From Agromyces rhizosphaerae (GTDB lineage Bacteria > Actinomycetota > Actinomycetes > Actinomycetales > Microbacteriaceae), in the NCBI RefSeq assembly GCF_027925245.1, contig NZ_BSDP01000001.1:2728001-2792000 (forward strand): DNA of 64,000 bases. The letters run 5' to 3'. Position 1 is the stretch's first letter. Each line of letters starts with the position of its first letter. The position numbers were made by a program, and so were the translations under genes. Shown here in pieces: positions 1-64,000 of the stretch. The notes beneath the pieces were generated by a model, which did no database searches, was not told the DNA's origin, and saw nothing but the letters and a program-made list of their open reading frames with translations.

Positions 1-1587
1 CTGTACGTGTTCGCGTCGGTGTTCGCGTGGCTGCAGGGCCTCGTGCTGAACGGCATCACGCAGCGCACGGTCTACCGCCTGCGCGAGGACGTCGAGACGA
101 AGATGCACCGACTGCCGCTGTCGTACTTCGACCGGATGCAGCGCGGCGAGCTGCTCTCGCGCGTGACGAACGACATCGACAACATCTCGCAGAGCCTGCA
201 GCAGACGCTGAGCCAGCTGCTCACGTCGATCCTCACCGTGATCGGCGTGATCACGATGATGTTCGTCATCTCGCCGCTGCTCGCGGTGATCGCGCTCGTG
301 ACGATCCCGCTGACGCTGCTCGTGACGGTGTTCATCGCGAAGCGCTCGCAGAAGCGGTTCGTCGCGCAGTGGAAGCACACTGGCGAGCTCAACGCGCAGA
401 TCGAGGAGGCCTTCACCGGCCACGCCCTCGTGAAGGTGTTCGGCCGCAGCAAGGAGGTCGAGCGCGACTTCCACGGCACGAACGAGAAGCTGTACGAGGC
501 GAGCTTCGGCGCCCAGTTCTTCTCGGGCATCATCATGCCCGCGATGATGTTCATCGGGAACCTGGTCTACGTCGCGATCGCGGTCGTCGGCGGCCTGCTC
601 GTCGCGAACGGCGCGATGCGGCTCGGTGACGTGCAGGCGTTCATCCAGTACTCGCGCCAGTTCACGCAGCCGCTGACCACGATCGGCTCGATGGTGAACC
701 TGCTGCAGTCGGGCGTTGCGAGCGCCGAGCGCGTGTTCGAGCTCCTGGACGCCGACGAGCAGTCGGAGGACCCCGCCGAGGGCGAGGAACCGACCGAGCG
801 CACCGGCCGCCTCGAGTTCGAGGACGTCGCCTTCCGCTACGAGGAGGACACCCCGCTCATCGACGGGCTGTCGCTGGTCGCCGAACCCGGGCACACGATC
901 GCGATCGTCGGCCCGACCGGCGCCGGCAAGACGACGCTCGTGAACCTCATCATGCGCTTCTACGAGCTCGACTCGGGCCGCATCACGCTCGACGGCGTCG
1001 ACATCACCCGGATGCGCCGTGACGACCTCCGCGCCCGCATGGGCATGGTGCTGCAGGACACGTGGCTGTTCGCGGGCACGATCCGCGACAACATCGCCTA
1101 CGGGCGACCGGGGGCCACCGAGGACGAGATCCTCGACGCGGCGCGCGCGACCTACGTCGACCGGTTCGTGCACATGCTGCCCGACGGCTACGACACGGTG
1201 CTCGACGACGAGGCGTCGAACCTCTCGGCCGGCGAGAAGCAGCTGCTGACGATCGCGCGTGCGTTCCTCGCGCGGCCGAGCGTGCTGATCCTCGACGAGG
1301 CGACGAGCTCGGTCGACACGCGCACCGAGGTGCTCGTGCAGCACGCCATGAGCGCGCTGCGCAAGGACCGCACGAGCTTCGTGATCGCGCACCGGCTCTC
1401 GACGATCCGCGACGCCGACACGATCATCGTCATGGAGCAGGGCTCGATCGTGGAGCAGGGCACGCACGCCGAGCTCATCGCCGCCGAGGGCGCGTACGCC
1501 CGCCTGTACGAAGCGCAGTTCGCCGCGCCGATCGAGGAGGACGACCCCGAGGGCGACGCGGAGCTGGTGGCGGCGCAGCGGCCGTAG
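1..1587 (+). CDS. ABC exporter, fused permease and ATPase (5-prime partial)
   Basis: The reading frame is open from the first base, so the true start lies to the left; about 528 residues remain. The remaining N-terminal part is a type IV (ABCB-like) transmembrane domain with several hydrophobic helices. The C-terminal nucleotide-binding domain shows Walker A (GPTGAGKTT), the signature LSAGEKQLL, Walker B ([12 protein letters not shown]) and the H-loop AHR. This layout fits an exporter half-transporter of lipids, drugs or peptides in the cytoplasmic membrane. In actinobacteria such genes usually come as a heterodimeric pair, so the partner may lie just upstream; that is inference. The substrate cannot be told. 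The gene ends at a strong hairpin shared with the converging gene. Confidence 0.93.
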
Positions 1588-1607
1588 TCGCTCGGGTCGC
1601 GCAGACG

Positions 1608-1643
1608 ACGACGCCCCCGCCCGATTCGGGGCGGGGGCGTCGT
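1608..1643. terminator. Perfect 15-bp hairpin between convergent genes
   Basis: Arms at 1608-1622 and 1629-1643 are exact reverse complements around a 6-base loop (gattcg). There is no clear T run. It lies between the ends of the ABC exporter gene (+) and the small membrane protein gene (-), so it can act as a bidirectional terminator. Confidence 0.8.
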
Positions 1644-1660
1644 GCGCGTTGCGGGCGGCG

Positions 1661-2305
1661 CTAGCCGCCGATGCCCGCGGTGCCGACCGTGCCGAAGTGC
1701 TCGACGAGCACCGGGTCGGTGACCAGCACCGCCCAGATCACGCCGAACAGCACGAGGAACGACAGCGCGCCGCCGGCGAGCGGCACCCAGAACGCCAGGC
1801 GCCGGCGCACGAGTCGCACGATCGCGAGCGCCGCGGTGAGGAGCCAGAGCAGGACCTGCGTCCACATGCCGGTCGAGAGGATGCCCGCGACCGCCTCGGC
1901 CTGCACGTACGGGTCGAGCCCCTCCTGCGTGTGCAGCAGGGACATGGCGTCGGGCAGCGTCTGCTGGATCGACACCGCGATGGACGCGCCGATGATGCCG
2001 AACACCAGCAGGCCGAGCGTGACCGGTCGGTCCCAGGCGCGCTCCCGGCGCGCCGGGGCGGCGGCGGCCGCACCCGACTGCGGGGCGGGTGGCGGCGGCG
2101 GGGCGACGTCCCGCTTCGGCGGGTCGTCGTGCATGGCCTGCTCCGGCGGCTGCCAGCTCCAGCCCTCGGGTGCGTACTCGCCGTACTGCGGCTTCGGGCG
2201 CGGGTCGGCCGGTGGGGCCGCGGGCGCCGCCGGAGGCGGCGGGGGAGGCGTGGACCCGTCGCCGGGTGCCGCGCCGCCCTCGCGGGACGGGTCGGACTGC
2301 GGCAT
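1661..2305 (-). CDS. Proline-rich membrane protein of unknown function (DUF6264-like)
   Basis: The product is 214 residues. Residues 1-85 are hydrophilic and very rich in Pro and Ala, with a PEGWSWQPPE-type segment. Residues about 90-205 carry three or four hydrophobic helices. The architecture resembles the DUF6264 proteins of Microbacteriaceae; that assignment is from memory of the family, not a search. It starts 5 bases after the aldolase stop codon and is probably co-transcribed with it, but there is no evident metabolic link. The low-complexity N-terminus probably faces the cytoplasm. Function unknown. Confidence 0.8.
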   Translation of the reverse strand: MPQSDPSREGGAAPGDGSTPPPPPPAAPAAPPADPRPKPQYGEYAPEGWSWQPPEQAMHDDPPKRDVAPPPPPAPQSGAAAAAPARRERAWDRPVTLGLLVFGIIGASIAVSIQQTLPDAMSLLHTQEGLDPYVQAEAVAGILSTGMWTQVLLWLLTAALAIVRLVRRRLAFWVPLAGGALSFLVLFGVIWAVLVTDPVLVEHFGTVGTAGIGG

Positions 2306-2310
2306 CCGGC

Positions 2311-3339
<1,029 letters not shown>

Positions 3340-3379
3340 GATGCTCCTTCACAGCGATGTTCGTGGGCGTGCACCTGCG

Positions 3380-3385
3380 AGTCTA
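3380..3385 (-). promoter_or_regulatory. -10 box of the aldolase promoter
   Basis: TAGACT on the minus strand, about 40 bases before the fbaA ATG, is a good actinobacterial -10 hexamer. No convincing -35 is seen. The implied 5-prime leader is about 34 bases and ends in a GGAG ribosome binding site. Confidence 0.5.
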
Positions 3386-3447
3386 GTGAGTCGCGCCCGC
3401 CGCGTTCATGGCCGCCGATTGCTCGCCCCGTGGGCCATGATGGCCGC

Positions 3448-4326
3448 ATGGACCTGTTCGACGATGCGGTGACCGCCGGGTTCGAGCGTGCGGTGGCGCT
3501 TGCGGCGCGGGCGGCGATGCCGCTGGTCGGTGGTGGCGACGGCGATGCGGTGGATGCCGCGGCGGTCGATGCGCTGCGGCTGGCGCTCGCGTCGGTGCCG
3601 GTCGACGGGCGGGTCGTCGCGGGCGAGGGCGAGAAGGACGACGCGCCCATGCTCGAGCCCGGGGAACGCTTCGGCTCCGGCGGACCGGCCGTCGACATCG
3701 TGGTCGATCCGGTGGACGGCACGCGCCTCGCGGCATCCGGCGCCGACGGTGCCATGGCGATCCTCGCGGCGGCGCCGCGCGGGGCGTTCGTCGACATCGG
3801 GCCGGCGTACTACCTCGACAAGCTCGTGGGCGGGGCGGATGCCGCGGGGCTGGCGATCGACGCACCCGTCGCGTCGAACCTGGCGATGCTGGCCGAGGCG
3901 AGCGGATGCCCCGTGTCGGCGCTCCGCGTGGCCGTGCAGGAGCGTCCACGCAACGCCGCCGTCGCGACCGCCGTGGTGGCGGCGGGCGCACAGCTCGTGC
4001 CGTTCCTGCACGGCGACATCGAGCGTGCGCTGCGCGCGGCGCAGTCGGGCGGCGACCTCGACCTGCTGCTCGGCATTGGCGGTGCGCCCGAGGGCGTGAT
4101 CGAGGCCGCCGCCGTGCGTGCGCTCGGCGGCACGATGCAGGTGCGCTTCGCGCCCCAGTCGCCGGGCGAGGCCGAGCGGTCGCGCGCGGCTGGCCTGCCG
4201 GCCGGCGTGCTCGGCCTGGGCGAGCTCTGCGCAGCGGACGCCGTGGTGTTCGTCTCGCCGGTCACGCCGTGCGATCTCGGTGCGCCGGACCCGGCGGCGG
4301 TGCGCATCGTGCCACCCGCCGAGTGA
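3448..4326 (+). CDS. GlpX-like fructose-1,6-bisphosphatase paralogue
   Basis: The 292-residue protein belongs to the GlpX (class II fructose-1,6-bisphosphatase) fold family. It keeps the metal-site motifs GEGEKDDAPML and VDPVDGT and the IGGAPEGVIEA phosphate loop. It is shorter and more Ala-rich than the next gene, with a deletion in the C-terminal third where the neighbour has the DDMVSGDNHFF stretch (here LGELCAADAVVF). It may be a divergent isozyme or act on another sugar phosphate such as sedoheptulose 1,7-bisphosphate; that is inference. The ATG lies 6 bases after a CATGAT -10-like hexamer (3436-3441), which would make a leaderless transcript. Confidence 0.85.
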   Translation: MDLFDDAVTAGFERAVALAARAAMPLVGGGDGDAVDAAAVDALRLALASVPVDGRVVAGEGEKDDAPMLEPGERFGSGGPAVDIVVDPVDGTRLAASGADGAMAILAAAPRGAFVDIGPAYYLDKLVGGADAAGLAIDAPVASNLAMLAEASGCPVSALRVAVQERPRNAAVATAVVAAGAQLVPFLHGDIERALRAAQSGGDLDLLLGIGGAPEGVIEAAAVRALGGTMQVRFAPQSPGEAERSRAAGLPAGVLGLGELCAADAVVFVSPVTPCDLGAPDPAAVRIVPPAE

Positions 4327-4346
4327 AAGATTCACGATTCTTTCAC
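4323..4346. repeat. 8-bp inverted repeat after the first GlpX-like gene
   Basis: Arms gtgaaaga (4323-4330) and tctttcac (4339-4346) flank an 8-base spacer and overlap the stop codon. The A/T content is unusual for the region. It could be a weak terminator or an operator for the following glpX; nothing distinguishes these. Confidence 0.3.
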
Positions 4347-4454
4347 GCCGATCGTCCCCGGAATCGGGCTCGCGCCCGAACGCGCTGGATAGGCTCGGGG
4401 CAGTGGCCGACCGCGAGCGTCGCGCCCGATCGCAGTCGAACCTGGAGTAACGCG

Positions 4455-5456
4455 TTGACGAGCACCGAACCCGCACCACTGTTCCACCACCCCGACCGCA
4501 ACCTCGCACTCGAACTGGTGCGCGCGACCGAGGCGGCCGCGATCCGGGCGGTGCCCTGGATCGGCAAGGGCGACAAGAACGCCGCCGACAAGGCCGCGGT
4601 CGACGCGATGCGGCTCTTCCTCGGCACGGTGAACTTCGACGGCGTCGTCGTGATCGGCGAGGGTGAGAAGGACGAGGCGCCGATGCTCTACAACGGGGAG
4701 CAGGTCGGCAACGGCCGCGGCCCCGCGTGCGACATCGCCGTCGACCCGATCGACGGCACGAGCCTCACCGCCGCCGGGCGCGGACACGCCCTGTCGGTCA
4801 TCGCGGTCTCCGAGCGGGGCACGATGCTCGACGCGTCATCCGTCTTCTACATGGACAAGTTCGTCACCGGTCCCGAGGGCTTCGGCACCGTCGACATCCG
4901 CCGCCCCGTGGGTGAGAACCTGCGGGCGCTCGCCGAGGCGAAGGGCAAGGACATCGGCGAGGTGCGCGTCGCCGTGCTCGACCGGCCGCGCCACGAGGAG
5001 CTCATCCGCGAGATCCGTGCGGCGGGGGCGGGCACGCGCCTCATCCTCGACGGCGACGTCGCGGGCGGCATCAACGCGGCCCGCCACGACACGCGCATCG
5101 ACGCGTGCATCGGCATCGGCGGCAGCCCCGAGGGCATCACCACCGCGTGCGCGGTCAAGGCGCTCGGCGGGTTCATGCAGGGCAAGCTCGCGCCGCGCGA
5201 CGACGCCGAGCGCGCCCGCGCCGAGGCTGCCGGGCTCGACTGCGACAAGATCCTCGAACTCGACGACATGGTCTCGGGCGACAACCACTTCTTCGTCGCC
5301 ACGGGTGTCACCGACGGCGCGCTGCTGCTCGGCGTGAAGAAGAACGGCCCGTACATCTCGACCGAGTCGATCGTGCTGCGATCGAAGTCGGGTACGATCC
5401 GGAGGGTCGCCGCCGAGCACCTCGCGCAGAAGTGGCTCGACCCCGACTTCCTCTGA
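4455..5456 (+). CDS. glpX: Class II fructose-1,6-bisphosphatase
   Basis: The 333-residue enzyme hydrolyses fructose 1,6-bisphosphate to fructose 6-phosphate in gluconeogenesis. It has full GlpX motifs: WIGKGDKNAADKAA, GEGEKDEAPML, VDPIDGT, IGIGGSPEGITTACA and the C-terminal VSGDNHFFVATGVTDG. The TTG start is chosen because a GGAG sequence lies just upstream and the family's N-terminal helix begins soon after. A TAGGCT -10 candidate lies at 4390-4395, giving a leader of about 50 bases. It follows a shorter paralogue in the same direction; the pair differs in length and C-terminal motifs, so this is not a recent exact duplication. This copy is the likely housekeeping enzyme. Confidence 0.95.
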   Translation: MTSTEPAPLFHHPDRNLALELVRATEAAAIRAVPWIGKGDKNAADKAAVDAMRLFLGTVNFDGVVVIGEGEKDEAPMLYNGEQVGNGRGPACDIAVDPIDGTSLTAAGRGHALSVIAVSERGTMLDASSVFYMDKFVTGPEGFGTVDIRRPVGENLRALAEAKGKDIGEVRVAVLDRPRHEELIREIRAAGAGTRLILDGDVAGGINAARHDTRIDACIGIGGSPEGITTACAVKALGGFMQGKLAPRDDAERARAEAAGLDCDKILELDDMVSGDNHFFVATGVTDGALLLGVKKNGPYISTESIVLRSKSGTIRRVAAEHLAQKWLDPDFL

Positions 5457-5510
5457 TGTCGTGATCGGTGCGGGGCCGCACGCGGCGCTGCACCACACCA
5501 GGAGTCGCCC

Positions 5511-6869
5511 ATGCGCGTGCCACGCGCGCTCCGGCCGTTCGCGCTCGGCCAGTACCGCCTGCTGACGGTCGCCCTGGCGTTCTCGCTGTTCAGCGCGGGC
5601 TGCTGGATCGTCGCATCCGTCTGGCAGGTCGTCGAGCTCGGCGGGTCTCCCGTGGACCTGTCGATCGTGGCGACGGCCGCGGCGCTCGGCCTGGTGCTGG
5701 CGGTGCTGTTCGGCGGCGTCGCAGCCGATCGCATTCGGCAGCGACGCATCCTGCTCGGCGTCGAGGCCGTGCGCGGGGTCGCGTTCGGCACGGCGGCGCT
5801 GCTCGCGCTGGGCGGCGCGATCGAGGTGTGGCACCTCGCGGTGCTCGCGTTCGTGCTGGGCGTGGCCGACGGGTTCTTCTACCCGGCGTACTCGGCGTGG
5901 CTGCCGGCGATCCTGCCCGACGACCAGTTGCAGGCGGCGAACGGCGTCGAGGGTGTGCTTCGGCCCACGCTCATGAACGCCGCCGGGCCTGCCGCGGCGA
6001 GCCTGCTCATCGCGATCATGTCGCCCGGGCTCGCGTTCGCGGTGATCGCGGTCGCGCAGGTCGGTGCGGTGCTCGTGCTGCTGGCCATGCGCACGACCCC
6101 GCTGCGCGGCGAGCGCGTCGACGACGACGTGCACCCGCTGACGCGCACCTTCCTCGACCTGCGCGACGGGTTCGGGTTCCTGATGCGCACCACGTGGCTG
6201 CTCGCGTCGCTGCTGTTCGCGGTGTTCATGGTGCTGGCGATCATGGGACCGATCGAGGTGCTGCTGCCGTTCGCGGTGCGCGACCAGGCCGGCGGCGGCG
6301 CGGGCGAGTTCACGCTCGTGCTCGCGTCGTTCGGCATCGGCGGTGCGATCGGGTCGCTGTGGGTGGGGTCGTTGCGGATGCCGCGGCGGTACCTGACGCT
6401 GCTCATGCTGGGGTTCGGGTTCGGATGCCTTCCGCTGGCGATCATCGGATTCACCGACGCGCTCTGGGTGATGGTCGTCGCGCTGTTCGTGTGCGGCCTG
6501 CTCTTCCAGGGCGCGCAGGTGCTGTGGGGCACGCTGCTGCAGCGGCGCGTGCCGCCGCACATGCTGGGCCGCGTGTCGAGCCTGGACTTCTTCGTGTCGC
6601 TCGCGCTCATGCCGGTGTCGATGGCGATCGCGGGGCCGGTGGGCGAGGCGATCGGGCTCGCGCCGACGTTCCTCGTGGCCGGGCTCGTGCCGCCCGTGAT
6701 CGCCGTGCTGACGATCTGGGTCGCGCGGCTCGGTCGCGACGAGCTGGCGCACCCCCTCGAGGACGCGCCGCTCTCGACCGGCCCGATCGAGACCGTGACC
6801 GGAGGCTCGGCGGCCGCGGGCTTCGACCGCCCGGTCGACGAGCCCCACCCCGACGACCGCGCCCGCTGA
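5511..6869 (+). CDS. MFS transporter, EntS/MFS_3-like
   Basis: A 452-residue cytoplasmic membrane protein with about twelve hydrophobic helices and a short hydrophilic tail. The loop between helices 2 and 3 (GGVAADRIRQRRILLG) matches the MFS motif A position, and the FFYPAYSAWLPAILPDDQLQAANG region is typical of the DHA3/MFS_3 drug and siderophore exporters such as EntS. The substrate is unknown. It follows glpX by 54 bases with a GGAG-type ribosome binding site, and its end almost meets the converging rmuC gene (18-base gap). Confidence 0.9.
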   Translation: MRVPRALRPFALGQYRLLTVALAFSLFSAGCWIVASVWQVVELGGSPVDLSIVATAAALGLVLAVLFGGVAADRIRQRRILLGVEAVRGVAFGTAALLALGGAIEVWHLAVLAFVLGVADGFFYPAYSAWLPAILPDDQLQAANGVEGVLRPTLMNAAGPAAASLLIAIMSPGLAFAVIAVAQVGAVLVLLAMRTTPLRGERVDDDVHPLTRTFLDLRDGFGFLMRTTWLLASLLFAVFMVLAIMGPIEVLLPFAVRDQAGGGAGEFTLVLASFGIGGAIGSLWVGSLRMPRRYLTLLMLGFGFGCLPLAIIGFTDALWVMVVALFVCGLLFQGAQVLWGTLLQRRVPPHMLGRVSSLDFFVSLALMPVSMAIAGPVGEAIGLAPTFLVAGLVPPVIAVLTIWVARLGRDELAHPLEDAPLSTGPIETVTGGSAAAGFDRPVDEPHPDDRAR

Positions 6870-6870
6870 G

Positions 6871-6883
6871 AGCGCCGGGCGCT
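6871..6883. terminator. Short hairpin in the 18-base gap between convergent genes
   Basis: The palindrome agcgcc-g-ggcgct is the only structure between the MFS gene and rmuC. It is short, with no T run, so termination here is only a possibility. Confidence 0.3.
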
Positions 6884-6887
6884 GGGG

Positions 6888-8387
6888 TCAGATCGAGCGG
6901 ATCTCGGGGTCGAGGTCGAGCAGCGGCTCGCCCGAGTCGAAGTCGAGCTCGACGTCGTCCTCGGCCGCGCGGGCGTCGGCGTCGCGGCCGGCCGCCTCCG
7001 CGGCGTCGGCCGCAGCGGCGTCGGCGGAGCCCGCCTCGACCACGCGCACCGCTTCGGGCGCCTCGGGCTCGGTGAGCTCGGCCGCGGCGAGGCGGCGGGG
7101 CTGCTCGTGGATGGGCTCGGGCTCGGCGAGCGCGGAGATCTTGGTGGTGTCGATGCCGGGGAACTGGCGGGCGGTGACGAGCACGCGCGACTCGAGCGAG
7201 TTGGCGAACTTGTTGTAGCTCTCCACCGTGCGCTCGATCGCCCGGCGCAGGCCGTCGGCGTGGCCGGCGAGCGTGCCGATGCGCTGGTAGAGCGTGTTGC
7301 CGAGGTCGAACAGCTTCTTCGCCTCGTCGGACACGGCCTGCTGCTGCCACGTGTACGCGACCGTCTTGAGCACCGCCCAGAGGTTCACGGGGGAGGCGAG
7401 CGCGACGCGCTTGCCGAACGCGTAGTCGAGCAGCGCCGGGTCGGCCTCGAGCGCGGCCGACAGCAGCGACTCGCTCGGGATGAACGCGATGACGAACTCG
7501 GGGCTGGCGTCGAGGCCCTCCCAGTACGTCTTCTTCGCGAGCGCGTCGATGTGGCCGCGCAGCGCCTTCACGTGCCGCTCGATGAGCTGCTTGCGGCGCG
7601 CGCCCTCGTCGCCCGACGCGGTCACGGCGATCTGGCTCGCTTCGATGTAGTGCTCGAGCGGCACCTTCGCGTCGACGGCGATCGACTTGCCGCCGGGGAG
7701 GCGGATGACCATGTCGGGGCGGCCGGCACCGGCATCCGTCGTGATCGACGCCTGCGTATCGAAGTCGACGTACTGGGCGAGGCCCGCGGCCTCGACCACG
7801 CGGCGGAGCTGCGTCTCGCCCCAGACGCCACGCGTGCTGTTCGAGCGCAGCGCCGAGGCGAGCGACTCGGTCGTCGCGCGCAGCTGCTCGTCGCTCAGCT
7901 GCGCCTGCTTGAGCTGCTCGGCGATCGAGCCGTACTGCTCGCTGCGCTGCTGCTCGAGCTCGGCGACCTTGCGTTGCATCGTCGTGAGCGTCTCCCGCAC
8001 GGGGCTCAGCGCCTGCAGCACGGCGGACTCGCGCTTCTCGCGCTCGGCCCGCTCGGCCTGGTCGGTGCGCTGCTGCTCCACGTACTCGCGGAACTGCGTG
8101 CGCTGCTGCGTGATCTGCTCGCGCAGGTTGTCGGCCTCAGTCGAGGCGGCGGCGAGGTCGGCGCGCAGCTCGCCCTGCACGCGCTGCTGCTCGGCGAGCA
8201 GGTCGGCGCGGGCCTGCGCCTCCTCGGCGCGGACCTGCTGCAGCTCGCCCTGGTGGCGCGCCGCGACGAGGGCGGGGTCCTCGCCCGCGGGGGCATCCGT
8301 CGCCCTGCGCGAACGCACGAGCGCGGTCACGAGCGCGCCGAGGACGGCGCCGATCACGAGGCCGATGAGGAGGGCGAGGATGTCCAT
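6888..8387 (-). CDS. rmuC: DNA recombination protein RmuC homologue
   Basis: 499 residues. An N-terminal hydrophobic anchor (residues about 3-22) is followed by a long Gln/Glu/Ala-rich coiled coil (about 35-180), then the RmuC domain (about 190-400) with segments such as TRGVWGETQLRRVVEAAGL, DMVIRLPGGKSIAVDAKVP and EFVIAFIPSE. The domain is related to PD-(D/E)XK nucleases; RmuC limits recombination at inverted repeats in E. coli. The last 100 residues are acidic and poorly conserved. Upstream on the same strand lies an exonuclease gene 78 bases away, so the two may share a DNA-repair role, although the spacing leaves room for separate promoters. Confidence 0.95.
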   Translation of the reverse strand: MDILALLIGLVIGAVLGALVTALVRSRRATDAPAGEDPALVAARHQGELQQVRAEEAQARADLLAEQQRVQGELRADLAAASTEADNLREQITQQRTQFREYVEQQRTDQAERAEREKRESAVLQALSPVRETLTTMQRKVAELEQQRSEQYGSIAEQLKQAQLSDEQLRATTESLASALRSNSTRGVWGETQLRRVVEAAGLAQYVDFDTQASITTDAGAGRPDMVIRLPGGKSIAVDAKVPLEHYIEASQIAVTASGDEGARRKQLIERHVKALRGHIDALAKKTYWEGLDASPEFVIAFIPSESLLSAALEADPALLDYAFGKRVALASPVNLWAVLKTVAYTWQQQAVSDEAKKLFDLGNTLYQRIGTLAGHADGLRRAIERTVESYNKFANSLESRVLVTARQFPGIDTTKISALAEPEPIHEQPRRLAAAELTEPEAPEAVRVVEAGSADAAAADAAEAAGRDADARAAEDDVELDFDSGEPLLDLDPEIRSI

Positions 8388-8465
8388 GCCTGAAGTGTTG
8401 CAGCGGCCCCCGACATCGCCCGGGAGCGGGCCCGGGGTGGCGCTACTGCGGCGCCGCGGCGACCG

Positions 8466-9083
8466 CTACTGCAGCGCCATCGGGCCGTGGTCGGCCCGGT
8501 GCTCCCGGGTCGCGACGGTGCCGATCGTGCCGATGCGCGCCTTGGTCGAGCGGGCGAGCGCATCGAGGTCGTCGGCCTCGTGCCGCTTCGCCGCGTGGGC
8601 GACGATCGCGGCGCAGGCGCGCGAGTCGTCGAGCGCGTTGTGGTGCGAGAAGTCCTCGAAGCCTGCGGCCATCGCCGCGACCGGCAGGCGGTACGAGTCG
8701 AGGTGGTAGGTGCTGCGCGCGACCTGCAGGCTGCACAGGTAGCGGTGGTTCGGCGCGTCGACGCCGAATGCGTCGGCGAGGCCGCGCAGCACGTTCATGT
8801 CGAACCCGGCGTTGTGGGCGACGAGCCAGTCGTCGCCGGCGAATTCGGCGAACTCGGGCAGGAGGTCCCGCCACAGCGGGGCATCCGTCACCTGATCGGG
8901 AGTGATGCCGTGGATGCGCACGTTCCACTCGCTGAACTCGTCGTGCGGGAACGGCGGCTTGATGAGCCAGTACGCCTCGTCGACCGGACGCCCGTCGCGC
9001 ACCTTCACCAGCCCGACCGAGCAGGCCGACGCGCTCGAACGGTTGGCGGTCTCGAAGTCGATCGCGGTGAAGTCCACTGGCAC
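8466..9083 (-). CDS. DEDDh 3-prime to 5-prime exonuclease (DnaQ-like)
   Basis: 205 residues. The three exonuclease motifs are complete: IDFETA (residues 8-13), the HNAGFDMNVL motif in the middle, and HNALDDSRA with the catalytic His and Asp. This matches stand-alone proofreading-type exonucleases related to the DNA polymerase III epsilon subunit; DNA or RNA as substrate cannot be decided. The GTG at 9083 is used because GAGG stands 8 bases upstream and the domain starts within ten residues. The longer open frame upstream only reads through palindromic repeats and should not be included. Confidence 0.9.
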   Translation of the reverse strand: MPVDFTAIDFETANRSSASACSVGLVKVRDGRPVDEAYWLIKPPFPHDEFSEWNVRIHGITPDQVTDAPLWRDLLPEFAEFAGDDWLVAHNAGFDMNVLRGLADAFGVDAPNHRYLCSLQVARSTYHLDSYRLPVAAMAAGFEDFSHHNALDDSRACAAIVAHAAKRHEADDLDALARSTKARIGTIGTVATREHRADHGPMALQ

Positions 9084-9164
9084 GCGGCCATCCTCACATC
9101 GCCGACCGACACGGCCGCGGAGCGGCACGCGGCTTCGGCGGCATCCGCTCGTCTGTCGCCCACC

Positions 9165-9215
9165 GAGTACGCAAAGTGCGGAAACGCCCCACGCATTTCC
9201 GCACTTTGCGTACTC
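9165..9215. repeat. Perfect 20-bp palindromic element, copy 1
   Basis: Arms at 9165-9184 and 9196-9215 are exact reverse complements, beginning gagtacgcaaagtgcgg. The 11-base loop is cgccccacgca. A second copy with nearly the same loop follows 73 bases later. It lies between the start of the exonuclease gene and the end of a lipoprotein gene. Confidence 0.9.
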
Positions 9216-9233
9216 CGTCACGTCGGCGAGGGC

Positions 9234-9292
9234 GACCGAGTACGCGAAGTGCGGGAACGCCTCACGCAATTCCGCACTTTGCGTACTCGGTC
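9234..9292. repeat. Palindromic element of the same family, copy 2
   Basis: Left arm 9234-9257 and right arm 9270-9292 pair over about 23 bp with two differences. The loop starts cgcctcacgca, matching copy 1 at all but one position and in the same orientation. The pair forms a direct doublet with 73-bp periodicity. Confidence 0.88.
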
Positions 9293-9354
9293 GCGCCGAG
9301 GGGGGCGGGGGTGCGACAGGAGGTGAGGGCGAGCGGATGCCCCGAGCCGACGCG

Positions 9355-10086
9355 TCAGAACGGCAGGTACGAGTACTCGGGGGCGACGATGTCCTCGATC
9401 GCGGGGCCGGCCGAGGTGCGCACGGCGACCGCGCGGGTGGTGAACGGGTCGTCGCCCGCGGGCACGGTGCCGGTCGCGAGGTAGGTCTCGAAGGCGGCCA
9501 GCTTCGCGGGGAACTCGGGGTCGACCAGCACGATCGAGGTCGTGCCGTCGGTCGGCATCTGGAAGTGCGGCGTGACCGCGAGCGCGTCGGCGATCGGATC
9601 GCCCACCGCGAGCCCGTGCGGCGCGGTGAGACTGATGCCGTGCGCGTCGGCGGCGGTCATGGTGACCCGCGCGGCGAGGTAGTAGTCGCGGGCGGCGTCG
9701 GTGAGCTGCGCGGCCTCGAACACGAAGCCGGCCCACGTGTAGACGTCGTAGGGCGCCAGGAACGTGCCGTTGCCGGGCGTGGTCGTCGCGACGGGCGCCG
9801 TGCCGAACGCGTCGGTGAGCGCGGTGACGGCTGGCCCGGGGGCATCCGACCACCCGAAGGTGAAGGTCGTGGTGCCGACCGAGTCGATGATCGCGAAACC
9901 GGTGCCGGAGACGGCGATCTCGGCAGGCACGACGGGGTCGGGGGTCGGCGTCGGGGTCTCGCTGGGGGAGGGCGACGGGGTCGCGGTCTCCGACGGCGTG
10001 GGGCCGGCCAGGCCGGCGGCGGGTGCGCACGCGACGAGCGCGAGCGCGGCGAAGGCGAGGGCAACGGTGCTGGCGATGCGTCGCAT
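9355..10086 (-). CDS. Secreted lipoprotein of unknown function
   Basis: 243 residues. A lipoprotein signal peptide ends in LVAC with the lipidated Cys at residue 20, followed by a Pro/Ser/Thr-rich linker (about 25-50). The remainder looks like a compact alpha/beta or beta domain with two regions built around TPGNGTFLAPYDVYTWAGF and a C-terminal RTSAGPAIEDIV. No known family was recognised. The ATG lies 6 bases after a CAGAAT -10-like hexamer (10093-10098), which suggests a leaderless transcript. It is divergent from ychF. Confidence 0.85.
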   Translation of the reverse strand: MRRIASTVALAFAALALVACAPAAGLAGPTPSETATPSPSPSETPTPTPDPVVPAEIAVSGTGFAIIDSVGTTTFTFGWSDAPGPAVTALTDAFGTAPVATTTPGNGTFLAPYDVYTWAGFVFEAAQLTDAARDYYLAARVTMTAADAHGISLTAPHGLAVGDPIADALAVTPHFQMPTDGTTSIVLVDPEFPAKLAAFETYLATGTVPAGDDPFTTRAVAVRTSAGPAIEDIVAPEYSYLPF

Positions 10087-10221
10087 CCGTCGATTCTGCT
10101 GCCTGCGGGAGTGCTGCGACGGGGGTGTGGACAACCGGACGCTCCGCACCGGGTCGGCCGGAGGCATCCGCCGCCCTCTCGCGCGTGAGCGCACGCCTGC
10201 GCCCACGTAGACTGGTCGCCC

Positions 10222-11295
10222 GTGGCACTCACCATCGGAATCGTCGGGCTCCCGAACGTCGGCAAGTCGACCCTCTTCAACGCGCTCACCAAGAACGGCG
10301 TGCTCGCGGCGAACTACCCGTTCGCGACGATCGAGCCGAACATCGGCGTCGTGAACCTGCCCGACCCGCGCCTCGAGGTGCTCGCGGGCATCTTCGGCTC
10401 GGAGCGCATCCTGCCCGCGACGGTGTCGTTCGTCGACATCGCCGGCATCGTGCGCGGCGCGAGCGAGGGCGAGGGCCTCGGCAACAAGTTCCTCGCGAAC
10501 ATCCGCGAGGCCGACGCCATCGCGCAGGTCGTGCGTGGCTTCGAGGACTCCGACGTCGTGCACGTCGACGGCGCCGTCGACCCGAAGAACGACATGGAGA
10601 CGATCAACGCCGAGCTGATCCTCGCCGACCTCGAGACCCTCGAGCGCGCCATCACGCGCTACGAGAAGGAGGTCAAGGGCAGGAAGCTCGACCCGTCGGT
10701 GCTCGCCGCGGCGCAGGAGGCGCTCGACGTGCTGCAGCGGGGGACGCCGCTGTCGGCGGCATCCGTCGACCTCGCCCCCGTCAAGGAGCTGGGCCTGCTC
10801 ACCGCGAAGCCGTTCATCTACGTCTTCAACGTCGACGAGGCGGTGCTGACGGATGCTGCGCGCAAGGCCGAGCTCGCCGCGCTCGTGGCCCCGGCCGAGG
10901 CGGTCTTCCTCGACGCGAAGATCGAGTCGGAGCTGATCGACCTCGACCCCGAGGACGCCGCGGAGCTGCTCGCCTCGACCGGCCAGGACGAGTCGGGCCT
11001 CGACCAGCTCGCGCGCATCGGGTTCGACACGCTCGGCCTGCAGACCTACCTCACCGCGGGGCCGAAGGAGTCGCGCGCCTGGACGATCCCGAAGGGCGCG
11101 AAGGCGCCGCAGGCGGCCGGCGTGATCCACACCGACTTCGAGAAGGGCTTCATCAAGGCCGAGGTCATCTCGTTCGACGACCTGGTCGATGCCGGCTCGG
11201 TCGCCGAGGCCCGCTCGCGCGGCAAGGCCCGCATGGAGGGCAAGGACTACGTGATGGCCGACGGCGACGTGGTGGAGTTCCGGTTCAACGTGTAG
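10222..11295 (+). CDS. ychF: Redox-regulated ATPase/GTPase YchF (Obg family)
   Basis: 357 residues, the usual length. The N-terminal G domain has the P-loop GLPNVGKST (residues 8-16), switch region NYPFATIEPN and G3 motif DIAGIVRGASEGEGLGN. A helical insert follows, then the C-terminal TGS domain around GLQTYLTAGPKESRAWTIPKG with the conserved DFEKGFIKAEV segment. YchF is a universally conserved P-loop ATPase bound to ribosomes and involved in stress responses. A TAGACT hexamer at 10208-10213 stands 8 bases before the GTG start, consistent with leaderless expression. Confidence 0.97.
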   Translation: MALTIGIVGLPNVGKSTLFNALTKNGVLAANYPFATIEPNIGVVNLPDPRLEVLAGIFGSERILPATVSFVDIAGIVRGASEGEGLGNKFLANIREADAIAQVVRGFEDSDVVHVDGAVDPKNDMETINAELILADLETLERAITRYEKEVKGRKLDPSVLAAAQEALDVLQRGTPLSAASVDLAPVKELGLLTAKPFIYVFNVDEAVLTDAARKAELAALVAPAEAVFLDAKIESELIDLDPEDAAELLASTGQDESGLDQLARIGFDTLGLQTYLTAGPKESRAWTIPKGAKAPQAAGVIHTDFEKGFIKAEVISFDDLVDAGSVAEARSRGKARMEGKDYVMADGDVVEFRFNV

Positions 11296-11316
11296 CGCGC
11301 GTGCTACGATCGCTCT

Positions 11317-11598
11317 ATGAGTGCGAGCATGCCACAGGGTGAGCGTCTGTCGCAGCGCGAGTTGCGCAATGAGTCCGGACGCGTCCTTCGCGCTGTCGGC
11401 GAGGGGCAGTCCTTCGTGCTGACCAACCGTGGAGTCCCCGTCGGCCGCATCGTCCCGCTCGATGCCCCCTCGCCCACGCTGCCGATCGTCAGACCCGCCA
11501 AGCGGATCGGTGGGTGGGCGTCGCTGAAGCCACAGCGGGTCGAGAACGACCGGCCGATGGCGCAGATCCTCGACGAGATGCGAGAGGATCGCCTGTGA
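11317..11598 (+). CDS. Phd/YefM-type antitoxin
   Basis: 93 residues. The N-terminal part (LSQRELRNESGRVLRAVGEGQSFVLTNRGVPVGRIVPL) is the Phd/YefM DNA-binding fold; the C-terminal tail ending in MAQILDEMREDRL is the likely toxin-neutralising segment. Its stop overlaps the start of the PIN-domain toxin (GTGA), the standard antitoxin-first order. TACGAT at 11305-11310 is 6 bases before the ATG, so the transcript is probably leaderless. Such antitoxins usually repress their own promoter with the toxin as co-repressor; no clear palindrome is seen in the short upstream region. Confidence 0.92.
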   Translation: MSASMPQGERLSQRELRNESGRVLRAVGEGQSFVLTNRGVPVGRIVPLDAPSPTLPIVRPAKRIGGWASLKPQRVENDRPMAQILDEMREDRL

Positions 11599-12014
11599 GC
11601 GAGGAGTCGCTCGTCTACGCCGACACGTCGGCGCTGGGTGCGCTGCTGGTAGCCCAGTCCGAGACGGAGGCCCTCGTCGAGTGGCTCGACCAGGCGGATG
11701 TCAGGCTCGTCTCGAGCGATCTGCTCGAGACCGAACTGCGTCGGATGGCGGTGCGCGAGGGGCGGGATCAGTCGAAGGTCAGCGCGATCCTCGATGGCGT
11801 ATCCCTCGCAGCACTCGACCGGGCCACGTACCGCTCGGCCGGGCTGCTGCCGATGCCGTACCTGCGTACGCTGGACGCCCTGCACCTCGAAGCGGCGATG
11901 CGGTTGGACGTCGATGCCGTCCTGACGTACGACCACCGGTTCGGCGAGGCGGCGCGGTCCGCAGGGCTCGACGTGATCGCTCCGGGTCAGTTGGGCGCAC
12001 AGCACCCCGAGTGA
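11595..12014 (+). CDS. PIN-domain toxin (VapC-like RNase)
   Basis: 139 residues. The PIN fold is recognised from the N-terminal VYADTSALGAL with the first catalytic Asp, the central Glu in DLLETELRR, the TLDALHLEAA motif and the C-terminal LTYDHRFGEAA with the last acidic residue. PIN toxins are Mg-dependent ribonucleases that cut tRNA or rRNA. The GTG start overlaps the antitoxin stop codon by translational coupling. All four acidic positions look intact, so the toxin is probably active. The RNA target cannot be told. Confidence 0.92.
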   Translation: MSEESLVYADTSALGALLVAQSETEALVEWLDQADVRLVSSDLLETELRRMAVREGRDQSKVSAILDGVSLAALDRATYRSAGLLPMPYLRTLDALHLEAAMRLDVDAVLTYDHRFGEAARSAGLDVIAPGQLGAQHPE

Positions 12015-12203
12015 CCGCCGCCGCGCAGACGTCATCGACGCGGTGGTGGAAAGCGCCTGGTCCATCCGCGGTGGTCGCCGTGCCGGGCGATGTCTGTAAG
12101 TATCGTTCAGGTGAGCAGGCCGTCGGATGATCGCGTCGAGCGCCTGACTCTGGCACTCGCGGGATGCTCCGCGTTCGGCAACACCTTCGACGAGGGGTCC
12201 AGC

Positions 12204-12611
12204 ATGGCCGCATCGGATGGCGCGTGGGCGTACTACTCAGCTCACGCAGCAACTGACCGCGCTTCTCTCAGCGTGGGCGAGCGCGGGATCCTCGCGATCC
12301 TGGACCTGCGGCAGGAGGTTGCGTCTGGCGGCTTCGACGCCTACTTCCGATACTGGCGCGGCGACACTGCTGAGGAGGCGCTGCTCGCACTCCCGACCGT
12401 TTTGGACGAGGAGTGGGTCAGAGTGCTCCGCGAGGCCATGAACAGCCTCGGCGCCCCGTACCCCAGCGATCCCGAGGCGCGCGCGCTGATTCTCGACGAG
12501 GGAGTCGTCGACGAGCGACTGCAAGCGCTGGATGAGCGGATCTACGAGTTGGAGGCTGACGCCGGCGTCGACACTCGCATCGGCGAGGCGATCGAGGGGC
12601 TCCGCAGGTGA
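12204..12611 (+). CDS. DUF4375 (DMP19-like) domain protein
   Basis: 135 residues from the chosen ATG. The stretch GILAILDLRQEVASGGFDAY and the following YWRGDTAEEALLALPTVL fit the DUF4375/DMP19 helical domain, known from a Neisseria DNA-mimic protein but mostly uncharacterised elsewhere. The ATG at 12204 has an excellent GAGGGG site 7 bases upstream; an in-frame ATG at 12090 lacks one and would add a non-conserved leader. It is followed 18 bases later by another unknown gene. Both differ in texture from the very GC-biased housekeeping genes, which suggests an accessory block. Role unknown. Confidence 0.75.
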   Translation: MAASDGAWAYYSAHAATDRASLSVGERGILAILDLRQEVASGGFDAYFRYWRGDTAEEALLALPTVLDEEWVRVLREAMNSLGAPYPSDPEARALILDEGVVDERLQALDERIYELEADAGVDTRIGEAIEGLRR

Positions 12612-12629
12612 CGGGCGGCGAACTCTGAC

Positions 12630-13046
12630 ATGACGTCGCGTTCTCGGGCGAACTCGCTGCTCTCGCGACTCGTCGGAGATCGCCTTTTCTCGGTGGAGTT
12701 CGTCCTCAACGAATACGTGCAGCTCCGCTTCGACGGTGATCTCGACGCGGAGGGTCCGACGGTGCTCACCTCGTGGGTCTGGCCGGTCGTCGTGTCGGGT
12801 GGTCGCGAGTGGCGTGAGTCGGATCGCGGGTACGCCGATGCGCTGCGCAGTCTCGCGCCGGGCACGGTGCTATCGACGGCGGAGGGGACGGGAGTCGGCA
12901 TTCGGGTCACGTTCGACACCGGGGTCGTCGTGATCCACCCGACGATCGACGAGGTGCAGGTCGAGATCGCGATGCTCCATGGGTTCGCCGATCAGGCATG
13001 GGATGTCTGGCGGCCGGGTGAGGAGAGCTTCGAGGACGTGGTCTGA
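12630..13046 (+). CDS. Hypothetical protein
   Basis: 138 residues, no signal peptide or membrane segment, and no family recognised. It is predicted to be beta-rich and acidic (FVLNEYVQLRFDGDLDAEGPTVLTSW near the start), with a C-terminal helix ending AWDVWRPGEESFEDVV. Layout and size resemble small immunity-like or LSm-like single-domain proteins, but nothing more specific can be claimed. It probably forms an operon with the DUF4375 gene 18 bases upstream. Confidence 0.65.
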   Translation: MTSRSRANSLLSRLVGDRLFSVEFVLNEYVQLRFDGDLDAEGPTVLTSWVWPVVVSGGREWRESDRGYADALRSLAPGTVLSTAEGTGVGIRVTFDTGVVVIHPTIDEVQVEIAMLHGFADQAWDVWRPGEESFEDVV

Positions 13047-13071
13047 CGGCGGGTTCCAGTTCGCCGCGCAG

Positions 13072-13419
13072 CTAGCCCTCGATGCCAGGGGGCGTCTCTC
13101 CGGTCACTCCGTCGATCACCGTGCGGTCGCCCAGTTGCGTGTCGAGTGCGACGCGAAGGCTGTCCTGGCAGGAATCGCCCGGATCATGCAGGGTCGACTC
13201 GACGGTGACGGTCACCGTTTCGTCGTCCTCGACGACCGTCGCGTCGGGATCACCGTGACAGGTTCCGACGTACACGATCAACTCGTCGCCGCCGTTCGAC
13301 CAGCCGACGATCGCCTGCGGTCCCCGCGCTTCGGTCGGCTCGGCAGGTGCGCACGCCGAGAGGGCCGAGAGCGTTGCGGCGCCTGCCAGGATCGCCCAGG
13401 CAGTTCGCGTGCGGTTCAT
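13072..13419 (-). CDS. Small secreted lipoprotein
   Basis: 115 residues from MNRTRTAW. The signal peptide ends SALSAC with the lipid-modified Cys at position 23, and about 90 mature residues follow with three further Cys positions that could form a disulfide. In-frame ATG codons at 13428 and 13440 are alternatives; the start at 13419 gives the most normal signal peptide, but no strong ribosome binding site decides it. The mature part is acidic and beta-rich (DDETVTVTVESTLHDPGDSC). Family not recognised. Confidence 0.65.
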   Translation of the reverse strand: MNRTRTAWAILAGAATLSALSACAPAEPTEARGPQAIVGWSNGGDELIVYVGTCHGDPDATVVEDDETVTVTVESTLHDPGDSCQDSLRVALDTQLGDRTVIDGVTGETPPGIEG

Positions 13420-13616
13420 CCCATGCATCACTCGGCACACATTGCCACATCGGGTCGCCGATGGACGCCGTTCACCATTCGATCCTGGATGGGGCCCAGC
13501 GATCGGCAGTGCGAGAAGCGAACTGTGGCGCGGGCTTCACCGCGCCTTGGCACGCCGGCCGACGAGATCGATGCGATCGTGCCGCTGGCTCGCTGAGTCC
13601 TGACGGATCGCGTGCG

Positions 13617-14063
13617 TCAGCGCGGCACGTCGGCCGTGACGGTCTCGCCGCCGTAGCCGTTTGCCTGGTCACGGCCTTCGACGACGACCTCGTCGACGTC
13701 GTCGGGGATCGGGAACGGCCCGCGAGTGCGGGTGAAGGGCTGCTCGTTCGCGTGGTCGTGGGCGAGTTCGTGCTCGGCGAGCACCTCGCCGTCGGGCGTC
13801 AGCACGCGCCATCCGTCGGCATAGCGCCCAGGGGTGTCGTACGGCGAGCACATCGTGACCGAGATCGAGAAGTCGTCGCCGCTCGGCTCGAGTTCAGCCT
13901 CGATGACGTCGGGGAACTGCTGGGAGGCGTCGACAGGGCCGCACACCGATTCGGCGGCGGTCGAGTCCGCGGGTGTTGCATCCTCGGTCACCGCCTGCGT
14001 CGCGCAGGCTGCGAGCAGCAGCGACAGCCCGATGGCGGTAGCAAGAACGAGGTGGCGCCCCAT
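13617..14063 (-). CDS. Small secreted lipoprotein
   Basis: 148 residues. A signal peptide with lipobox LLAAC (Cys at residue 20) precedes a Thr/Ala-rich linker and a beta-rich domain with two Cys residues. The C-terminal part (GPFPIPDDVDEVVVEGRDQANGYGG) suggests a small immunoglobulin-like or cell-surface domain. Function unknown. TAGCGT at 14071-14076 on this strand is 7 bases before the ATG, indicating leaderless expression. A second unrelated small lipoprotein gene lies about 200 bases downstream. Confidence 0.75.
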   Translation of the reverse strand: MGRHLVLATAIGLSLLLAACATQAVTEDATPADSTAAESVCGPVDASQQFPDVIEAELEPSGDDFSISVTMCSPYDTPGRYADGWRVLTPDGEVLAEHELAHDHANEQPFTRTRGPFPIPDDVDEVVVEGRDQANGYGGETVTADVPR

Positions 14064-14093
14064 AGCGACGACGCTATCAATCTGCGTGGGCGG

Positions 14094-14765
14094 TCAGTCG
14101 GTCGCATCCGCCCACGGCGCGATGTCGACGCCGTGGTTGTCGGGGGAGGCGAGCGACCACCAGAACGGCGGGTTGGAGCCGTCGGCGAGCCGGCCGCCCG
14201 CGGCCAGCGCCGCATCGACCCTCGCCTGCGCCTGGTCGGCGGGCACGTAGACATCGAAGTGCGTGCGGCCCCTGGCCGGAGCGTCGCCGTTGATGGGGTT
14301 GAACGCGAGCTGCGGGCTGCGACGGAGCGGGTCTACCGCGTCGGTGTCGCCCAGTGAGTCGTAACCCAGCGCGGCGAGGAAGAATGGGCGGGCATCGGCC
14401 TCGGAGTGCTGCGCGACGTAGATGCCGACCGACTGCACGAGCGACGGGTCCGGCGTGAGTTCCAGTTCGGCCGCAGCTCGGGAGACCTCGGCCGCGAACG
14501 GGGCGGCCGCCGCTGGGATTCCGGTGAAGTCACGGTCCGGGATGCGCACGACCACGCCCTCGGGGCGCACGTCGGCGTCGGGCAGGATGCCGTGTCGTTC
14601 GGCCGCGGCGATGACCGGGACGACCAGGCGCGCGGCGTCGCCGAACGAACTCGCGGTGTAGACCGCCTGTGGGCCGGAGGCGGTCACGCGCCAGTCGGAG
14701 ACCCCCGGTGCGCGGCGGAACTCGGCTCCGGAGATCGTCTGCGGCTCGTTCGTCGATTCGCCCAT
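14094..14765 (-). CDS. PCD-like domain fused to a glyoxalase-like (VOC) domain
   Basis: 223 residues in two parts. Residues about 10-110 resemble pterin-4a-carbinolamine dehydratase (DcoH), with SDWRVTASGPQAVYTASSFGDAARLVVPV and a following ERH segment. Residues about 125-223 resemble a Glyoxalase_6/VOC half-domain (LAFNPI, RTHFDVYVPADQAQARVDAALAAGGRL, PDNHGVDIAPW). The normal HHP and TH catalytic motifs of PCD are here ERHGILP and IPDRD, so one His is kept and the rest are lost; dehydratase activity is doubtful. Such fusions are known in actinobacteria without a clear role. Metal binding by the VOC part is possible. Confidence 0.75.
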   Translation of the reverse strand: MGESTNEPQTISGAEFRRAPGVSDWRVTASGPQAVYTASSFGDAARLVVPVIAAAERHGILPDADVRPEGVVVRIPDRDFTGIPAAAAPFAAEVSRAAAELELTPDPSLVQSVGIYVAQHSEADARPFFLAALGYDSLGDTDAVDPLRRSPQLAFNPINGDAPARGRTHFDVYVPADQAQARVDAALAAGGRLADGSNPPFWWSLASPDNHGVDIAPWADATD

Positions 14766-14930
14766 GAGTGCCCCTTCGCGCCTGGTGAGGGTGACGTGGC
14801 CGCCCCATCGCCGGCCACGTGGCCCACGGTACTTCGTCCCGTCGTCACACGCGCTGGCTCAGGGGCATCCGCTCGACTACACCGCGAGCAACTCGCGCTC
14901 GTACGGATCACCCCGGGGTGCGGTGGACGC

Positions 14931-16466
14931 TCAGCCCTCGGGCAGGCACGCCGCGAAGAACTCGCGCACGTCGGCGGTGAAGGCCGCCCGGCTGTCGCTG
15001 AGCGTGTAGAACATGTGCCCGCCGTCGTAGGCGTGCACGCGCACGCGATCGCCGGTTTCCGGAGCCAGGCGCATGAGGTCGACGATGCGGCGGGAGCTGT
15101 CCAGCGGCGTCACCAGGTCGTGGCGACCGTGCACGATGAGCGCCTGCAGGTGCGGGTTGAGGGTGAGGCCCCGGCGCAGGTCGTCGGCCGACCCCGGAGG
15201 GGTCTGGAGCGCGTGGTGGCCGTCGTCGGTCGCCCACTTGGTGTTCACCTCTTCGCTCAGCACCGCGTACTGCCTGTCGGTCTCGACGCCGATCTCGGCG
15301 CGCAGCAGGTGGTTGATCGCCATGGTGAACGCTGCCGTCGAGCCGGCCAGGGTGTGCTCGCCGCCTTCGAACGACACGCGATCCGGGAACGGGTCGACCA
15401 CGGTCTGGGTGACGTCGTAGAGTCCCGTGACCTCGCCGCGGTCGCGGAGGAGCTCGCGGGCCCACCGGTCGATGCCGACGCGGCCGTGCAGGTGCTCGAC
15501 CACCGTCGGGTCGAGTCCGATCAGGTCGGCGAGGCGCGAGAGCACGGCGGCCCGCTCGGTCGCGGGCACCGCAGCGCCGCGCAGCAGGAACATCGCGTAG
15601 TCGGTCGTGGCGAACGCGGCGGCTGCGCCCCTGACCGCATCGACGCCGTCCGTCGCCTCGGGCGCGCGGCTGAGCCCGTGGTGGAACGCGCCCGCCGCCA
15701 TCGTCGGAACCGTGTCGACGTACGGATCGGTTGCGTAGTCGGTGAACGTGAGCGGGGTGATCTCGAGCGCCGGCGAGATGAGCACGGCGCCGGCGAGCCC
15801 CACGCCCTCGTCCGTCGGCAGCGACCAGGCGAGGCGACCGACCCTGTAGCCGCCGTAGCTCTCACCGGCGAGGAACACCGGCGCCGACCATCGCTTGTGG
15901 CGCGACAGCCAGCGGCTGATGAACTCGCGCATCGCCGCGAGGTCGCGGTCGTAGCTCCAGTAGCTCGGAGCATCCGTGCCCGCATTCTGCTTTGGCGGGA
16001 TGGGGCGCGAGAACCCGGTGCCGACCGGGTCGATGAACACCAGGTCGGTCTCCGCGATCCACGAGGCGTCGTTGTCGACCAGGCGCACCGGCATGCGCGC
16101 CGTCGAGCCGTCGTCGGGCAGGACGACCCGGCGGGGGCCGATGGCGCCGACGTGCAGGTATGCGGACGAGGCGCCCGGCCCGCCGTTGCACACGAACGTC
16201 ACGGGGCGGTCGGGGGCCGCGTCGGTGGCGAGGTACGAGACGGCGAACACCTCGGCGGACGGCGACTCCTCCCGGCGCAGCACCGTCCAGTCCGCCGTCG
16301 CGGTGAGCGAGACGGGCTCATGACCCTCGGGCGCCCACGTCATGGCCGTGCTCGCACCCGCGGGCGCCTCCCATGCCGGGGTGACCGGGCCGCGGGCGTC
16401 GGCCTTCGCGTTCGATGCACCGCCCGCCGTCGCGCCGTCGGTCGTCTCTGCGGGGGAATCGGGCAT
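14931..16466 (-). CDS. Serine carboxypeptidase-like protein (peptidase family S10)
   Basis: 511 residues with the alpha/beta-hydrolase fold of S10 peptidases. The oxyanion region NGGPGASS is near residue 94, the nucleophile Ser203 is in GESYGG, the catalytic Asp is in VHGRHDLVTPL and the His in YDGGHMFY near the end; the catalytic triad looks complete. S10 enzymes release C-terminal amino acids, often at acid pH. No signal peptide is seen; the first 30 residues are Ala/Gly/Thr-rich and disordered. An AGGAGG ribosome binding site precedes the ATG, and TAGGCT at 16506-16511 on this strand is a good -10 box. Confidence 0.92.
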   Translation of the reverse strand: MPDSPAETTDGATAGGASNAKADARGPVTPAWEAPAGASTAMTWAPEGHEPVSLTATADWTVLRREESPSAEVFAVSYLATDAAPDRPVTFVCNGGPGASSAYLHVGAIGPRRVVLPDDGSTARMPVRLVDNDASWIAETDLVFIDPVGTGFSRPIPPKQNAGTDAPSYWSYDRDLAAMREFISRWLSRHKRWSAPVFLAGESYGGYRVGRLAWSLPTDEGVGLAGAVLISPALEITPLTFTDYATDPYVDTVPTMAAGAFHHGLSRAPEATDGVDAVRGAAAAFATTDYAMFLLRGAAVPATERAAVLSRLADLIGLDPTVVEHLHGRVGIDRWARELLRDRGEVTGLYDVTQTVVDPFPDRVSFEGGEHTLAGSTAAFTMAINHLLRAEIGVETDRQYAVLSEEVNTKWATDDGHHALQTPPGSADDLRRGLTLNPHLQALIVHGRHDLVTPLDSSRRIVDLMRLAPETGDRVRVHAYDGGHMFYTLSDSRAAFTADVREFFAACLPEG

Positions 16467-16635
16467 CGTCGGCCTCCTGGGGCTCTTCTCGCGCGTGGCG
16501 TCCTCAGCCTAGTGAGCGCCGTCCTGCCCGTCCCGGGTTCGACACAGGCGGTGCGACGGCGCTTCGCGGGTGAGGGCGAGGCATGGGCGGATGCTCGCGA
16601 AACGGGTGTCGCTACGTCGGCCTAGGCTCGCAACC

Positions 16636-17064
16636 GTGGCCACCCTCGACGACATCCGGGACGTCGCGTCGGCCCTGCCGGGCAGCGAGGAGCGCGCGAC
16701 GACGGGCGGTGCCGCGTGGTTCGTGCGCCGCAAGCTGTACGCGTGGGAGGTGCATCCGTGGCCCAGTATCCCCGACGACATCCGCGCCGTCGTCGCCGCC
16801 GAGCTCGTGGTGGGCGTGAAGCTCGCCGAGCGCATCGAGGCGCTTGCGCTCGTCGAGATGGCGCCCGACGTGTTCCTGCGCACGACCACGAGCTGGGGCG
16901 AGCCGAAGGTCGCGTTCCGCATGGCGCGGATCGACCGCGACCACCTCGCCGAACTCGTCACCGAGGCGTGGCGCATCCAGGCCCCGAAGTACCTGCGGCG
17001 CGAGTTCGACGAGTCCATCGCGCCCGGCCCGCTCTCCGGCGGGTCCGGACCGGACGAGGAGTAG
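16636..17064 (+). CDS. MmcQ/YjbR family protein
   Basis: 142 residues. The fold family is indicated by the LDDIRDVASALPGSEE start, the RRKLYAWEVHP segment and the C-terminal helix with WRIQAPKYLRREFDE. YjbR proteins are small DNA-binding-like double-wing proteins of unsettled function. The GTG start comes 7 bases after TAGGCT (16623-16628), so this is a leaderless candidate; an in-frame upstream start would be in a region with no conserved sequence. The following hydrolase gene begins 13 bases later and is probably in the same transcript. Confidence 0.85.
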   Translation: MATLDDIRDVASALPGSEERATTGGAAWFVRRKLYAWEVHPWPSIPDDIRAVVAAELVVGVKLAERIEALALVEMAPDVFLRTTTSWGEPKVAFRMARIDRDHLAELVTEAWRIQAPKYLRREFDESIAPGPLSGGSGPDEE

Positions 17065-17077
17065 GGAGACCCACCAC

Positions 17078-17647
17078 ATGGCTGAAGTGCTGCTGTACCA
17101 CCACATCCAGGGGCTGACCGACGGCGTGCGCGCCCTCGCCGACGAACTTCGGGCCGATGGGCACATCGTGCACACGCCCGACCTGTTCGACGGGCGCACG
17201 TTCGACTCCATCGAGGAAGGTTTCGCGTTCGCGCAGGAGACGGGATTCGACGTGATCCGCGAGCGCGGCGCCGCCGCGGCCGACGGACTCGGGCCCGGCA
17301 TCGTCTACGCGGGCATGTCGTTCGGCGTGATGGTCGCCCAGCGTCTCGCGCAGACCACGCCCGGCGCGCGCGGCGCCCTGCTGCTGTTCTCGTGCGTGCC
17401 GGTGTCGGAGTTCGGCGAGGGGTGGCCCGCGGGCGTGCCGGTGCAGATCCACGGCAACCAGGGCGACGAATTCTTCGACGAAGACCTGCCCGCTGCACGC
17501 GAGCTGGCAGAGGCGACGGATGCCGCTGAGCTGTTCGTCTACCCCGGAGACCAGCACCTCTTCGCCGACTCGTCGCTCGACGCGTTCGACCCCGAGGCCT
17601 CCGCGCTGCTGCTGGAGCGCGTGCGCGCGTTCCTCGCGTCGGTCTGA
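17078..17647 (+). CDS. Dienelactone hydrolase family protein
   Basis: 189 residues, alpha/beta-hydrolase of the dienelactone hydrolase type. The nucleophile elbow is GMSFG, giving Ser where classical enzymes have Cys; the acid is in the HGNQGDEFF region, and the His is in YPGDQHLFAD. Length is slightly below classical DLH. The ATG has a GGGAG site 8 bases upstream. It follows the YjbR-like gene and ends just before a strong hairpin. Substrate unknown; carboxymethylenebutenolidase activity is a family default, not shown here. Confidence 0.88.
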   Translation: MAEVLLYHHIQGLTDGVRALADELRADGHIVHTPDLFDGRTFDSIEEGFAFAQETGFDVIRERGAAAADGLGPGIVYAGMSFGVMVAQRLAQTTPGARGALLLFSCVPVSEFGEGWPAGVPVQIHGNQGDEFFDEDLPAARELAEATDAAELFVYPGDQHLFADSSLDAFDPEASALLLERVRAFLASV

Positions 17648-17656
17648 CCTGAGGCG

Positions 17657-17699
17657 CCCGCGTGGTGCCCCGGTCGCATGACCGGGGGCACCACGCGGG
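17657..17699. terminator. Long hairpin between convergent genes
   Basis: The arms pair over about 19 bp (cccgcgtggtgccccggtc with its complement) with one bulged G and a 4-base loop. It separates the hydrolase gene (+) from the giant YD-repeat gene (-), suiting bidirectional termination. Confidence 0.8.
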
Positions 17700-17707
17700 G
17701 TCAGCGC

Positions 17708-20700
17708 CTAGGTCTTGTCACCACCGGAGCGCGACCCGCCGATCGACGCCTTCTTCAGCGAGTTCGTGTTCCCAGCGCCACCGCTGTCGGTCGTCCCGCC
17801 CGTGGCCCCCGTGCCGTCGCCGGAGCCCGGCTTCCCTGGCGCCGAGGTGCTGGTGGAGCCGGTCGGCGACGTGGAGTCGTTCTGCACCGTGGGGCCGCCG
17901 GTCGAATTCGTGGCATCCGATGGCGAGTTGGTGTTCGTGTTCGTACCGGTGTTCGTGCTCGCCGTCTGCTGCCCCGACGGTGGGGCCTGCTTGCTCTCCT
18001 TGAGCTTGATGCGCGGCCCGGTGAGCAGGGGAGCGAACTTCACGGTGCCGTCGCTCCGATCGATGTCGAACAGGGGCTTCGCGTCCCACTTCTCGGCGAA
18101 CGCCTGTAGCCGCTCGGCCCGGGTCTTCTTCGCCTTCGCCGCGGGCTGGTTCCCGGTGGTGGTCGCCGGCGGAGTCGCCGTCGGCGTGTTCGCCGGCGTG
18201 GCCGAGGTGCTCGACTTCCCCGCCTTGGCCTTCGCGACCACGTCGTTCGCGCTCGCGATGGTGAAGAAGAGGTTGCCGCTCGGGTCGACGTTGCTGATCG
18301 GGTTCGACCCGGCGTACGCGTAGGTCGCGCGCAGCTCCGGCGAACCGACGACGACCATCGGGTCGTCCACCAGCACCGGGTCGACCGTCGTGAACATCTC
18401 GCGCCGCTGGTCGTACCAGCGCTCGCCGAGCGAGATGATCGCGCGCTGCTCGTCGGTGTAACCGCCCGCGAACTGGTACGGCGTCCGGAACTGCGTGCTG
18501 TGCTCAGCGACCCAGACCTCACCGGTGGGGAAGTACTCCTGGTGCTGGAACGTGTCGCCGGTGTAGCCGGTGACGACGTTGGTGCTGCCCTGCAGGTCGG
18601 TGTGCAGGAAGTACCGCTGCGTCTCCTCGTACCCGCCGGTGGCCGCCGGGTCGTTGTTGCCGCTGCCTTCGTTGTCGCGCTGCGTGCCGATGCGCTCGTC
18701 GTCCAGCCAGATGTGCTTGTACAGGTCGGTGCCGTTGCGCACCGACACCCACGGGTTGATGAACGCGGTCTCACCCGACGGGCCGCGCTCGATCGCGAGC
18801 TGGCCCTGGTCGTCGTAGGTGTAGTCGGTGTCGTTCGACGCGTCATCCAGGTGCACCATGTGCCCTGCCCAGTCCCACTCCATCTCGCGGACGAGCTCGA
18901 TCTTGCCCCGCTTCGTCTCGGTGGTGATGTGGGTCAGTTCGCCGTCGGCGTCGTAGTGGTACATCTCCTCGCCGGCGGTCTCCGCCTGGTGCGGGTCGTC
19001 CGTGGCGTAGGTGCGGTCGAACGAGTACGAGGTCTTGGCCTGCACCTTCTTGCCGACCTTGTCGACCTGCGACTTGCTCAGCACGTTGCCCTGGTCGTCG
19101 TAGCTCAGCTGGAACTGGTACGTGCGATCCTTCGGCAGGGTCTCGTACTTCGCCGCGGCCCCGATCAGCCGGTCGAACTCGTCGTAGTCGTACGCCGCCG
19201 TCACCACGCCGCCGAACAGGTTCGACACGGCCTCCGGCACGTCGTTCGTGTACGTCCTCGGGTTGCCCACGTCGTCGTACGTGTACCGGAGGTCCTGGAT
19301 CTCCGAGTACTCGGCCGGGTTGTCCTTCAGGTCGCGGTTCGGCGAGTCAGAGTGGATGCCCGTGAGCCAGAGCTTCTCGTAGTCGTACGTCCATTGGGTG
19401 GTGACGCCGTTGCCGAGGTCCACCGCGGCTGGCCGCAGGAACTCGTCGTATCGGCGGTCGTCGACGTACGGGTACTCCCACGTGTGCGGCACGTCGGTGT
19501 AGACCACGTTGCCGTACTCGTCGATCACCACGTTGCCGGCCGCGTCGATGAGCGGCACCCGCTTCTGGCCGTCCTCCTCGCCGATGATGGTCGTGATGAG
19601 TCCGCCCGAGTCGTAGTCGTAGGCGAGACGCTCGCCGTCGGGGTACACCATCGACGCGAGGCGCCCCAGGGCGTCGTACGTCCACTCGGTGACCCAGGTG
19701 AACTTGCTCGCGTCGTCGAGGTCGGGCTCCCAGTTGTGGAGCTTGACCTCCGCGGACTCGCGGATCACGGCACCGAGCGCGTCGTACTCGAACGACGTGA
19801 TCTGGGAGCCGTCCTCGACCTGCACGACCCGCCCCGCGCCGTTGCCCGGTGCTCCGGCGGCGCCGTACGTGTACGTCACGTCGGGGGTGTCTTCCGGGTA
19901 GTCGATCCCGACGAGGCGTCGCAGTTCGTAGGAGTAGTCGGTGAAGTACCCCTCCTCGCGGAGCGTCGCCGACTGGTCGCGCACGAGCTTGCCCTCGGCG
20001 TCGTACCAGAACTCGACGAGGCCGCCGTCGGGTGTCTCGGTCGAGAGCCGGTTGCCGAGCTGGTCGTACTCGTGCACGGTCTCCTCGCCGGCCGGGTCGA
20101 CCCAGCGCAGCAGCTGGCCGATGCCGTCGTACTCGTACTCCGTGTGCTGCCCGGTCACGCCCGTCGGCTCGTCGTCGAACGCGCGCACGTTGCCGCGCAC
20201 GTCGCTGAACGTCGTGCGCACGCGGTCGCGCGGGTCGGTGGTCGCGGCGCTGAACACCTGCACGCCTCCGACGTCGGCGAAGTCGTACGCCGTGGTCGTC
20301 ACGCGCCCACCGGGCTCGGTGACCTTCGTCTCGAGGTCGGTGAGCGTGTACTCGGTCGTGGTCACGGTGTCGGGTGCCGAGGTCGTGTACTCGTACGCGG
20401 TCTGCGCGACCGTGTCGAACACGGGGCGGTACTGCTCGATCGCACGGCCCAGCTCGTCGAAGTTCGTCGCGCCGGTGACGATCCGGCCGTCCACGGCCGC
20501 ACCGGTGGCGTCGACCACGCGCGCGTCGCGCTTCTCCTCGGTGACGCGACCCAGGCCGTCGACGAACGAGATCGTGTCGATCGTGTCGGCGTTGAACTGG
20601 TCGTGGTGCTTGGCGATCGCATAGCCGTAGGCCGAGGCGGTCGGGTTGTAGAGGAACTCGACCACGTCGTCCTGCAGCTCGTTGCTGATCTTCCAGATGC

Positions 20701-23700
20701 GGGAGAGGCTGTCGTACTCGTACGACGTCGTGTTGCCGTTCGCGTCGGTGCGGCTCGCGATGCGCCCCGAGTCGCCGTCGAACATCGCCGTGGACGTCAG
20801 GCCGGTGCGCACGGGCTCCGGCACGGTGCAGTCCTCGTAGTCGAGGAAGGCGTCGACGGATGACACGGGGTCGGTCGTCGAACAGCTCGCGACGTCTGCG
20901 GCCGTCTCGTCGAGGTCGTACTCGGTGACCTGTGCGATGTCGGAGTGACGGTCGGCGTCGTAGACGTACTCGACCGCGTAGCGCACGCCGTCCTCGCCTT
21001 CGGGGTACACGATGCGGTTGTAGCTGCCCCACTCGTCGTACGCGAGGTCGGTCACGGCGATCGTGTCGCCGTCGACGAGTTCCTCGAGGTGCGTCACGCC
21101 GGCGTTGTCGCAGAGGGCGGGGCTGCCGTCGCTGTGGCGGTAGACCTCGCCGGCGCCGTTCGTGACGGTGACGACCGCGGGCATGCTCACCCAGGTCGGG
21201 CAGCGGGTCTCCGACCAGTAGGGCGACGGATGCTCCGGGGCGCCGGTCGTGCCGAAGGCCGGCGGGCACTGCGGGTCCATGCCCGACGAGATCTCGCAGT
21301 CGGAGAAGACGATGGTCGTCTCGAGGTCGTCGTTCGGATCCTCGATCTCGCCGTGGTCGAACTCGACGAGGATGTTGCCGAGCCCGTCGTAGCTGAAGTC
21401 CGACCGGGTCTCCTGGCCGACCGCGCCGGAGCCGTCGTACCAGCGCTCGGTCGTCGACACCGCCAACGGAGCGATCGCGGTGCCGAGCGCGGCCGGCTGC
21501 GTGACATCCGGCAGCAGCGTGGTGTCGTAGGTGTCGACCTCCTCGCGCGGGTCGACGGTCTCGTCGTAGCCGACGATCTCGCGGAACTCCCAGTCGAGGT
21601 ACGCGCCGCGGATCACGTCGCCCGTCGAGGCATCCGACAGCTCGGTCGACGTCTCGAGCCCGGCCGTGAAGATGTTGTCGTTGAGGAAGGTGCGCGTCGT
21701 GTCGCGCACGGCGGTCGTGCCCGCGGCATCCATCTCGTGCTCGATGACGCCGGAGTAGCCGAGCGACTGGCGGAACAGCCGGTCGAAGGCGAGCCCGTCG
21801 TACTCGAACGTCGAGGTCAGCACGTCGACGCCGTCGCCGGGGCGGCCGTCGTTCACCGACACCTTCGACATGGTCCAGATCGAGTCGGGGTGCGCGTACG
21901 TGTTGCCGTCGCGCTCGTAGTCGAGGTCGATCGAGCCGCCCAGCGGGTTCGCGACGGTCTGCAGCAGGTTCGTCTTGCCGTGCAGGTTGAGCCGCGCCGA
22001 CACCTCGTCGTCGTCCGTGGTGCTGAGCGAGTCGATGTAGCCGTCGCCGTTGATGTCGTCGAGCGTGACCTCGGTGAAGCTCACCGAGTTCTGGTACGAC
22101 GCGCCCGGGTTGATGACCAGGTAGCAGGCGACGAGGCAGAGTGGCCCGGCGTAGACGGTGAAGTCGAAGCCGCCGCCGATGCCCTGTGCCCGGTCGTAGC
22201 CGATGTGCGGGCTGGCGTCGACGTTCGCGGCGCCCACGCCGGCCGACTTCGCGAACGCGCCGTACGTGACGGGGGAGCCGTACAGTCCGGAACCGGTGCC
22301 GAAGGTCACGGTCGGCTCAGCAGCGTTCGACGCCTTGTGCAGCCGGTCGAGAATTCCGTCGCCGTTCACGTCGATCCAGGCGTAGCGCACCATGTCGTAG
22401 TTCCACGAGAAGGATGCCCCGCCGCTGAACTCGCCCCATGGGGTGGCGAAGCCCGCCGAGGCGCTGCCGCCGATCGACTCCTGCGTGCCGAAGCCGCCGG
22501 TCGCGAGCTGCGTCTGCTCACTGAAGCCGTAGCCGAGGTTGTACTGCACCCAGACACCCTCGTCGTTCGTGGTCACGCGGTCGGGCAGGCCGTCGCCGTT
22601 GACGTCGGCGAGCTCCTGCTGGCCCGCGGCGCCCCCGCCTGCTCCGGCTGCGATATCGGCCTGATCGGCAACGGTTCCGCTGAGGTCGGCGCTCGAATAG
22701 GAGCTGCCGCCGAGGCCGGAGTCGTTCGGGTTCGTCCAGCTGCCGTCGACGCCGCCGCCGATCGCGATGCCGAAGCCGGCGCCGAGTCCCGCGTCCTCCG
22801 CCGCGGTGCCGCCCTTGCCGGACGCGTTGCCGCTCGTGGCGTTGGTGCGGCCCTTGCTGTTCGGCGAGACGTTCACGAGCCCCGCGTCGAGGCCGCCCTG
22901 CGCGTTGACGGTGAAGTCCTGGTTGACGTAGCGCAGCCCGACGTCGGTGACGTCGGTGCCGAGTGCACCGCGCTGGGTGGTGTACTGCACGCCCTGGGGC
23001 ACGAGCACGTCGGGGTAGCCGTCGCCGTTCAGGTCCTCGTAGTCGACGACGCCCTGGCTGGTGCCGACGCCCACCGACCCGCCGAGCGGTCCGAAGCCGA
23101 AGCCGACGGCCAGCGAGGGCCAGACGGTCGACAGTCGCGTGACGCCGCGGCCCGAGCCGCCCTCGGCGCCGAGGTCGACGTTGTCGGACGCGAGGCGCGA
23201 CGAGCGCATCCGCTCGGGCCCGCCGGCGAGGTTGTCGCGGTTGCCGCGCCACTGGTTGCCGGCGAGCGGCGCGCCGGCGATCGCGGCGAGCGCCGGGTCG
23301 AGCGCGGGAGGCTCCGAGATCGCGAGGAAGGCGAACGACGGGTCGGGGTCGGGTCCTTCCTCGGGCACGTCCTCGAATCCGCTCGGCTCCGTCTGGGCCG
23401 CGAGCTCGTCGGCGTCGATGACGAACGCCTCGTCGTCGATCGGCTGGGTCGCGAGGTCGCCGTTCGCGGTGTAGCCCGCAAGGCCCCAGCCCCGGTACGC
23501 CAGCGGGAAGATGCCCTGCAGGTCCGCGCCGTAGAAGGTGGCATCCACCTCGGTGTCGTCCGCATCGGTCAGCTCGACGGTCATCGTGCCGTAGTCGCGC
23601 GCGAACTCCACATCGCGCGTCGTCACCTCGAACCAGTAGTCGGTGCCGTCGTCGAGGTCGAGGTTCAGGTCGAGCGTGTTCTCGTAGCCACCGGTCTCGT

Positions 23701-26695
23701 CGGTGGAGATCAGGGTGAACGACTCCTGGGCGACCACGCCATCGGCGGTCTTCACCGTGAGCACGGCGGTCGGGTAGCGACGATCGTCGTTCTCGTCGCG
23801 GGGAACCGCCGCGCCCGAGAACGAGACGACCGCGTCGAGCGTGTCGCCCGTGTCGGACTCCCACGGCTCGACCGGTCCGGTGGACGAGTGGATCGGGTAC
23901 TGCTCGATCTCGGGGGCGAGGTCGACGCTGCGGAAGTACTCGCCGTTCGAGTCCGTCACCTCGAGCGCATCGCCGTTGCCGTCGGTCGCGGCGATGTAGA
24001 ACAGCTCGGGCGTCCACGTGATGGCGTTCAGGTCGATCGGCGAGTCGACCGCGAGGTACGCCCGCACCGTGTCGGTCGTGCCATTCGGGTGGTCCGTGGT
24101 CGGTGCCACCGGCTGCGCGACATCGAAGTCGAGCGAGATGGGCACGCTGCCGATGAAGTCGGCGTCGATCGTGATGTTGGAGCCGGTGACCGCGACACCG
24201 TTGTGCTCGAGCACGAGCCGCAGGTCGTCGGAGGTGACCGCGTGCTTCTCGAGCTCGCCGGTGAAGCGCACGGTGCCGTCGTACGGCATGACCACGCTCG
24301 TGCCGGGGCGGCCCGAGAGCGTGAAGTCGGCGTTCGCGTCGTAGACGGTCTGCGAGAGGCCGTTGGCGTCGAGCGGCACCTCGACCGCGCTCGATCCGCT
24401 GGGCGCCTGGCCGGCGTCGACGACCTCGTCGCCGTCGAGCTCGACGTAGGTCACGACGGGCGACCAGGTCACCTCGTCGTTGGCGCCGTCGTTGATCGAC
24501 CCGACGCGGAAGTAGAGCGGATGCCCCTGTTCGACCTCGACCTCGAACGGCGTCGTGAAGGCATCGTCTCCGATCGCCTCGAGGATCGCGGTGTCGAGCT
24601 CCGTGCCGTCGTACTCGATCGCGACGCGCACGCCGTCGGGCGAGTCCGCGGCCGGGTCGAGCGTGACGGGCGCGTCGACCTCGACGGTGCCCGTGAACGG
24701 CGGAATCCAGCGGCGCACGGTGTCGACGAGCGGAGACTGGTCGGCCAGGAGTTCGCGTAGCTCGTCGACCTGCTCGCTCTCGACATCCGGCGAGGCGCCC
24801 GTCGCGATCGGCACGGGCGTGCCGGTGCTCTGCTCGACGAAGGTGGGCACACCGTTGATGAGCCGGTTGAACAGCACGTTGCCGCCGGTGACGAGGTCGG
24901 GCAGGCCGTCGGCGTTCACGTCCGTGAAGTACGTGTCTCCCCACGCGATGGAGGTTCCGAGGCCGAAGGAGGCGGTGACGCCGAGGTGCGCCTCGACGGC
25001 GAACTGCATGTTGAATTCGTCCTCGATCGAGAGGGACGTCAGGGTCGGCAGCGCGACCGCGCCGGAGAACGTGGTCGACCCGTCGGGGCCGCCCTGGTTG
25101 AGCCGGTACGAGATGGTGCCGGCGATCGTTCCGCCGGAGCGGAACACCTTGTCGGGCAGGCCGTCGCCGTTCAGGTCGATCCACTCCTCGACGCCGGTCG
25201 TCGTGCCGCCGCCCAGCTGAATCGACCCGCCGAACGAGCCGACCTTCTGCGGGATGACCGGGTTGAACCCGATGTACGCATGGCCCTCGCCCGAGTTGTT
25301 CTCCGAGCCGCCCAGTGCGCCGGCGGAGACGTTCTCGTCGAGGAACGAGCGGTCGCCCATGTCCTCGCCCGTCGACCACGTCTCGGCCGAGTCGAAGCCC
25401 GTGTAGCCGTCCGATCCGTTGCCCACCTCGTCGAAGTACGTGAACTCGTGCGTCGCCGCGACGTCGGGGTCGTGCGCGCCCTGCGTGACGGAGGCGAGCA
25501 GCGACTTGCCGAACGGGGTCTCGCTCGCGGACTGGTACGAGAGGTCGTAGCGCGCGGCCACGTCGTCGGGGTCGGCGGCGTTCTCGAAGGCGCGGGTACG
25601 CGAGCCGTCGGGGTTGACCGTCAGGTCGCCGTGGCGCACCTCGATGCGGCCGAGGCGGTCGGCGACGAGGTCGAGGTAGCGACCGGTGCCGTCGAGCACG
25701 GGGTCGCCTCGAGTGGCCGGGGCGGGGTCGAGCTCGGACTCCAGGATGAAGTGCACCTGGTACGCGGGGTCGGAGAGCTGGCCGGATGCCTCGGCGGCGA
25801 TCGTGTAGTCGATGCGGTCGAGGTACGTGTGCTGCGCGCACAGGGAGTCCCCGTTGCATCCGCTCACCCAAGTCGTGTCGGAACGCTGGTAGTCGTGCGT
25901 CTCGTAGTGGTACCGGATGATGCTGTAGCCGATGTCGCGCTCGGCGGAGAGGAGCCAGCGCACCTGGTTGCCGGCGGCGTCGGTGACGATCGCGTCGCGG
26001 TCGATGGTGCCCTCGCTGGAATCGTCGCCGTACGGCCCGCCGGCGTCGGGGAAGCCGCCGTACCAGCGGATGCCGCCGTCGGCCTGGCGCACCTCCCAGT
26101 AGTAGTTCTTCGGGCCGCCGTCGCCGACCTCGTGGCGGATGATCTGCTCGTACTCGGTCTCGACCTGGCGCACGAAGTCCTCACGGTCGCCCGGGACGCG
26201 CTCCTCCCACTCGTCGCCGAGTGCGTTCGGGACGAGCGCGTCGCCGTCGAGCGTGTAGCTCTCGCTCTCATGGTTCGCGTCGAAGTACGGGGCGCCGAAG
26301 GTCGTGTCGACCGTGACCTCGCCGACGCTGAGGTCCCACCCGGTGCCGACCCAGCCGTTGCCGCCGGACGAGTCGTAGTCGAGTGAGAGTTCCGGGGTGA
26401 TGCCGCGACCCGCGGGGATCGGGAGCGGGTAGGAGAGGTGCGCGCCGCCGTCGCTCGAGGCCTCCGGTGCCTCGACGACGACGAGGCCCTCCGTGGCATC
26501 CGCGTACTGCAGGCCGTCGAAGGCGCCGTCGCCCAGCTCATCGGGCGTGAGGATCGACTCGCGCGCGAGCGGCTCGCCGGGCCCGAGCCCGCCGCCCTCG
26601 AATCCTCCGGTCGCGGCGATCGCGCCGGTGGTCGCGAGTGCGAGCACCGTGGTGATCGCCACCGCCTTTGCAGGGAGCGAGAGGCGGTTGGGCAT
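17708..26695 (-). CDS. Giant secreted SpvB/FG-GAP/YD-repeat (Rhs, TcB/TcC-like) protein
   Basis: 2,995 residues. A Sec-type signal peptide ends near residue 28 (ALATTGAIAA). An SpvB-like N-terminal domain follows (LSYPLPIPAGRGITPELSLDY, residues about 85-110 onward). FG-GAP/VCBS calcium-type repeats with DxNGDGxxD motifs lie near residues 507, 595, 1220, 1360, 1440 and 1545. Between about 650 and 1150 is a beta-sandwich region. YD repeats fill about 1650-2650, and an Rhs-type core (HTDLQGSTN, GERWYDQRREMFTTVDP, NVDPSGN) ends near 2800. The last 195 residues hold a Lys-rich segment and a long Gly/Ser/Thr/Asn tail, with no recognised toxin domain. The order matches the TcB-TcC cocoon of Tc toxins. 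No immunity gene is adjacent. The divergent ATPase-regulator gene is the probable controller. Confidence 0.93.
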   Translation of the reverse strand: MPNRLSLPAKAVAITTVLALATTGAIAATGGFEGGGLGPGEPLARESILTPDELGDGAFDGLQYADATEGLVVVEAPEASSDGGAHLSYPLPIPAGRGITPELSLDYDSSGGNGWVGTGWDLSVGEVTVDTTFGAPYFDANHESESYTLDGDALVPNALGDEWEERVPGDREDFVRQVETEYEQIIRHEVGDGGPKNYYWEVRQADGGIRWYGGFPDAGGPYGDDSSEGTIDRDAIVTDAAGNQVRWLLSAERDIGYSIIRYHYETHDYQRSDTTWVSGCNGDSLCAQHTYLDRIDYTIAAEASGQLSDPAYQVHFILESELDPAPATRGDPVLDGTGRYLDLVADRLGRIEVRHGDLTVNPDGSRTRAFENAADPDDVAARYDLSYQSASETPFGKSLLASVTQGAHDPDVAATHEFTYFDEVGNGSDGYTGFDSAETWSTGEDMGDRSFLDENVSAGALGGSENNSGEGHAYIGFNPVIPQKVGSFGGSIQLGGGTTTGVEEWIDLNGDGLPDKVFRSGGTIAGTISYRLNQGGPDGSTTFSGAVALPTLTSLSIEDEFNMQFAVEAHLGVTASFGLGTSIAWGDTYFTDVNADGLPDLVTGGNVLFNRLINGVPTFVEQSTGTPVPIATGASPDVESEQVDELRELLADQSPLVDTVRRWIPPFTGTVEVDAPVTLDPAADSPDGVRVAIEYDGTELDTAILEAIGDDAFTTPFEVEVEQGHPLYFRVGSINDGANDEVTWSPVVTYVELDGDEVVDAGQAPSGSSAVEVPLDANGLSQTVYDANADFTLSGRPGTSVVMPYDGTVRFTGELEKHAVTSDDLRLVLEHNGVAVTGSNITIDADFIGSVPISLDFDVAQPVAPTTDHPNGTTDTVRAYLAVDSPIDLNAITWTPELFYIAATDGNGDALEVTDSNGEYFRSVDLAPEIEQYPIHSSTGPVEPWESDTGDTLDAVVSFSGAAVPRDENDDRRYPTAVLTVKTADGVVAQESFTLISTDETGGYENTLDLNLDLDDGTDYWFEVTTRDVEFARDYGTMTVELTDADDTEVDATFYGADLQGIFPLAYRGWGLAGYTANGDLATQPIDDEAFVIDADELAAQTEPSGFEDVPEEGPDPDPSFAFLAISEPPALDPALAAIAGAPLAGNQWRGNRDNLAGGPERMRSSRLASDNVDLGAEGGSGRGVTRLSTVWPSLAVGFGFGPLGGSVGVGTSQGVVDYEDLNGDGYPDVLVPQGVQYTTQRGALGTDVTDVGLRYVNQDFTVNAQGGLDAGLVNVSPNSKGRTNATSGNASGKGGTAAEDAGLGAGFGIAIGGGVDGSWTNPNDSGLGGSSYSSADLSGTVADQADIAAGAGGGAAGQQELADVNGDGLPDRVTTNDEGVWVQYNLGYGFSEQTQLATGGFGTQESIGGSASAGFATPWGEFSGGASFSWNYDMVRYAWIDVNGDGILDRLHKASNAAEPTVTFGTGSGLYGSPVTYGAFAKSAGVGAANVDASPHIGYDRAQGIGGGFDFTVYAGPLCLVACYLVINPGASYQNSVSFTEVTLDDINGDGYIDSLSTTDDDEVSARLNLHGKTNLLQTVANPLGGSIDLDYERDGNTYAHPDSIWTMSKVSVNDGRPGDGVDVLTSTFEYDGLAFDRLFRQSLGYSGVIEHEMDAAGTTAVRDTTRTFLNDNIFTAGLETSTELSDASTGDVIRGAYLDWEFREIVGYDETVDPREEVDTYDTTLLPDVTQPAALGTAIAPLAVSTTERWYDGSGAVGQETRSDFSYDGLGNILVEFDHGEIEDPNDDLETTIVFSDCEISSGMDPQCPPAFGTTGAPEHPSPYWSETRCPTWVSMPAVVTVTNGAGEVYRHSDGSPALCDNAGVTHLEELVDGDTIAVTDLAYDEWGSYNRIVYPEGEDGVRYAVEYVYDADRHSDIAQVTEYDLDETAADVASCSTTDPVSSVDAFLDYEDCTVPEPVRTGLTSTAMFDGDSGRIASRTDANGNTTSYEYDSLSRIWKISNELQDDVVEFLYNPTASAYGYAIAKHHDQFNADTIDTISFVDGLGRVTEEKRDARVVDATGAAVDGRIVTGATNFDELGRAIEQYRPVFDTVAQTAYEYTTSAPDTVTTTEYTLTDLETKVTEPGGRVTTTAYDFADVGGVQVFSAATTDPRDRVRTTFSDVRGNVRAFDDEPTGVTGQHTEYEYDGIGQLLRWVDPAGEETVHEYDQLGNRLSTETPDGGLVEFWYDAEGKLVRDQSATLREEGYFTDYSYELRRLVGIDYPEDTPDVTYTYGAAGAPGNGAGRVVQVEDGSQITSFEYDALGAVIRESAEVKLHNWEPDLDDASKFTWVTEWTYDALGRLASMVYPDGERLAYDYDSGGLITTIIGEEDGQKRVPLIDAAGNVVIDEYGNVVYTDVPHTWEYPYVDDRRYDEFLRPAAVDLGNGVTTQWTYDYEKLWLTGIHSDSPNRDLKDNPAEYSEIQDLRYTYDDVGNPRTYTNDVPEAVSNLFGGVVTAAYDYDEFDRLIGAAAKYETLPKDRTYQFQLSYDDQGNVLSKSQVDKVGKKVQAKTSYSFDRTYATDDPHQAETAGEEMYHYDADGELTHITTETKRGKIELVREMEWDWAGHMVHLDDASNDTDYTYDDQGQLAIERGPSGETAFINPWVSVRNGTDLYKHIWLDDERIGTQRDNEGSGNNDPAATGGYEETQRYFLHTDLQGSTNVVTGYTGDTFQHQEYFPTGEVWVAEHSTQFRTPYQFAGGYTDEQRAIISLGERWYDQRREMFTTVDPVLVDDPMVVVGSPELRATYAYAGSNPISNVDPSGNLFFTIASANDVVAKAKAGKSSTSATPANTPTATPPATTTGNQPAAKAKKTRAERLQAFAEKWDAKPLFDIDRSDGTVKFAPLLTGPRIKLKESKQAPPSGQQTASTNTGTNTNTNSPSDATNSTGGPTVQNDSTSPTGSTSTSAPGKPGSGDGTGATGGTTDSGGAGNTNSLKKASIGGSRSGGDKT

Positions 26696-26801
26696 CGGAG
26701 ACCTCCGTCGTCGGGCGCGACGGCCCGCCCGGCGGCGACCGTCCGGTTCTCAGTGCACTACCTGAGGACGGCTCGTGTCCTTACGGAGTTCTTGCATTAG
26801 T

Positions 26802-26819
26802 ATTCACATCACATTCACA
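26802..26819. promoter_or_regulatory. Direct repeat with 11-bp periodicity in the divergent promoter region
   Basis: The heptamer attcaca occurs at 26802-26808 and 26813-26819, exactly one helical turn apart. OmpR-type and SARP winged helices typically bind heptameric direct repeats with 11-bp spacing. The site lies in the 203-bp region between the giant YD-repeat gene and the winged-helix regulator. A TAGTAT -10 candidate for the regulator overlaps its left edge (26798-26803). Binding is inferred. Confidence 0.5.
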
Positions 26820-26898
26820 GCCGGGACCTCCGAACCGGTGCGACGGCGTCGTCGGCACCACCGAGACCCCGTCTGCACGCGATCGGAGGTCGGGCTTG

Positions 26899-29775
26899 GT
26901 GAGCGAGTTCGTACCGACCGTTCCACCGCCTCCGACTTCCTCACCCGAGACCTTCCACTTCGACGCCTGGCGCTTCGACGCTCGCGGGGGGCGGCTCGTG
27001 GGCACCGACGGCGAGGTGTCGCTGCGCCCCAAGACGGCCGGCGTGCTGCGCGAACTGCTCGTGCGCGCGGGCGAGGTCGTGACCAAGCACGACCTGATCG
27101 ACGCCGTGTGGGGGCCGGGCGGCTCCGGCGACGACGCGCTGGCCGTCTGCGTGAACGAGCTGCGGCGGGCGCTCGGCGACGACCGGAGGCATCCGCGCTT
27201 CATCGCCACCGCGCACCGGCGCGGCTACCGGTTCGTCGCGACGCTCGTCGACCCGCAGGGTGCGCGCGGCGTTCCTGCCCAGCTGCTCGTGGGGCGAGCG
27301 GGCGAGCTCGACACGCTTCGCGGGTGGCGCAACGGCGACGGGGGCTCCCGGCGCAATGTCGGCATCGTGATGGGCGAGCTCGGCATCGGGAAGTCCGCCC
27401 TCGTGCGCGCGTTCGTCGACGAGGTCCGCACGGCGGGCGGCGCCTGGGTGGGCGAGGGGCAGTGCCTCGAGCGCACGGGCGTCGGCGACCCGTACCATCC
27501 GTTCCTCGAGGCGCTCGGCGGGGTGTGCGCCGGGCCACGCGGTGCACGGGCGAGGGAGGTGCTCGCCTCGCATGCGCCGTCCTGGCTCGCGCAGCTGACG
27601 GGTGCCGCAGGCGAGACCCGGGCTGCCGAGCTCCGTTCGGGAACGGCGGGGCCGAGCCGGGGGCGGATGCTGCGCGAGTTCGTTGCCGCACTGGCCGAAC
27701 TCGGCGCCGAGTCGCCCGTGCTGCTCGTGTGCGAAGACCTGCACGCGGGCGATCGTGCGAGCCTCGACCTCCTCTCGGCGCTCGCGCAGCGCGGGGCGCC
27801 GACGGGCGTGCTCGTGCTCGGCACCGCGCGCACCGACGAGGCGGGCACGAGCGCCCGCGGCGTGGACCTCCCCGAGCGCATCGGCGGGCTGCGCGACACG
27901 GGGTACCTGGCGCTCGGACCGCTCGACGCAATGAGCGCTCGCAGACTGCTCGCCGACCGTGGCGAGGCGCAGCAGCTCGACGACGACGAGATCGCCGCGC
28001 TCATGCGCCGAACCGGGGGCAACCCGCTCTACCTGGGCCTGCTCGCCGACAGCCCGGCCGCCGTTACAGTCGGCGGGCCCGCGGCGGAGCCCGCGATCCC
28101 CGAGGGGCTTCGCCGGGTCGTCGAACGGCGCATCGGCGCGCTCGCCGCGGCGGACCGCCGGCTGCTCGAGACGGCGTCCGTCTCCGGGGTCGAGTTCAGC
28201 GCGGCGGCGATCGCGACGGTCGACGCGCCCGAGTCCGAGCCAGAGATCGATGAACGACTCGCGCGACTCGCGCGCGGCCACGGTCTGCTGCGCGAGCTGG
28301 AGCCGGCCGGCTGGCCCGACGGCACGGTCACCGCGCGCTACGGATTCACGCACTCCCTCCACCGCGACGTGCTGTACGAACGGCTCGGCGGCGCACGACG
28401 AGTGCTCGCCCACCGCCGCGTGGGCGAGCGGCTCGCCGCCGCATTCGCGACCCGGCCGGGGCCGGCGGCCGCGGCGATCGCCCGGCACTTCGATCGGGGT
28501 CGCGACGCCGCGAACGCGGCGGCCTGGTTCGCCCACGCGGCCGACACGGCGCTCGGCCGGCAGGTTCCGGTCGTCGCACTGGAGCACTCCGACCGTGCGC
28601 TCGAACTCCTCGACACCGTGCGCGGGGCCGCGGATGGCGAGTCGACGTACGTCGACCCGCGCACGGTCGCGCTGGAGGCGCGACTGCGCGTGACCCGCGT
28701 GGCCGCGGCGATCCTCGCCGAAGGCGTGGCGTCCGATCGTGCCGCCGAGGAGGCTGCGGCGCTGGAGGTCGTCTCCGCCCGCATCGAGGACTCGAGCGCG
28801 CTCGGGCGCATCGGGTACGTGCTCTGGAGCGTGGCGTTCATGCGCGGCGACGTGCGCGCGGCGACGCGGCCGCTCGAACGGCTGGTCGCCGCGGCCGCGC
28901 ACGGCGACGACGACGGGCTCCGCCTCCAGACGGCGAACGCGGAGGCCGTCACGACCCTCGCGCTCGGGGACCCGGTGGGCGCCCGCGAGCACCTCGAGCG
29001 GGCGCGGGCGGTCGACTCGCCCGAGGTGCGACGACGGCTCGCCGGTGCCTACCAGGACTCGGGAGTGCTGCTGCGCTCGTTCGCCGCGCTCGACGAGTGG
29101 CTGCTCGGCAGCACGGACGCGGCACGGGGCAACGCGGAGGACGCGCTGCGGCTGGCGCGGGCCGGGTCCCGGCCCGACGGCCTCGCTCAGGCGCTCAGCG
29201 CGCTCGCTTTGGTGCATCAACTGCTGGGCGACACCGCCACCGTGCGAGCGCTCGCGGAGGAGCTGCGCGCGCTCGCCGAGGCGAACGAGTTCGCGAGATG
29301 GCGCTCGGCCGCCCGGGTCATGATCGGCTGGACCATGATCGAGGACGCGCCGGCGGATGCCGCCGAGGCGATCCGTTCAGGCCTCGCCGAGCCCGAGTCG
29401 GTGGGTGACGGCATCTGGGCGCCGTACCACCTGGCGCTGCTCGTCGAGGCCGAGACCGCCGCCGGGCGCATCGACGCGGCCGCGGAGGTCGCAGACCGGG
29501 CGATCGGGCTGGCCGAGGCATCCGGTGAGGTCTGGTACCTGGCCGAGCTCACGCGCATGCGGGCGGGACTCGCGTTCGCTGCCGCACGCGAGTCGGCCAA
29601 CGGTCGGCGCGGCCGGCTCGAGCGCGAGGCCGACGACCTGCTCGAGCGGTCGCTCGAGATCGCGCGCGACCAGGGCGCGCACGTGCTCGAGCTGCGGACG
29701 CTCGCGACGATCGCCGCGCGCGACCTCGAGCGGCGCGGGCCGGGGCGCTGGCTGCGGGAGCGGTCGGGGGCGTGA
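26899..29775 (+). CDS. Winged-helix/ATPase/helical-repeat transcription regulator
   Basis: 958 residues. Residues about 20-110 are an OmpR/PhoB-type DNA-binding domain (LRPKTAGVLRELLVRAGEVVT, RRALGD, TAHRRGYRFVA). An AAA-type ATPase follows with Walker A GELGIGKSA near residue 160 and Walker B VLLVCEDLHAGD. The C-terminal half is Ala-rich TPR-like helices. This is the layout of large SARP/AfsR-like or MalT-like signal-transducing regulators, but without a recognisable BTAD and without a C-terminal LuxR helix-turn-helix. GGAGG at 26885-26889 supports GTG 26899; TTG 26896 is an alternative. It is divergent from the giant secreted gene and probably controls it. Confidence 0.9.
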   Translation: MSEFVPTVPPPPTSSPETFHFDAWRFDARGGRLVGTDGEVSLRPKTAGVLRELLVRAGEVVTKHDLIDAVWGPGGSGDDALAVCVNELRRALGDDRRHPRFIATAHRRGYRFVATLVDPQGARGVPAQLLVGRAGELDTLRGWRNGDGGSRRNVGIVMGELGIGKSALVRAFVDEVRTAGGAWVGEGQCLERTGVGDPYHPFLEALGGVCAGPRGARAREVLASHAPSWLAQLTGAAGETRAAELRSGTAGPSRGRMLREFVAALAELGAESPVLLVCEDLHAGDRASLDLLSALAQRGAPTGVLVLGTARTDEAGTSARGVDLPERIGGLRDTGYLALGPLDAMSARRLLADRGEAQQLDDDEIAALMRRTGGNPLYLGLLADSPAAVTVGGPAAEPAIPEGLRRVVERRIGALAAADRRLLETASVSGVEFSAAAIATVDAPESEPEIDERLARLARGHGLLRELEPAGWPDGTVTARYGFTHSLHRDVLYERLGGARRVLAHRRVGERLAAAFATRPGPAAAAIARHFDRGRDAANAAAWFAHAADTALGRQVPVVALEHSDRALELLDTVRGAADGESTYVDPRTVALEARLRVTRVAAAILAEGVASDRAAEEAAALEVVSARIEDSSALGRIGYVLWSVAFMRGDVRAATRPLERLVAAAAHGDDDGLRLQTANAEAVTTLALGDPVGAREHLERARAVDSPEVRRRLAGAYQDSGVLLRSFAALDEWLLGSTDAARGNAEDALRLARAGSRPDGLAQALSALALVHQLLGDTATVRALAEELRALAEANEFARWRSAARVMIGWTMIEDAPADAAEAIRSGLAEPESVGDGIWAPYHLALLVEAETAAGRIDAAAEVADRAIGLAEASGEVWYLAELTRMRAGLAFAAARESANGRRGRLEREADDLLERSLEIARDQGAHVLELRTLATIAARDLERRGPGRWLRERSGA

Positions 29776-29817
29776 GGCGAACGCGACGATGTGGGCACCT
29801 GATGATGGACTGATCGC

Positions 29818-30747
29818 ATGACGACCGCTATCGAGATCTTCAGGTCCACCGACGGCGTGGTGACGATCGAGTTGCGCACGGATGGGGAGCGGATGTGGGT
29901 GTCGCAAGCCCAGATCCAGCAGCTCTTCGGCATTGATCAGTCGGGCGTGTCCCGGCACATCCGGAACGTCTTCCGCGACTCCGAGGTGGACTCCGAGAGC
30001 AATATGCAGAAAGTGCATATTGCCGGATCGGACAAGCCGGTGACGTTGTACGGGCTCGATGTAGTGCTGTCGGTCGGGTACCGAGTCAACTCCTCCCGCG
30101 CAATCGAGTTTCGTCGTTGGGCGACGGATGTACTCAAGCGGTACCTGCTCGAAGGGGTTGCCACGAATGATGCTCGGCTCCGAGAGCTGGGAACTCTGGT
30201 CGAAGTGCTCTCCCGCTCGTCTGATCGCCTTGTCGCCGGAGTCGCTGAGGTCGTTGCCAGGTACCTGCCCAGCCTTCGCACGTTGCGCGACTACGACGAG
30301 GGCGCGATTGCGCCTGCGCCCGGCGACGCACCGACGTGGGTCCTTGGCTACGAGGAGGCGCGCGCCGTCATCGATGAGGTCGGCGCCGAGTTCCCCGACG
30401 ACACGCTGTTCGGTGGTGAGCGTGGCGACGCGCTCCGAGGGGTCGTCGAGACGATCTACCAGGGGTTCGGCGGGGTCGAGCTCTACCCGACGGTGCAGGA
30501 GAAGGCCGCCAACCTGCTCTACCTCATCGTCAAGGACCACCCGCTCACCGACGGGAACAAGCGCAGCGCTGCGGCGCTCTTCGTGCACTTCCTCGCGCGA
30601 AACGGCCAGCTCGACGAGCGCGGCGTGCCGCGCATCTCCAACAACGCGCTCGCGGCGATCACCCTGATGGTCGCGATGAGCGACCCGAAGGAGAAGGAGC
30701 TGATGGTCGCGCTGCTCGTCAGCATGCTCGCGGGCGAGGTCGCATAG
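29818..30747 (+). CDS. RhuM-Fic/Doc fusion protein
   Basis: 309 residues. The N-terminal part (WVSQAQIQQLFGIDQSGVSRHI and VLSVGYRVNSSRAIEFRRWA) is the RhuM virulence-protein domain, related to phage antirepressor-like DNA-binding modules. The C-terminal part holds the Fic/Doc motif HPLTDGNKRSAAALF near residue 240, with the catalytic His, the phosphate-binding DGNK and the Arg kept. Fic/Doc enzymes transfer AMP or phosphate to target proteins. Base composition is lower in GC than its neighbours, especially around 29970-30190, which suggests recent acquisition. It starts 42 bases after the regulator gene. Whether the RhuM half acts as a built-in antitoxin is unknown. Confidence 0.9.
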   Translation: MTTAIEIFRSTDGVVTIELRTDGERMWVSQAQIQQLFGIDQSGVSRHIRNVFRDSEVDSESNMQKVHIAGSDKPVTLYGLDVVLSVGYRVNSSRAIEFRRWATDVLKRYLLEGVATNDARLRELGTLVEVLSRSSDRLVAGVAEVVARYLPSLRTLRDYDEGAIAPAPGDAPTWVLGYEEARAVIDEVGAEFPDDTLFGGERGDALRGVVETIYQGFGGVELYPTVQEKAANLLYLIVKDHPLTDGNKRSAAALFVHFLARNGQLDERGVPRISNNALAAITLMVAMSDPKEKELMVALLVSMLAGEVA

Positions 30748-30838
30748 CGGGCGAGGAGCCTCCACAGGCCACCGTGGCCGACGCGGTGTCAGGGGACCAG
30801 CTCGGATAGTGTCGACCGACACCCGGCGGGAGGCGTGC

Positions 30839-31366
30839 GTGGGGAAGATCGAGGCGAAGTCCGGCGAGCCGGCGACTGAGCCCGATCCGACTGCGCAGAG
30901 CCGGGTCGTGGTCGTCGCGAATCGGGTGAAGGCGGTCACCATGGTGCTCGTCTGGGTGATGTTCCTCGCGATCTCGGTGATAGCGGTGGTCAACGGCACG
31001 CGGACGCTGGACAGCGTGGCGCAGTGGGGAACCTACGTCGAGCACCGGTGCGAACCCGTGCCGAAGGGCGGGTGTCGAAGCATCGGAACGTGGCGGGGCG
31101 ACGACGGCACAGTCCTCGGCACCGTCCTTCAGCCGGTGCAGTTGTTCGGTGCCGTCTCCGGTGAGGACTCGAGCGCACGGGCGGCCTACGTTCCGGGCCG
31201 GTGGCTGGTCTTCCACGACGGCCCGGACGTCGTCGTGCAGACGGAGGCCGCCGCGACGCGGACACTGGTATTCGGCTGGGTCGGCGTCGTCGTGCTCGGT
31301 GGCGGGTCGCTGGCGTTCGGCGTCGTGCTGCTGGTGCTCCTCATCCGGAGAGGGCGAGCGGGTTGA
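30839..31366 (+). CDS. Two-helix membrane protein, paralogue A
   Basis: 175 residues. One hydrophobic helix lies near residues 30-50 and another near 145-168, with an extracytoplasmic region between them containing two Cys and the motif AQWGTYVEHRC...SIGTWRGDDGT. The GTG at 30839 is chosen for the GGGAGG 5 bases upstream; a GTG at 30809 lies almost on a TAGTGT -10-like sequence. No family is recognised. The next gene overlaps its stop codon (TGATG) and encodes a clear paralogue, so the two are co-translated and may form a heteromer. Confidence 0.75.
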   Translation: MGKIEAKSGEPATEPDPTAQSRVVVVANRVKAVTMVLVWVMFLAISVIAVVNGTRTLDSVAQWGTYVEHRCEPVPKGGCRSIGTWRGDDGTVLGTVLQPVQLFGAVSGEDSSARAAYVPGRWLVFHDGPDVVVQTEAAATRTLVFGWVGVVVLGGGSLAFGVVLLVLLIRRGRAG

Positions 31367-31929
31367 TGGACTACGGATCCTCCGCCCAGCACCCTGAACA
31401 GGGAGCGAGCGAGGTCGATTCCGGGCACTCGCGGCCGCCGCGGGGCCTGCTGTCGGTGGTCCTCGCGAGCATCGCGGCACTGGGCCTGGTGGTGGGCCTG
31501 ATCGCGTACCTCGCGCTGGTCGCGGCCGTTGCGCTGATCCCCATCACGGGCGTGCAGACGTTGGGGAGCAGTGCGCAGTGGGGGACCTACCACGAGCGGG
31601 ACTGCGCCACGGTAGGGCGCGGATGCGTCAGCATCGGCCAGTGGAGGGGTGATGACGGCACGTTCATCGAGACCGTCCAGCTCGCCGGCCGCACCTACCC
31701 GCCCGACGGCGTCCGGGCGGCATACACTCCGGACCGCTGGTACTGGCCATGGGGCGAGCACCGCGTGGTCGTGCAGACCGAGCACTCGGCATGGTCGAGC
31801 ATCGTGTTCGGCACCTTGGGCACGTTGCTGCTGATCGCCGTGCCCGCGGGGGTCGTCGTGGCGGTCGTCCGATTCTCGGCGAAGTCCGTGCCCGAGCCCG
31901 GGGCCGGGCAGGCCGCATCCGCCTCTTGA
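31366..31929 (+). CDS. Two-helix membrane protein, paralogue B
   Basis: 187 residues with the same plan as the preceding gene: hydrophobic helix near residues 30-60, outer domain with AQWGTYHERDC...SIGQWRGDDGTF, and a C-terminal helix (SIVFGTLGTLLLIAVPAGVVVAVV). The shared core and the conserved Cys pair show gene duplication. Start and stop are coupled to paralogue A by a one-base overlap. The function is unknown; an envelope role is likely from the topology. Confidence 0.78.
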   Translation: MDYGSSAQHPEQGASEVDSGHSRPPRGLLSVVLASIAALGLVVGLIAYLALVAAVALIPITGVQTLGSSAQWGTYHERDCATVGRGCVSIGQWRGDDGTFIETVQLAGRTYPPDGVRAAYTPDRWYWPWGEHRVVVQTEHSAWSSIVFGTLGTLLLIAVPAGVVVAVVRFSAKSVPEPGAGQAASAS

Positions 31930-31968
31930 TTATTCACATATCGTGAAGATATACTCACGTTCTGTGAA
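31926..31968 (+). promoter_or_regulatory. MNT-HEPN promoter with two palindromic operators
   Basis: A sigma-A promoter is visible: -35 TTGATT (31926-31931), 18-base spacer, -10 TATACT (31950-31955). Two sites flank the -10: ttcac-N5-gtgaa at 31933-31947 and ctcac-N5-gtgaa at 31954-31968. Their centres are 21 bp apart, two helical turns. The second covers the predicted transcription and translation start, a good layout for autorepression. Confidence 0.7.
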
Positions 31969-32557
31969 GACTTTGCCCGCCCAGCTGACGCCGTTCGTAC
32001 GGTCGGACGTCACCGGTGCGCTCCTCGCCGAGACGCTGGGCCGACCCGAAGAGGAGTTCTCGCTCGCCGAGCTCGGGCGCCGCATCGGCGCGGGCGGCGG
32101 CGTGGTGCACAAGGAGGTCGGGCGGCTCCTCGAGAGCGGCGTGCTGGTCGACCGGCAGAGCGGCCGCAACCGGCTGGTGCGTGCGAATCAGGGGCATCCG
32201 CTCTACTCGCTCATGCGCGAGCTGATCCAGGCGACCTACGGGCCGGTGCCGGTGCTGCGCGACCTGCTCGGCGGGCTCGACGGCGTCGAGCGGGCCTACA
32301 TCTACGGTTCGTGGGCGGCCCGGCGGCACGGCGAGCCGGGGGAGTACCCGAACGACGTCGACGTGCTGGTCGTCGGCGACCCGCCGCGGCGCGAGCTCGC
32401 CGACCTCGCGGTGCGCGCGGGCGAGCAGGTCGGCCTCGACGTGAACATCACGCGGGTGGGCCGAGACGAGTGGGACGCCGCGAGCCCGTCGCCGTTCATC
32501 GCGACCGTGCGCTCGCGCCCGCTGGTCGAAGTGCTGACGGAGGCGTCCGATGGCTGA
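31964..32557 (+). CDS. MNT nucleotidyltransferase with winged helix (MntA-like antitoxin)
   Basis: 197 residues. An N-terminal winged helix-turn-helix (FSLAELGRRIGAGGGVVHKEVGRLL) precedes a minimal nucleotidyltransferase domain with GSWAARRHGEPGEYPNDVDVLVVGDP: the GS loop and two catalytic Asp residues are intact. In MntA-HepT systems this enzyme modifies the HEPN toxin with AMP. The GTG at 31964 is preferred because it falls 8 bases after the -10 box, giving a leaderless transcript; GTG 31943 would lie upstream of the likely start of transcription. The gene overlaps the HEPN gene by 8 bases. Confidence 0.88.
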   Translation: MKTLPAQLTPFVRSDVTGALLAETLGRPEEEFSLAELGRRIGAGGGVVHKEVGRLLESGVLVDRQSGRNRLVRANQGHPLYSLMRELIQATYGPVPVLRDLLGGLDGVERAYIYGSWAARRHGEPGEYPNDVDVLVVGDPPRRELADLAVRAGEQVGLDVNITRVGRDEWDAASPSPFIATVRSRPLVEVLTEASDG

Positions 32558-33005
32558 CCGGCCTGCGGTGATCGAGCGGATGCTGCGCAGCAAGCGCCTC
32601 GAGCGTGTCGACGAGAACCCGGCCCACGCCCGCGACGTGCTCGCCGTGGCGCAGCAGCACGTGGCGACCGCTCGCGCGCTCGCCGGCACCGACGACGTGG
32701 CCATGGCGTTCACGGCGGCCTACGACGGCGCGCGCAAGGCGCTCACCGCGGTGCTCGCGCACGAGGGCGTGCGCGTGCGCGCGATGGGTGGCGCCCACCG
32801 CAACACCGGGCTCGCCGCGGCCGCGTACCTCGACGACGCCCCTGACGCGATGGCCGAGTTCGAGTGGATGCGCCAAGTGCGCAACAACACCGAGTACCCG
32901 AGCGACGACCAGCCCACCGCGACCCGCGCCGACGTGCGCGAGGCGATCGCCGCCGCCGACGCGATCGTGGCGGCGTGCGCCGCCTGGCTCGCCGCCCGCG
33001 GCTGA
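32550..33005 (+). CDS. HEPN-domain protein (HepT-like toxin)
   Basis: 151 residues, all helical. The motif near residue 107 is RQVRNNTEYPS, where the usual HEPN RNase motif R-x4-6-H has Tyr in place of His. Similar R..EY variants occur in other actinobacterial HEPN families, so activity is possible but not assured. The gene overlaps the MNT gene, the usual MNT-HEPN arrangement of toxin-antitoxin and phage-defence modules. If active it would be an endoribonuclease neutralised by adenylylation. An alternative is an inactive, regulatory HEPN partner. Confidence 0.85.
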   Translation: MADRPAVIERMLRSKRLERVDENPAHARDVLAVAQQHVATARALAGTDDVAMAFTAAYDGARKALTAVLAHEGVRVRAMGGAHRNTGLAAAAYLDDAPDAMAEFEWMRQVRNNTEYPSDDQPTATRADVREAIAAADAIVAACAAWLAARG

Positions 33006-33076
33006 GCGGCGACGGTGGCGGGTGCGCAGGCCCGGGAGTATCGTGCGACGAGAGCCGCGCCGACGGGGGAGTCGCA

Positions 33077-33907
33077 ATGTCACGCGCCATGCACGCACTG
33101 TCCGGAGCGGGCGCGGCTGCGCTCGTCGCATCCGCCATCGCCTTCGCCGCACCCGCGCAGGCGGCCGAGGTGGTCATCGACCAGCCGGCCGACGGTGCCG
33201 GGTTCGAGATGATCTGCGGCGTGCTCGACCTCGCGCAGACGTTCGAGGCGACGGCGACCGGTGACGTGACCGAGCTCGAGCTGCATCCGACCACCTCGGG
33301 CACCGTGTCGCTCGCCTTCTTCGCGTCGGCCGTGTTCCCCGTGGGGCCCGAGGGCTACCCGGACGACCCGCTCGTGCCCGCGCAGCAGGTCGACCTGACC
33401 GGCGGCGAGACCGCGACGGTGACGCTCGACACGCCGGTGCCGGTGACCGCGGGCGACGAGTACTGGTTCACGCTGCGCTGCGCCGGCGACCTTCCGCCGA
33501 GCGGCACGATCACTCTGGGCGGGTCGACCACGGGAGACCCGTACCCGGGCGGCGACGTCTACTTCGACGAGGGCGGGGGCTTCGGGAAGATCGTCCTCCC
33601 GCCGGGCCACGCCGATCTCGCGTTCCGCCTCGTGATCGACACCGACCTCGACGCCGACGGCGTGCTCGCCGACGCCGACGCCTGCTCGGGCACGGATGCC
33701 TCCGCCCCGCCGCCCGACCTCAAGCGGAACCACTACTGGTCGACGCCCGACGGGTTCGTCGACCAGACGGGCGCGGTCGCCTACTCCTTCGACGACACGA
33801 GCGGATGCTCCGCCGAGCAGATCATCGACGAGGCCGGCGCCTCGGTGGGCCACGCGAAGCACGGGCTGCCGCGCGGGGTGCTGCAGGCCTGGATGGCGCG
33901 CCACTGA
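33077..33907 (+). CDS. Secreted protein of unknown function
   Basis: 276 residues with a Sec signal peptide (cleavage likely after APAQA, residue 29). The mature part looks like a beta-sandwich similar to choice-of-anchor or carbohydrate-binding-like domains (LELHPTTSGTVSLAFFAS, DEYWFTLRCAGDLPPSGTITLGG). A short acidic DTDLDADGVLADADAC calcium-type loop follows, then a C-terminal region with KRNHYWSTPDGFVDQTGAVAYSF. There is no LPXTG sorting signal or membrane anchor. GGGGGAG precedes the ATG, and TATCGT at 33039-33044 is a -10 candidate. Family not recognised. Confidence 0.8.
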   Translation: MSRAMHALSGAGAAALVASAIAFAAPAQAAEVVIDQPADGAGFEMICGVLDLAQTFEATATGDVTELELHPTTSGTVSLAFFASAVFPVGPEGYPDDPLVPAQQVDLTGGETATVTLDTPVPVTAGDEYWFTLRCAGDLPPSGTITLGGSTTGDPYPGGDVYFDEGGGFGKIVLPPGHADLAFRLVIDTDLDADGVLADADACSGTDASAPPPDLKRNHYWSTPDGFVDQTGAVAYSFDDTSGCSAEQIIDEAGASVGHAKHGLPRGVLQAWMARH

Positions 33908-33944
33908 GCCGGTTCGCCGGGCGAGGATGCGACGGCAGCACCAC

Positions 33945-35156
33945 TCAGCGGCGCGGCGCCTCCCTGCGACCCGCGCGCTCGGCGAAGCGGTCGATCGCGC
34001 CGAGTAGTTCCTCGCTGCGCCAGAACGGTCCGACCCGATACTCCGACTTCGTCTTCAGGATGCCTGCGTCGACGAGGGCACGAAGCGGCGGGTAGACGTT
34101 GGGCGTCTGCGCGCCGAGCTCGGCGGCGGCGGTGGCTGCATCCACCACAGGGTGGCGCAGGAGCACGTCGAGCAGCTTCCACGCGTTGCTCGAGCGTCGC
34201 GCGGTGAGACGGTCGTTCCAGCTCTCGCGAATCGACTCCATCTCGGCGACGAGGGTTCGCGTGTTGGCGACCGCCCGCAGCGCTGCATCCGCGAAGGACT
34301 CGACGATCGGCGATACATCGCCCTCGCGATACCGCGTCAGCGCGCGGTGGTACCCCTCGACGTCGGCGAGCAGGCCCGCTGAGACGGGGAGTGCGACGTT
34401 CCGCGTGACGCCGCGGAATCGCAGGAGCGACTGGGCCAGCGCCCTGCCGGTGCGGCCGTTGCCGTCGGTGAACGGGTGGATCGTCTCGAACTGGGCGTGC
34501 GCGACGGCGACGGACACCAGTGGCGCGATGTCGGTTCGGCGCGCGAATGCGGTGAGGTCGTCGATGAGCGCGGAGATGCGGGAGTGATGCGGCGCGACGA
34601 ACTCGGCGCCGACCGGGCTGTCGCTGCGCGTCCCGATCCACACGGCCTCACTCCGCCAGCGCCCGGGCGTATGTCGTGGCTGTGCGGACATGAGCACTTC
34701 GTGCATCTTCGCGATCGAGCTCTCCGAGAGGTCGTCGGCGAGCGCGATCGCAGCGGTCATCGCGCGCGTGTTCGCGGTGATCTGCAGGGCGTTGCGCCCG
34801 CTCTTCGCGCCGAGCTCCGCGGAGAAGATCGCGCGAGCAGATGCAGTGATGTGCTCGATCTGCGATGACGAGGCTGCTTCGGATCGGAGCAGCACCGGTG
34901 CGAACGCCGCGATGCGAAGCCCGAGCTCTGCATCGAGGCGACCGAGTTCCCTGGTGGCTGCGTCGGCAGCCGCAGCTGCTCGTGCGGGCGGTTCGGGGGT
35001 CAGGTCCGCGATCTCGGGCGGCAGCGCAGACGCGTATCGAGCTGTTCGACCGGGAAGGCCTCCGTCGCTCGCCCAAGCTGTCGACGGCTCCCACACCTGG
35101 TCTTCCCAGCCCAGGGCGGGCCATTCGGGTCGCGGCGGCTCCGCTGCGTTGCTCAT
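33945..35156 (-). CDS. Fic family protein with C-terminal winged helix
   Basis: 403 residues. The Fic core motif HPFTDGNGRTGR is complete (near residue 235), so AMP transfer is expected. An N-terminal inhibitory-helix type motif (SSSQIEH) is present, typical of self-inhibited class II Fic proteins. The last 90 residues form a winged helix-turn-helix (AWKLLDVLLRHPVVDAATAAAELGAQTPNVYPPL). GGAG stands before the ATG. A perfect 10-bp-arm palindrome covers the promoter, suggesting that the protein represses itself through its own DNA-binding domain. Confidence 0.93.
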   Translation of the reverse strand: MSNAAEPPRPEWPALGWEDQVWEPSTAWASDGGLPGRTARYASALPPEIADLTPEPPARAAAAADAATRELGRLDAELGLRIAAFAPVLLRSEAASSSQIEHITASARAIFSAELGAKSGRNALQITANTRAMTAAIALADDLSESSIAKMHEVLMSAQPRHTPGRWRSEAVWIGTRSDSPVGAEFVAPHHSRISALIDDLTAFARRTDIAPLVSVAVAHAQFETIHPFTDGNGRTGRALAQSLLRFRGVTRNVALPVSAGLLADVEGYHRALTRYREGDVSPIVESFADAALRAVANTRTLVAEMESIRESWNDRLTARRSSNAWKLLDVLLRHPVVDAATAAAELGAQTPNVYPPLRALVDAGILKTKSEYRVGPFWRSEELLGAIDRFAERAGRREAPRR

Positions 35157-35173
35157 AACGCGCCTCTCCGATT

Positions 35174-35198
35174 TTATGAGTAACTAGTTTACTCATAA
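35174..35198. promoter_or_regulatory. Perfect palindrome over the fic promoter
   Basis: Arms ttatgagtaa (35174-35183) and ttactcataa (35189-35198) flank a 5-base spacer. A TAAACT -10 candidate lies inside it on the minus strand (35191 to 35186), 18-42 bases before the start codon. It is far more AT-rich than the surroundings and is a strong operator candidate. Confidence 0.7.
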
Positions 35199-35225
35199 TC
35201 CTCGCGAGGTGGGTTCTGAGTTCGG

Positions 35226-35801
35226 CTACCCGAACGAGTCGCGGATGCGGGCCGCGTGCGCGACGATGCGCTCGACGACCTCGGCGTGGTGCTGCATCGA
35301 CGCGCGCCAGTCGCCGACCCCGAGCCCGTGGTCGGCGCCGTCGACCGACACCAGCGCGGCCGACGTGCCGTCTACGCGCTCGGGTCGCCACGGGGCATCC
35401 GCCGTGCCGCCGATCGCGAGGTGCGTGTCGGGTGCGTCGCGCAGCGCGGCGGCGATCTCGTCGTCGGTGAGGATCGGCGTGAGCCAGACGCCCGCGGTGC
35501 CGGTGGCGACGGCGTGGGGGAGCGCGAACGAGCCCAAGGACTTGCCGACGATCAGCGACGGGTCTGCGGGGAGGCTCGCACGCGCCTCCGCGACAGCGGC
35601 CTCCACGAACGCCCGCGGACCCTGGTCGAGGGCATCGGCGGTCGGATGCCACTCCACGGCGTAGGTGCGCCAGCCGCCGGCCGCGAGCGCCGAGGCGGTC
35701 CAGTACAGCAACGGCGCCTGCGCGGTGTAGCCGCGCCCGGGCAGCACCAGGGCGACCGGGCCGTCGGAGCAGGTGGGGCGGACCTCGTGCACCTCGAGCA
35801 T
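35226..35801 (-). CDS. Alpha/beta hydrolase family protein
   Basis: 191 residues. A short alpha/beta-hydrolase with the early oxyanion segment LVLPGRGYTAQAPLLYW, nucleophile elbow GKSLGS, an acid in the TPILTDDE or IGGTADAPW region, and the His in DGADHGLG. It resembles compact dienelactone-hydrolase-like or YdeN-like enzymes. The substrate is unknown. TAGAGT at 35809-35814 on this strand lies 7 bases before the ATG, so this gene is a leaderless candidate. It sits 33 bases beyond the helR stop codon on the same strand. Confidence 0.85.
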   Translation of the reverse strand: MLEVHEVRPTCSDGPVALVLPGRGYTAQAPLLYWTASALAAGGWRTYAVEWHPTADALDQGPRAFVEAAVAEARASLPADPSLIVGKSLGSFALPHAVATGTAGVWLTPILTDDEIAAALRDAPDTHLAIGGTADAPWRPERVDGTSAALVSVDGADHGLGVGDWRASMQHHAEVVERIVAHAARIRDSFG

Positions 35802-35834
35802 GCGCGCGACTCTACGACACCGCGCGTCCTCGGT

Positions 35835-37988
35835 TCAGTCGTCGACCACAACGAGCTCCTGCGTCGCGCGGGTCATGGCGACGTAGCGGTCGACCGCGCC
35901 CTCGATGCCGTCGCCGAACGCGTCGGGCTCGACGAGCGCGACCAGGTCGAACTCGAGGCCCTTCGCCTCGACGGGGGAGAGGGAGCGCACGCGCCCCGTG
36001 CCGCCCGCGACCGAGTCGACCGAGAGCGAGGCGTCGCCGATCACGCACGCGACCCCCTCGTGCGTCGCCAGCCACCGCTCGAGCACCGACCCGAGTTCGG
36101 CGCGCGCCACGCGTCGCACCGGCACCCCGGTCGAGCGCACCGACGTCGGTACGTTCGCATCCGGGATCGCGCGTCGGATCACGGGCTCGGCCTCCGCCAT
36201 GACCTCGGCCGGCGTGCGGTAGTTCACGCGCAGCGTCGCGACCGAGGCATCCGGGAGCCCCACCCGCCGCAGGCGCTCCTCCCACGACTCGGCGAAGCCG
36301 TGGCGCGCCTGCGCGCGGTCGCCGACGACGGTGATGCTGCGCGACGGGCAGCGCGCGATGAGCATGCGCCACTCGGCATCCGTCAGCTCCTGCGCCTCGT
36401 CGACGATCACGTGCGCGAACGGGCCCGCGAGCCGGTCGGGGTCGTCGGCGGGCAGCACCGCATCGTCGACGAGGCTGTTGCGCAGGTCGTCGCCGTCGAG
36501 CCAGCTGAGGATGTCGTCGCCTGCCGCGATCAGGCGCTCGATGGTCTGCGACATCGCCTCGCGCTCGGCGGCGAGCGTCGTCTCGCGCTCGCGGCGCCGC
36601 CGTGACGCCCGCGGATCGCCGAGGCGGCGCCGGGCCGCGTCGAGCAGCGGCAGGTCGGCGCTCGTCCACTCCGAGGCATCCGTTCGCTGCAGTGCCGCCA
36701 CCTCGTCGGGCGCGAGCCAGGGCGCGCAGCGGCGCAGGTAGGCGGGCACCGACCAGAGGTCGGCGACGAGCAGGGATGCCTCCACCAGCGGCCACGCCCG
36801 AGTGAACGTCCGCGCGAGCGACGTGTTGCGGGCCAGCGCGCGACGCAGCTCGTCGACCGACACCTCGTCGTCGTCGAGCCGGTCGGCCAGGATCTCCACG
36901 AGCGTCTCCCAGACCTGGTCGCGCGCCTCGTTGTGCGGCGTTCCGGGCTCGGGCGACGCGAAGGCCTCAGCCCAGTCGCCCGGGGCCAGCCACAGGTCGC
37001 CCCACGGGGTCTCGACCTCGAGCGCGTGCGTCGGCGGCTCCTCGTAGAAGGCCACGGCGGGTTCGATCGCGTCGATCATTCGAGCGGATGCCTTGAGCCT
37101 GGCCGCGTCCGCATCGCGCTCGCCGACCGCGTCGGCGCCCTCGGCGACGAGCTCGCGCAGGGTGCAGGTCTGCACGCCCTCCTCGCCGAGGCTCGGCAGC
37201 ACATCGGCAACGTACGCGAGGTACGACGGGCTCGGCCCGACGAACAGCACACCGCCCCGGCCTGCGCCGAGCCGCGGGTCGGCGTGCAGCAGGTAGGCCG
37301 CGCGGTGCAGCGCGACCACGGTCTTGCCGGTGCCCGGCCCGCCGTCGACGACGAGCGCCCCGCGAGAGTCGGCTCGGATGATCGCGTCCTGGTCGGCCTG
37401 GATGGTGCCCAGCACGTCGCGCATGCGACCCGACCGCTCGGTGCCGAGGCTCGCGATGAACGCCGACTCGTCGTCGAGGGCGAGCGCGTCGCCCGGGGCA
37501 TCCGCATCGAGCAGTTCGTCCCAGTAGTCGCGCACCCGACCGCCTGCCCAGCGGTATCGTCGCCGGCTCGCGAGCCCCAGCGGGTTCGCTCCGGTAGCCG
37601 CGAAGTAGGGCTCCGCGGCGGGCGTGCGCCAGTCGAGCAGGAGGCGGCGGCCGTCGTCGTCGGTCAGGCCGAAGCGGCCGACGTACACGGGGTCGCCGCC
37701 GTCGGCGGGCACGATTCGGCCGAGGCACGCGTCGGCGCCGAACCGGCGCAGCGCGCGCAACCGGGCCGACAGGTGATGGATGCGCAGGTCGCGGTCGAGC
37801 GCCTGCTGGCCGCGCCCGCCCGGGGCGCGGCGCTCGGCGTCGAGGCGGGAGTCGAGCTCGGCGATCTGCCCGGCGATGCGGTCGGCGATGCGGGCGAAGT
37901 GCCGCTCGTCAGCGGCGATGCGTGCGGGGTCGGCCTTGTGGGCGTGGGTCGGAGGGAGGTCGAAGGTGCGGGTCGAGAGGCTGGTCAC
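35835..37988 (-). CDS. helR: RNA polymerase-recycling ATPase HelR (HelD family)
   Basis: 717 residues, UvrD/HelD-like superfamily 1 ATPase. An N-terminal coiled coil (about 20-90) precedes domain 1A with Walker A GGPGTGKTVVALHRAAYLL near residue 210. An insertion with HelD-type linker follows, then Walker B VIVDEAQELTDAEW and motifs GDRAQARHG, LRVNYRTPAEVM and EAKGLEFDLVALVEP. HelR proteins pull stalled or rifamycin-bound RNA polymerase off DNA and give rifamycin tolerance in Streptomyces. The GTG at 37988 has GGAG 7 bases upstream. The promoter carries a rifamycin-associated element, which independently supports the HelR rather than plain HelD assignment. Confidence 0.93.
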   Translation of the reverse strand: MTSLSTRTFDLPPTHAHKADPARIAADERHFARIADRIAGQIAELDSRLDAERRAPGGRGQQALDRDLRIHHLSARLRALRRFGADACLGRIVPADGGDPVYVGRFGLTDDDGRRLLLDWRTPAAEPYFAATGANPLGLASRRRYRWAGGRVRDYWDELLDADAPGDALALDDESAFIASLGTERSGRMRDVLGTIQADQDAIIRADSRGALVVDGGPGTGKTVVALHRAAYLLHADPRLGAGRGGVLFVGPSPSYLAYVADVLPSLGEEGVQTCTLRELVAEGADAVGERDADAARLKASARMIDAIEPAVAFYEEPPTHALEVETPWGDLWLAPGDWAEAFASPEPGTPHNEARDQVWETLVEILADRLDDDEVSVDELRRALARNTSLARTFTRAWPLVEASLLVADLWSVPAYLRRCAPWLAPDEVAALQRTDASEWTSADLPLLDAARRRLGDPRASRRRRERETTLAAEREAMSQTIERLIAAGDDILSWLDGDDLRNSLVDDAVLPADDPDRLAGPFAHVIVDEAQELTDAEWRMLIARCPSRSITVVGDRAQARHGFAESWEERLRRVGLPDASVATLRVNYRTPAEVMAEAEPVIRRAIPDANVPTSVRSTGVPVRRVARAELGSVLERWLATHEGVACVIGDASLSVDSVAGGTGRVRSLSPVEAKGLEFDLVALVEPDAFGDGIEGAVDRYVAMTRATQELVVVDD

Positions 37989-38061
37989 GCGGCGGCTCCG
38001 GGGTCGAGGGAAGCGCGGCGCCGACGCCGAAGCGGGTCGCGGAATCGGGCTGCGACCAGCG

Positions 38062-38097
38062 ATTCTGCCCCCGTCACCCCCTCTTGCCGCAAGCCCC
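38062..38097 (-). promoter_or_regulatory. Rifamycin-associated element in the helR promoter
   Basis: On the minus strand, 38097 to 38079 reads GGGGCTTGCGGCAAGAGGG, matching the published 19-bp RAE (GGGGCTTGCGGCAAGGCCC) at 16 positions, including the whole CTTGCGGCAAG core. A CAGAAT -10 candidate lies at 38067-38062, so the element overlaps the expected -35 region. RAEs control rifamycin-inducible resistance genes, among them helR. Confidence 0.88.
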
Positions 38098-38128
38098 CCT
38101 CGGTGCGGGATAATGGATGTGGGGGAAT

Positions 38129-38587
38129 TCAGGCGAGGAGCCAGCACACCTCGGTGCGCCATGCCGCCGGGTCGGGCTCCTCCTCCGGGTCGCTGAGGTA
38201 GCACTCCCACATGGTGTCGCTCGGCACGAGTCCTCGCTCGGCGACGGCGCGTCCGAGTTCGTCCCACGTGGTTCCGAGCGTCTCGTAGGGGCCGACGTGC
38301 ATCGTCGACGCGACCGTGCCCGCGGGCAACTCGCCCGCGCCGACCTTCCCGGTGTCCGTGAAGGCACCGGCCACGGGGATCCCAGCCTCGACGTCGGCCG
38401 TGGCACCCGGCATGCCGTGGTAGATCGCGAACGGGGCTCCGGCCGGCTGAACGCCCTGCTCGCCCACCGCCCGCATGATGGCGGGGTAGGCACGCGCGAA
38501 GAACTCGCTGAGCTCGGGCATCGGCACGGTCTCGCGGATGCTCGCCGTGGGCTGCGCGGCGCGGTCGCCGATCGAGATGTCGGCCAT
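38129..38587 (-). CDS. GyrI-like small-molecule-binding domain protein
   Basis: 152 residues. The GyrI/AraC effector-binding fold is recognised by the duplicated SHS2-like pattern: IRETVPMPELSEFFARAY, FAIYHGMPGATADVEAGIPV, and ASTMHVGPYETLGTTWDELGRAV with the conserved Glu. There is no DNA-binding domain. Such stand-alone proteins bind cationic drugs or hydrolyse cyclopropanoid compounds. It starts 3 bases after the lipase stop codon with its own AGGAGG, so the two form an operon. The neighbour downstream is helR, but that gene has its own promoter. Confidence 0.85.
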   Translation of the reverse strand: MADISIGDRAAQPTASIRETVPMPELSEFFARAYPAIMRAVGEQGVQPAGAPFAIYHGMPGATADVEAGIPVAGAFTDTGKVGAGELPAGTVASTMHVGPYETLGTTWDELGRAVAERGLVPSDTMWECYLSDPEEEPDPAAWRTEVCWLLA

Positions 38588-38590
38588 CGT

Positions 38591-40276
38591 TCAGTCCTCC
38601 TGGATGCGGACGCGGAAGGTGCCGTGGAAGCCGGTGCCGTCGATCTGGAAGGTCCAGTCGCCTGGAGCGCCTGCGACGGGCGCGGCCGCCACGACGTCGG
38701 GGTGCGCGTCGTCTGCCGCCCTGGCCCGCACTCCCGCCTGATCGAGCGCATCGTCGCCGATGAGGTGCTGCTCGCCGGTGTGCAGGTAGATCTCGGTCAC
38801 TGCTCCGGCCGCCTCCGCGTGCGTGCTCGGGAACGCCTGCACGTAGTACTGCTTGCGGTAGACGACGTTGTCGGAGAAGCCGATGCCGAACGTGTCGCGC
38901 TCGCCGACGTAGAAGTCGACGCGGAAGACGAGTCCGTGCGCGTCGCCGGGCTTCAGCGCGGCGTTGATCCAGCCCTCCCAGATGAGGCGGTTCGGCCCCG
39001 CCCAGTCGGTCGCGCCGCCGAACTCCGCGAGCGGCTTCATCAGCGACGCCTGCAGGTCGCCGAGGTCGTCGGTCAGCCGGTCGTCGCGGAACGGTCCGTA
39101 GCAGTTCTCGGCCTCGACGCTCTGGTGGAACAGCTCGAAGTCGACGAACCTGGGCTTGATGGTCACCCCGAAGTAGAACTCGCTGCGCCCGACCAGATCG
39201 TGGCCGCGCGTGATCTCCGCGTCGTCGAGGAAGAGCGCGATCCGGTGCGTACCGTGGAAGAACCGCATGGCGATCTCGTACGCTTCGCGCGAGGTGACGA
39301 GCGAGTCCGCCCCGCCGTGGCACTTGTGCACGAAGGTGCGCGGTGCCCCGGGCAGTTGGGCGGATGCCTGCTTCACCAGTCCGTCGCTGCGGTTGTACAC
39401 CATCGAGCCGTCGTTCAGCAGGCTCGACAGCCGGTTCAGCGCGCTCGCGATGCCGACGCTGTACGAGCGGTAGTTCGTGCCCACCACGGTCAGCACGTTC
39501 CGGGCGTCGAAGATGCGCTCCCACTCGCGGAACCGCGTGGACTCGGGGTCGAACGAGGCGAGCTCGTCGCTCGCCTCCTCGACCTTGGGCAGCGCGCGCA
39601 GCAGCCATTCGGGCGTGCGCTGGAACGAGATTCCGCGGTGCGGGGTGCCGAGCGTGACGATGCGGTGCACCAGGTTGCGCGGCGCGATGGCGTCGGCCCC
39701 GGCCGCATCCGCCTGCCCGTCCCTGAGCTCGTCGGACGTCGCCTGCATCGCGATCAGTCCCTCACGGGTGACGAGTCCGCCCATGCTGTGCGCGACGATG
39801 TCGACACCGTCGAACACCTCCCCGTGCCGCTCGGCGGAGCGCCGGATCAACGTGACCAGCCGCTCGAGTCCCTTGCCGTAGTTCGCGAGCGCGCGCGGGT
39901 CGAGGTCGTAGTAGCGGAAGATCCAGATCGTGCCCGCCGTGCCCTGCGACAGCACCTTCCGCTCGACCGTGGGGTCGAGCACGATGGTGCCGGTCACGTC
40001 GTCGGGCGACAGGTCGTATGTGCCCGGCGGGGGATCCTGGGCCCCCGAGTAGAAGCCGGCCACGTTCGTGGCATCTCGGTACGGATGCTCCGCCGACTTC
40101 ATCGCCCGCAGCACGAAGCCCTCGTAGATGTAGTTCTCACCCCGCCTGCCGGGGTAGACGGTGCCGTCGTTGAAGCCCTGGTAGGGGCTCGCCTGATCGT
40201 CGTCGATGCCCACGCCGCCGAATCCGCGGATCAGGATCAGCGGTCTCGGTGTCTGCTGCTCGGTCGTCGTCGGCAT
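38591..40276 (-). CDS. Lipase-like alpha/beta hydrolase with C-terminal domain
   Basis: 561 residues from MPTTTEQQ. The N-terminal domain begins LILIRGFGGVG (oxyanion region) and has the nucleophile in VAHSMGGLV near residue 190, followed by LGTPHRG, as in PGAP1-like lipases. The region from about residue 300 includes a KCHGGADSLV segment that could carry the catalytic His. From about 330 a second beta-rich domain follows. No signal peptide is visible. The ATG at 40276 has a GGGGG run 8 bases upstream; the ATG at 40297 is possible. It is divergent from the persulfide fusion gene and coupled to the GyrI-like gene. Confidence 0.82.
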   Translation of the reverse strand: MPTTTEQQTPRPLILIRGFGGVGIDDDQASPYQGFNDGTVYPGRRGENYIYEGFVLRAMKSAEHPYRDATNVAGFYSGAQDPPPGTYDLSPDDVTGTIVLDPTVERKVLSQGTAGTIWIFRYYDLDPRALANYGKGLERLVTLIRRSAERHGEVFDGVDIVAHSMGGLVTREGLIAMQATSDELRDGQADAAGADAIAPRNLVHRIVTLGTPHRGISFQRTPEWLLRALPKVEEASDELASFDPESTRFREWERIFDARNVLTVVGTNYRSYSVGIASALNRLSSLLNDGSMVYNRSDGLVKQASAQLPGAPRTFVHKCHGGADSLVTSREAYEIAMRFFHGTHRIALFLDDAEITRGHDLVGRSEFYFGVTIKPRFVDFELFHQSVEAENCYGPFRDDRLTDDLGDLQASLMKPLAEFGGATDWAGPNRLIWEGWINAALKPGDAHGLVFRVDFYVGERDTFGIGFSDNVVYRKQYYVQAFPSTHAEAAGAVTEIYLHTGEQHLIGDDALDQAGVRARAADDAHPDVVAAAPVAGAPGDWTFQIDGTGFHGTFRVRIQED

Positions 40277-40376
40277 CGCACGGGCCCCCGTCCGCATCAG
40301 TGAGGTTCGCTCGTACGTTGCTCCCTTCGGGTGCGCGCTGTCAAGCATCGGGCTGCGTGCGGGCGTCCGCCGACCC

Positions 40377-40405
40377 TTGTGGGGGTCATACCCGGGGGGT
40401 ACACT
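40377..40405 (+). promoter_or_regulatory. Promoter with CsoR/CstR-like operator
   Basis: -35 TTGTGG (40377-40382), 17-base spacer, -10 TACACT (40400-40405). Between them, running into the -10, lies the palindrome taccc-ggg-gggta (40389-40401), flanked by A/T. This resembles operators of the CsoR family; the sulfide-sensing member CstR controls rhodanese-CoADR-type genes. No csoR-like gene is inside the window. Confidence 0.62.
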
Positions 40406-40410
40406 ATGCA

Positions 40411-40427
40411 CTGTGGTCAGACCACAG
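40411..40427 (+). promoter_or_regulatory. Perfect 7-bp-arm palindrome at the predicted transcription start
   Basis: ctgtggt-cag-accacag is an exact inverted repeat starting about 6 bases after the -10 box. In RNA it would form a hairpin at the extreme 5-prime end; in DNA it could be a second operator. Confidence 0.5.
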
Positions 40428-40457
40428 ATCCGGCCACGGTGACGCGAAGGAGTCGGT

Positions 40458-42950
40458 ATGAAGATCGTCGTCGTCGGTGGAGTCGCGGGTGGAGCCTCGG
40501 TCGCAGCGCGCGCCCGACGGCTCGACGAGACCGCCGAGATCATCGTGTTCGAGCGTGGCGGCTACGTGTCGTTCGCCAACTGCGGGCTGCCGTACCACAT
40601 CGGCGGGGTGATCACCGATCGAAGCCGCCTGCTGCTCCAGACCCCTGAGAGCCTGAACGAGTCGCTCGCCATCGACGTGCGCGTGTCGACCGAGGTCGTC
40701 GGCATCGACGCGAAGGCGAAGACCGTCACGGTCCGCGAGGTCGACACCGGCCGCGAGTACACGGAGGACTACGACGCGCTGGCGCTCTGCCAGGGCGCCG
40801 ACCCGCTGCAGCTGCCGCTGCCGGGCATCGACCTCCCGGGCATCCACGTGCTGCGCAACATCGCCGACATGGACGCCATCAAGGCGCATCTCGACGAGGC
40901 GCTCGACGCCTCGGCGAAGACCGGGAAAGCCGTGCGCACCGTCGTGATCGGCGCCGGCTACATCGGCCTCGAGATGGCCGAGAACCTGCGGCACCGCGGC
41001 GCCGAGGTCACGGTCGTCGAGCTCAGCGACCAGATCATGCCACCGCTCGACAAGGAGGTCTCGATCCCCGTCGAGCAGCACATCCGCGGGCGCGGGGTCG
41101 AGCTGGTGCTCGAGACCGCGGCGGCCGCCTTCCAGCAGGCGGCCGACGGCAGCCTCAAGGTCGAGCTGAACAACGGCCGCACGCTCCCGGCCGACCTCGT
41201 CATCCTCTCCGCGGGCGTGCGCCCGAACGTCGGGCTCGCCACGGAGGCGGGCATCGAGCTGGGCCCGCGCGGCGGCATCGTCGTCGACACGCACATGCGC
41301 ACCTCCGACCCGAGCATCTGGGCCGCGGGCGACGCGGTCGAGACCCCGCACACCGTGCTGCCGAGCGCCGGCCTCACGCCGCTCGCCGGCCCGGCCAACC
41401 GCGAGGCCCGCGTCGCGGCCGAGAACATCTGCGGGCGCGACACCGAGTACCTCTCGACCCAGGGCACCTCCATCGTCAAGGTCTTCGAGATGACCGCGGG
41501 CGGCACCGGTGCGACCGAGCGCCAGCTCGAGCGCGAGAGCGTGCCGTACCGCACCGTGCACGTGCACCCGTCGGGTCACGCCGGCTACTACCCGGGCACG
41601 GCGATGATGCACATCAAGGTGCTGTTCTCGCCCGACGACGGCAAGCTTCTCGGCGCGCAGATCGCGGGCTTCGACGGCGTCGACAAGCGGCTCGACGTGT
41701 TCGCCACGGCGATCCGCCTCGGGGCGACCGTGCACGACCTCGAGACTCTCGAGCTCGCGTACGCACCGCCGTTCGGGTCGGCGAAGGACCCGGTGAACAT
41801 GGCGGGGTTCGTCGCGACGAACGTGCTGAAGGGCGACCTGAAGCTCTGGTACGCGAAGGACTTCCCCGGCACGGTCGAGGGAGCGCGCATCATCGACGTG
41901 CGCACCCCCGAGGAGTACGACATCTGGCACATCCCGGGCGCCGAGAACGTGCCGCTCGGCGACATGCGCGAGGCCACCGCGTCGTGGGACCTCGATGTGC
42001 CGATCCGGCTCTACTGCGCGGTCGGGTTCCGCAGCTACCTCGCGTACCGGCTGCTCGTGCAGCGCGGGTTCACCGACGTGAAGACCCTCTCCGGCGGTTC
42101 GCACACGTTCCGGTTCTGGCACGATCTGGAGCCCGTCGGCGAGGCGGTCAAGGCGCCCGAGATCGCGTACGCCGAGGCCGTCGACCTCGTCACGGCCGTG
42201 CGCGGCACCGGCAAGGTGGTCGACCTCGACTGCACCGGGCTCGCCTGCCCGGGCCCGATCATGAAGCTCTCGAAGCAGATGGACGAGGTGGCGGCGGGCG
42301 ACGAGGTCGTCGTGCACGTCTCCGACCCGGGATTCGCCGCGGACGGACCGGCATGGGCGGCGACCAAGGGGCACGAGCTGCTCTCGATGACCCCCGAGGG
42401 GCCGGGCTACGTCGCGTCGTTCCGCAAGGGCGGTGCGGGGGCCGGCTCAGGGGCATCCGCCGGGGTCGCGAAGCAGGACCTCGACCAGGTCTCGTTCGTG
42501 GTGTTCTCGGGCGACATGGACAAGGTGCTCGCCGCGTTCATCATCGCGAACGGCGCGCTCGCCATGGGGCAGAAGGTGTCGATGTTCTTCACCTTCTGGG
42601 GCCTCAACGCGCTCCGCCGCCAGGACCCGCCGAAGCGCGACCGGAAGACGCTCGACCGCATGTTCGGCATGATGATGCCGTCGGGACCCGAGAAGCTGCC
42701 GCTGTCGACCATGAACATGGCGGGCATGGGGCCGTCCATGATCAAGAAGGTCATGGAGGACCACTCGGTGCCGTCGCTGCCCGAGCTCATGCAGTCGGCC
42801 CACGCCGACGGCGCACGGCTCATCGGCTGCACCATGACGATGGACCTGCTCGGCATCGCCGAGTCGGACCTCATCGACGACATCGAGCTCGGCGGCGTCG
42901 CGACCTTCCTCGGCGAGGCGCAGAAGTCGGGCACGACTCTCTTCATCTGA
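40458..42950 (+). CDS. CoA-disulfide reductase-rhodanese-TusA-DsrE-like fusion
   Basis: 830 residues, four modules. Residues 1-440 are a CoA-disulfide/NAD(P)H persulfide reductase with FAD-binding GGVAGGASVAARAR, active Cys42 in SFANCGLPY, the NAD-binding GAGYIGLEMAENL and the FAD aspartate in WAAGDAV. Residues about 450-545 are a rhodanese with Cys520 in CAVGFRSYLA. About 570-645 is TusA with Cys597 in the CPGP motif. About 665-830 is a DsrE-like (DUF5985/DsrE/DsrF-like) domain. The set can pass sulfane sulfur from reductase to carriers, so it suits detoxification of polysulfide and persulfide. GAAGGAG precedes the ATG; the promoter bears a CsoR/CstR-like operator. Confidence 0.93.
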   Translation: MKIVVVGGVAGGASVAARARRLDETAEIIVFERGGYVSFANCGLPYHIGGVITDRSRLLLQTPESLNESLAIDVRVSTEVVGIDAKAKTVTVREVDTGREYTEDYDALALCQGADPLQLPLPGIDLPGIHVLRNIADMDAIKAHLDEALDASAKTGKAVRTVVIGAGYIGLEMAENLRHRGAEVTVVELSDQIMPPLDKEVSIPVEQHIRGRGVELVLETAAAAFQQAADGSLKVELNNGRTLPADLVILSAGVRPNVGLATEAGIELGPRGGIVVDTHMRTSDPSIWAAGDAVETPHTVLPSAGLTPLAGPANREARVAAENICGRDTEYLSTQGTSIVKVFEMTAGGTGATERQLERESVPYRTVHVHPSGHAGYYPGTAMMHIKVLFSPDDGKLLGAQIAGFDGVDKRLDVFATAIRLGATVHDLETLELAYAPPFGSAKDPVNMAGFVATNVLKGDLKLWYAKDFPGTVEGARIIDVRTPEEYDIWHIPGAENVPLGDMREATASWDLDVPIRLYCAVGFRSYLAYRLLVQRGFTDVKTLSGGSHTFRFWHDLEPVGEAVKAPEIAYAEAVDLVTAVRGTGKVVDLDCTGLACPGPIMKLSKQMDEVAAGDEVVVHVSDPGFAADGPAWAATKGHELLSMTPEGPGYVASFRKGGAGAGSGASAGVAKQDLDQVSFVVFSGDMDKVLAAFIIANGALAMGQKVSMFFTFWGLNALRRQDPPKRDRKTLDRMFGMMMPSGPEKLPLSTMNMAGMGPSMIKKVMEDHSVPSLPELMQSAHADGARLIGCTMTMDLLGIAESDLIDDIELGGVATFLGEAQKSGTTLFI

Positions 42951-42967
42951 GCCGCCCCGGTCGTCGG

Positions 42968-43018
42968 GCCTGCGCGACTCGTCGTTCCACCGTCCCCGGA
43001 ACGGCGAGGGCCGCAGGC
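42968..43018. terminator. Imperfect 21-bp hairpin between convergent genes
   Basis: Left half 42968-42988 and right half 42998-43018 pair over 21 positions with a few mismatches (outer 7 bp perfect: gcctgcg with cgcaggc). It lies in the 88-base gap between the persulfide fusion gene and the acyltransferase gene. Confidence 0.65.
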
Positions 43019-43038
43019 TCGGCGACCTCGGGTGCAGA

Positions 43039-43623
43039 TCAGGCGGCGGGCGCCTCGGGCAGTTCGCTGCGCAGGCGCGGCTCGGTGCGCAGCTCGGGGC
43101 GCACGCCGGCCTTGTCGGCGTAGAACTCGCGGATGCGGTCCATGTCGGCGGGCACGTCGCCGGTGAGCATGAAGGTCGGCCCGAGGCCCGTGGTCATGGT
43201 CGTGCGGTCGACGTAGCCGAGCGTGACCGGAATGCCCGCCTCGCGCGCGATGCGGTAGAAGCCCGACTTCCAGTGCGGGTTCGCGCCGCGCGTGCCGTCG
43301 GGCGTGACGACCAGGCCGAACACCTCGCCGGCCTCGATGCGCCCGAGCACCTCGCCCACCACGTCGGCCGGGTTCGAGCGGTCGACCGGGATGCCGCCGA
43401 GGCGTCGCATGATCGGCCCGCGCCAGCCGGCGAAGAGGCTCTTCTTGCCGAGCCAGCGCACGTCCATCTCGTGCCGCCACGCGATCGCGAGCATGAGCAC
43501 GAAGTCCCAGTTGGAGGTGTGCGGTGCGCCGATCAGCACGGACGGCCGGTCCGGCGCCGGTTCGCCCGCGAGGGTCCACCTGCTGAGGGACCAGTAGACA
43601 CGGGACAGGAGTCGTCGGAGCAC
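43039..43623 (-). CDS. PlsC-like 1-acyl-glycerol-3-phosphate acyltransferase family protein
   Basis: 194 residues, at the small end of the family. The H-x4-D block is HTSNWD near residue 35, the second block RLGGIPVDRSN binds glycerol phosphate, and a third block is VVTPDGTRGANPHWKSGFYRIA. The enzyme would acylate lysophosphatidate or a related acceptor at the membrane. The sequence resembles the short subgroup with PDGTR in place of the classical EGTR. The GTG start is 6 bases after a TAAGGT -10-like hexamer on this strand (43630-43635), so it is a leaderless candidate. Confidence 0.88.
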   Translation of the reverse strand: MLRRLLSRVYWSLSRWTLAGEPAPDRPSVLIGAPHTSNWDFVLMLAIAWRHEMDVRWLGKKSLFAGWRGPIMRRLGGIPVDRSNPADVVGEVLGRIEAGEVFGLVVTPDGTRGANPHWKSGFYRIAREAGIPVTLGYVDRTTMTTGLGPTFMLTGDVPADMDRIREFYADKAGVRPELRTEPRLRSELPEAPAA

Positions 43624-43735
43624 CCGGCAACCTTACGCGACGAGACGTGCAGGAACCTGAATGCGACGGATGCCCCTGGGCGGCCGGTTGCCCACAGGCG
43701 GCCGCCGCGGCCGCACGCGCGCCTACGATGGGCGC

Positions 43736-44743
43736 ATGCGGTCTCCCGCGGCATGGATGCGCGGCGTGCGGCGCCCCGAGGCGTTCCACGGCCACGGCGT
43801 GCGCCGGGGGTTCTTCGAGGGCTGGTACGTCAAGCTCGTGAGCGCCGACCGGTCGCAGCGCTGGGCGGTCATCCCCGGGGTCTTCCGCGGCCTGGCGGGC
43901 GATGGGGGCGAGCGAGACGAGGCGTTCGTGCAGGTGCTCGACGGGCTCACCGGACGGTCGTGGTACCACCGGTACGACGTCGACGACTTCGAGGCATCCG
44001 CTCACGGCTTCCACGTCCGGGTGGGCGGCAACCACTTCTCGCCCCGGGGCGTGACGCTCGACCTGCCGCAGCTGCGCGGGCACGTCGAGTTCCCCGACGC
44101 GTTCACGCCGTGGCCGGTCACGCTGCGCGAACCCGGCATCATGGGCTGGTACGGGCTCGTGCCGTTCATGGAGTGCTTCCACGGCATCGTCTCGTTCGGG
44201 CACGGCCTGGCCGGCACGCTCGAGGTCGAGGGCCGGGCGGTCTCGTTCGACGACGGGCGCGGGTACATCGAGAAGGACTGGGGCCGCGCCTTCCCGGCGG
44301 GCTACGTGTGGATGGCGAGCAACCACGTCGACGCGACGACCGGCGACGACACGGATGCCTCGCTCATCGCGTCCGTCGCGATCATCCCGTGGGTCGGCCG
44401 GTCGTTCCGCGGTTCGATCATCGGGTTCCGGCACGGCGGTCGCCTGCACAAGTGGACCACCTACAACCGATCGCGCGAGCACGCGCTCGCGATCGACGAC
44501 ACGCACGTGCGCTGGAGCGTCTCCGGGCCGGACGGGCTGCTGCACCTCGAGGCCGAGCGCGTGCGCGGCGGGCTGCTGCACGCGCCGCTGCGCGAGGCGA
44601 TGCACCAGCGGGTCGAGGAGACGATGGACGCGCAGATCGTGTTCCGGCACGTCGACCACGACGGGCGCGTGCGGCTCGAGGGCGTGGCCGACTGTGCGGG
44701 GCTCGAGGTGTTCGGCGACACCGAGCGCCTGCTCGCGCTCTAG
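43736..44743 (+). CDS. Tocopherol cyclase-like (lipocalin-type) protein
   Basis: 335 residues. The N-terminus HGHGVRRGFFEGWYVKLVS and the mid region GRGYIEKDWGRAFPAGYVWMASNH are hallmarks of the tocopherol cyclase/AttH-like beta-barrel family. Bacterial members without a tocopherol pathway may bind or cyclise other isoprenoid or lipid molecules; nothing here shows which. No signal peptide is seen. TACGAT at 43724-43729 is 6 bases before the ATG, a leaderless arrangement. It is divergent from the acyltransferase gene, so both members of this pair appear leaderless from one 112-base region. Confidence 0.88.
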   Translation: MRSPAAWMRGVRRPEAFHGHGVRRGFFEGWYVKLVSADRSQRWAVIPGVFRGLAGDGGERDEAFVQVLDGLTGRSWYHRYDVDDFEASAHGFHVRVGGNHFSPRGVTLDLPQLRGHVEFPDAFTPWPVTLREPGIMGWYGLVPFMECFHGIVSFGHGLAGTLEVEGRAVSFDDGRGYIEKDWGRAFPAGYVWMASNHVDATTGDDTDASLIASVAIIPWVGRSFRGSIIGFRHGGRLHKWTTYNRSREHALAIDDTHVRWSVSGPDGLLHLEAERVRGGLLHAPLREAMHQRVEETMDAQIVFRHVDHDGRVRLEGVADCAGLEVFGDTERLLAL

Positions 44744-44806
44744 GCGCGGCGGGTCAGGTGGCCGGCGGCCGGCCCGCGGCATCCGCTCGCTCTCTAGGCT
44801 GGTCGC

Positions 44807-45811
44807 ATGGAATTCAGGTACCTCGGCAACAGCGGCCTCAAGATCTCGGAGATCACCTACGGCAACTGGCTCACCCACGGCTCCCAGGTCGAGAACGACA
44901 CCGCGCAGCGCTGCGTGCGTGCGGCCCTCGATGCCGGCATCACGACCTTCGACACGGCCGACGTCTACGCGAACACCGCTGCGGAGACCGTGCTCGGCGA
45001 GGCGCTGCGCGGCGAGCGCCGGCAGTCGCTCGAGATCTTCACGAAGGTCTACTTCCCGACCGGCCCGAAGGGGCACAACGACACCGGGCTCTCGCGCAAG
45101 CACATCATGGAGTCGATCGACGGCTCGCTGCAGCGACTCGGCACCGACTACGTCGACCTCTACCAGGCCCACCGCTACGACTACGAGACCCCGCTCGAGG
45201 AGACGATGCAGGCGTTCGCCGACATCGTGCGCCAGGGCAAGGCGCTCTACATCGGCGTCTCGGAGTGGAACGCCGAGCAGCTGCGCGCCGGGCACGCGCT
45301 CGCCCGCGAGCTCGGCGTCTCGCTCATCTCGAACCAGCCGCAGTACTCGATGCTGTGGCGGGTGATCGAGGAGGAGGTCGTGCCGACGTCGGAGGAGCTC
45401 GGCATCGGGCAGATCGTGTGGTCGCCGGTCGCGCAGGGCGTGCTCACGGGCAAGTACCTGCCGGGGGAGGCGCCGCCCGCGGGCTCGCGCGCGACCGACG
45501 AGAAGGGCGGCGCGGACATGGTGCAGGGATTCCTCGACGACGAGATCCTGCGCGGGGTGCAGGCGCTGCGGCCGGTGGCGGATGCCGCGGGCCTGACGAT
45601 GCCCCAGCTCGCCGTCGCCTGGGTGCTCCAGAACCCCAACGTGTCGGCGGCGATCATCGGCGCGTCCCGTCCGGAGCAGGTCGCCGACAACGTGCAGGCC
45701 GCCGGTCGCACCCTCGACGCCGACACGATGGCGGCGATCGACCAGGCGATCGGGCACCTGGCCGAGCGCGACCCGGCGAAGACCCGGTCGCCGAAGGAGC
45801 GGATGAGCTGA
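44807..45811 (+). CDS. Aldo/keto reductase
   Basis: 334 residues, TIM-barrel NADPH-dependent oxidoreductase. The catalytic tetrad is visible: Asp in FDTADVYANT with Tyr, Lys in IFTKVYFP, and His in LYQAHRYD. The C-terminal IIGASRPEQVADN loop binds the cofactor phosphate. Overall similarity is to the voltage-gated potassium channel beta-subunit/YghZ-like group. TAGGCT at 44795-44800 is 6 bases before the ATG, so this is leaderless. The stop overlaps the next ATG by one base, heading a three-gene operon. Confidence 0.93.
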   Translation: MEFRYLGNSGLKISEITYGNWLTHGSQVENDTAQRCVRAALDAGITTFDTADVYANTAAETVLGEALRGERRQSLEIFTKVYFPTGPKGHNDTGLSRKHIMESIDGSLQRLGTDYVDLYQAHRYDYETPLEETMQAFADIVRQGKALYIGVSEWNAEQLRAGHALARELGVSLISNQPQYSMLWRVIEEEVVPTSEELGIGQIVWSPVAQGVLTGKYLPGEAPPAGSRATDEKGGADMVQGFLDDEILRGVQALRPVADAAGLTMPQLAVAWVLQNPNVSAAIIGASRPEQVADNVQAAGRTLDADTMAAIDQAIGHLAERDPAKTRSPKERMS

Positions 45812-46170
45812 TGGCCGGACCCGAGGTCGACCCGGACCAGCTGTTCGAGCTCGCGCGCGCCGGCGCCGACCTGCTCGTCGAGTTCGTCGACGCCGGGGTC
45901 GACGCCGACCTCGCCGACGCGCAGGGCAACACCTTCGTGATGCTCGCCGCCTACAACGGCCACGGCGGCCTGGTGCGGGCGCTCGCCGAGCGCGGCGCCG
46001 ACGTGAACCGGCTGAACGCGCGCGGACAGTCGCCGCTCGCGGGCGCGGTGTTCAAGGGTGAGGACGACGTGATCGCCGCGCTGGTCGCCGCCGGCGCCGA
46101 TCCCGACGCGGGCTCGCCGAGCGCGCGGGCGACGGCGCAGATGTTCGGCCGCACGCTGCCCGACGCATGA
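45811..46170 (+). CDS. Ankyrin-repeat protein
   Basis: 119 residues containing about three ankyrin repeats: DLLVEFVDAGVDADLADAQGNTFVMLAAYNGH, GLVRALAERGADVNRLNARGQSPLAGAVFKG and DVIAALVAAGADPDAGSP. Ankyrin repeats bind other proteins. The gene overlaps the aldo/keto reductase stop (TGATG) and the next start (ATGA), so the three are translationally coupled. Small bacterial ankyrin proteins next to oxidoreductases and catalases are common, but their partner is unknown. Confidence 0.92.
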   Translation: MAGPEVDPDQLFELARAGADLLVEFVDAGVDADLADAQGNTFVMLAAYNGHGGLVRALAERGADVNRLNARGQSPLAGAVFKGEDDVIAALVAAGADPDAGSPSARATAQMFGRTLPDA

Positions 46171-46880
46171 GCGCGTCGCCCTGGCGCGTGCTCGGGGCAC
46201 CGTCGTTCTGGTGGCGCGTCGCGATCGCGCTCGTCATCCTCGCCGGCATCCTGAGCGGCAGCCACAAGCTGCAGTTCTTCACGAGCAACGCGAGCGTCTT
46301 CGCCCTCGCCTACTACGCGATCGCGGTCGTGCTCATGGTGCAGCGGCGCACGACGGACGCCCCCGCCCCGAGGCTGCGCGGTGGCATCGTTGTCTGGCTG
46401 CTGACGACCATGCTCGTCTCGCACTTCATCAACAACCACGGCGAGAACCCCCTGCCCGGGCTGGTCGATGCGGCGGATGCCTCGGAGCTGCTGTCGAACT
46501 GGTCGGCGTTCCTCGTGCACTACGTCGCCCCGATCATGGTGCTGGCCGAGTTCGTGCTGTTCCGCCCGCACGGCCGCACCCGGTGGGTCGACATCGCGCT
46601 CTGGCTGCTGTTCCCGCTCGGCTACGCTGCCGCGTCGATCACGCGCGCGGTGCTGCTGCCGGTGGTGCCCGACCGGTACCCGTACCCGTTCCTCGATCCC
46701 GAGGGGCGCGGCTACGGCGACGTGGTGGTCGGGGTGCTGCAGATCGGCGTGGGCATCGCGGTGATCGGTGCGCTCGTCGTCGCGGTCGACCGGTTGCTCG
46801 GCCGGTGGAGCAGGTCGCGCTCCGATGCCTCGGCCGAGTCCGGGATCGACGATCCCCAGACGCACCAGCCGGCCACCTGA
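46167..46880 (+). CDS. Pr6Pr family membrane protein
   Basis: 237 residues with six predicted transmembrane helices. The family is recognised by FWWRVAIALVILAGI at the start, the NWSAFLVHYVAPIMVLAEFVLF helix and the YPYPFLDPEGRGYGDVV loop, typical of Pr6Pr/FAR-17a-AIG1-like proteins. The family is suspected to contain serine or threonine-type hydrolases or signal proteins; the role here is unknown. The start codon overlaps the ankyrin gene stop. The C-terminal 25 residues are hydrophilic. Confidence 0.88.
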   Translation: MSASPWRVLGAPSFWWRVAIALVILAGILSGSHKLQFFTSNASVFALAYYAIAVVLMVQRRTTDAPAPRLRGGIVVWLLTTMLVSHFINNHGENPLPGLVDAADASELLSNWSAFLVHYVAPIMVLAEFVLFRPHGRTRWVDIALWLLFPLGYAAASITRAVLLPVVPDRYPYPFLDPEGRGYGDVVVGVLQIGVGIAVIGALVVAVDRLLGRWSRSRSDASAESGIDDPQTHQPAT

Positions 46881-46933
46881 TCGGTCACGCGCCTACGGCG
46901 GCGATCGATGCGTCGGTCGGCGGCGGCGACGGC

Positions 46934-47824
46934 TCAGGCGGCGCCCGACTCCGTGCGTGAGTCGTGGGGCACGGGGCATCCGCTCGGGAAGGTGCCGAGC
47001 CGCTCGATGTCGTACCCGTCGGGGTAGCTGCGCACCCACGGCAGGTCGGCGACGGCGGTCGGGGTGCGGTTCGCCGGGAGCAGCCGGGCGATGCGCCCGC
47101 GCAGGCGCAGCGCCGCGCGGGAGCTGGCGGTGACCGCACGGGGCGGGTGGTCGTAGCCGAGCGCGTCGAGCAGCTCGTCATCCATGAGCGCGCGGCTGAA
47201 CACCTCGACCAGGCGCTTCGGCAGCCGCGGGTGGAAGGTCAGCAGCAGCGCCAGCGTCGAGTCGGCCACGCGCCGGGCGCCGGGCTCGAACGCGAAGTGC
47301 TCGGCCTCGTAGTCGTCCATGAGGGTCGCGAATCCCTCATACGTCTCGGGGATGTCGGGGATGCCCATGCGGGCCCCGAGCGCCCGGTAGTAGTGCACGG
47401 ATGCCTCGAGCTCACCCGCGTCGAGCGGGCGCTTGCCGTACGCGTCCAGCCACCGCTTCGGCACCACGACGAACGTGGAGAGCACGTAGCGGAACTCGTG
47501 GTCGGGGATGTCGTAGGCGCGGTGCATGCCGTTGATGCGGCGAGTCGCCGCGCGCGCCTCGGGGTGGTCGAAGCCCAGGCGGCTCGGCGCCTCGAGCAGC
47601 AGCGCGGTGTCGTCGTAGCGCTTCTGCGTGCGGCCCGTGAACTCGCCGGTCTCGTCGAGGAGGCGCCCGATGCCCGGCACCGCGTAGGTGCGGAACAGCG
47701 CGAAGCTCAGCGCCTGGTTCATGTCCCACGGGAACTCGTACATGACCACGTTGCGGTAGATCTCCACGTGGTCGCGGGCGGGGTCGAGCGCCGCGTTGCG
47801 CCGCCGCCAGTGGTCTCGTCGCAT
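46934..47824 (-). CDS. MpaB/DUF2236-type oxygenase family protein
   Basis: 296 residues. The DUF2236 (rubber oxygenase/MpaB) features are HVEIYRNVVMYEFPWDMNQALSFALFRTYAVPGI, TGRTQKRYDDTALLL, INGMHRAYDIPDHEFRYVLSTF and a C-terminal LP-rich tail. Members bind haem b and oxidise lipophilic substrates. The conserved Arg and His of the haem pocket appear present, but the ligands cannot be proven by eye. TACGCT at 47831-47836 on this strand is 6 bases before the ATG, so this is a leaderless candidate. It converges on the Pr6Pr gene with a 53-base gap. Confidence 0.85.
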   Translation of the reverse strand: MRRDHWRRRNAALDPARDHVEIYRNVVMYEFPWDMNQALSFALFRTYAVPGIGRLLDETGEFTGRTQKRYDDTALLLEAPSRLGFDHPEARAATRRINGMHRAYDIPDHEFRYVLSTFVVVPKRWLDAYGKRPLDAGELEASVHYYRALGARMGIPDIPETYEGFATLMDDYEAEHFAFEPGARRVADSTLALLLTFHPRLPKRLVEVFSRALMDDELLDALGYDHPPRAVTASSRAALRLRGRIARLLPANRTPTAVADLPWVRSYPDGYDIERLGTFPSGCPVPHDSRTESGAA

Positions 47825-47896
47825 GCCCGCAGCGTAGCTGCCCGGAGTCAGGAAGTGAACCAAGAATCACAGGCGGCGTCGCTGCGTGGGTCCGCC

Positions 47897-48808
47897 TCAG
47901 GCGTGCGCTGCGGTCCCGACGTGGTGGTGCCGCGTGCTCGCGTGGCCCGCGTGGTCGCGCGGGGCGATGGCGAGCCCGGCGCCCATGGCGGCGCACGCGA
48001 GCACGAGCGCCCAGATGAGCAGCTGCGCCGTCAGGGCGCCCGCCGACACGAAGTAGCTCACTCCCAGCGCGCTCGAGACGGCCGCATACGCGACCCATGC
48101 GACGAGCACCACGCCTGTGATGAGCGGTGCGATGCTCCACGCGCCGAGCGACCGCCTGCGGAGCGCGATCACGCCGAGGCTGACGAGGAGCGCGGTGATG
48201 CCGACGACGCCGATCGCCCAGCCGATCGTCGCCAAGGTGTCGATGACGACCTGCACGGAGTTCCGCAGGATTCTTCCGTCGGCGAACATGCTGAGCGGCG
48301 CCAGGGTGAACGCGCCGCCGGCGACGATGACGGCGGCGCGGGCGATCGCGCCTCCGCGGGTGCCGAGGCCGAGCCGACCGACGAGGCCGAGGAGCGCGAT
48401 GGTGGTGAGCAGCCCGCCGGTGATGGCGATCACCGGATGGAACCAGGCCGCCGATCGGACGCCGAACGCCTCGTGGGCGCCCTCCACGAGTTGCCAGAAC
48501 CCCATACTGCCGAAGCTCGCGAGGTAGAGCGGCAGGCCGACGGCCGCCGCGATGCCGTAACCGATGCCGGGTGCCGTGGTGCGCATGGTGAACCCCTTCC
48601 GTGCGTGCTCGGTGGCCGCGGTGGCCACGAGGTCGACGAGGATGCGGCCGCGCGCGCCGGAGACCGCTGCCGGGCCCGACGCGCGGGCGTCGCGCAGCGT
48701 GTCGCGCGCGACGAGGAGCACCTCGTCGCCGTACTCCGCGCGGAAGTCGGCCGGAAGAGCGTGCACCGCCGCCCGGATCATCCGGCCCTCGTCCGCGCGG
48801 GAGGACAT
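47897..48808 (-). CDS. Multi-helix membrane protein linked to a PadR regulator
   Basis: 303 residues. Residues 1-75 are hydrophilic and helical (RMIRAAVHALPADFRAEYGDEVLLVARDTLRDAR), resembling the permease-prefix/ECF-like segments of membrane proteins paired with PadR regulators. Six hydrophobic helices follow. The tail is His-rich. The ATG overlaps the stop codon of the PadR gene by one base, so expression is coupled and the protein is the probable target of PadR control. Family name not recognised. Confidence 0.8.
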   Translation of the reverse strand: MSSRADEGRMIRAAVHALPADFRAEYGDEVLLVARDTLRDARASGPAAVSGARGRILVDLVATAATEHARKGFTMRTTAPGIGYGIAAAVGLPLYLASFGSMGFWQLVEGAHEAFGVRSAAWFHPVIAITGGLLTTIALLGLVGRLGLGTRGGAIARAAVIVAGGAFTLAPLSMFADGRILRNSVQVVIDTLATIGWAIGVVGITALLVSLGVIALRRRSLGAWSIAPLITGVVLVAWVAYAAVSSALGVSYFVSAGALTAQLLIWALVLACAAMGAGLAIAPRDHAGHASTRHHHVGTAAHA

Positions 48809-49170
48809 CAGACCGCGCCCCATTCCGGCAGCAGGCGCTTCGCCGCCGCCTGTCGCGCGAGCGACGCGATGCGGCTCGCCTCCGCTGTCGCGACCCGCTC
48901 GCCGAGCCCGGTGATGCGGTAGTAGCGCCGGCGCTCGTCGTCGAGCTCCGGGTCGACGCGGGTGTCCGACTCCTCGATGAGCCCGAGCCCGCGCAGGCGC
49001 TTGATCGCCCCGTACAGGGTGCCCGGCGCCAGGTTCACGTCGCCCTCGGTGCGCGTGCGCACCTCCTGCATGATCGCGTAGCCGTGGCGCTCGTCGTCCA
49101 CGAGCGCGAGCAGGATGTGGAACACCGGCTCCGTCAGCGGGAGCAGGTCGCGGGGCTGGGTGTCGGTCAT
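48808..49170 (-). CDS. PadR family transcriptional regulator
   Basis: 120 residues, the length of small PadR-s2 proteins. The winged helix (VFHILLALVDDERHGYAIMQEVRTRTEGDVNLAPGTLYGAIKRLRGLGLI) is followed by a dimerisation helix. PadR proteins repress stress or efflux genes and respond to small hydrophobic ligands. It is first in an operon with a membrane protein and probably represses the pair through the palindrome at 49213-49231. Confidence 0.93.
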   Translation of the reverse strand: MTDTQPRDLLPLTEPVFHILLALVDDERHGYAIMQEVRTRTEGDVNLAPGTLYGAIKRLRGLGLIEESDTRVDPELDDERRRYYRITGLGERVATAEASRIASLARQAAAKRLLPEWGAV

Positions 49171-49212
49171 GGTCTCCGTCCGTCGCTCGCGAGTCGATCA
49201 CTCGTGTGTCGC

Positions 49213-49231
49213 TATATCGCCCCACGATATA
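49213..49231. promoter_or_regulatory. Palindrome in the padR promoter
   Basis: tatatcg-cccca-cgatata: perfect 7-bp arms with a 5-base spacer, AT-rich against a GC-rich background. It lies about 43 bases before the PadR start codon and includes a GATATA -10 candidate on the minus strand. An autorepression site is likely. Confidence 0.6.
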
Positions 49232-49291
49232 CCTGTCGGGCCTCGGGCGCAAGGGTGGTTGCGCACGCACGCGACTGGTTGACTGGGCGGC

Positions 49292-50152
49292 ATGCCGGAA
49301 CTGCCCGAGGTGGACGCCCTGATGGGCTTCCTGCGCGGGCGCACGTCGGGGCGCAGCATCCGCTCGGCCGTCATGACCTCGTTCTCGGCGCTGAAGACGT
49401 TCGATCCGCCGCTGACCGACCTCGTCGGGCGCACGGTGACCGGTGCCGCCCGGCACGGCAAGTGGCTCGACCTCGACGTCGACGGCCTGCACCTGGCCGC
49501 GCACCTCGCTCGCGCGGGCTGGCTGCGCTGGTACGAGCAGCTGCCGGCCAGCCGCATCCGGCCGGGGAAGTCGCCCATCGCGCTGCGCGTCGGCTTCGAC
49601 GACGGCTCGGGGTTCGATCTCACCGAAGCCGGCACCAAGAAGTCGCTCGCCGTGTATGTGGTGCGCGACCCGGCCGAGGTGCCGGGCATCGCCTCGCTCG
49701 GGCCCGAGCCCCTCGACGACGACTTCACGCTCGAGGTGTTCGCCGGCATCCTCTCGGGCCGCCGCACCCAGATCAAGGGCGTGCTGCGCGAGCAGTCGCT
49801 CATCGCGGGCGTCGGCAACGCGTACTCCGACGAGGTGCTGCACGTGGCGAGGATGTCGCCCTACGCGCTCGCGTCGTCACTCGACGACGAGGAGGTCGCG
49901 CGCCTCTACGACGCGCTGCGCGACACCCTGCGGGGCGCCGTCGAAGCCGCGGAAGGGCGCCCGGCCGCCGAGCTCAAGGACGCGAAGCGCCAGGGCATGC
50001 GCGTGCACGCACGCGGCGGCGAGGCCTGCCCGGTGTGCGGCGACACCGTGCGAGACGTGCACTTCGCCGACCGCTCGATGCAGTACTGCCCGACCTGTCA
50101 GACCGGCGGCAAGCTGCTCGCCGACCGGCGGATGTCACGCCTGCTGAAATAG
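49292..50152 (+). CDS. Fpg/Nei family DNA glycosylase
   Basis: 286 residues. The mature N-terminal Pro and Glu catalytic residues are in MPELPEVDAL, the conserved Lys is in ARHGKWLDL, the helix-two-turn-helix is IAGVGNAYSDEVLH, and a C-terminal zinc finger has four Cys (CPVCGD ... YCPTCQTGGK). The enzyme would remove oxidised bases and nick abasic sites. The zinc finger is complete, as in Fpg and Nei. The subtype (Fpg or Nei2-like) is not clear. Confidence 0.93.
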   Translation: MPELPEVDALMGFLRGRTSGRSIRSAVMTSFSALKTFDPPLTDLVGRTVTGAARHGKWLDLDVDGLHLAAHLARAGWLRWYEQLPASRIRPGKSPIALRVGFDDGSGFDLTEAGTKKSLAVYVVRDPAEVPGIASLGPEPLDDDFTLEVFAGILSGRRTQIKGVLREQSLIAGVGNAYSDEVLHVARMSPYALASSLDDEEVARLYDALRDTLRGAVEAAEGRPAAELKDAKRQGMRVHARGGEACPVCGDTVRDVHFADRSMQYCPTCQTGGKLLADRRMSRLLK

Positions 50153-50156
50153 GCGA

Positions 50157-50190
50157 CGGATGCCGGTGACGCGCGTGTTCCCGGCATCCG
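50157..50190. terminator. 10-bp hairpin between convergent genes
   Basis: cggatgccgg (50157-50166) pairs with ccggcatccg (50181-50190) around a 14-base loop. It lies just after the glycosylase stop and before the end of the coiled-coil gene on the other strand. Confidence 0.6.
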
Positions 50191-50199
50191 CCGCATCGG

Positions 50200-50865
50200 T
50201 CACGCCGTGGGGCGTGCCCGCTCCGAACTCGCGTCGCGCTCGTGCGCGGCGCGGTCGGCGTCGGTGCGGCCGTCGGCCGGGGTGACCCGCGGCTCGTCGG
50301 GAGCGGAGTCCTGCTGCTCGTCCGCTGCGTGCCGGCCGGTGGGGTGCGGGGAGTCGGCGTTCTCGTCCGCGGTGGCATCCGCCGACGCATCGGTGTCTCG
50401 GGACTCCGTCGTCGCGGCATCAGCGGACTCGTCGTCGCGGGCATCGGCCGTGCCCGACGCGGGCTCCGCGGCATCGTCCCGCGTGAGGTCCGGATCGACC
50501 TCGTCGGCCCTGCGCCGCGTCTCGTCGGTGGTCGCGCGGGCCTCCTCGGCCGCCGCCTGGCGCTCCGCGCTCTCGCGGCTGCGCTCCTCGGCGTCGAGCC
50601 GGGCCTGCGCGGCCCGCGCCTGCGCCTCCTCGGCCTCCGCCTGCGAGCGCGCGGCCTCGGCGCGCGCCTGCGCGGCGGCGGCCTCGCGCTCGCGCGCCTG
50701 CCGGTCGGCCTCCTCCGCCTCGGCCCGCAGCTCGGCGGCCCTGCGCCGATCGGCCTCCATGCGCGCCTCGCGGCGCTTGCCGGCGGTGAGCAGCACGACG
50801 GCGACGACGACCGCGATGACGGCGACGACTCCGACGATGATCCAGATGAGCGTGGTGGTGTCCAC
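50200..50865 (-). CDS. Single-pass membrane protein with long coiled coil and acidic tail
   Basis: 221 residues. One transmembrane helix (LIWIIVGVVAVIAVVVAVVLL) is near the N-terminus, followed by a continuous Arg/Glu/Ala-rich coiled coil (about 28-115) and an acidic, disordered Asp/Thr/Ala-rich tail. The GTG at 50865 is preceded by AAGGAGG with good spacing. The topology (short outside segment, long cytoplasmic coil) suggests a structural or scaffolding role, but no family is recognised. Coding is supported by strong codon structure. Confidence 0.8.
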   Translation of the reverse strand: MDTTTLIWIIVGVVAVIAVVVAVVLLTAGKRREARMEADRRRAAELRAEAEEADRQAREREAAAAQARAEAARSQAEAEEAQARAAQARLDAEERSRESAERQAAAEEARATTDETRRRADEVDPDLTRDDAAEPASGTADARDDESADAATTESRDTDASADATADENADSPHPTGRHAADEQQDSAPDEPRVTPADGRTDADRAAHERDASSERARPTA

Positions 50866-50957
50866 GTGGGTCCTCCTTCGTGAGGTTCGACCACACAGCC
50901 AAGCGGCGGGCGGCCGGCCGTGCAATGCCCTTGCGCGCACGCCGGGCGTGCGACATC

Positions 50958-51416
50958 ATGCGCACGGTGAGCCTCGCCGCGAAGATCATCACGACCCGCT
51001 GGGTCGTCCGCCTGCCCATCCCGATGTACCGGGCCGGCCTGGGGGCGCTGCTCGGGCGCCGGTTCACGATGATCGAGCACGTCGGCCGGAAGTCGGGCGA
51101 GCCGCGCTTCGTCGTGCTCGAGGTGGTCGAGCGGCCCGATGAGCGCACCGTCACCGTGGCCGCGGGCTTCGGACCGACCTCGCAGTGGTACCGCAACCTC
51201 CGGGCGAATCCGGAGTGCCACGTCAGCACCGGTCGCATCCGTCGCAGGCCCGCGCACGCCGAGCTGCTCGACGCCGACGGGAGCGCCGAGGTGCTCGCCG
51301 GGTACGCCGAGCGCTACCCGAAGGCGTGGGACGCGCTGTCCAAGATGATGCGCGACGCGACGGGGGAGGACGACCCCGAGATCCCGATCGTTCGCCTCCA
51401 CCTCGCCGAGCGCTGA
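50958..51416 (+). CDS. Deazaflavin-dependent oxidoreductase-like protein (DDN family)
   Basis: 152 residues. The split beta-barrel pattern (RFTMIEHVGRKSGEPRFVVLEVVE and GFGPTSQWYRNLRANPECHVSTG) is that of the nitroreductase/deazaflavin-dependent DDN family, whose members use F420H2 or bind flavin or haem. The ATG at 50958 is the best in-frame start; an upstream ATG at 50880 would add a basic leader that is not conserved. The GRKSG and WYRNL segments lie near the expected cofactor pocket. The substrate is unknown. Confidence 0.85.
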   Translation: MRTVSLAAKIITTRWVVRLPIPMYRAGLGALLGRRFTMIEHVGRKSGEPRFVVLEVVERPDERTVTVAAGFGPTSQWYRNLRANPECHVSTGRIRRRPAHAELLDADGSAEVLAGYAERYPKAWDALSKMMRDATGEDDPEIPIVRLHLAER

Positions 51417-51578
51417 GGGGCCTGAGGATCTCTCCACCTTGTAGGAGACCTCCACTTCGGGCGCCGCTTCGGTCGCCTACACTGTTGGGAATCCCGCACC
51501 CCCCAGGTGCGGACCCGAACGACAAGCGAACGAGTCACCGGTGCCGCCGCGAGCGTGCCGGTGGGCAATGGAGTGAGC

Positions 51579-53336
51579 GTGGGCCGTCACAGCGTCGCGC
51601 CGACGAGGCGACCTCGGCGATCGATGCTGGTCGGCGTCTCCGCTGCGCTCGTCGCGCTGCTGGTGGTCGGCGGCGCGGGCGCGGCATGGGCCACCGGCAT
51701 GCTCGACCCGCTGCTCGACGGCTCGATGTTCACGTCCGAGCCCGACGGATGCGACGAGCCGACCGAACTCGTCATCGTCGCCGACACCACCATCGCCCCG
51801 GCCGTGACCAGCGTGGCGGAGGAGTTCGACGCCGCCTCGGAGGGCTGCGCCCTCACGACGGTCCGTGCGCAGGAGTCGGCCGACACCGCGGCCGTCGTCG
51901 CGACCGGAACCGGCGACCCCGCCGACGCGTGGATCCCGAGCTCGGGCGCCTGGGTCGACCGCATGGCCGCGACGGCGAGTTCGCTGGGCAGGCCCGCGCC
52001 CGAGGTGTCGGTCGGCCTCGACGTGGCCACGACCCCGGTCGTGTTCGCCACCCCCGCCGAGGAGGCGGCCTCGATGGGCGAGACCGCTCCGGGCTGGGGC
52101 ACGGTGCTCGCGGGCGGCACGCGCATGCTGCTGCCCGATCCGGAGGGATCGGGCGCGAGCCTCGCCGCGCTCGCGGCGCTCGCCGGCATCGCCGACCCCG
52201 ACGACCCGACGCAGCTCGCCGGTGCGATGATCGAGCTCGGCAAGGCCATCCCCGCGTCGACGGATGCGGCGTTCGGCGCCACGGTCGCCGCGGCCGAGCC
52301 GACCATGGCGATCGTCACCGAGCAGGCCGTCGCGGAGTACAACTCCGACGAGGACGTCCAGCAGCTCGTCGCCGTGTACCCCGCCGAGGGCACCCCGGCG
52401 ATGACGTACCCGTTCGTGCGGCTGCCCGCGCAGGCGGCGGCCGACGACGCCGATGAGGAGGCCGACGCCTCTGCCGATGCCGACGCTCCGGCCGACCCCG
52501 ACGCGTGGACGCCGCCGACGCGCGCCGAGCTGCTGACGGGCCTGGAGTCGGCGATCGCGGACGCCGAGGGCGTGCTCACCGCGCACGGCTTCCGCACCGC
52601 CGACGGCGACGGCGAGCTCGACGCCCCGGGCGTGGTCGTCGAGGCGGTGTCCACCTTCCCCGCACCGGCGGGCGCCGACCAGGTGGCGCTGCTGCGCCAG
52701 TGGGGCGTGCTCACGCTCCGGGGCCGCATGCTCGCGGTCATCGACGTGTCCGGTTCGATGCTCGACCCGGCCGGCAACGGCCTGCGCCGCATCGACATCT
52801 TCCAGCAGGCCGCGCTCGGCGCCATGCAGAAGTTCTCGGGCGAGGTGCAGATGGGCGTCTGGGCGTTCTCGACCGCGCGCAACGGCGACCTCGACTACGA
52901 GGAGCTCGCGCCGATCGGGCCGCTGGCGGACGCCGCGCACCTGCAGCAGATCGCCGGCATCATCGCCTCGCTGCCCGAGCGGCTCGGCGGCGCAACCGGC
53001 CTCTACGACACGACGCTCGCGGCGGTGCAGCGGGTGACCGAGACCTACGACCCCGATCGCATCAACTCGGTGCTGCTCATCACCGACGGCGTCAACGAGG
53101 ACGCGAACGGCATCGACCTCGACACGCTGCTCGCCGAGCTCGAGGAGCTGCAGGACCCGCTCCGCCCCGTGCCGGTGATCATGATCGGGTTCGGCCCCGA
53201 CACCGACTTCGACGCGATGAACCGCATCGCGAAGGCCACGGGCGGTGCCGCCTACTCGGCGACCGAGCCGGAGGACCTCGGCGACGTGCTCGTCACCGCG
53301 CTGTCGCAGCGCACCTGCCGTCCCGACTGCGGCTGA
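51579..53336 (+). CDS. Secreted or anchored binding-protein-like and VWA domain protein
   Basis: 585 residues. A basic N-terminus (PTRRPRRS) and one hydrophobic helix (residues about 16-38) make it a membrane-anchored or secreted protein. Residues about 50-290 resemble an extracellular solute-binding fold (ELVIVADTTIAPAVTSVAEEF). After an Asp/Ala-rich linker comes a von Willebrand factor A domain with the metal site DVSGSM near residue 389, a Thr in the GGATGLYDT loop and ITDGVNED. The GTG at 51579 has GGAG 5 bases upstream. TACACT at 51478-51483 is a -10 candidate, with a leader of about 90 bases. Similar fusions occur in Microbacteriaceae; the role is unknown. Confidence 0.88.
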   Translation: MGRHSVAPTRRPRRSMLVGVSAALVALLVVGGAGAAWATGMLDPLLDGSMFTSEPDGCDEPTELVIVADTTIAPAVTSVAEEFDAASEGCALTTVRAQESADTAAVVATGTGDPADAWIPSSGAWVDRMAATASSLGRPAPEVSVGLDVATTPVVFATPAEEAASMGETAPGWGTVLAGGTRMLLPDPEGSGASLAALAALAGIADPDDPTQLAGAMIELGKAIPASTDAAFGATVAAAEPTMAIVTEQAVAEYNSDEDVQQLVAVYPAEGTPAMTYPFVRLPAQAAADDADEEADASADADAPADPDAWTPPTRAELLTGLESAIADAEGVLTAHGFRTADGDGELDAPGVVVEAVSTFPAPAGADQVALLRQWGVLTLRGRMLAVIDVSGSMLDPAGNGLRRIDIFQQAALGAMQKFSGEVQMGVWAFSTARNGDLDYEELAPIGPLADAAHLQQIAGIIASLPERLGGATGLYDTTLAAVQRVTETYDPDRINSVLLITDGVNEDANGIDLDTLLAELEELQDPLRPVPVIMIGFGPDTDFDAMNRIAKATGGAAYSATEPEDLGDVLVTALSQRTCRPDCG

Positions 53337-53349
53337 ACGCCGGCCGGGC

Positions 53350-53370
53350 GGTGCCGATCAGCTCGGCACC
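53350..53370. terminator. 8-bp hairpin between convergent genes
   Basis: ggtgccga and tcggcacc pair around a 5-base loop (tcagc). The gap of 37 bases between the VWA gene and the MFS gene is almost filled by this hairpin. Confidence 0.55.
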
Positions 53371-53373
53371 CGC

Positions 53374-54876
53374 TCAGTGCCCGACGACGGCCGCGGGCGT
53401 GTCCGCCGGGCGGCGCACCAGCGCCGAGCCGACGATCGCGAACAGCGAGAGGATCGCACCCACGAGGAACGCGGCCCGCACGCCGCCGGCCGCCGCGGCG
53501 GCATCCGCCATCTCCGGCCGCAGCGCGGCGGTCTGCGCGGCGAGGATCGTCACGAACAGGGCCGTGCCCGCGGCGCCCGCGACCTGCTGCACGGTGCCCA
53601 CGATGGCGCTGCCGTGCGAGTACAGGCGAGGCTCGACCGAGGCGAGCGCGGCCGTGAACAGCGGCGTGAACATGAACGCGAGGCCGAGGCTCAGCATCAC
53701 GTGGGCGGCCAGCACGGTCCAGGCCGGCGTCGTCTCGGTGGCGAACACCGCGAGGAACCACATGACCGCGCTCACCACGATGCTGCCCGGCACGAGCAGC
53801 GGGGTCGGCCCGACCCGGTCGAACAACCGGCCGACGGTCGGCGCCGCGAGGCCCATCACGAGCCCGCCCGGCAGCAGCAGGAGCCCCGCCTGGAGCGCGT
53901 CGAGGCCGATGACGTTCTGCATGTAGATCGGCAGCAGGATGATCGTGCCGAAGAGCGTCAGCATCATGATCGCCATGAGGCCGATCGAGATCGAGAAGTT
54001 GCGCGAGCGGAAGGTGCGCAGGTCGAGCAGCGCCCGGTCGCTGCGCTGCAGCCGCAGCTGGCGCAGGATGAACGCCGCGAGGCCGACCGCGCCGACCGCG
54101 AGCGAGATCCACATGACCATCGCGCTGCCGCCCGCCTCGCCGCCGGACTCGGCGGCGCCGCCGATCTGGCTGAAGCCGAACACGATGCCGCCGAAGCCGA
54201 ACGCCGAGAGCACGACCGAGAACACGTCGATCGGCACGACACGGGGCTCGGTGACGTTCTCGACGCGGCGGATGCCGATGACGAGCATCGTGACCGCGAT
54301 CGGCAGCACGATCCAGAACATCCACCGCCACGAGAGGTAGTTGAGGATCAGGCCCGAGATCGTCGGTCCGATCGCCGGGGCGACCGAGATCACCGTCGAG
54401 ACGCGGCCCATGATGCGCCCGCGGTCCTTGGGCGCGACGAGGTTCATGAGCGTCGTCATGAGCAGCGGCATCATGATCGCCGTGCCGGTCGCCTGCACGA
54501 CGCGTGCGCCGAGCAGCACCTCGTAGCCGGGCGCGAGCGCGGCGATGAGCGTGCCGGCCGAGAACAGGCTCATGGCCGCGATGAAGACCGGCCGGGTGTG
54601 GAAGCGCTGCAGCAGGAAGCCGGTGATCGGGATCACGACCGCCATCGTGAGCATGAACGCCGTCGTGAGCCACTGCGCGGCCTGCACCGTGACGCCGAGG
54701 TCGGACTGCAGGTGCGGGATCGCGACGCTCATGATCGTCTCGTTGAGGATCACGACGAACGACGCCGAGAGCAGCAGCCAGATGACGCGCGAGTCCCGCG
54801 CGGCCCTGTCCGCGTCGACTGCAGCGGTGGAGCCCGTCGCGGCGGCAGGGGTGGATCGGGTGGAGCGGTCGGTCAC
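53374..54876 (-). CDS. DHA2 family drug exporter (EmrB/QacA-like MFS)
   Basis: 500 residues with fourteen predicted transmembrane helices. Motif A-like GFLLQRFHTRPVFIAAM, motif C-like IGPTISGLILNYLSWRWMFWI and the ILNETIMSVAIPHLQSDLG start are typical of EmrB/QacA multidrug/proton antiporters. The GTG has GAGGA 7 bases upstream. No regulator gene is adjacent. It faces the VWA gene tail to tail. Confidence 0.93.
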   Translation of the reverse strand: MTDRSTRSTPAAATGSTAAVDADRAARDSRVIWLLLSASFVVILNETIMSVAIPHLQSDLGVTVQAAQWLTTAFMLTMAVVIPITGFLLQRFHTRPVFIAAMSLFSAGTLIAALAPGYEVLLGARVVQATGTAIMMPLLMTTLMNLVAPKDRGRIMGRVSTVISVAPAIGPTISGLILNYLSWRWMFWIVLPIAVTMLVIGIRRVENVTEPRVVPIDVFSVVLSAFGFGGIVFGFSQIGGAAESGGEAGGSAMVMWISLAVGAVGLAAFILRQLRLQRSDRALLDLRTFRSRNFSISIGLMAIMMLTLFGTIILLPIYMQNVIGLDALQAGLLLLPGGLVMGLAAPTVGRLFDRVGPTPLLVPGSIVVSAVMWFLAVFATETTPAWTVLAAHVMLSLGLAFMFTPLFTAALASVEPRLYSHGSAIVGTVQQVAGAAGTALFVTILAAQTAALRPEMADAAAAAGGVRAAFLVGAILSLFAIVGSALVRRPADTPAAVVGH

Positions 54877-55004
54877 GTACGGTTCCTCACTGCGGACGCT
54901 GGAGCGCGTCCGGGGTCGGCATGGAGATACTGCCGGGCAACCGCCGAGGGGCGGAGAGTATTCCCGGTCGAGTGGTGCGATCTGCGCTCCGTCACGCAGC
55001 GAGA

Positions 55005-55021
55005 GCCGGCCGAGGGCCGGC
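55005..55021 (-). terminator. GC hairpin after the NAD operon
   Basis: gccggcc-gag-ggccggc is a perfect 7-bp stem about 35 bases past the cysteine desulfurase stop codon on the minus strand. There is no T run. It is the likely operon end and is outside the MFS promoter proper. Confidence 0.5.
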
Positions 55022-55055
55022 GTGCGGCGGGGGCCATCTCGATGGCGGCCGCCGG

Positions 55056-56201
55056 TCAGGAAGCCACGATACCGCCCACCGCCGACACTGCAGGGGCCAC
55101 GGATGCCGCTGCGGCGGCCACCTCCTCGGCGCTCGCGTCGCGGCCGAGCGTGAACCGCACGGCGGTCTGCGCGACCTCGGCGGGCAGTCCGATCGCGGTG
55201 AGCACGTGCGACGGCTCGTCGCTCCCCGCCGCGCAGGCGGACCCGCTCGAGCCGACGACCCCGCGCTGCTCGAGCTCGAGCAGCACCGCCTCGCCGCTCG
55301 TGCCCGGGAAGACGAACGACGCCGTGCCCGGCAGCCGGTGCACCGCGTCGCCCGTGAGCCCGGCCGACGGCACGTCGGCGAGCACGCGGGCGATGAGCGC
55401 ATCGCGCGCGGCCGCGACCCGCGCGGCGGCCTCCTCGCGCTCGGCCTCGGCCAGGCGCAGTGCGGTCGCGAGCGCGACGGCGCCGGCCACGTTCTCGGTG
55501 CCCGAACGCCTGCCCCGTTCCTGGCCGCCGCCGTGCAGCACCGGCTCCAGGGGCATCCGCCCTCGTGCCGCCAGCACGCCGGAGCCCTTCGGCGCGCCGA
55601 CCTTGTGGCCCGAGAGCGAGAGCGCGTCGACGCCGAGCGCGCCGAGGTCGAGCGGCAGCCATCCGGCGGCCTGCACCGCGTCGGTGTGGATCGGCACGCC
55701 GCGCGCGTGCGCGACCGCCGCGAGCTCGGCGATGGGCTGGACCGTGCCGATCTCGTTGTTCGCCAGTTGCACGCTCACGAGCGTCGTGTCGTCGCGCAGC
55801 ACCGCGGCGAGCTCGTCGGGGGAGACCCGGCCGCCGGCGTCGACCCCGAGCATCGTCACCTCGAAGCCGTGCACGCGGGCCAGGAAGTCGACCGACTCGA
55901 GCACCGCCTCGTGCTCGATGGGGGTCGTGACCACGTGCCGGCCGCGCGGGGCGCCGAGCGCGATGCCCTTGATCGCCAGGTTGTCGGCCTCGGTGCCGCC
56001 CGAGGTGAAGGTGACCGCGCCGGGACGGCAGCCGAGCACGCGCGCCACCTCGGCCCGCGCGTCGGCCAGCGCCGCCGCGGCGGCCTCGCCGACCCGATGG
56101 TGGCTCGACGGGTTGCCGAAGTCGCCGGTCAGGTAGGGCCACATCGCCTCGAGCGCCTCGCGGCGCACCGGGGTCGTGGCGGCGTGGTCGAGGTAGATCA
56201 C
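55056..56201 (-). CDS. Cysteine desulfurase (NifS/IscS-like)
   Basis: 381 residues, PLP enzyme. The start is VIYLDHAATTPVRREAL, the internal PLP-binding HTDAVQAAG and SLSGHKVGAPKG carry the Schiff-base Lys, the GTENVAG segment is conserved, and the catalytic Cys lies in SSGSACAAGSDEPSHVL. It releases sulfur from cysteine for Fe-S assembly. It is the last gene of the NAD operon, its GTG overlapping the nadC stop (GTGA). Since quinolinate synthase needs a [4Fe-4S] cluster, a dedicated sulfur donor (NadS role) is the likely job. Confidence 0.93.
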   Translation of the reverse strand: MIYLDHAATTPVRREALEAMWPYLTGDFGNPSSHHRVGEAAAAALADARAEVARVLGCRPGAVTFTSGGTEADNLAIKGIALGAPRGRHVVTTPIEHEAVLESVDFLARVHGFEVTMLGVDAGGRVSPDELAAVLRDDTTLVSVQLANNEIGTVQPIAELAAVAHARGVPIHTDAVQAAGWLPLDLGALGVDALSLSGHKVGAPKGSGVLAARGRMPLEPVLHGGGQERGRRSGTENVAGAVALATALRLAEAEREEAAARVAAARDALIARVLADVPSAGLTGDAVHRLPGTASFVFPGTSGEAVLLELEQRGVVGSSGSACAAGSDEPSHVLTAIGLPAEVAQTAVRFTLGRDASAEEVAAAAASVAPAVSAVGGIVAS

Positions 56202-57061
56202 GGTCCGCCGACCACCACGTCGAGCCCGAGGTCGAGCGAACGCACGCTGTGCGTGAGCGCGCCGACCGAGATGACGTCCACCCCCGTCTCGGCGATCGCG
56301 CCGACGGTGTCGAGGTTCACGCCGCCGCTGGCCTCGACCACGGCACGCCCGTCGACGAGCGCGACGCCCGTGCGCAGGTCGTCGAGCCCGAAGTTGTCGA
56401 GCATGATCGTGTCCACGCCCGCGGCCAGCACGGGCTCGACCTGGTCGAGCCGGTCGACCTCGACCTCGAGGTGCGCCGTGTGCGGCATCCGCTCGCGCAC
56501 CGCCAGCAGGGCGTCGGTCACGCTCGAGCCGTCGGCCGTGAGCACGGCGAGGTGGTTGTCCTTGGCCATGACCGCGTCCGACAGCGAGAAGCGGTGGTTG
56601 CGGCCGCCGCCGTCGCGCACCGCCTGGCGCTCGAGCACGCGCAGTCCGGGCGTGGTCTTGCGCGTGTCGACGATGCGGGCGCGGGTGCCGGCGACGGCGT
56701 CGACGTAGCGGGCCGTGAGGGTCGCGATGCCCGACATGCGCTGGGTGAAGTTCAGGCCGATGCGCTCGGCGCGCAGCACGGCCCGTGCGGGGCCGGCGAC
56801 GCTCGCGAGCCGGTCGCCGGCGTTGAAGCGCGCGCCGTCGGGCACGACCTGCTCGACCGCGATGCGCGGGTCGACGAGGCGGAACGCGGCCGCGAACACC
56901 GCGCCGCCGCTCATGACGCCCGGCTCGCGGGCGACGAGGTCGGCGCGGGCCTGCGCGGTCGCGGGGATGAGCGTCTCGGAGGTGAGGTCGCCCCAGGGAG
57001 CGTCCTCGTCGAGCGCGGCCTGCACGATGCGGTCGAGCTGGGCGGGGGTGAGGGCGGTCAT
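56198..57061 (-). CDS. nadC: Nicotinate-nucleotide pyrophosphorylase (carboxylating)
   Basis: 287 residues. It converts quinolinate and PRPP to nicotinate mononucleotide, CO2 and pyrophosphate. Motifs present: EDAPWGDLTSETL, LNFTQRMSGIATLT, VDTRKTTPGLRVLERQAVRDGGGRNHRFSLSDAVMAKDNH, and EASGGVNLDTV. The active-site Arg, Lys and His residues appear complete. The gene overlaps nadB by 4 bases (ATGA) and the cysteine desulfurase gene by 4 bases, so the whole operon is translationally coupled. Confidence 0.97.
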   Translation of the reverse strand: MTALTPAQLDRIVQAALDEDAPWGDLTSETLIPATAQARADLVAREPGVMSGGAVFAAAFRLVDPRIAVEQVVPDGARFNAGDRLASVAGPARAVLRAERIGLNFTQRMSGIATLTARYVDAVAGTRARIVDTRKTTPGLRVLERQAVRDGGGRNHRFSLSDAVMAKDNHLAVLTADGSSVTDALLAVRERMPHTAHLEVEVDRLDQVEPVLAAGVDTIMLDNFGLDDLRTGVALVDGRAVVEASGGVNLDTVGAIAETGVDVISVGALTHSVRSLDLGLDVVVGGP

Positions 57062-58578
57062 GCGGCCTCCGGGAGCGCGCCGAGCGCGGGATCGCGTTCG
57101 GGGTGGTCGAGTCGGTGGTGCGCGCCGCGCGACTCGCGGCGGGCGAGCGCGGCGTCGACGGTGAGGCGGGCGAGCAGCAGGAGGTTCGCGTCCTCGATCG
57201 CCTCGACCGCGGGCGCCGGCTCCGCCGGTTGCGCGAGAGCCCAGTCGTCGAGCAGGGCGGATGCCCCGGCGAGGCCGTCGCCGGAGCGCTCGAGGCCGGC
57301 GCGGGTCCACATGAGGTCCTGCAGCGCGGCGCGGGTGAACGGGCCGGCGGCGCTCGACCGCGGGGCGGCGCCCTCGGTGCGGAGCTGCGCCCGGCTCGCC
57401 GCGTGCGCGTGCGGGAACGGCTCGCCGAGCACCCGTCCCGCACGGTCGGCGAACACCGCCGCCTCGAGCAGCGAGTTCGATGCGAGCCGGTTGGCGCCGT
57501 GCACGCCCGTGCGCGCGCACTCGCCGATCGCGAACAGGCCCGGCACGCTCGTGCGGCCCCACAGGTCGGTCGCGATGCCGCCCATCGCGTAGTGGGCCGC
57601 GGGCGTGACCGGCACGGGCTCGCGCGACCAGTCGTACCCGGCGGCGCGCGTGGCCGCGTCGATGCCGGGGAACCGGCGCGCGAGGAAGGCCGCGCCGAGC
57701 GCGGTCGCGTCCAGGGTCGCCGGCGCGTCCCCGTGGCGGCGCATGGCGGCGGCGACCTCGCGGGCGACGACGTCGCGCGGGGCCAGCTCGGCGAGCGGAT
57801 GCCGCGACGGCATGAAGCGCTCGCCCGAGGCATCCCGCAGCACCGCGCCCTCGCCGCGCACGGCCTCCGAGATCAGCGGCGTGCCGGGGGCCGCGAGCGC
57901 CGTCGGGTGGAACTGCGTGAACTCGAGGTCGTCGACCCGCGCGCCGGCGCGCCACGCGGCGGCCACCCCGTCGCCGGTCGCGACCGCCGGGTTCGTGGTG
58001 CGGCCGTAGAGCTGCCCGGTACCGCCCGTCGCGAGCACCACGGCGTCGGCCGGCCGGTCGACGTACTGCCCGCCGATGAGCAGCCGCACGCCGCAGGCGC
58101 GGCCGCGGCAGGTCAGCACGTCGGCGAGCATGGCGTGCTCGACCAGCTCGACGGCGCGCGAGCGCACGGTCGCGACGAGCGCGCGCTGGATCTCGGCGCC
58201 GGTCGCGTCGCCGCCCGCGTGCACGACGCGTGCCCGCGAGTGCGCCGCCTCCAGGCCGCGCGCGAGGCCCGACTCGTCGCGGTCGAACGCGGCGCCGAAG
58301 CGGATCAGGTCGCGGACGCGCGCCGGACCCTCCTCGCACAGCACGCGCACCGCCGCGGGGTCGCAGTGGCCCGCGCCCGCGCGGAGCGTGTCGCGCACGT
58401 GCGCGTCGACCGAGTCGTCCGCGAACAGGGCTGCGGCGATGCCGCCCTGCGCGTGGCGCGTGCTGCCCTCGTCGAGCGTTCCCTTCGTGACGACGGTCAC
58501 GCGGTGGCCCGCGTCGGCGGCGCGCACGGCGGCGAGCAGGCCCGCGAGCCCGCTGCCGACGACCACGACGGCGGCCAT
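57058..58578 (-). CDS. nadB: L-aspartate oxidase
   Basis: 506 residues, FAD enzyme of the succinate dehydrogenase/fumarate reductase flavoprotein family. It makes iminoaspartate from aspartate for NadA. FAD-binding GSGLAGLLAAVRAADAG is at the start, and GSTRHAQGGIAAAL, TQFHPTAL, EAVRGEGA, PAAHYAMGGI and GANRLASNSLLEA follow in the normal order. The ATG lies one base after the nadA stop codon. The central region and the C-terminal helical domain are full length. Confidence 0.96.
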   Translation of the reverse strand: MAAVVVVGSGLAGLLAAVRAADAGHRVTVVTKGTLDEGSTRHAQGGIAAALFADDSVDAHVRDTLRAGAGHCDPAAVRVLCEEGPARVRDLIRFGAAFDRDESGLARGLEAAHSRARVVHAGGDATGAEIQRALVATVRSRAVELVEHAMLADVLTCRGRACGVRLLIGGQYVDRPADAVVLATGGTGQLYGRTTNPAVATGDGVAAAWRAGARVDDLEFTQFHPTALAAPGTPLISEAVRGEGAVLRDASGERFMPSRHPLAELAPRDVVAREVAAAMRRHGDAPATLDATALGAAFLARRFPGIDAATRAAGYDWSREPVPVTPAAHYAMGGIATDLWGRTSVPGLFAIGECARTGVHGANRLASNSLLEAAVFADRAGRVLGEPFPHAHAASRAQLRTEGAAPRSSAAGPFTRAALQDLMWTRAGLERSGDGLAGASALLDDWALAQPAEPAPAVEAIEDANLLLLARLTVDAALARRESRGAHHRLDHPERDPALGALPEAA

Positions 58579-58579
58579 G

Positions 58580-59986
58580 TCAGTCCGTCGGCTCGGCGGC
58601 GGGCGCAGCGGCGGGCGAGGCGATCGCGTCGGAGACGCGCGTGCCCGCCTTCGCGACGGCGCCGGCGGGCGGCTTGGCCGCCAGCATCCGCTCGAGTGCC
58701 ACCCGGGCGTGGCCCGCCACCTCGTCGGGCACGGTGATGGGGTTCACCGTGCGCCCCTCGACGAGCTCCTCGAGCACCCACGCGAGGTACCCGGGGTGGA
58801 TGCGGTACATGGTCGAGCACGGGCACACCACTGGGTCGAGGCAGAAGATCTCGTGCTCGGGGTGCTCTGCGGCGAGACGCTGCACGAGGTTGATCTCGGT
58901 GCCGATCGCGAAGCTCGAACCGGCCGGCGCCGCCTGGATCGCCTTCACGATGAAGTCGGTCGAGCCGTAACCGTCGGCGGCGTCGACCACCGGCATCGGG
59001 CACTCGGGGTGCACGATGACCTGCACGCCCGGGTGCTCGGCGCGCGCGGTCTCGATCTGGTCGACGGTGAAGCGCTTGTGCACCGAGCAGAAGCCGTGCC
59101 AGAGGATGACGCGGGCATCCTGCAGCTCGTCCTCGGTCGAGCCGCCGAGCGGCTTGCGCGGGTTCCACATCGGCATCTGCTCGAGGGGCACGCCCATCGC
59201 CTTCGCCGTGTTGCGGCCGAGGTGCTGGTCGGGGAAGAACAGCACGCGCTGCCCGCGCTCGAACGCCCACTCGAGCACCGTCTCGGCGTTCGACGAGGTG
59301 CAGACGATGCCGCCGCGCTCGCCGCAGAAGCCCTTGAGCGCCGCCGACGAGTTCATGTACGTGACCGGGATGACCGGCACGCGGCCGTCGGCGTCGGGCT
59401 CGGTGCCGTAGACCTCCTCGAGCTGCTCCCAGCACTCCATGACCGAGTCGAGGTCGGCCATGTCGGCCATCGAGCAGCCGGCGGCGAGGTTCGGCAGGAT
59501 GACGTCCTGTTCGGGCGTCGACAGCATGTCGGCGGTCTCGGCCATGAAGTGCACGCCGCAGAACACGATCGCCTCGGCCTCGGGCTTCGCCTTGGCGGCG
59601 TTCGCGAGCTGGAACGAGTCGCCCACGAAGTCGGCGTGGCGCACGACCTCGTCGCGCTGGTAGAAGTGGCCGAGCACGACGACCCGGTCGCCGAGCGTGG
59701 CCTTCGCGGCCTCGATGCGCTCGTGCAGCTCGTCCTGCGAGGCGGCGCGGTACGACTCGGGCAGGTCGCCCTGGCGGGGCGAGCCGGTCGGAATGACGTC
59801 GCCCATCGACGATCCCGGGCCGTAGCCGATCGGGCCGCGGTCGAACTCCCACGGTCCCTTCGCGAGCTCGGGCGTGCAGGTCTCGCCGGCCGTCGCGCCG
59901 GTCTGGATGAGCCGGATGCTGCGGTCGACGGATGCCGCGCGGCGGACCTGTGCCTCGTCGCGGGCGGGGGGCGTTGCGATGGTCAT
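58580..59986 (-). CDS. nadA: Quinolinate synthase
   Basis: 468 residues, including an N-terminal extension of about 80 residues as seen in actinobacterial NadA. It condenses iminoaspartate with dihydroxyacetone phosphate to quinolinate using an oxygen-sensitive [4Fe-4S] cluster. Conserved segments: VVVLGHFYQRDEVVRHADFVGDSF, GVHFMAETADML, AAGCSMADMA, YMNSSAALKGF, FFPDQHLGRNTAKAMG, GFCSVHKRFT, HPECPMPVVDAADGYGST and VVCPCSTMYRIHP. Candidate cluster Cys residues are within these. GAGGA precedes the ATG, which overlaps the nrtR stop (ATGA). Confidence 0.97.
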   Translation of the reverse strand: MTIATPPARDEAQVRRAASVDRSIRLIQTGATAGETCTPELAKGPWEFDRGPIGYGPGSSMGDVIPTGSPRQGDLPESYRAASQDELHERIEAAKATLGDRVVVLGHFYQRDEVVRHADFVGDSFQLANAAKAKPEAEAIVFCGVHFMAETADMLSTPEQDVILPNLAAGCSMADMADLDSVMECWEQLEEVYGTEPDADGRVPVIPVTYMNSSAALKGFCGERGGIVCTSSNAETVLEWAFERGQRVLFFPDQHLGRNTAKAMGVPLEQMPMWNPRKPLGGSTEDELQDARVILWHGFCSVHKRFTVDQIETARAEHPGVQVIVHPECPMPVVDAADGYGSTDFIVKAIQAAPAGSSFAIGTEINLVQRLAAEHPEHEIFCLDPVVCPCSTMYRIHPGYLAWVLEELVEGRTVNPITVPDEVAGHARVALERMLAAKPPAGAVAKAGTRVSDAIASPAAAPAAEPTD

Positions 59987-60756
59987 GCTCTCATCCTCGG
60001 GTGGGGCAGGATCGGGTCGGTCTCGCCCCGATCGGGGTGCGCGCCGTTGCCGAGCGCGCGGGTTCTGGCGAGCGGCCCGGCGTCGGCCAGGTCGATCGAG
60101 GCGTCGTAGCGGTAGAGCTTCGGCGGCCGGTGCGGGGTGCCCGACAGGCGCTCGCCGGTGTCGACGAGCGTGCCGGACGCTTCCATCGTGCGACGGAAGT
60201 TGGCGGGGTCGAGCCGGCGCTGCAGCACGGCCTCGTGCACCTCGCGCAGCTGCGCGAGGGTGAAGGTGTCGCCGAGGAACGCGTGCGCGATGCGCGCGTA
60301 CTCCATCTTCGTGCGGAGGCGCCAGAGCGCGTACTCGACGATGCGGTTGTGGTCGAAGGCGAGCCGGCCGAGCGCATCGGCGGCGCACCAGCGCACGTTC
60401 TCGTCGGTCGTGGCGCGCTCGGCCTCGTCCGACTGCACGAGCGCCCAGTACACGACCGACACGACGCGGCCGCCGGGGGAACGCCCCAGGGCGCCGAACG
60501 TGTAGAGCTGCTCGAGGTACTTCGGCGCGAGGCCGGTCGTCTCGCCGAGCGTCCTGGCCGCGGCATCCGACAGCTCCTCGTCGTCGGGCAGCCAGCCGCC
60601 GGGCAGGGCCCAGTCGTCGAGATAGGGGTCGCGGGTGCGGCGCACGAGGGGAATCCAGAGCGAGGGCAGGCCGGATGCCTCGTCGCGGCGCAGCGCGAAG
60701 ATCACCGTTGACACGGCGAGGCGCGCGTCGTGCGTGGGCACGGGCTCCACCGGCAT
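59983..60756 (-). CDS. nrtR: NrtR-type Nudix regulator of NAD synthesis
   Basis: 257 residues. The N-terminal Nudix domain has GGWLPDDEELSDAAARTLGETTGL, the Nudix box position, and the C-terminal region (about 145-230) is a winged helix (EYARIAHAFLGDTFTLAQLREVHEAVLQRRLDPANFRRTM). This is the layout of NrtR, an ADP-ribose-sensing repressor; in Mycobacterium smegmatis NrtR controls nadABC next to it. A fifth-position change in the Nudix box would decide whether ADP-ribose is hydrolysed or only sensed. It is the first gene of nrtR-nadA-nadB-nadC-desulfurase, with GGGGG 7 bases before the ATG and two palindromic boxes upstream. Confidence 0.9.
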   Translation of the reverse strand: MPVEPVPTHDARLAVSTVIFALRRDEASGLPSLWIPLVRRTRDPYLDDWALPGGWLPDDEELSDAAARTLGETTGLAPKYLEQLYTFGALGRSPGGRVVSVVYWALVQSDEAERATTDENVRWCAADALGRLAFDHNRIVEYALWRLRTKMEYARIAHAFLGDTFTLAQLREVHEAVLQRRLDPANFRRTMEASGTLVDTGERLSGTPHRPPKLYRYDASIDLADAGPLARTRALGNGAHPDRGETDPILPHPRMRA

Positions 60757-60773
60757 CCGCTCACCCCCTAAAT

Positions 60774-60818
60774 GTCACTCTGACTCGAAGCTCCCAGCCA
60801 TCTTAGTGTCACCCTGAC
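60774..60818 (-). promoter_or_regulatory. Two NrtR-like boxes in the NAD operon promoter
   Basis: gtca-ctc-tgac (60774-60784) and gtca-ccc-tgac (60808-60818) share the core GTCA-N3-TGAC and longer flanking similarity; centres are 34 bp apart. On the minus strand a TAAGAT -10 candidate lies between them. The second box extends to ttagtgtca-ccc-tgacccgaa with most positions symmetric. Binding by NrtR is inferred from the family and position. Confidence 0.6.
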
Positions 60819-60849
60819 CCGAACACAAAACCGTGCCCGCGAACTTCCA

Positions 60850-60903
60850 GACCCGTCAATTCCCTGCACTCTGGCGAGCCAGACCGCAGTTTCCTGACGG
60901 GTC
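60850..60903. repeat. 54-bp palindromic element, copy 1
   Basis: It begins gacccgtca and ends tgacgggtc, with an imperfect central stem. It is the first of a doublet: copy 2 starts exactly 83 bases later. It lies between the NAD operon promoter and the DUF559 gene. Confidence 0.88.
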
Positions 60904-60932
60904 TTGCGCGTCGGGTCACGTAGGTGGCTCGA

Positions 60933-60986
60933 GACCCGTCAGAAAACTACGCTCCCAGCGGGGAGAGCGCAGTTTCTTGACGGGTC
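60933..60986. repeat. 54-bp palindromic element, copy 2
   Basis: Same ends as copy 1 (gacccgtca ... tgacgggtc) with a better inner stem (gctccc with gggagagc around agc). A 29-base linker separates the copies. The element ends 40 bases before the DUF559 gene stop codon. Confidence 0.88.
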
Positions 60987-61026
60987 TCAGCGGGGCGGGA
61001 ACGAGATCGGCTGAGTCTCTGGGTAT

Positions 61027-61956
61027 TCAGGTGCGGGACATGCGGAGTCTGCGTTCGATTCGCTCCACCGTGTCGCGGGAGGCCGTCGTCGTGAGCGTCG
61101 CGTCAACGTCGTCCGAGGTCAGGCGGATCATGTGCCAGCCTGCGTCCTGGAGCCGTTCGATGCGTCGGATGTCACGACGGAAGCGTTCGCGCTCGCGATG
61201 CGAGTCGCCCTCGTACTCCACTCCGAGAAGGTCGTCCGGGTACGCGAGGTCGATCTCGGCGATGAGCTCGCCCTTCTCGTCGACGACTGGGTGGTTCAGC
61301 ACCGGCTCCGGCAATCCTGCACGGCAGAGCATGAGCCGAGCTTCGGTCTCCTTCGGTGAACGGGCGCCCGCGCGCACGTCGACGAGTGCATCGCGGGCGC
61401 GAGCCGCTCCGCGAAGGCGCGGCGTTCGCTCGATCGAACGCTGGAGCGCCTCGTCTTCGGTGAGGGCAGGGAGATCGCCGTAGGACCCGCGGGGCGACAC
61501 CAAGTAGTCGCCGACCGCGATGAGCTCGTCGACGGAGAGCATCCCGGCGAGGTGGCGCCAGGTGGTCGGAGCATCCGTCACTGGCAGACCATCGACCTCG
61601 ATGACCTTGGTGCATCGGCTCGACAGCTCGTGCCCGACGACCCCGCGAGTGCGGGGCCCGCGCCACTTCCCGACGCTCGAGACGTGGACACGCGGGTCTC
61701 GTTCCAGCCTGCGGGGGAGAGGACAGCCCAAGAGCAGTGCGGCCGTGGTGTGGCTGAAGCACTGGCCCTCGGCGAGTCGCACCTGATAGGCCGACGCGAG
61801 CGGTGGTGCGTCTTGGGCGGACCGAACCCCGTGGAACGGAGCCACGATGTCGGATGCGGCGAGCCGCCGATGCCCGACGCCGTGCTGCGCGGCATCCCCA
61901 GTCGTGAATGACACGCGGGACACGAGATCGGCGGGGAGTCGGCTCGGACTTCGCAT
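61027..61956 (-). CDS. DUF559 endonuclease-like protein
   Basis: 309 residues. The C-terminal part has Vsr-like/DUF559 PD-(D/E)XK features: an early Glu (ETEARLMLCRAGLP), then AEIDLAYPDDLLGVEYEGDSH with Asp and Glu, then RFRRDIRRIERLQDAGWHMIRLT. The N-terminal part resembles the AbiEi-like or transcription-factor-type module often found in actinobacterial DUF559 proteins, with HTTAALLLG. Such genes are common in Microbacteriaceae with no proven role. The ATG at 61956 is used; TTG at 61974 is an alternative. The gene is bracketed by two doublets of 54-bp palindromes. Confidence 0.85.
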   Translation of the reverse strand: MRSPSRLPADLVSRVSFTTGDAAQHGVGHRRLAASDIVAPFHGVRSAQDAPPLASAYQVRLAEGQCFSHTTAALLLGCPLPRRLERDPRVHVSSVGKWRGPRTRGVVGHELSSRCTKVIEVDGLPVTDAPTTWRHLAGMLSVDELIAVGDYLVSPRGSYGDLPALTEDEALQRSIERTPRLRGAARARDALVDVRAGARSPKETEARLMLCRAGLPEPVLNHPVVDEKGELIAEIDLAYPDDLLGVEYEGDSHRERERFRRDIRRIERLQDAGWHMIRLTSDDVDATLTTTASRDTVERIERRLRMSRT

Positions 61957-62067
61957 GCGGACACGGTCTTCCAACGAGCCGGACTTCGGCGGTGCCGCAT
62001 GCGCTCACCCCCCGAGTGAGTGCCCGTTCGCACCTGTGGAGGACCAATGCCCGGGTCGCCGATACAA

Positions 62068-62121
62068 GACCCGTCAAGAACCTGCGTTCTCAGCGCTGGG
62101 AGCGCAGGCTCTTGACGGGTC
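62068..62121. repeat. 54-bp palindromic element, copy 3
   Basis: A near-perfect palindrome: gacccgtcaagaacctgcg at the left, matched at the right, with agcgct at its centre. Copy 4 starts exactly 83 bases later. Confidence 0.9.
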
Positions 62122-62150
62122 TCGAGGCCACGGGGACGGGTCGTGCGCGA

Positions 62151-62204
62151 GACCCGTCAAGAAACTGCGCCATGAGGCGCGAGAGTGCAGGAGATTGACG
62201 GGTC
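62151..62204. repeat. 54-bp palindromic element, copy 4
   Basis: gacccgtcaagaaactgcg at the left and tgcaggagattgacgggtc at the right. The linker to copy 3 is 29 bases, the same as in the doublet on the other side of the DUF559 gene. Confidence 0.9.
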
Positions 62205-62259
62205 TGGGGCCGGACTGGGATCAAGCGGCGCGCAGGCGGGGATTCGCGGGTTCGATTGG

Positions 62260-62265
62260 TAGGCT
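62260..62265 (+). promoter_or_regulatory. -10 box of the glycine cleavage operon
   Basis: TAGGCT lies 34 bases before the conserved start of the riboswitch. The transcript would begin near 62272. No clear -35 is seen. Confidence 0.55.
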
Positions 62266-62298
62266 GTGCGCACAATCGCATATCGGGCCATCGACGCG

Positions 62299-62472
62299 TT
62301 GCGGGAGAGCCGGCTGGGCCGGCACCGAAGGAGCAAGCCTCCCCGCCAATCTCTCAGGTCACAGACCGCAGCGAGCAGGCCGCTCTGAAAAGCGGATGCC
62401 ACGAGCATCCCGCCCACGGTGAAAGCGACCCCACGGGTCGTGAAACTCTCAGGCAGATGACAGAGGGGGAGT
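62299..62472 (+). ncRNA. Tandem glycine riboswitch (gcvT motif)
   Basis: Two aptamer-like units follow each other. The first runs gcgggagagcc ... caccgaaggagcaag ... aatctctcagg, matching the gcvT RNA consensus. The second runs through cacggtgaaagcg ... tgaaactctcaggcagatgacagaggggga. Both carry the ctctcagg signature and lie just upstream of gcvT, so glycine turns on its own breakdown. No strong terminator hairpin follows before the gcvT ribosome binding site; control may act at translation or by another mechanism. Confidence 0.93.
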
Positions 62473-62522
62473 TCTCGACCGCGGCGACTGCCGCGCGCGC
62501 CGTGCGACGACAGGAGAACTCC

Positions 62523-63671
62523 GTGACCGAACGCCTGAGCCCCCTCGATGCGATCCACCGCGCCGCCGGCGCGACCTTCACCGACTTCGCGGGCTGGCAG
62601 ATGCCGGTGCGCTACTCGTCCGACCTGGCCGAGCACAAGGCGGTCCGCACGGCGGCCGGCCTGTTCGACCTCTCGCACATGGGCGAGATCGTGGTCGTCG
62701 GCCCCGAGGCCGACCGCGCGCTCGACTACGCGCTCGCCGGGAAGCTCTCGGCCAGCGCCGAGGGCCAGGCGAAGTACACCCTGCTGCTCGCTCGCCACGG
62801 CGGCGTGATCGACGACCTCGTCGTCTACCGCACCGGCGCCGACCGCTACCTCGTCGTCGCCAACGCGGCCAACGTCGCCCACGTCGCCGACGAGCTGCGC
62901 GCCCGCACCGCCCCGTTCGACTGCGAGGTGTTCGACGAGTCCGACGACATGGCGCTGATCGCCGTGCAGGGCCCCAAGGCGCTCGATATCCTCACGAGTA
63001 CCGCCGGATTCGGCATCCAGGGCGACGGCAACGACCACGACGACTTCGTGGATGCCGTGAGCGGCATGAAGTACTACCGCGCCGTCGCGGCCGAGTTCGC
63101 CGAGCAGCCGGTGCTGGTCGCCCGCACCGGCTACACCGGCGAGGACGGCTTCGAGCTCTACGTCTCGCCCGACCAGGCGCCCGCCCTCTGGGAGGCGCTC
63201 GCCGAGGCGGGCGAGGCGCACGGACTCGTTCCGGCGGGCCTCGCGAGCCGCGACACGCTCCGCCTCGAGGCGGGCATGCCGCTGTACGGCCACGAGCTCA
63301 CGCGCGACACCTTCCCGGCCCAGGCGGGCCTCGGCCGCGTGGTCGCGCTCGGCAAGGAGGTCGACTTCGTCGGCCGCGCCGCGAGCGAGGAGGGGCCGGC
63401 GGCGGATGCCCCGGTGCTGGTCGGACTCGCGAGCGAGGGCCGACGCGCGGGCCGCGCCGGGTACGCGCTCTTCGACGGCGAGGGGGCGGATGCCTCCGAG
63501 GCCGGCGTGATCACGAGCGGCGCGCTGTCGCCCACGCTGGGCCACCCGATCGCCATGGCCTACGTCGCCCCGCGCCACGCGGCGACGGGCACCACCCTGT
63601 ACGTCGACGTGCGCGGCACGCGCATCGCCGCGTCCGTCGTCGACCTGCCGTTCTACCGCCGCGAGAAGTAA
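62523..63671 (+). CDS. gcvT: Glycine cleavage system T protein (aminomethyltransferase)
   Basis: 382 residues. It transfers the methylene group from aminomethyl-lipoyl H protein to tetrahydrofolate and releases ammonia. Conserved segments: FTDFAGWQMPVRYSSDLAEHKAVR, GLFDLSHMGEI, YTLLLARHGGVIDDLVVYR, ARTGYTGEDGFELYV, GLASRDTLRLEAGMPLYGHEL. The GTG start has AGGAG 8 bases upstream and lies 50 bases past the riboswitch. gcvH follows 87 bases later. A gcvP gene is expected nearby, outside the window. Confidence 0.97.
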   Translation: MTERLSPLDAIHRAAGATFTDFAGWQMPVRYSSDLAEHKAVRTAAGLFDLSHMGEIVVVGPEADRALDYALAGKLSASAEGQAKYTLLLARHGGVIDDLVVYRTGADRYLVVANAANVAHVADELRARTAPFDCEVFDESDDMALIAVQGPKALDILTSTAGFGIQGDGNDHDDFVDAVSGMKYYRAVAAEFAEQPVLVARTGYTGEDGFELYVSPDQAPALWEALAEAGEAHGLVPAGLASRDTLRLEAGMPLYGHELTRDTFPAQAGLGRVVALGKEVDFVGRAASEEGPAADAPVLVGLASEGRRAGRAGYALFDGEGADASEAGVITSGALSPTLGHPIAMAYVAPRHAATGTTLYVDVRGTRIAASVVDLPFYRREK

Positions 63672-63758
63672 TCCCGCCGCCCACCGGCATCCGCCGCCCG
63701 CCAGCCACCACGAACCGCACCGCACGAGCACCGCGAACCACCACCCGAGGGGAACCCC

Positions 63759-64000
63759 ATGACCGACCTGAACGACCTGAAGTACACCAGCGACCACGAG
63801 TGGGTGCTGATCGACGAGGACCCCGCCGAGGGTGTCGACGCCGGCGGCGTGGTGGTGGGCATCACCGCGTACGCGGCCGACAAGCTCGGCGACGTCGTCT
63901 TCCTCGAGCTGCCCGAGGTGGGCACCGCCGTGGCCGCCGGTGAGGTCGTCGGCGAGATCGAGTCGACGAAGTCGGTGGGCGAGCTGATCTCGCCGGTCGA
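63759..64000 (+). CDS. gcvH: Glycine cleavage system H protein (3-prime partial)
   Basis: The first 80 residues are present; the gene runs off the right end. It starts [18 protein letters not shown] and has the lipoyl-carrying Lys71 in [11 protein letters not shown]. Its lipoyl arm shuttles the aminomethyl group between P and T proteins. The ATG follows a GAGGGGAA site. The 87-base gap after gcvT has no terminator, so it belongs to the riboswitch-controlled operon. Confidence 0.96.

Follow-up and report, generated by a model that had tools for sequence, protein, structure and literature searches.

The rifamycin-associated element upstream of helR in Agromyces rhizosphaerae and its relatives is probably the shared -35 of two divergent promoters

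The helR locus of Agromyces rhizosphaerae

The window, that is, the whole 64-kb stretch of A. rhizosphaerae DNA that was analysed, carries on its minus strand a helR gene (35835..37988; 717 aa, GTG start) encoding an RNA polymerase-recycling motor ATPase, which scored 1174.3 bits against the NCBIfam model NF041254 (cut-off 750), in agreement with the name given to this gene in the preliminary description. The predicted protein was aligned over residues 35-714 with the HelD chain of M. smegmatis (6yxu_H; E 2.9e-95), and its translation contains the ATP-binding motif GGPGTGKT and the DWR motif (LLLDWRTPAAEP), which is reported as conserved in all HelD proteins (PMC8655204). The region where the PCh-loop, which displaces rifamycin in class II HelD, would be expected falls inside the aligned stretch. 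A gene for a GyrI-like small-molecule-binding domain (38129..38587, minus strand; Pfam PF06445, 60.4 bits, cut-off 26) lies upstream of helR.

The core of a rifamycin-associated element (RAE), CTTGCGGCAAG, was located on the minus strand at 38083..38093 (centre 38088), at a core-to-GTG distance of 94 nt from helR (GTG at 37988). It is a palindrome except for its central base, and is proposed here as the shared -35 of two promoters. The left arm is a G-run (GGGGGG, 38094..38099, minus strand) that falls in conserved alignment columns, whereas the right arm (38077..38082, minus strand) reads AGGGGG instead of the usual RCCCCC, and the outer palindrome is lost; the same right arm was seen in a related locus (L136), and a different alteration in another (L101). 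The RAE-like sequence of the preliminary description is thus present before helR as GGGGGG CTTGCGGCAAG AGGGGG, and compared with the 19-bp palindrome around CTTGCSGCAAG its core is exact, its left arm kept and its right arm changed. The 19-mer GGGGCTTGCGGCAAGAGGG agrees at 16 of 19 positions, if A is permitted at +6, with the consensus of the present helR alignment, which is not that of the original RAE publication; all three mismatches are in the right arm, with GGG where CCC is usual.

Downstream of the core, a CAGAAT hexamer of the weak VANNNT class (38062..38067, minus strand) is placed as the -10 of helR, with a 19-bp spacer from TTGCGG, which upholds the earlier placement of the element over the -35 region; the predicted helR transcription start is at 38055 on the minus strand, +33 from the core centre. 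On the plus strand, GATAAT (38109..38114) stands at the same 19-bp spacing from TTGCCG as a candidate opposite-strand -10, and its alignment position predicts an RNA start at a G (38121, plus strand). The GyrI-like gene ends 8 bp from this predicted start, so that the outward RNA would run antisense into it.

Within the 64-kb window there is one CTTGNNNCAAG sequence, and CTTGCGGCAAG has a single exact copy in the whole genome. A 70-bp profile was built from 90 other helR sites of the family, with the window species and the two relatives closest to it by helR excluded. The window site ranked 1 of 127,862 positions with this profile, remained at rank 1 when the core and arms were removed, and was also at rank 1 by the left flank alone and by the right flank alone; with a core-only profile it ranked 2, after its own other strand. 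Its score (47.8) did not reach the 5th percentile of the training set (58.8), indicating a real but degenerate member of the RAE class. A module search of the whole genome, allowing up to three mismatches, gave 12 matches versus 32 for a backwards control. These 12 consisted of the helR site on both strands (1 mismatch), one match at 2 mismatches and nine at 3, indicating one convincing RAE in this genome, before helR; this was the outcome of the scan for further copies that the preliminary description had proposed. A looser search pattern, a 15-mer allowing two mismatches, was discarded because its matches were drowned in noise.

helR and the RAE core in the Microbacteriaceae

Proteins of the helR type were detected in 59 of the 299 sampled genomes of the family (own count of rows with E no higher than 1.3e-135), and within the genus 44 of 60 genomes had one; helR is not rare in the Microbacteriaceae. 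One hundred helR upstream regions were collected, of which the family sample supplied 59 and the genus another 41. The CTTGNNNCAAG core was found in 92 of them, plus a one-base variant in one other, so that the pairing of RAE and helR, little documented in this family according to the preliminary description, proved to be normal there, and the comparison with related genomes that it had suggested came out in favour of a kept element. These 93 sites were aligned, leaving out the seven regions in which the core could not be recognised. The sites had been chosen by CTTG and CAAG, and the conservation of those eight bases in the alignment is therefore a product of selection; the inner core bases, which were not used in the selection, were 95-97% conserved apart from the C/G centre. 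The core was found in none of the 17 upstream regions of HelD paralogues fetched from the family. One arm was lost or flipped in eight of the 93 sites, three of which belong to the window's own group (the window, L136 and L101).

The 11-mer CTTGCGGCAAG was also present in 167 of the 299 family genomes, some of them lacking a helR match (e.g. G005). The core alone was therefore set aside as evidence: it is weak by itself, and the signal is borne by its position and flanks.

One species of the genus (G308) has two helR genes (L105 and L141), each preceded by its own RAE module, and in a close relative of the window species (G327) the helR match (C1:428254-430403) is broken by one TGA. In one genus (g59), the CTTGCSGCAAG core is missing from six of eight helR upstream regions (L052, L057, L058, L255, L256 and L258), all six of which, as judged by eye, retain an opposite-strand CANNNTA block plus a GACGATGG block; in L052, L057 and L058 these blocks are separated by 48 nt instead of 41 (also by eye). 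A replacement core is possible in these regions.

Two predicted promoters at a fixed distance from the core

In the alignment, the core is flanked on both sides by -10-like hexamers in a mirror-image arrangement, in the order opposite-strand -10 (TANNNT), 15 nt, core, 15 nt, sense -10 ([C/G]ANNNT). In 85 of the 93 sites the opposite-strand TANNNT was separated from the core by exactly 15 nt, and at any other offset between 5 and 44 it was found in at most six of 93; among the eight sites without it, five have GATAAT (the window included) and one CATAAT. On the other side, [C/G]ANNNT was present exactly 15 nt past the core in all of the sites (93/93), while TANNNT was found at that position in none of them (0/93). 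With TTGCSG of the palindrome read as the -35 in either direction, the spacer is 19 bp for both promoters, and the predicted starts lie 33 positions to either side (-33 and +33) of a common centre. The predicted opposite-strand +1 is a G in 90 of 93 sites, preceded by a T in 70 of 93, and all 93 sites have pyrimidines at the predicted sense +1 and +2. Of the 93 sites, 34 have a start-codon triplet at +35, and those 34 mRNAs may consequently be nearly leaderless.

In M. smegmatis, TANNNT is described as the preferred -10, VANNNT as yielding less transcript, and A or G as preferred at +1, and no -35 consensus was found there (PMC6448022). By these rules the outward promoter would belong to a strong class and the sense promoter to a weak one. 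In the alignment, the T, A and T of the opposite-strand TANNNT are fixed at 92-98%, the three bases between them being much looser. A ranking of promoter strength by plain matches to TATAAT was dropped, since both sides gave equal counts (3.87 and 3.90), and the strong/weak contrast accordingly relies on the -12 T and the +1 base. The central core base and the first base of the sense -10 were associated (C/C 41, C/G 17, G/C 33 and G/G 2; Fisher p 0.007), which hints at tuning, with common ancestry uncorrected in this p-value; the shared ancestry is the reason why this association was set aside as an argument.

The predicted sense start could be compared with a published one. An oligonucleotide over the M. 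smegmatis arr promoter is printed with the RAE, TGGGGCTTGCGGCAAGGCC, and with CACAAT, and the arr transcription start is given as 31 bp before the GTG (PMC7882622). By our own count on the printed arr oligonucleotides, CTTGCGGCAAG is followed by 15 nt, CACAAT and a start at +33 from the core centre, so that the published arr start agrees with the sense start predicted from the alignment.

Four loci (L229, L230, L232 and L242; core near position 1521) have TANNNT on both sides of the core, each before an ORF that by eye resembles a FAD monooxygenase. These are possibly variants with a stronger sense promoter.

The module in separate loci, other genes and other families

A separate set consisted of 80 named HelR loci, mostly from Streptomyces, Nonomuraea and other genera, five of which, from Microbacterium or Agromyces, are possibly shared with the first set. 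The core, in the form [CA]TTG[CT][CG][GA]CAAG, was found in 64 of the 80, and all 64 had both -10s, none having only one; in the other 16 no core was found within the upstream DNA examined, some of these leaders being long. In a stricter first pass, the core was detected in 57 of the named loci, one of which was cut off at the left, and the other 56 all had the opposite-strand TANNNT, while a sense TANNNT was seen in none of the 57. Several helR genes of Streptomyces and Nonomuraea type (L263, L275, L279, L281, L293 and similar ones) share a common leader that ends near the start codon in a ATCGGAGC-like block, in some cases after a GGTCGCNAGCGACC repeat; this block may be a second layer of control.

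Sites were also picked solely by the core and a sense CANNNT, in 299 genomes of the family and 296 of the phylum, with matches in 54 and 37 genomes, respectively, some of them by chance. From the 100 distinct sites listed (57 plus 46, with three repeats), 78 were opened and 22 left unopened; gene classes were assigned by a crude motif search, which gave 64 sites with a resistance-gene signature downstream, overlapping the 93-site set where both contain family helR genes, and 14 without. The opposite-strand TANNNT, which had played no part in this selection, was present in 59 of the 64 signature sites: helR 20/25, rox-like genes (FAD monooxygenases) 29/29, rph 6/6, arr 3/3 and rgt-like 1/1. The five signature sites without it, all helR, have GATAAT (three times), CATAAT and TAGTTG. 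Two of the 14 signature-less sites had the opposite-strand TANNNT, a third is a real module seen from the other side, and the remaining 11, all without TANNNT, look like chance sites.

NCBIfam models were run on 20 downstream proteins, namely L161 and 19 that have a signature. The leading families agreed with the signatures, although several scores were under the curated cut-offs, partly due to ORFs cut by the end of the locus; complete proteins under the cut-off were the Rgt-like L193 (495 of 800 bits) and the rox-like L161 (709 of 800), and the best match of L178, L211 and L219 was a general monooxygenase subfamily. The module was present in 11 families (f1, f2, f5, f6, f9, f17, f18, f20, f21, f32 and f45). 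A search of the family with the core and TANNNT gave 66 matches in 60 of 299 genomes versus 11 for a backwards control (own count). For finding rifamycin-response genes, the module, that is, the core with two -10s at 15 nt, is far more specific than the core by itself.

The predicted outward RNA

The first nine bases of the predicted outward RNA are rich in purines (mean 82% in the family and 90% in the named set). Its first 30 nucleotides (+1..+30) fold beyond shuffled sequences (mean z -1.70 for 93 sites and -1.93 for 63 sites), while a control stretch just downstream gave mean z values of -0.24 and 0.00. A strict test for a hairpin followed by a U-run was positive in 31 of the 93 sites, compared with 1 on the other strand and a mean of 5.85 (maximum 11) in shuffles. 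Among 66 modules it was positive in 21, compared with 2 on the other strand and a mean of 5.6 (maximum 9) in shuffles. Although these strict terminators are in a minority of sites, they suggest that the outward promoter could in many species make only an RNA of about 25-35 nt. The window copy has no hairpin by the strict test and has GATAAT instead of TANNNT as its opposite-strand -10. No known RNA family was found for the outward RNA, a single match being far below threshold, and a second RNA-family search with ten loci returned only a tRNA. Over this stretch, a genome of the same genus (G340) is identical for the 33 nt compared to Agromyces sp. Soil535 (L324), in keeping with the family named in the preliminary description.

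Proposed mechanism and alternatives

The comparison of sequences shows the architecture and its exact spacing, as well as its spread over 11 families and five classes of downstream genes, and the RAE is probably a shared -35, perhaps an operator too. We infer that the outward promoter fires and represses helR, and that the polymerase itself may be the sensor. The preliminary description was right about helR and the overlap with the -35, and the pairing of the two is normal in the family, but its interpretation was too narrow, the predicted divergent promoter pair with its opposite-strand -10 having been missed.

We lean slightly towards a mechanism in which the RAE would be a palindromic -35 shared by an outward promoter of the strong class and a resistance-gene promoter of the weak class, with the drug shifting the balance between the two. 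The outward promoter, typically with a TANNNT -10 and a G start, would in many species produce only a very short hairpin RNA, while the promoter facing helR would have a weak-class [C/G]ANNNT -10 and a pyrimidine start. These overlapping promoters should not have room for two polymerases at a time, so that without drug the outward promoter should hold helR low. Rifamycin, by stopping RNA polymerase after 2-3 nucleotides, would tilt the balance to helR, whose product frees drug-bound polymerase; the sensor may be RNA polymerase itself or a factor binding the palindrome. The more sweeping proposition, that the RAE is not primarily a regulator site but a two-way promoter at which the polymerase senses rifamycin, a strong outward promoter that often stops at once competing with a deliberately weak one for the -35, as one switch for helR, arr, rox, rph and rgt in many actinobacterial families, is put forward tentatively, with somewhat less than an even chance of being correct.

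The strongest objection to the polymerase as sensor is a result from Bacillus. There, rifampicin is sensed by a strong antisense promoter paired with a weak sense one, and a drug-insensitive polymerase abolishes induction; this pair is convergent, with a distance of 39 bp, and when the two are moved closer the polymerases interfere sterically and induction is lost (PMC12802891). The RAE pair excludes by design, and a drug-stalled outward polymerase should therefore block helR too, unless it leaves quickly, which calls for a further step such as the rapid loss or removal of the drug-bound polymerase from the outward promoter. Simple occlusion alone was rejected, as it does not give induction by a stalling drug. 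Variants of the mechanism would invoke unstable drug-bound complexes at the outward promoter, clearance of the drug-bound polymerase by HelD or HelR, or a nucleotide-pool effect on the pyrimidine start.

The -35 boxes of promoters are usually much looser than the RAE core. The strict conservation of the core in 92 of the 100 helR regions, unlike that of a usual -35, fits a specific binding factor and counts against a reading by promoters only. A transcription factor dimer might bind the RAE palindrome and activate upon rifamycin or a stalled polymerase, the mirror promoter being a by-product or a second output. The recurrence of the core with G/C arms in many families speaks for such a factor, which we regard as a real possibility, albeit well short of an even one, and which has been considered by reviewers and authors in the field (PMC10719064, PMC12802891). 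It would leave the strict opposite-strand -10 and start unexplained, however, and it sits poorly with the eight of 93 sites in which one arm is lost or flipped and with the six of eight g59 helR regions that by eye lack the core yet have the opposite-strand CANNNTA block; we know of no RAE-binding factor of this kind. The upstream block could instead be an UP-like element or a factor site for the sense promoter, rather than an opposite-strand -10: it precedes the predicted sense start by about 54-59 bp, and UP elements can sit at such distances. This is very improbable, given that the fixed T, A and T with a loose middle are the signature of a housekeeping -10 in an actinobacterium (PMC6448022), that the bases after the block give a T-then-G start in most sites, and that the hairpin and U-run are nearly confined to the outward strand (31 vs 1 of 93; 21 vs 2 of 66).

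A separate question, compatible with the other readings, is whether the window copy is a decaying relic, with helR no longer rifamycin-inducible in this species. The lost right arm, the GATAAT, the missing hairpin and the profile score under the 5th percentile all point in this direction, as does the helR match of the close relative G327, interrupted by one TGA. We nevertheless consider it rather unlikely, since the core, both -10 positions, the spacing and an open 717-aa HelR are all kept, and since one-sided arm changes are found in other genomes and GATAAT in other genera too. Genes for HelD or HelR with an upstream RAE are reported as rifampicin-induced in M. abscessus and S. venezuelae (PMC10719064, PMC8655204), which makes inducibility a reasonable prediction by homology. 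Induction of helR by rifamycin, as expected in the preliminary description, is by this analogy plausible in A. rhizosphaerae, although it should not be taken for granted there, the right arm and hairpin being degenerate.

Comparison with known systems

The mechanism of RAE induction is termed unresolved in the Bacillus sensor paper (PMC12802891) and is also left open in a review (PMC10719064), and a 2026 review on M. abscessus states that it is not yet known how actinobacterial rifamycin-resistance genes are switched on (PMC13001253). The opposite-strand promoter-like element at every core of the separate set (64/64) lends itself to a concrete and cheap test. Should the polymerase prove to be the sensor, there may be no regulator of the kind supposed.

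The sites described here resemble the actinobacterial RAE (Spanogiannopoulos 2014; Surette 2022; Hurst-Hess 2022) in having the same core, in its position over the -35 and in the kinds of genes downstream (helR, arr, rox-like, rph and rgt-like). They differ in that the element is here the centre of a mirror-image pair of predicted divergent promoters, whereas the corresponding passages of the review describe sense promoters (PMC10719064). An opposite-strand promoter at the RAE was not found described in the later published papers that were searched. For M. smegmatis helD, two sense promoters are reported, P1, which starts some 20 bp before the RAE, and P2, whose -35 falls within it (PMC10719064); the predicted opposite-strand start of the module is 24 bp upstream of the 19-bp RAE.

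In M. smegmatis rpoBC, the drug likewise shifts use between two nearby promoters, but these belong to one operon, with one promoter upstream of the other, and the account of them in the review mentions no palindrome (PMC10719064). The rifampicin alarm of Bacillus helD/pps is similar to the predicted RAE pair in having a strong antisense and a weaker sense promoter before a HelD gene, and differs in that its promoters are convergent, with 39 bp between starts, whereas the predicted RAE pair is divergent with one -35 (PMC12802891). The convergent layout of the Bacillus type, with 39 bp and no mutual exclusion, is thus not that of the RAE module. A counterpart of the strong/weak pairing may be present in the sequence classes of the predicted promoters of the family sites, with TANNNT and a G start versus [C/G]ANNNT and a pyrimidine start, the opposite-strand -10 of the window being GATAAT. 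If the polymerase is the sensor in both cases, induction in actinobacteria and in Bacillus would be one principle in different layouts.
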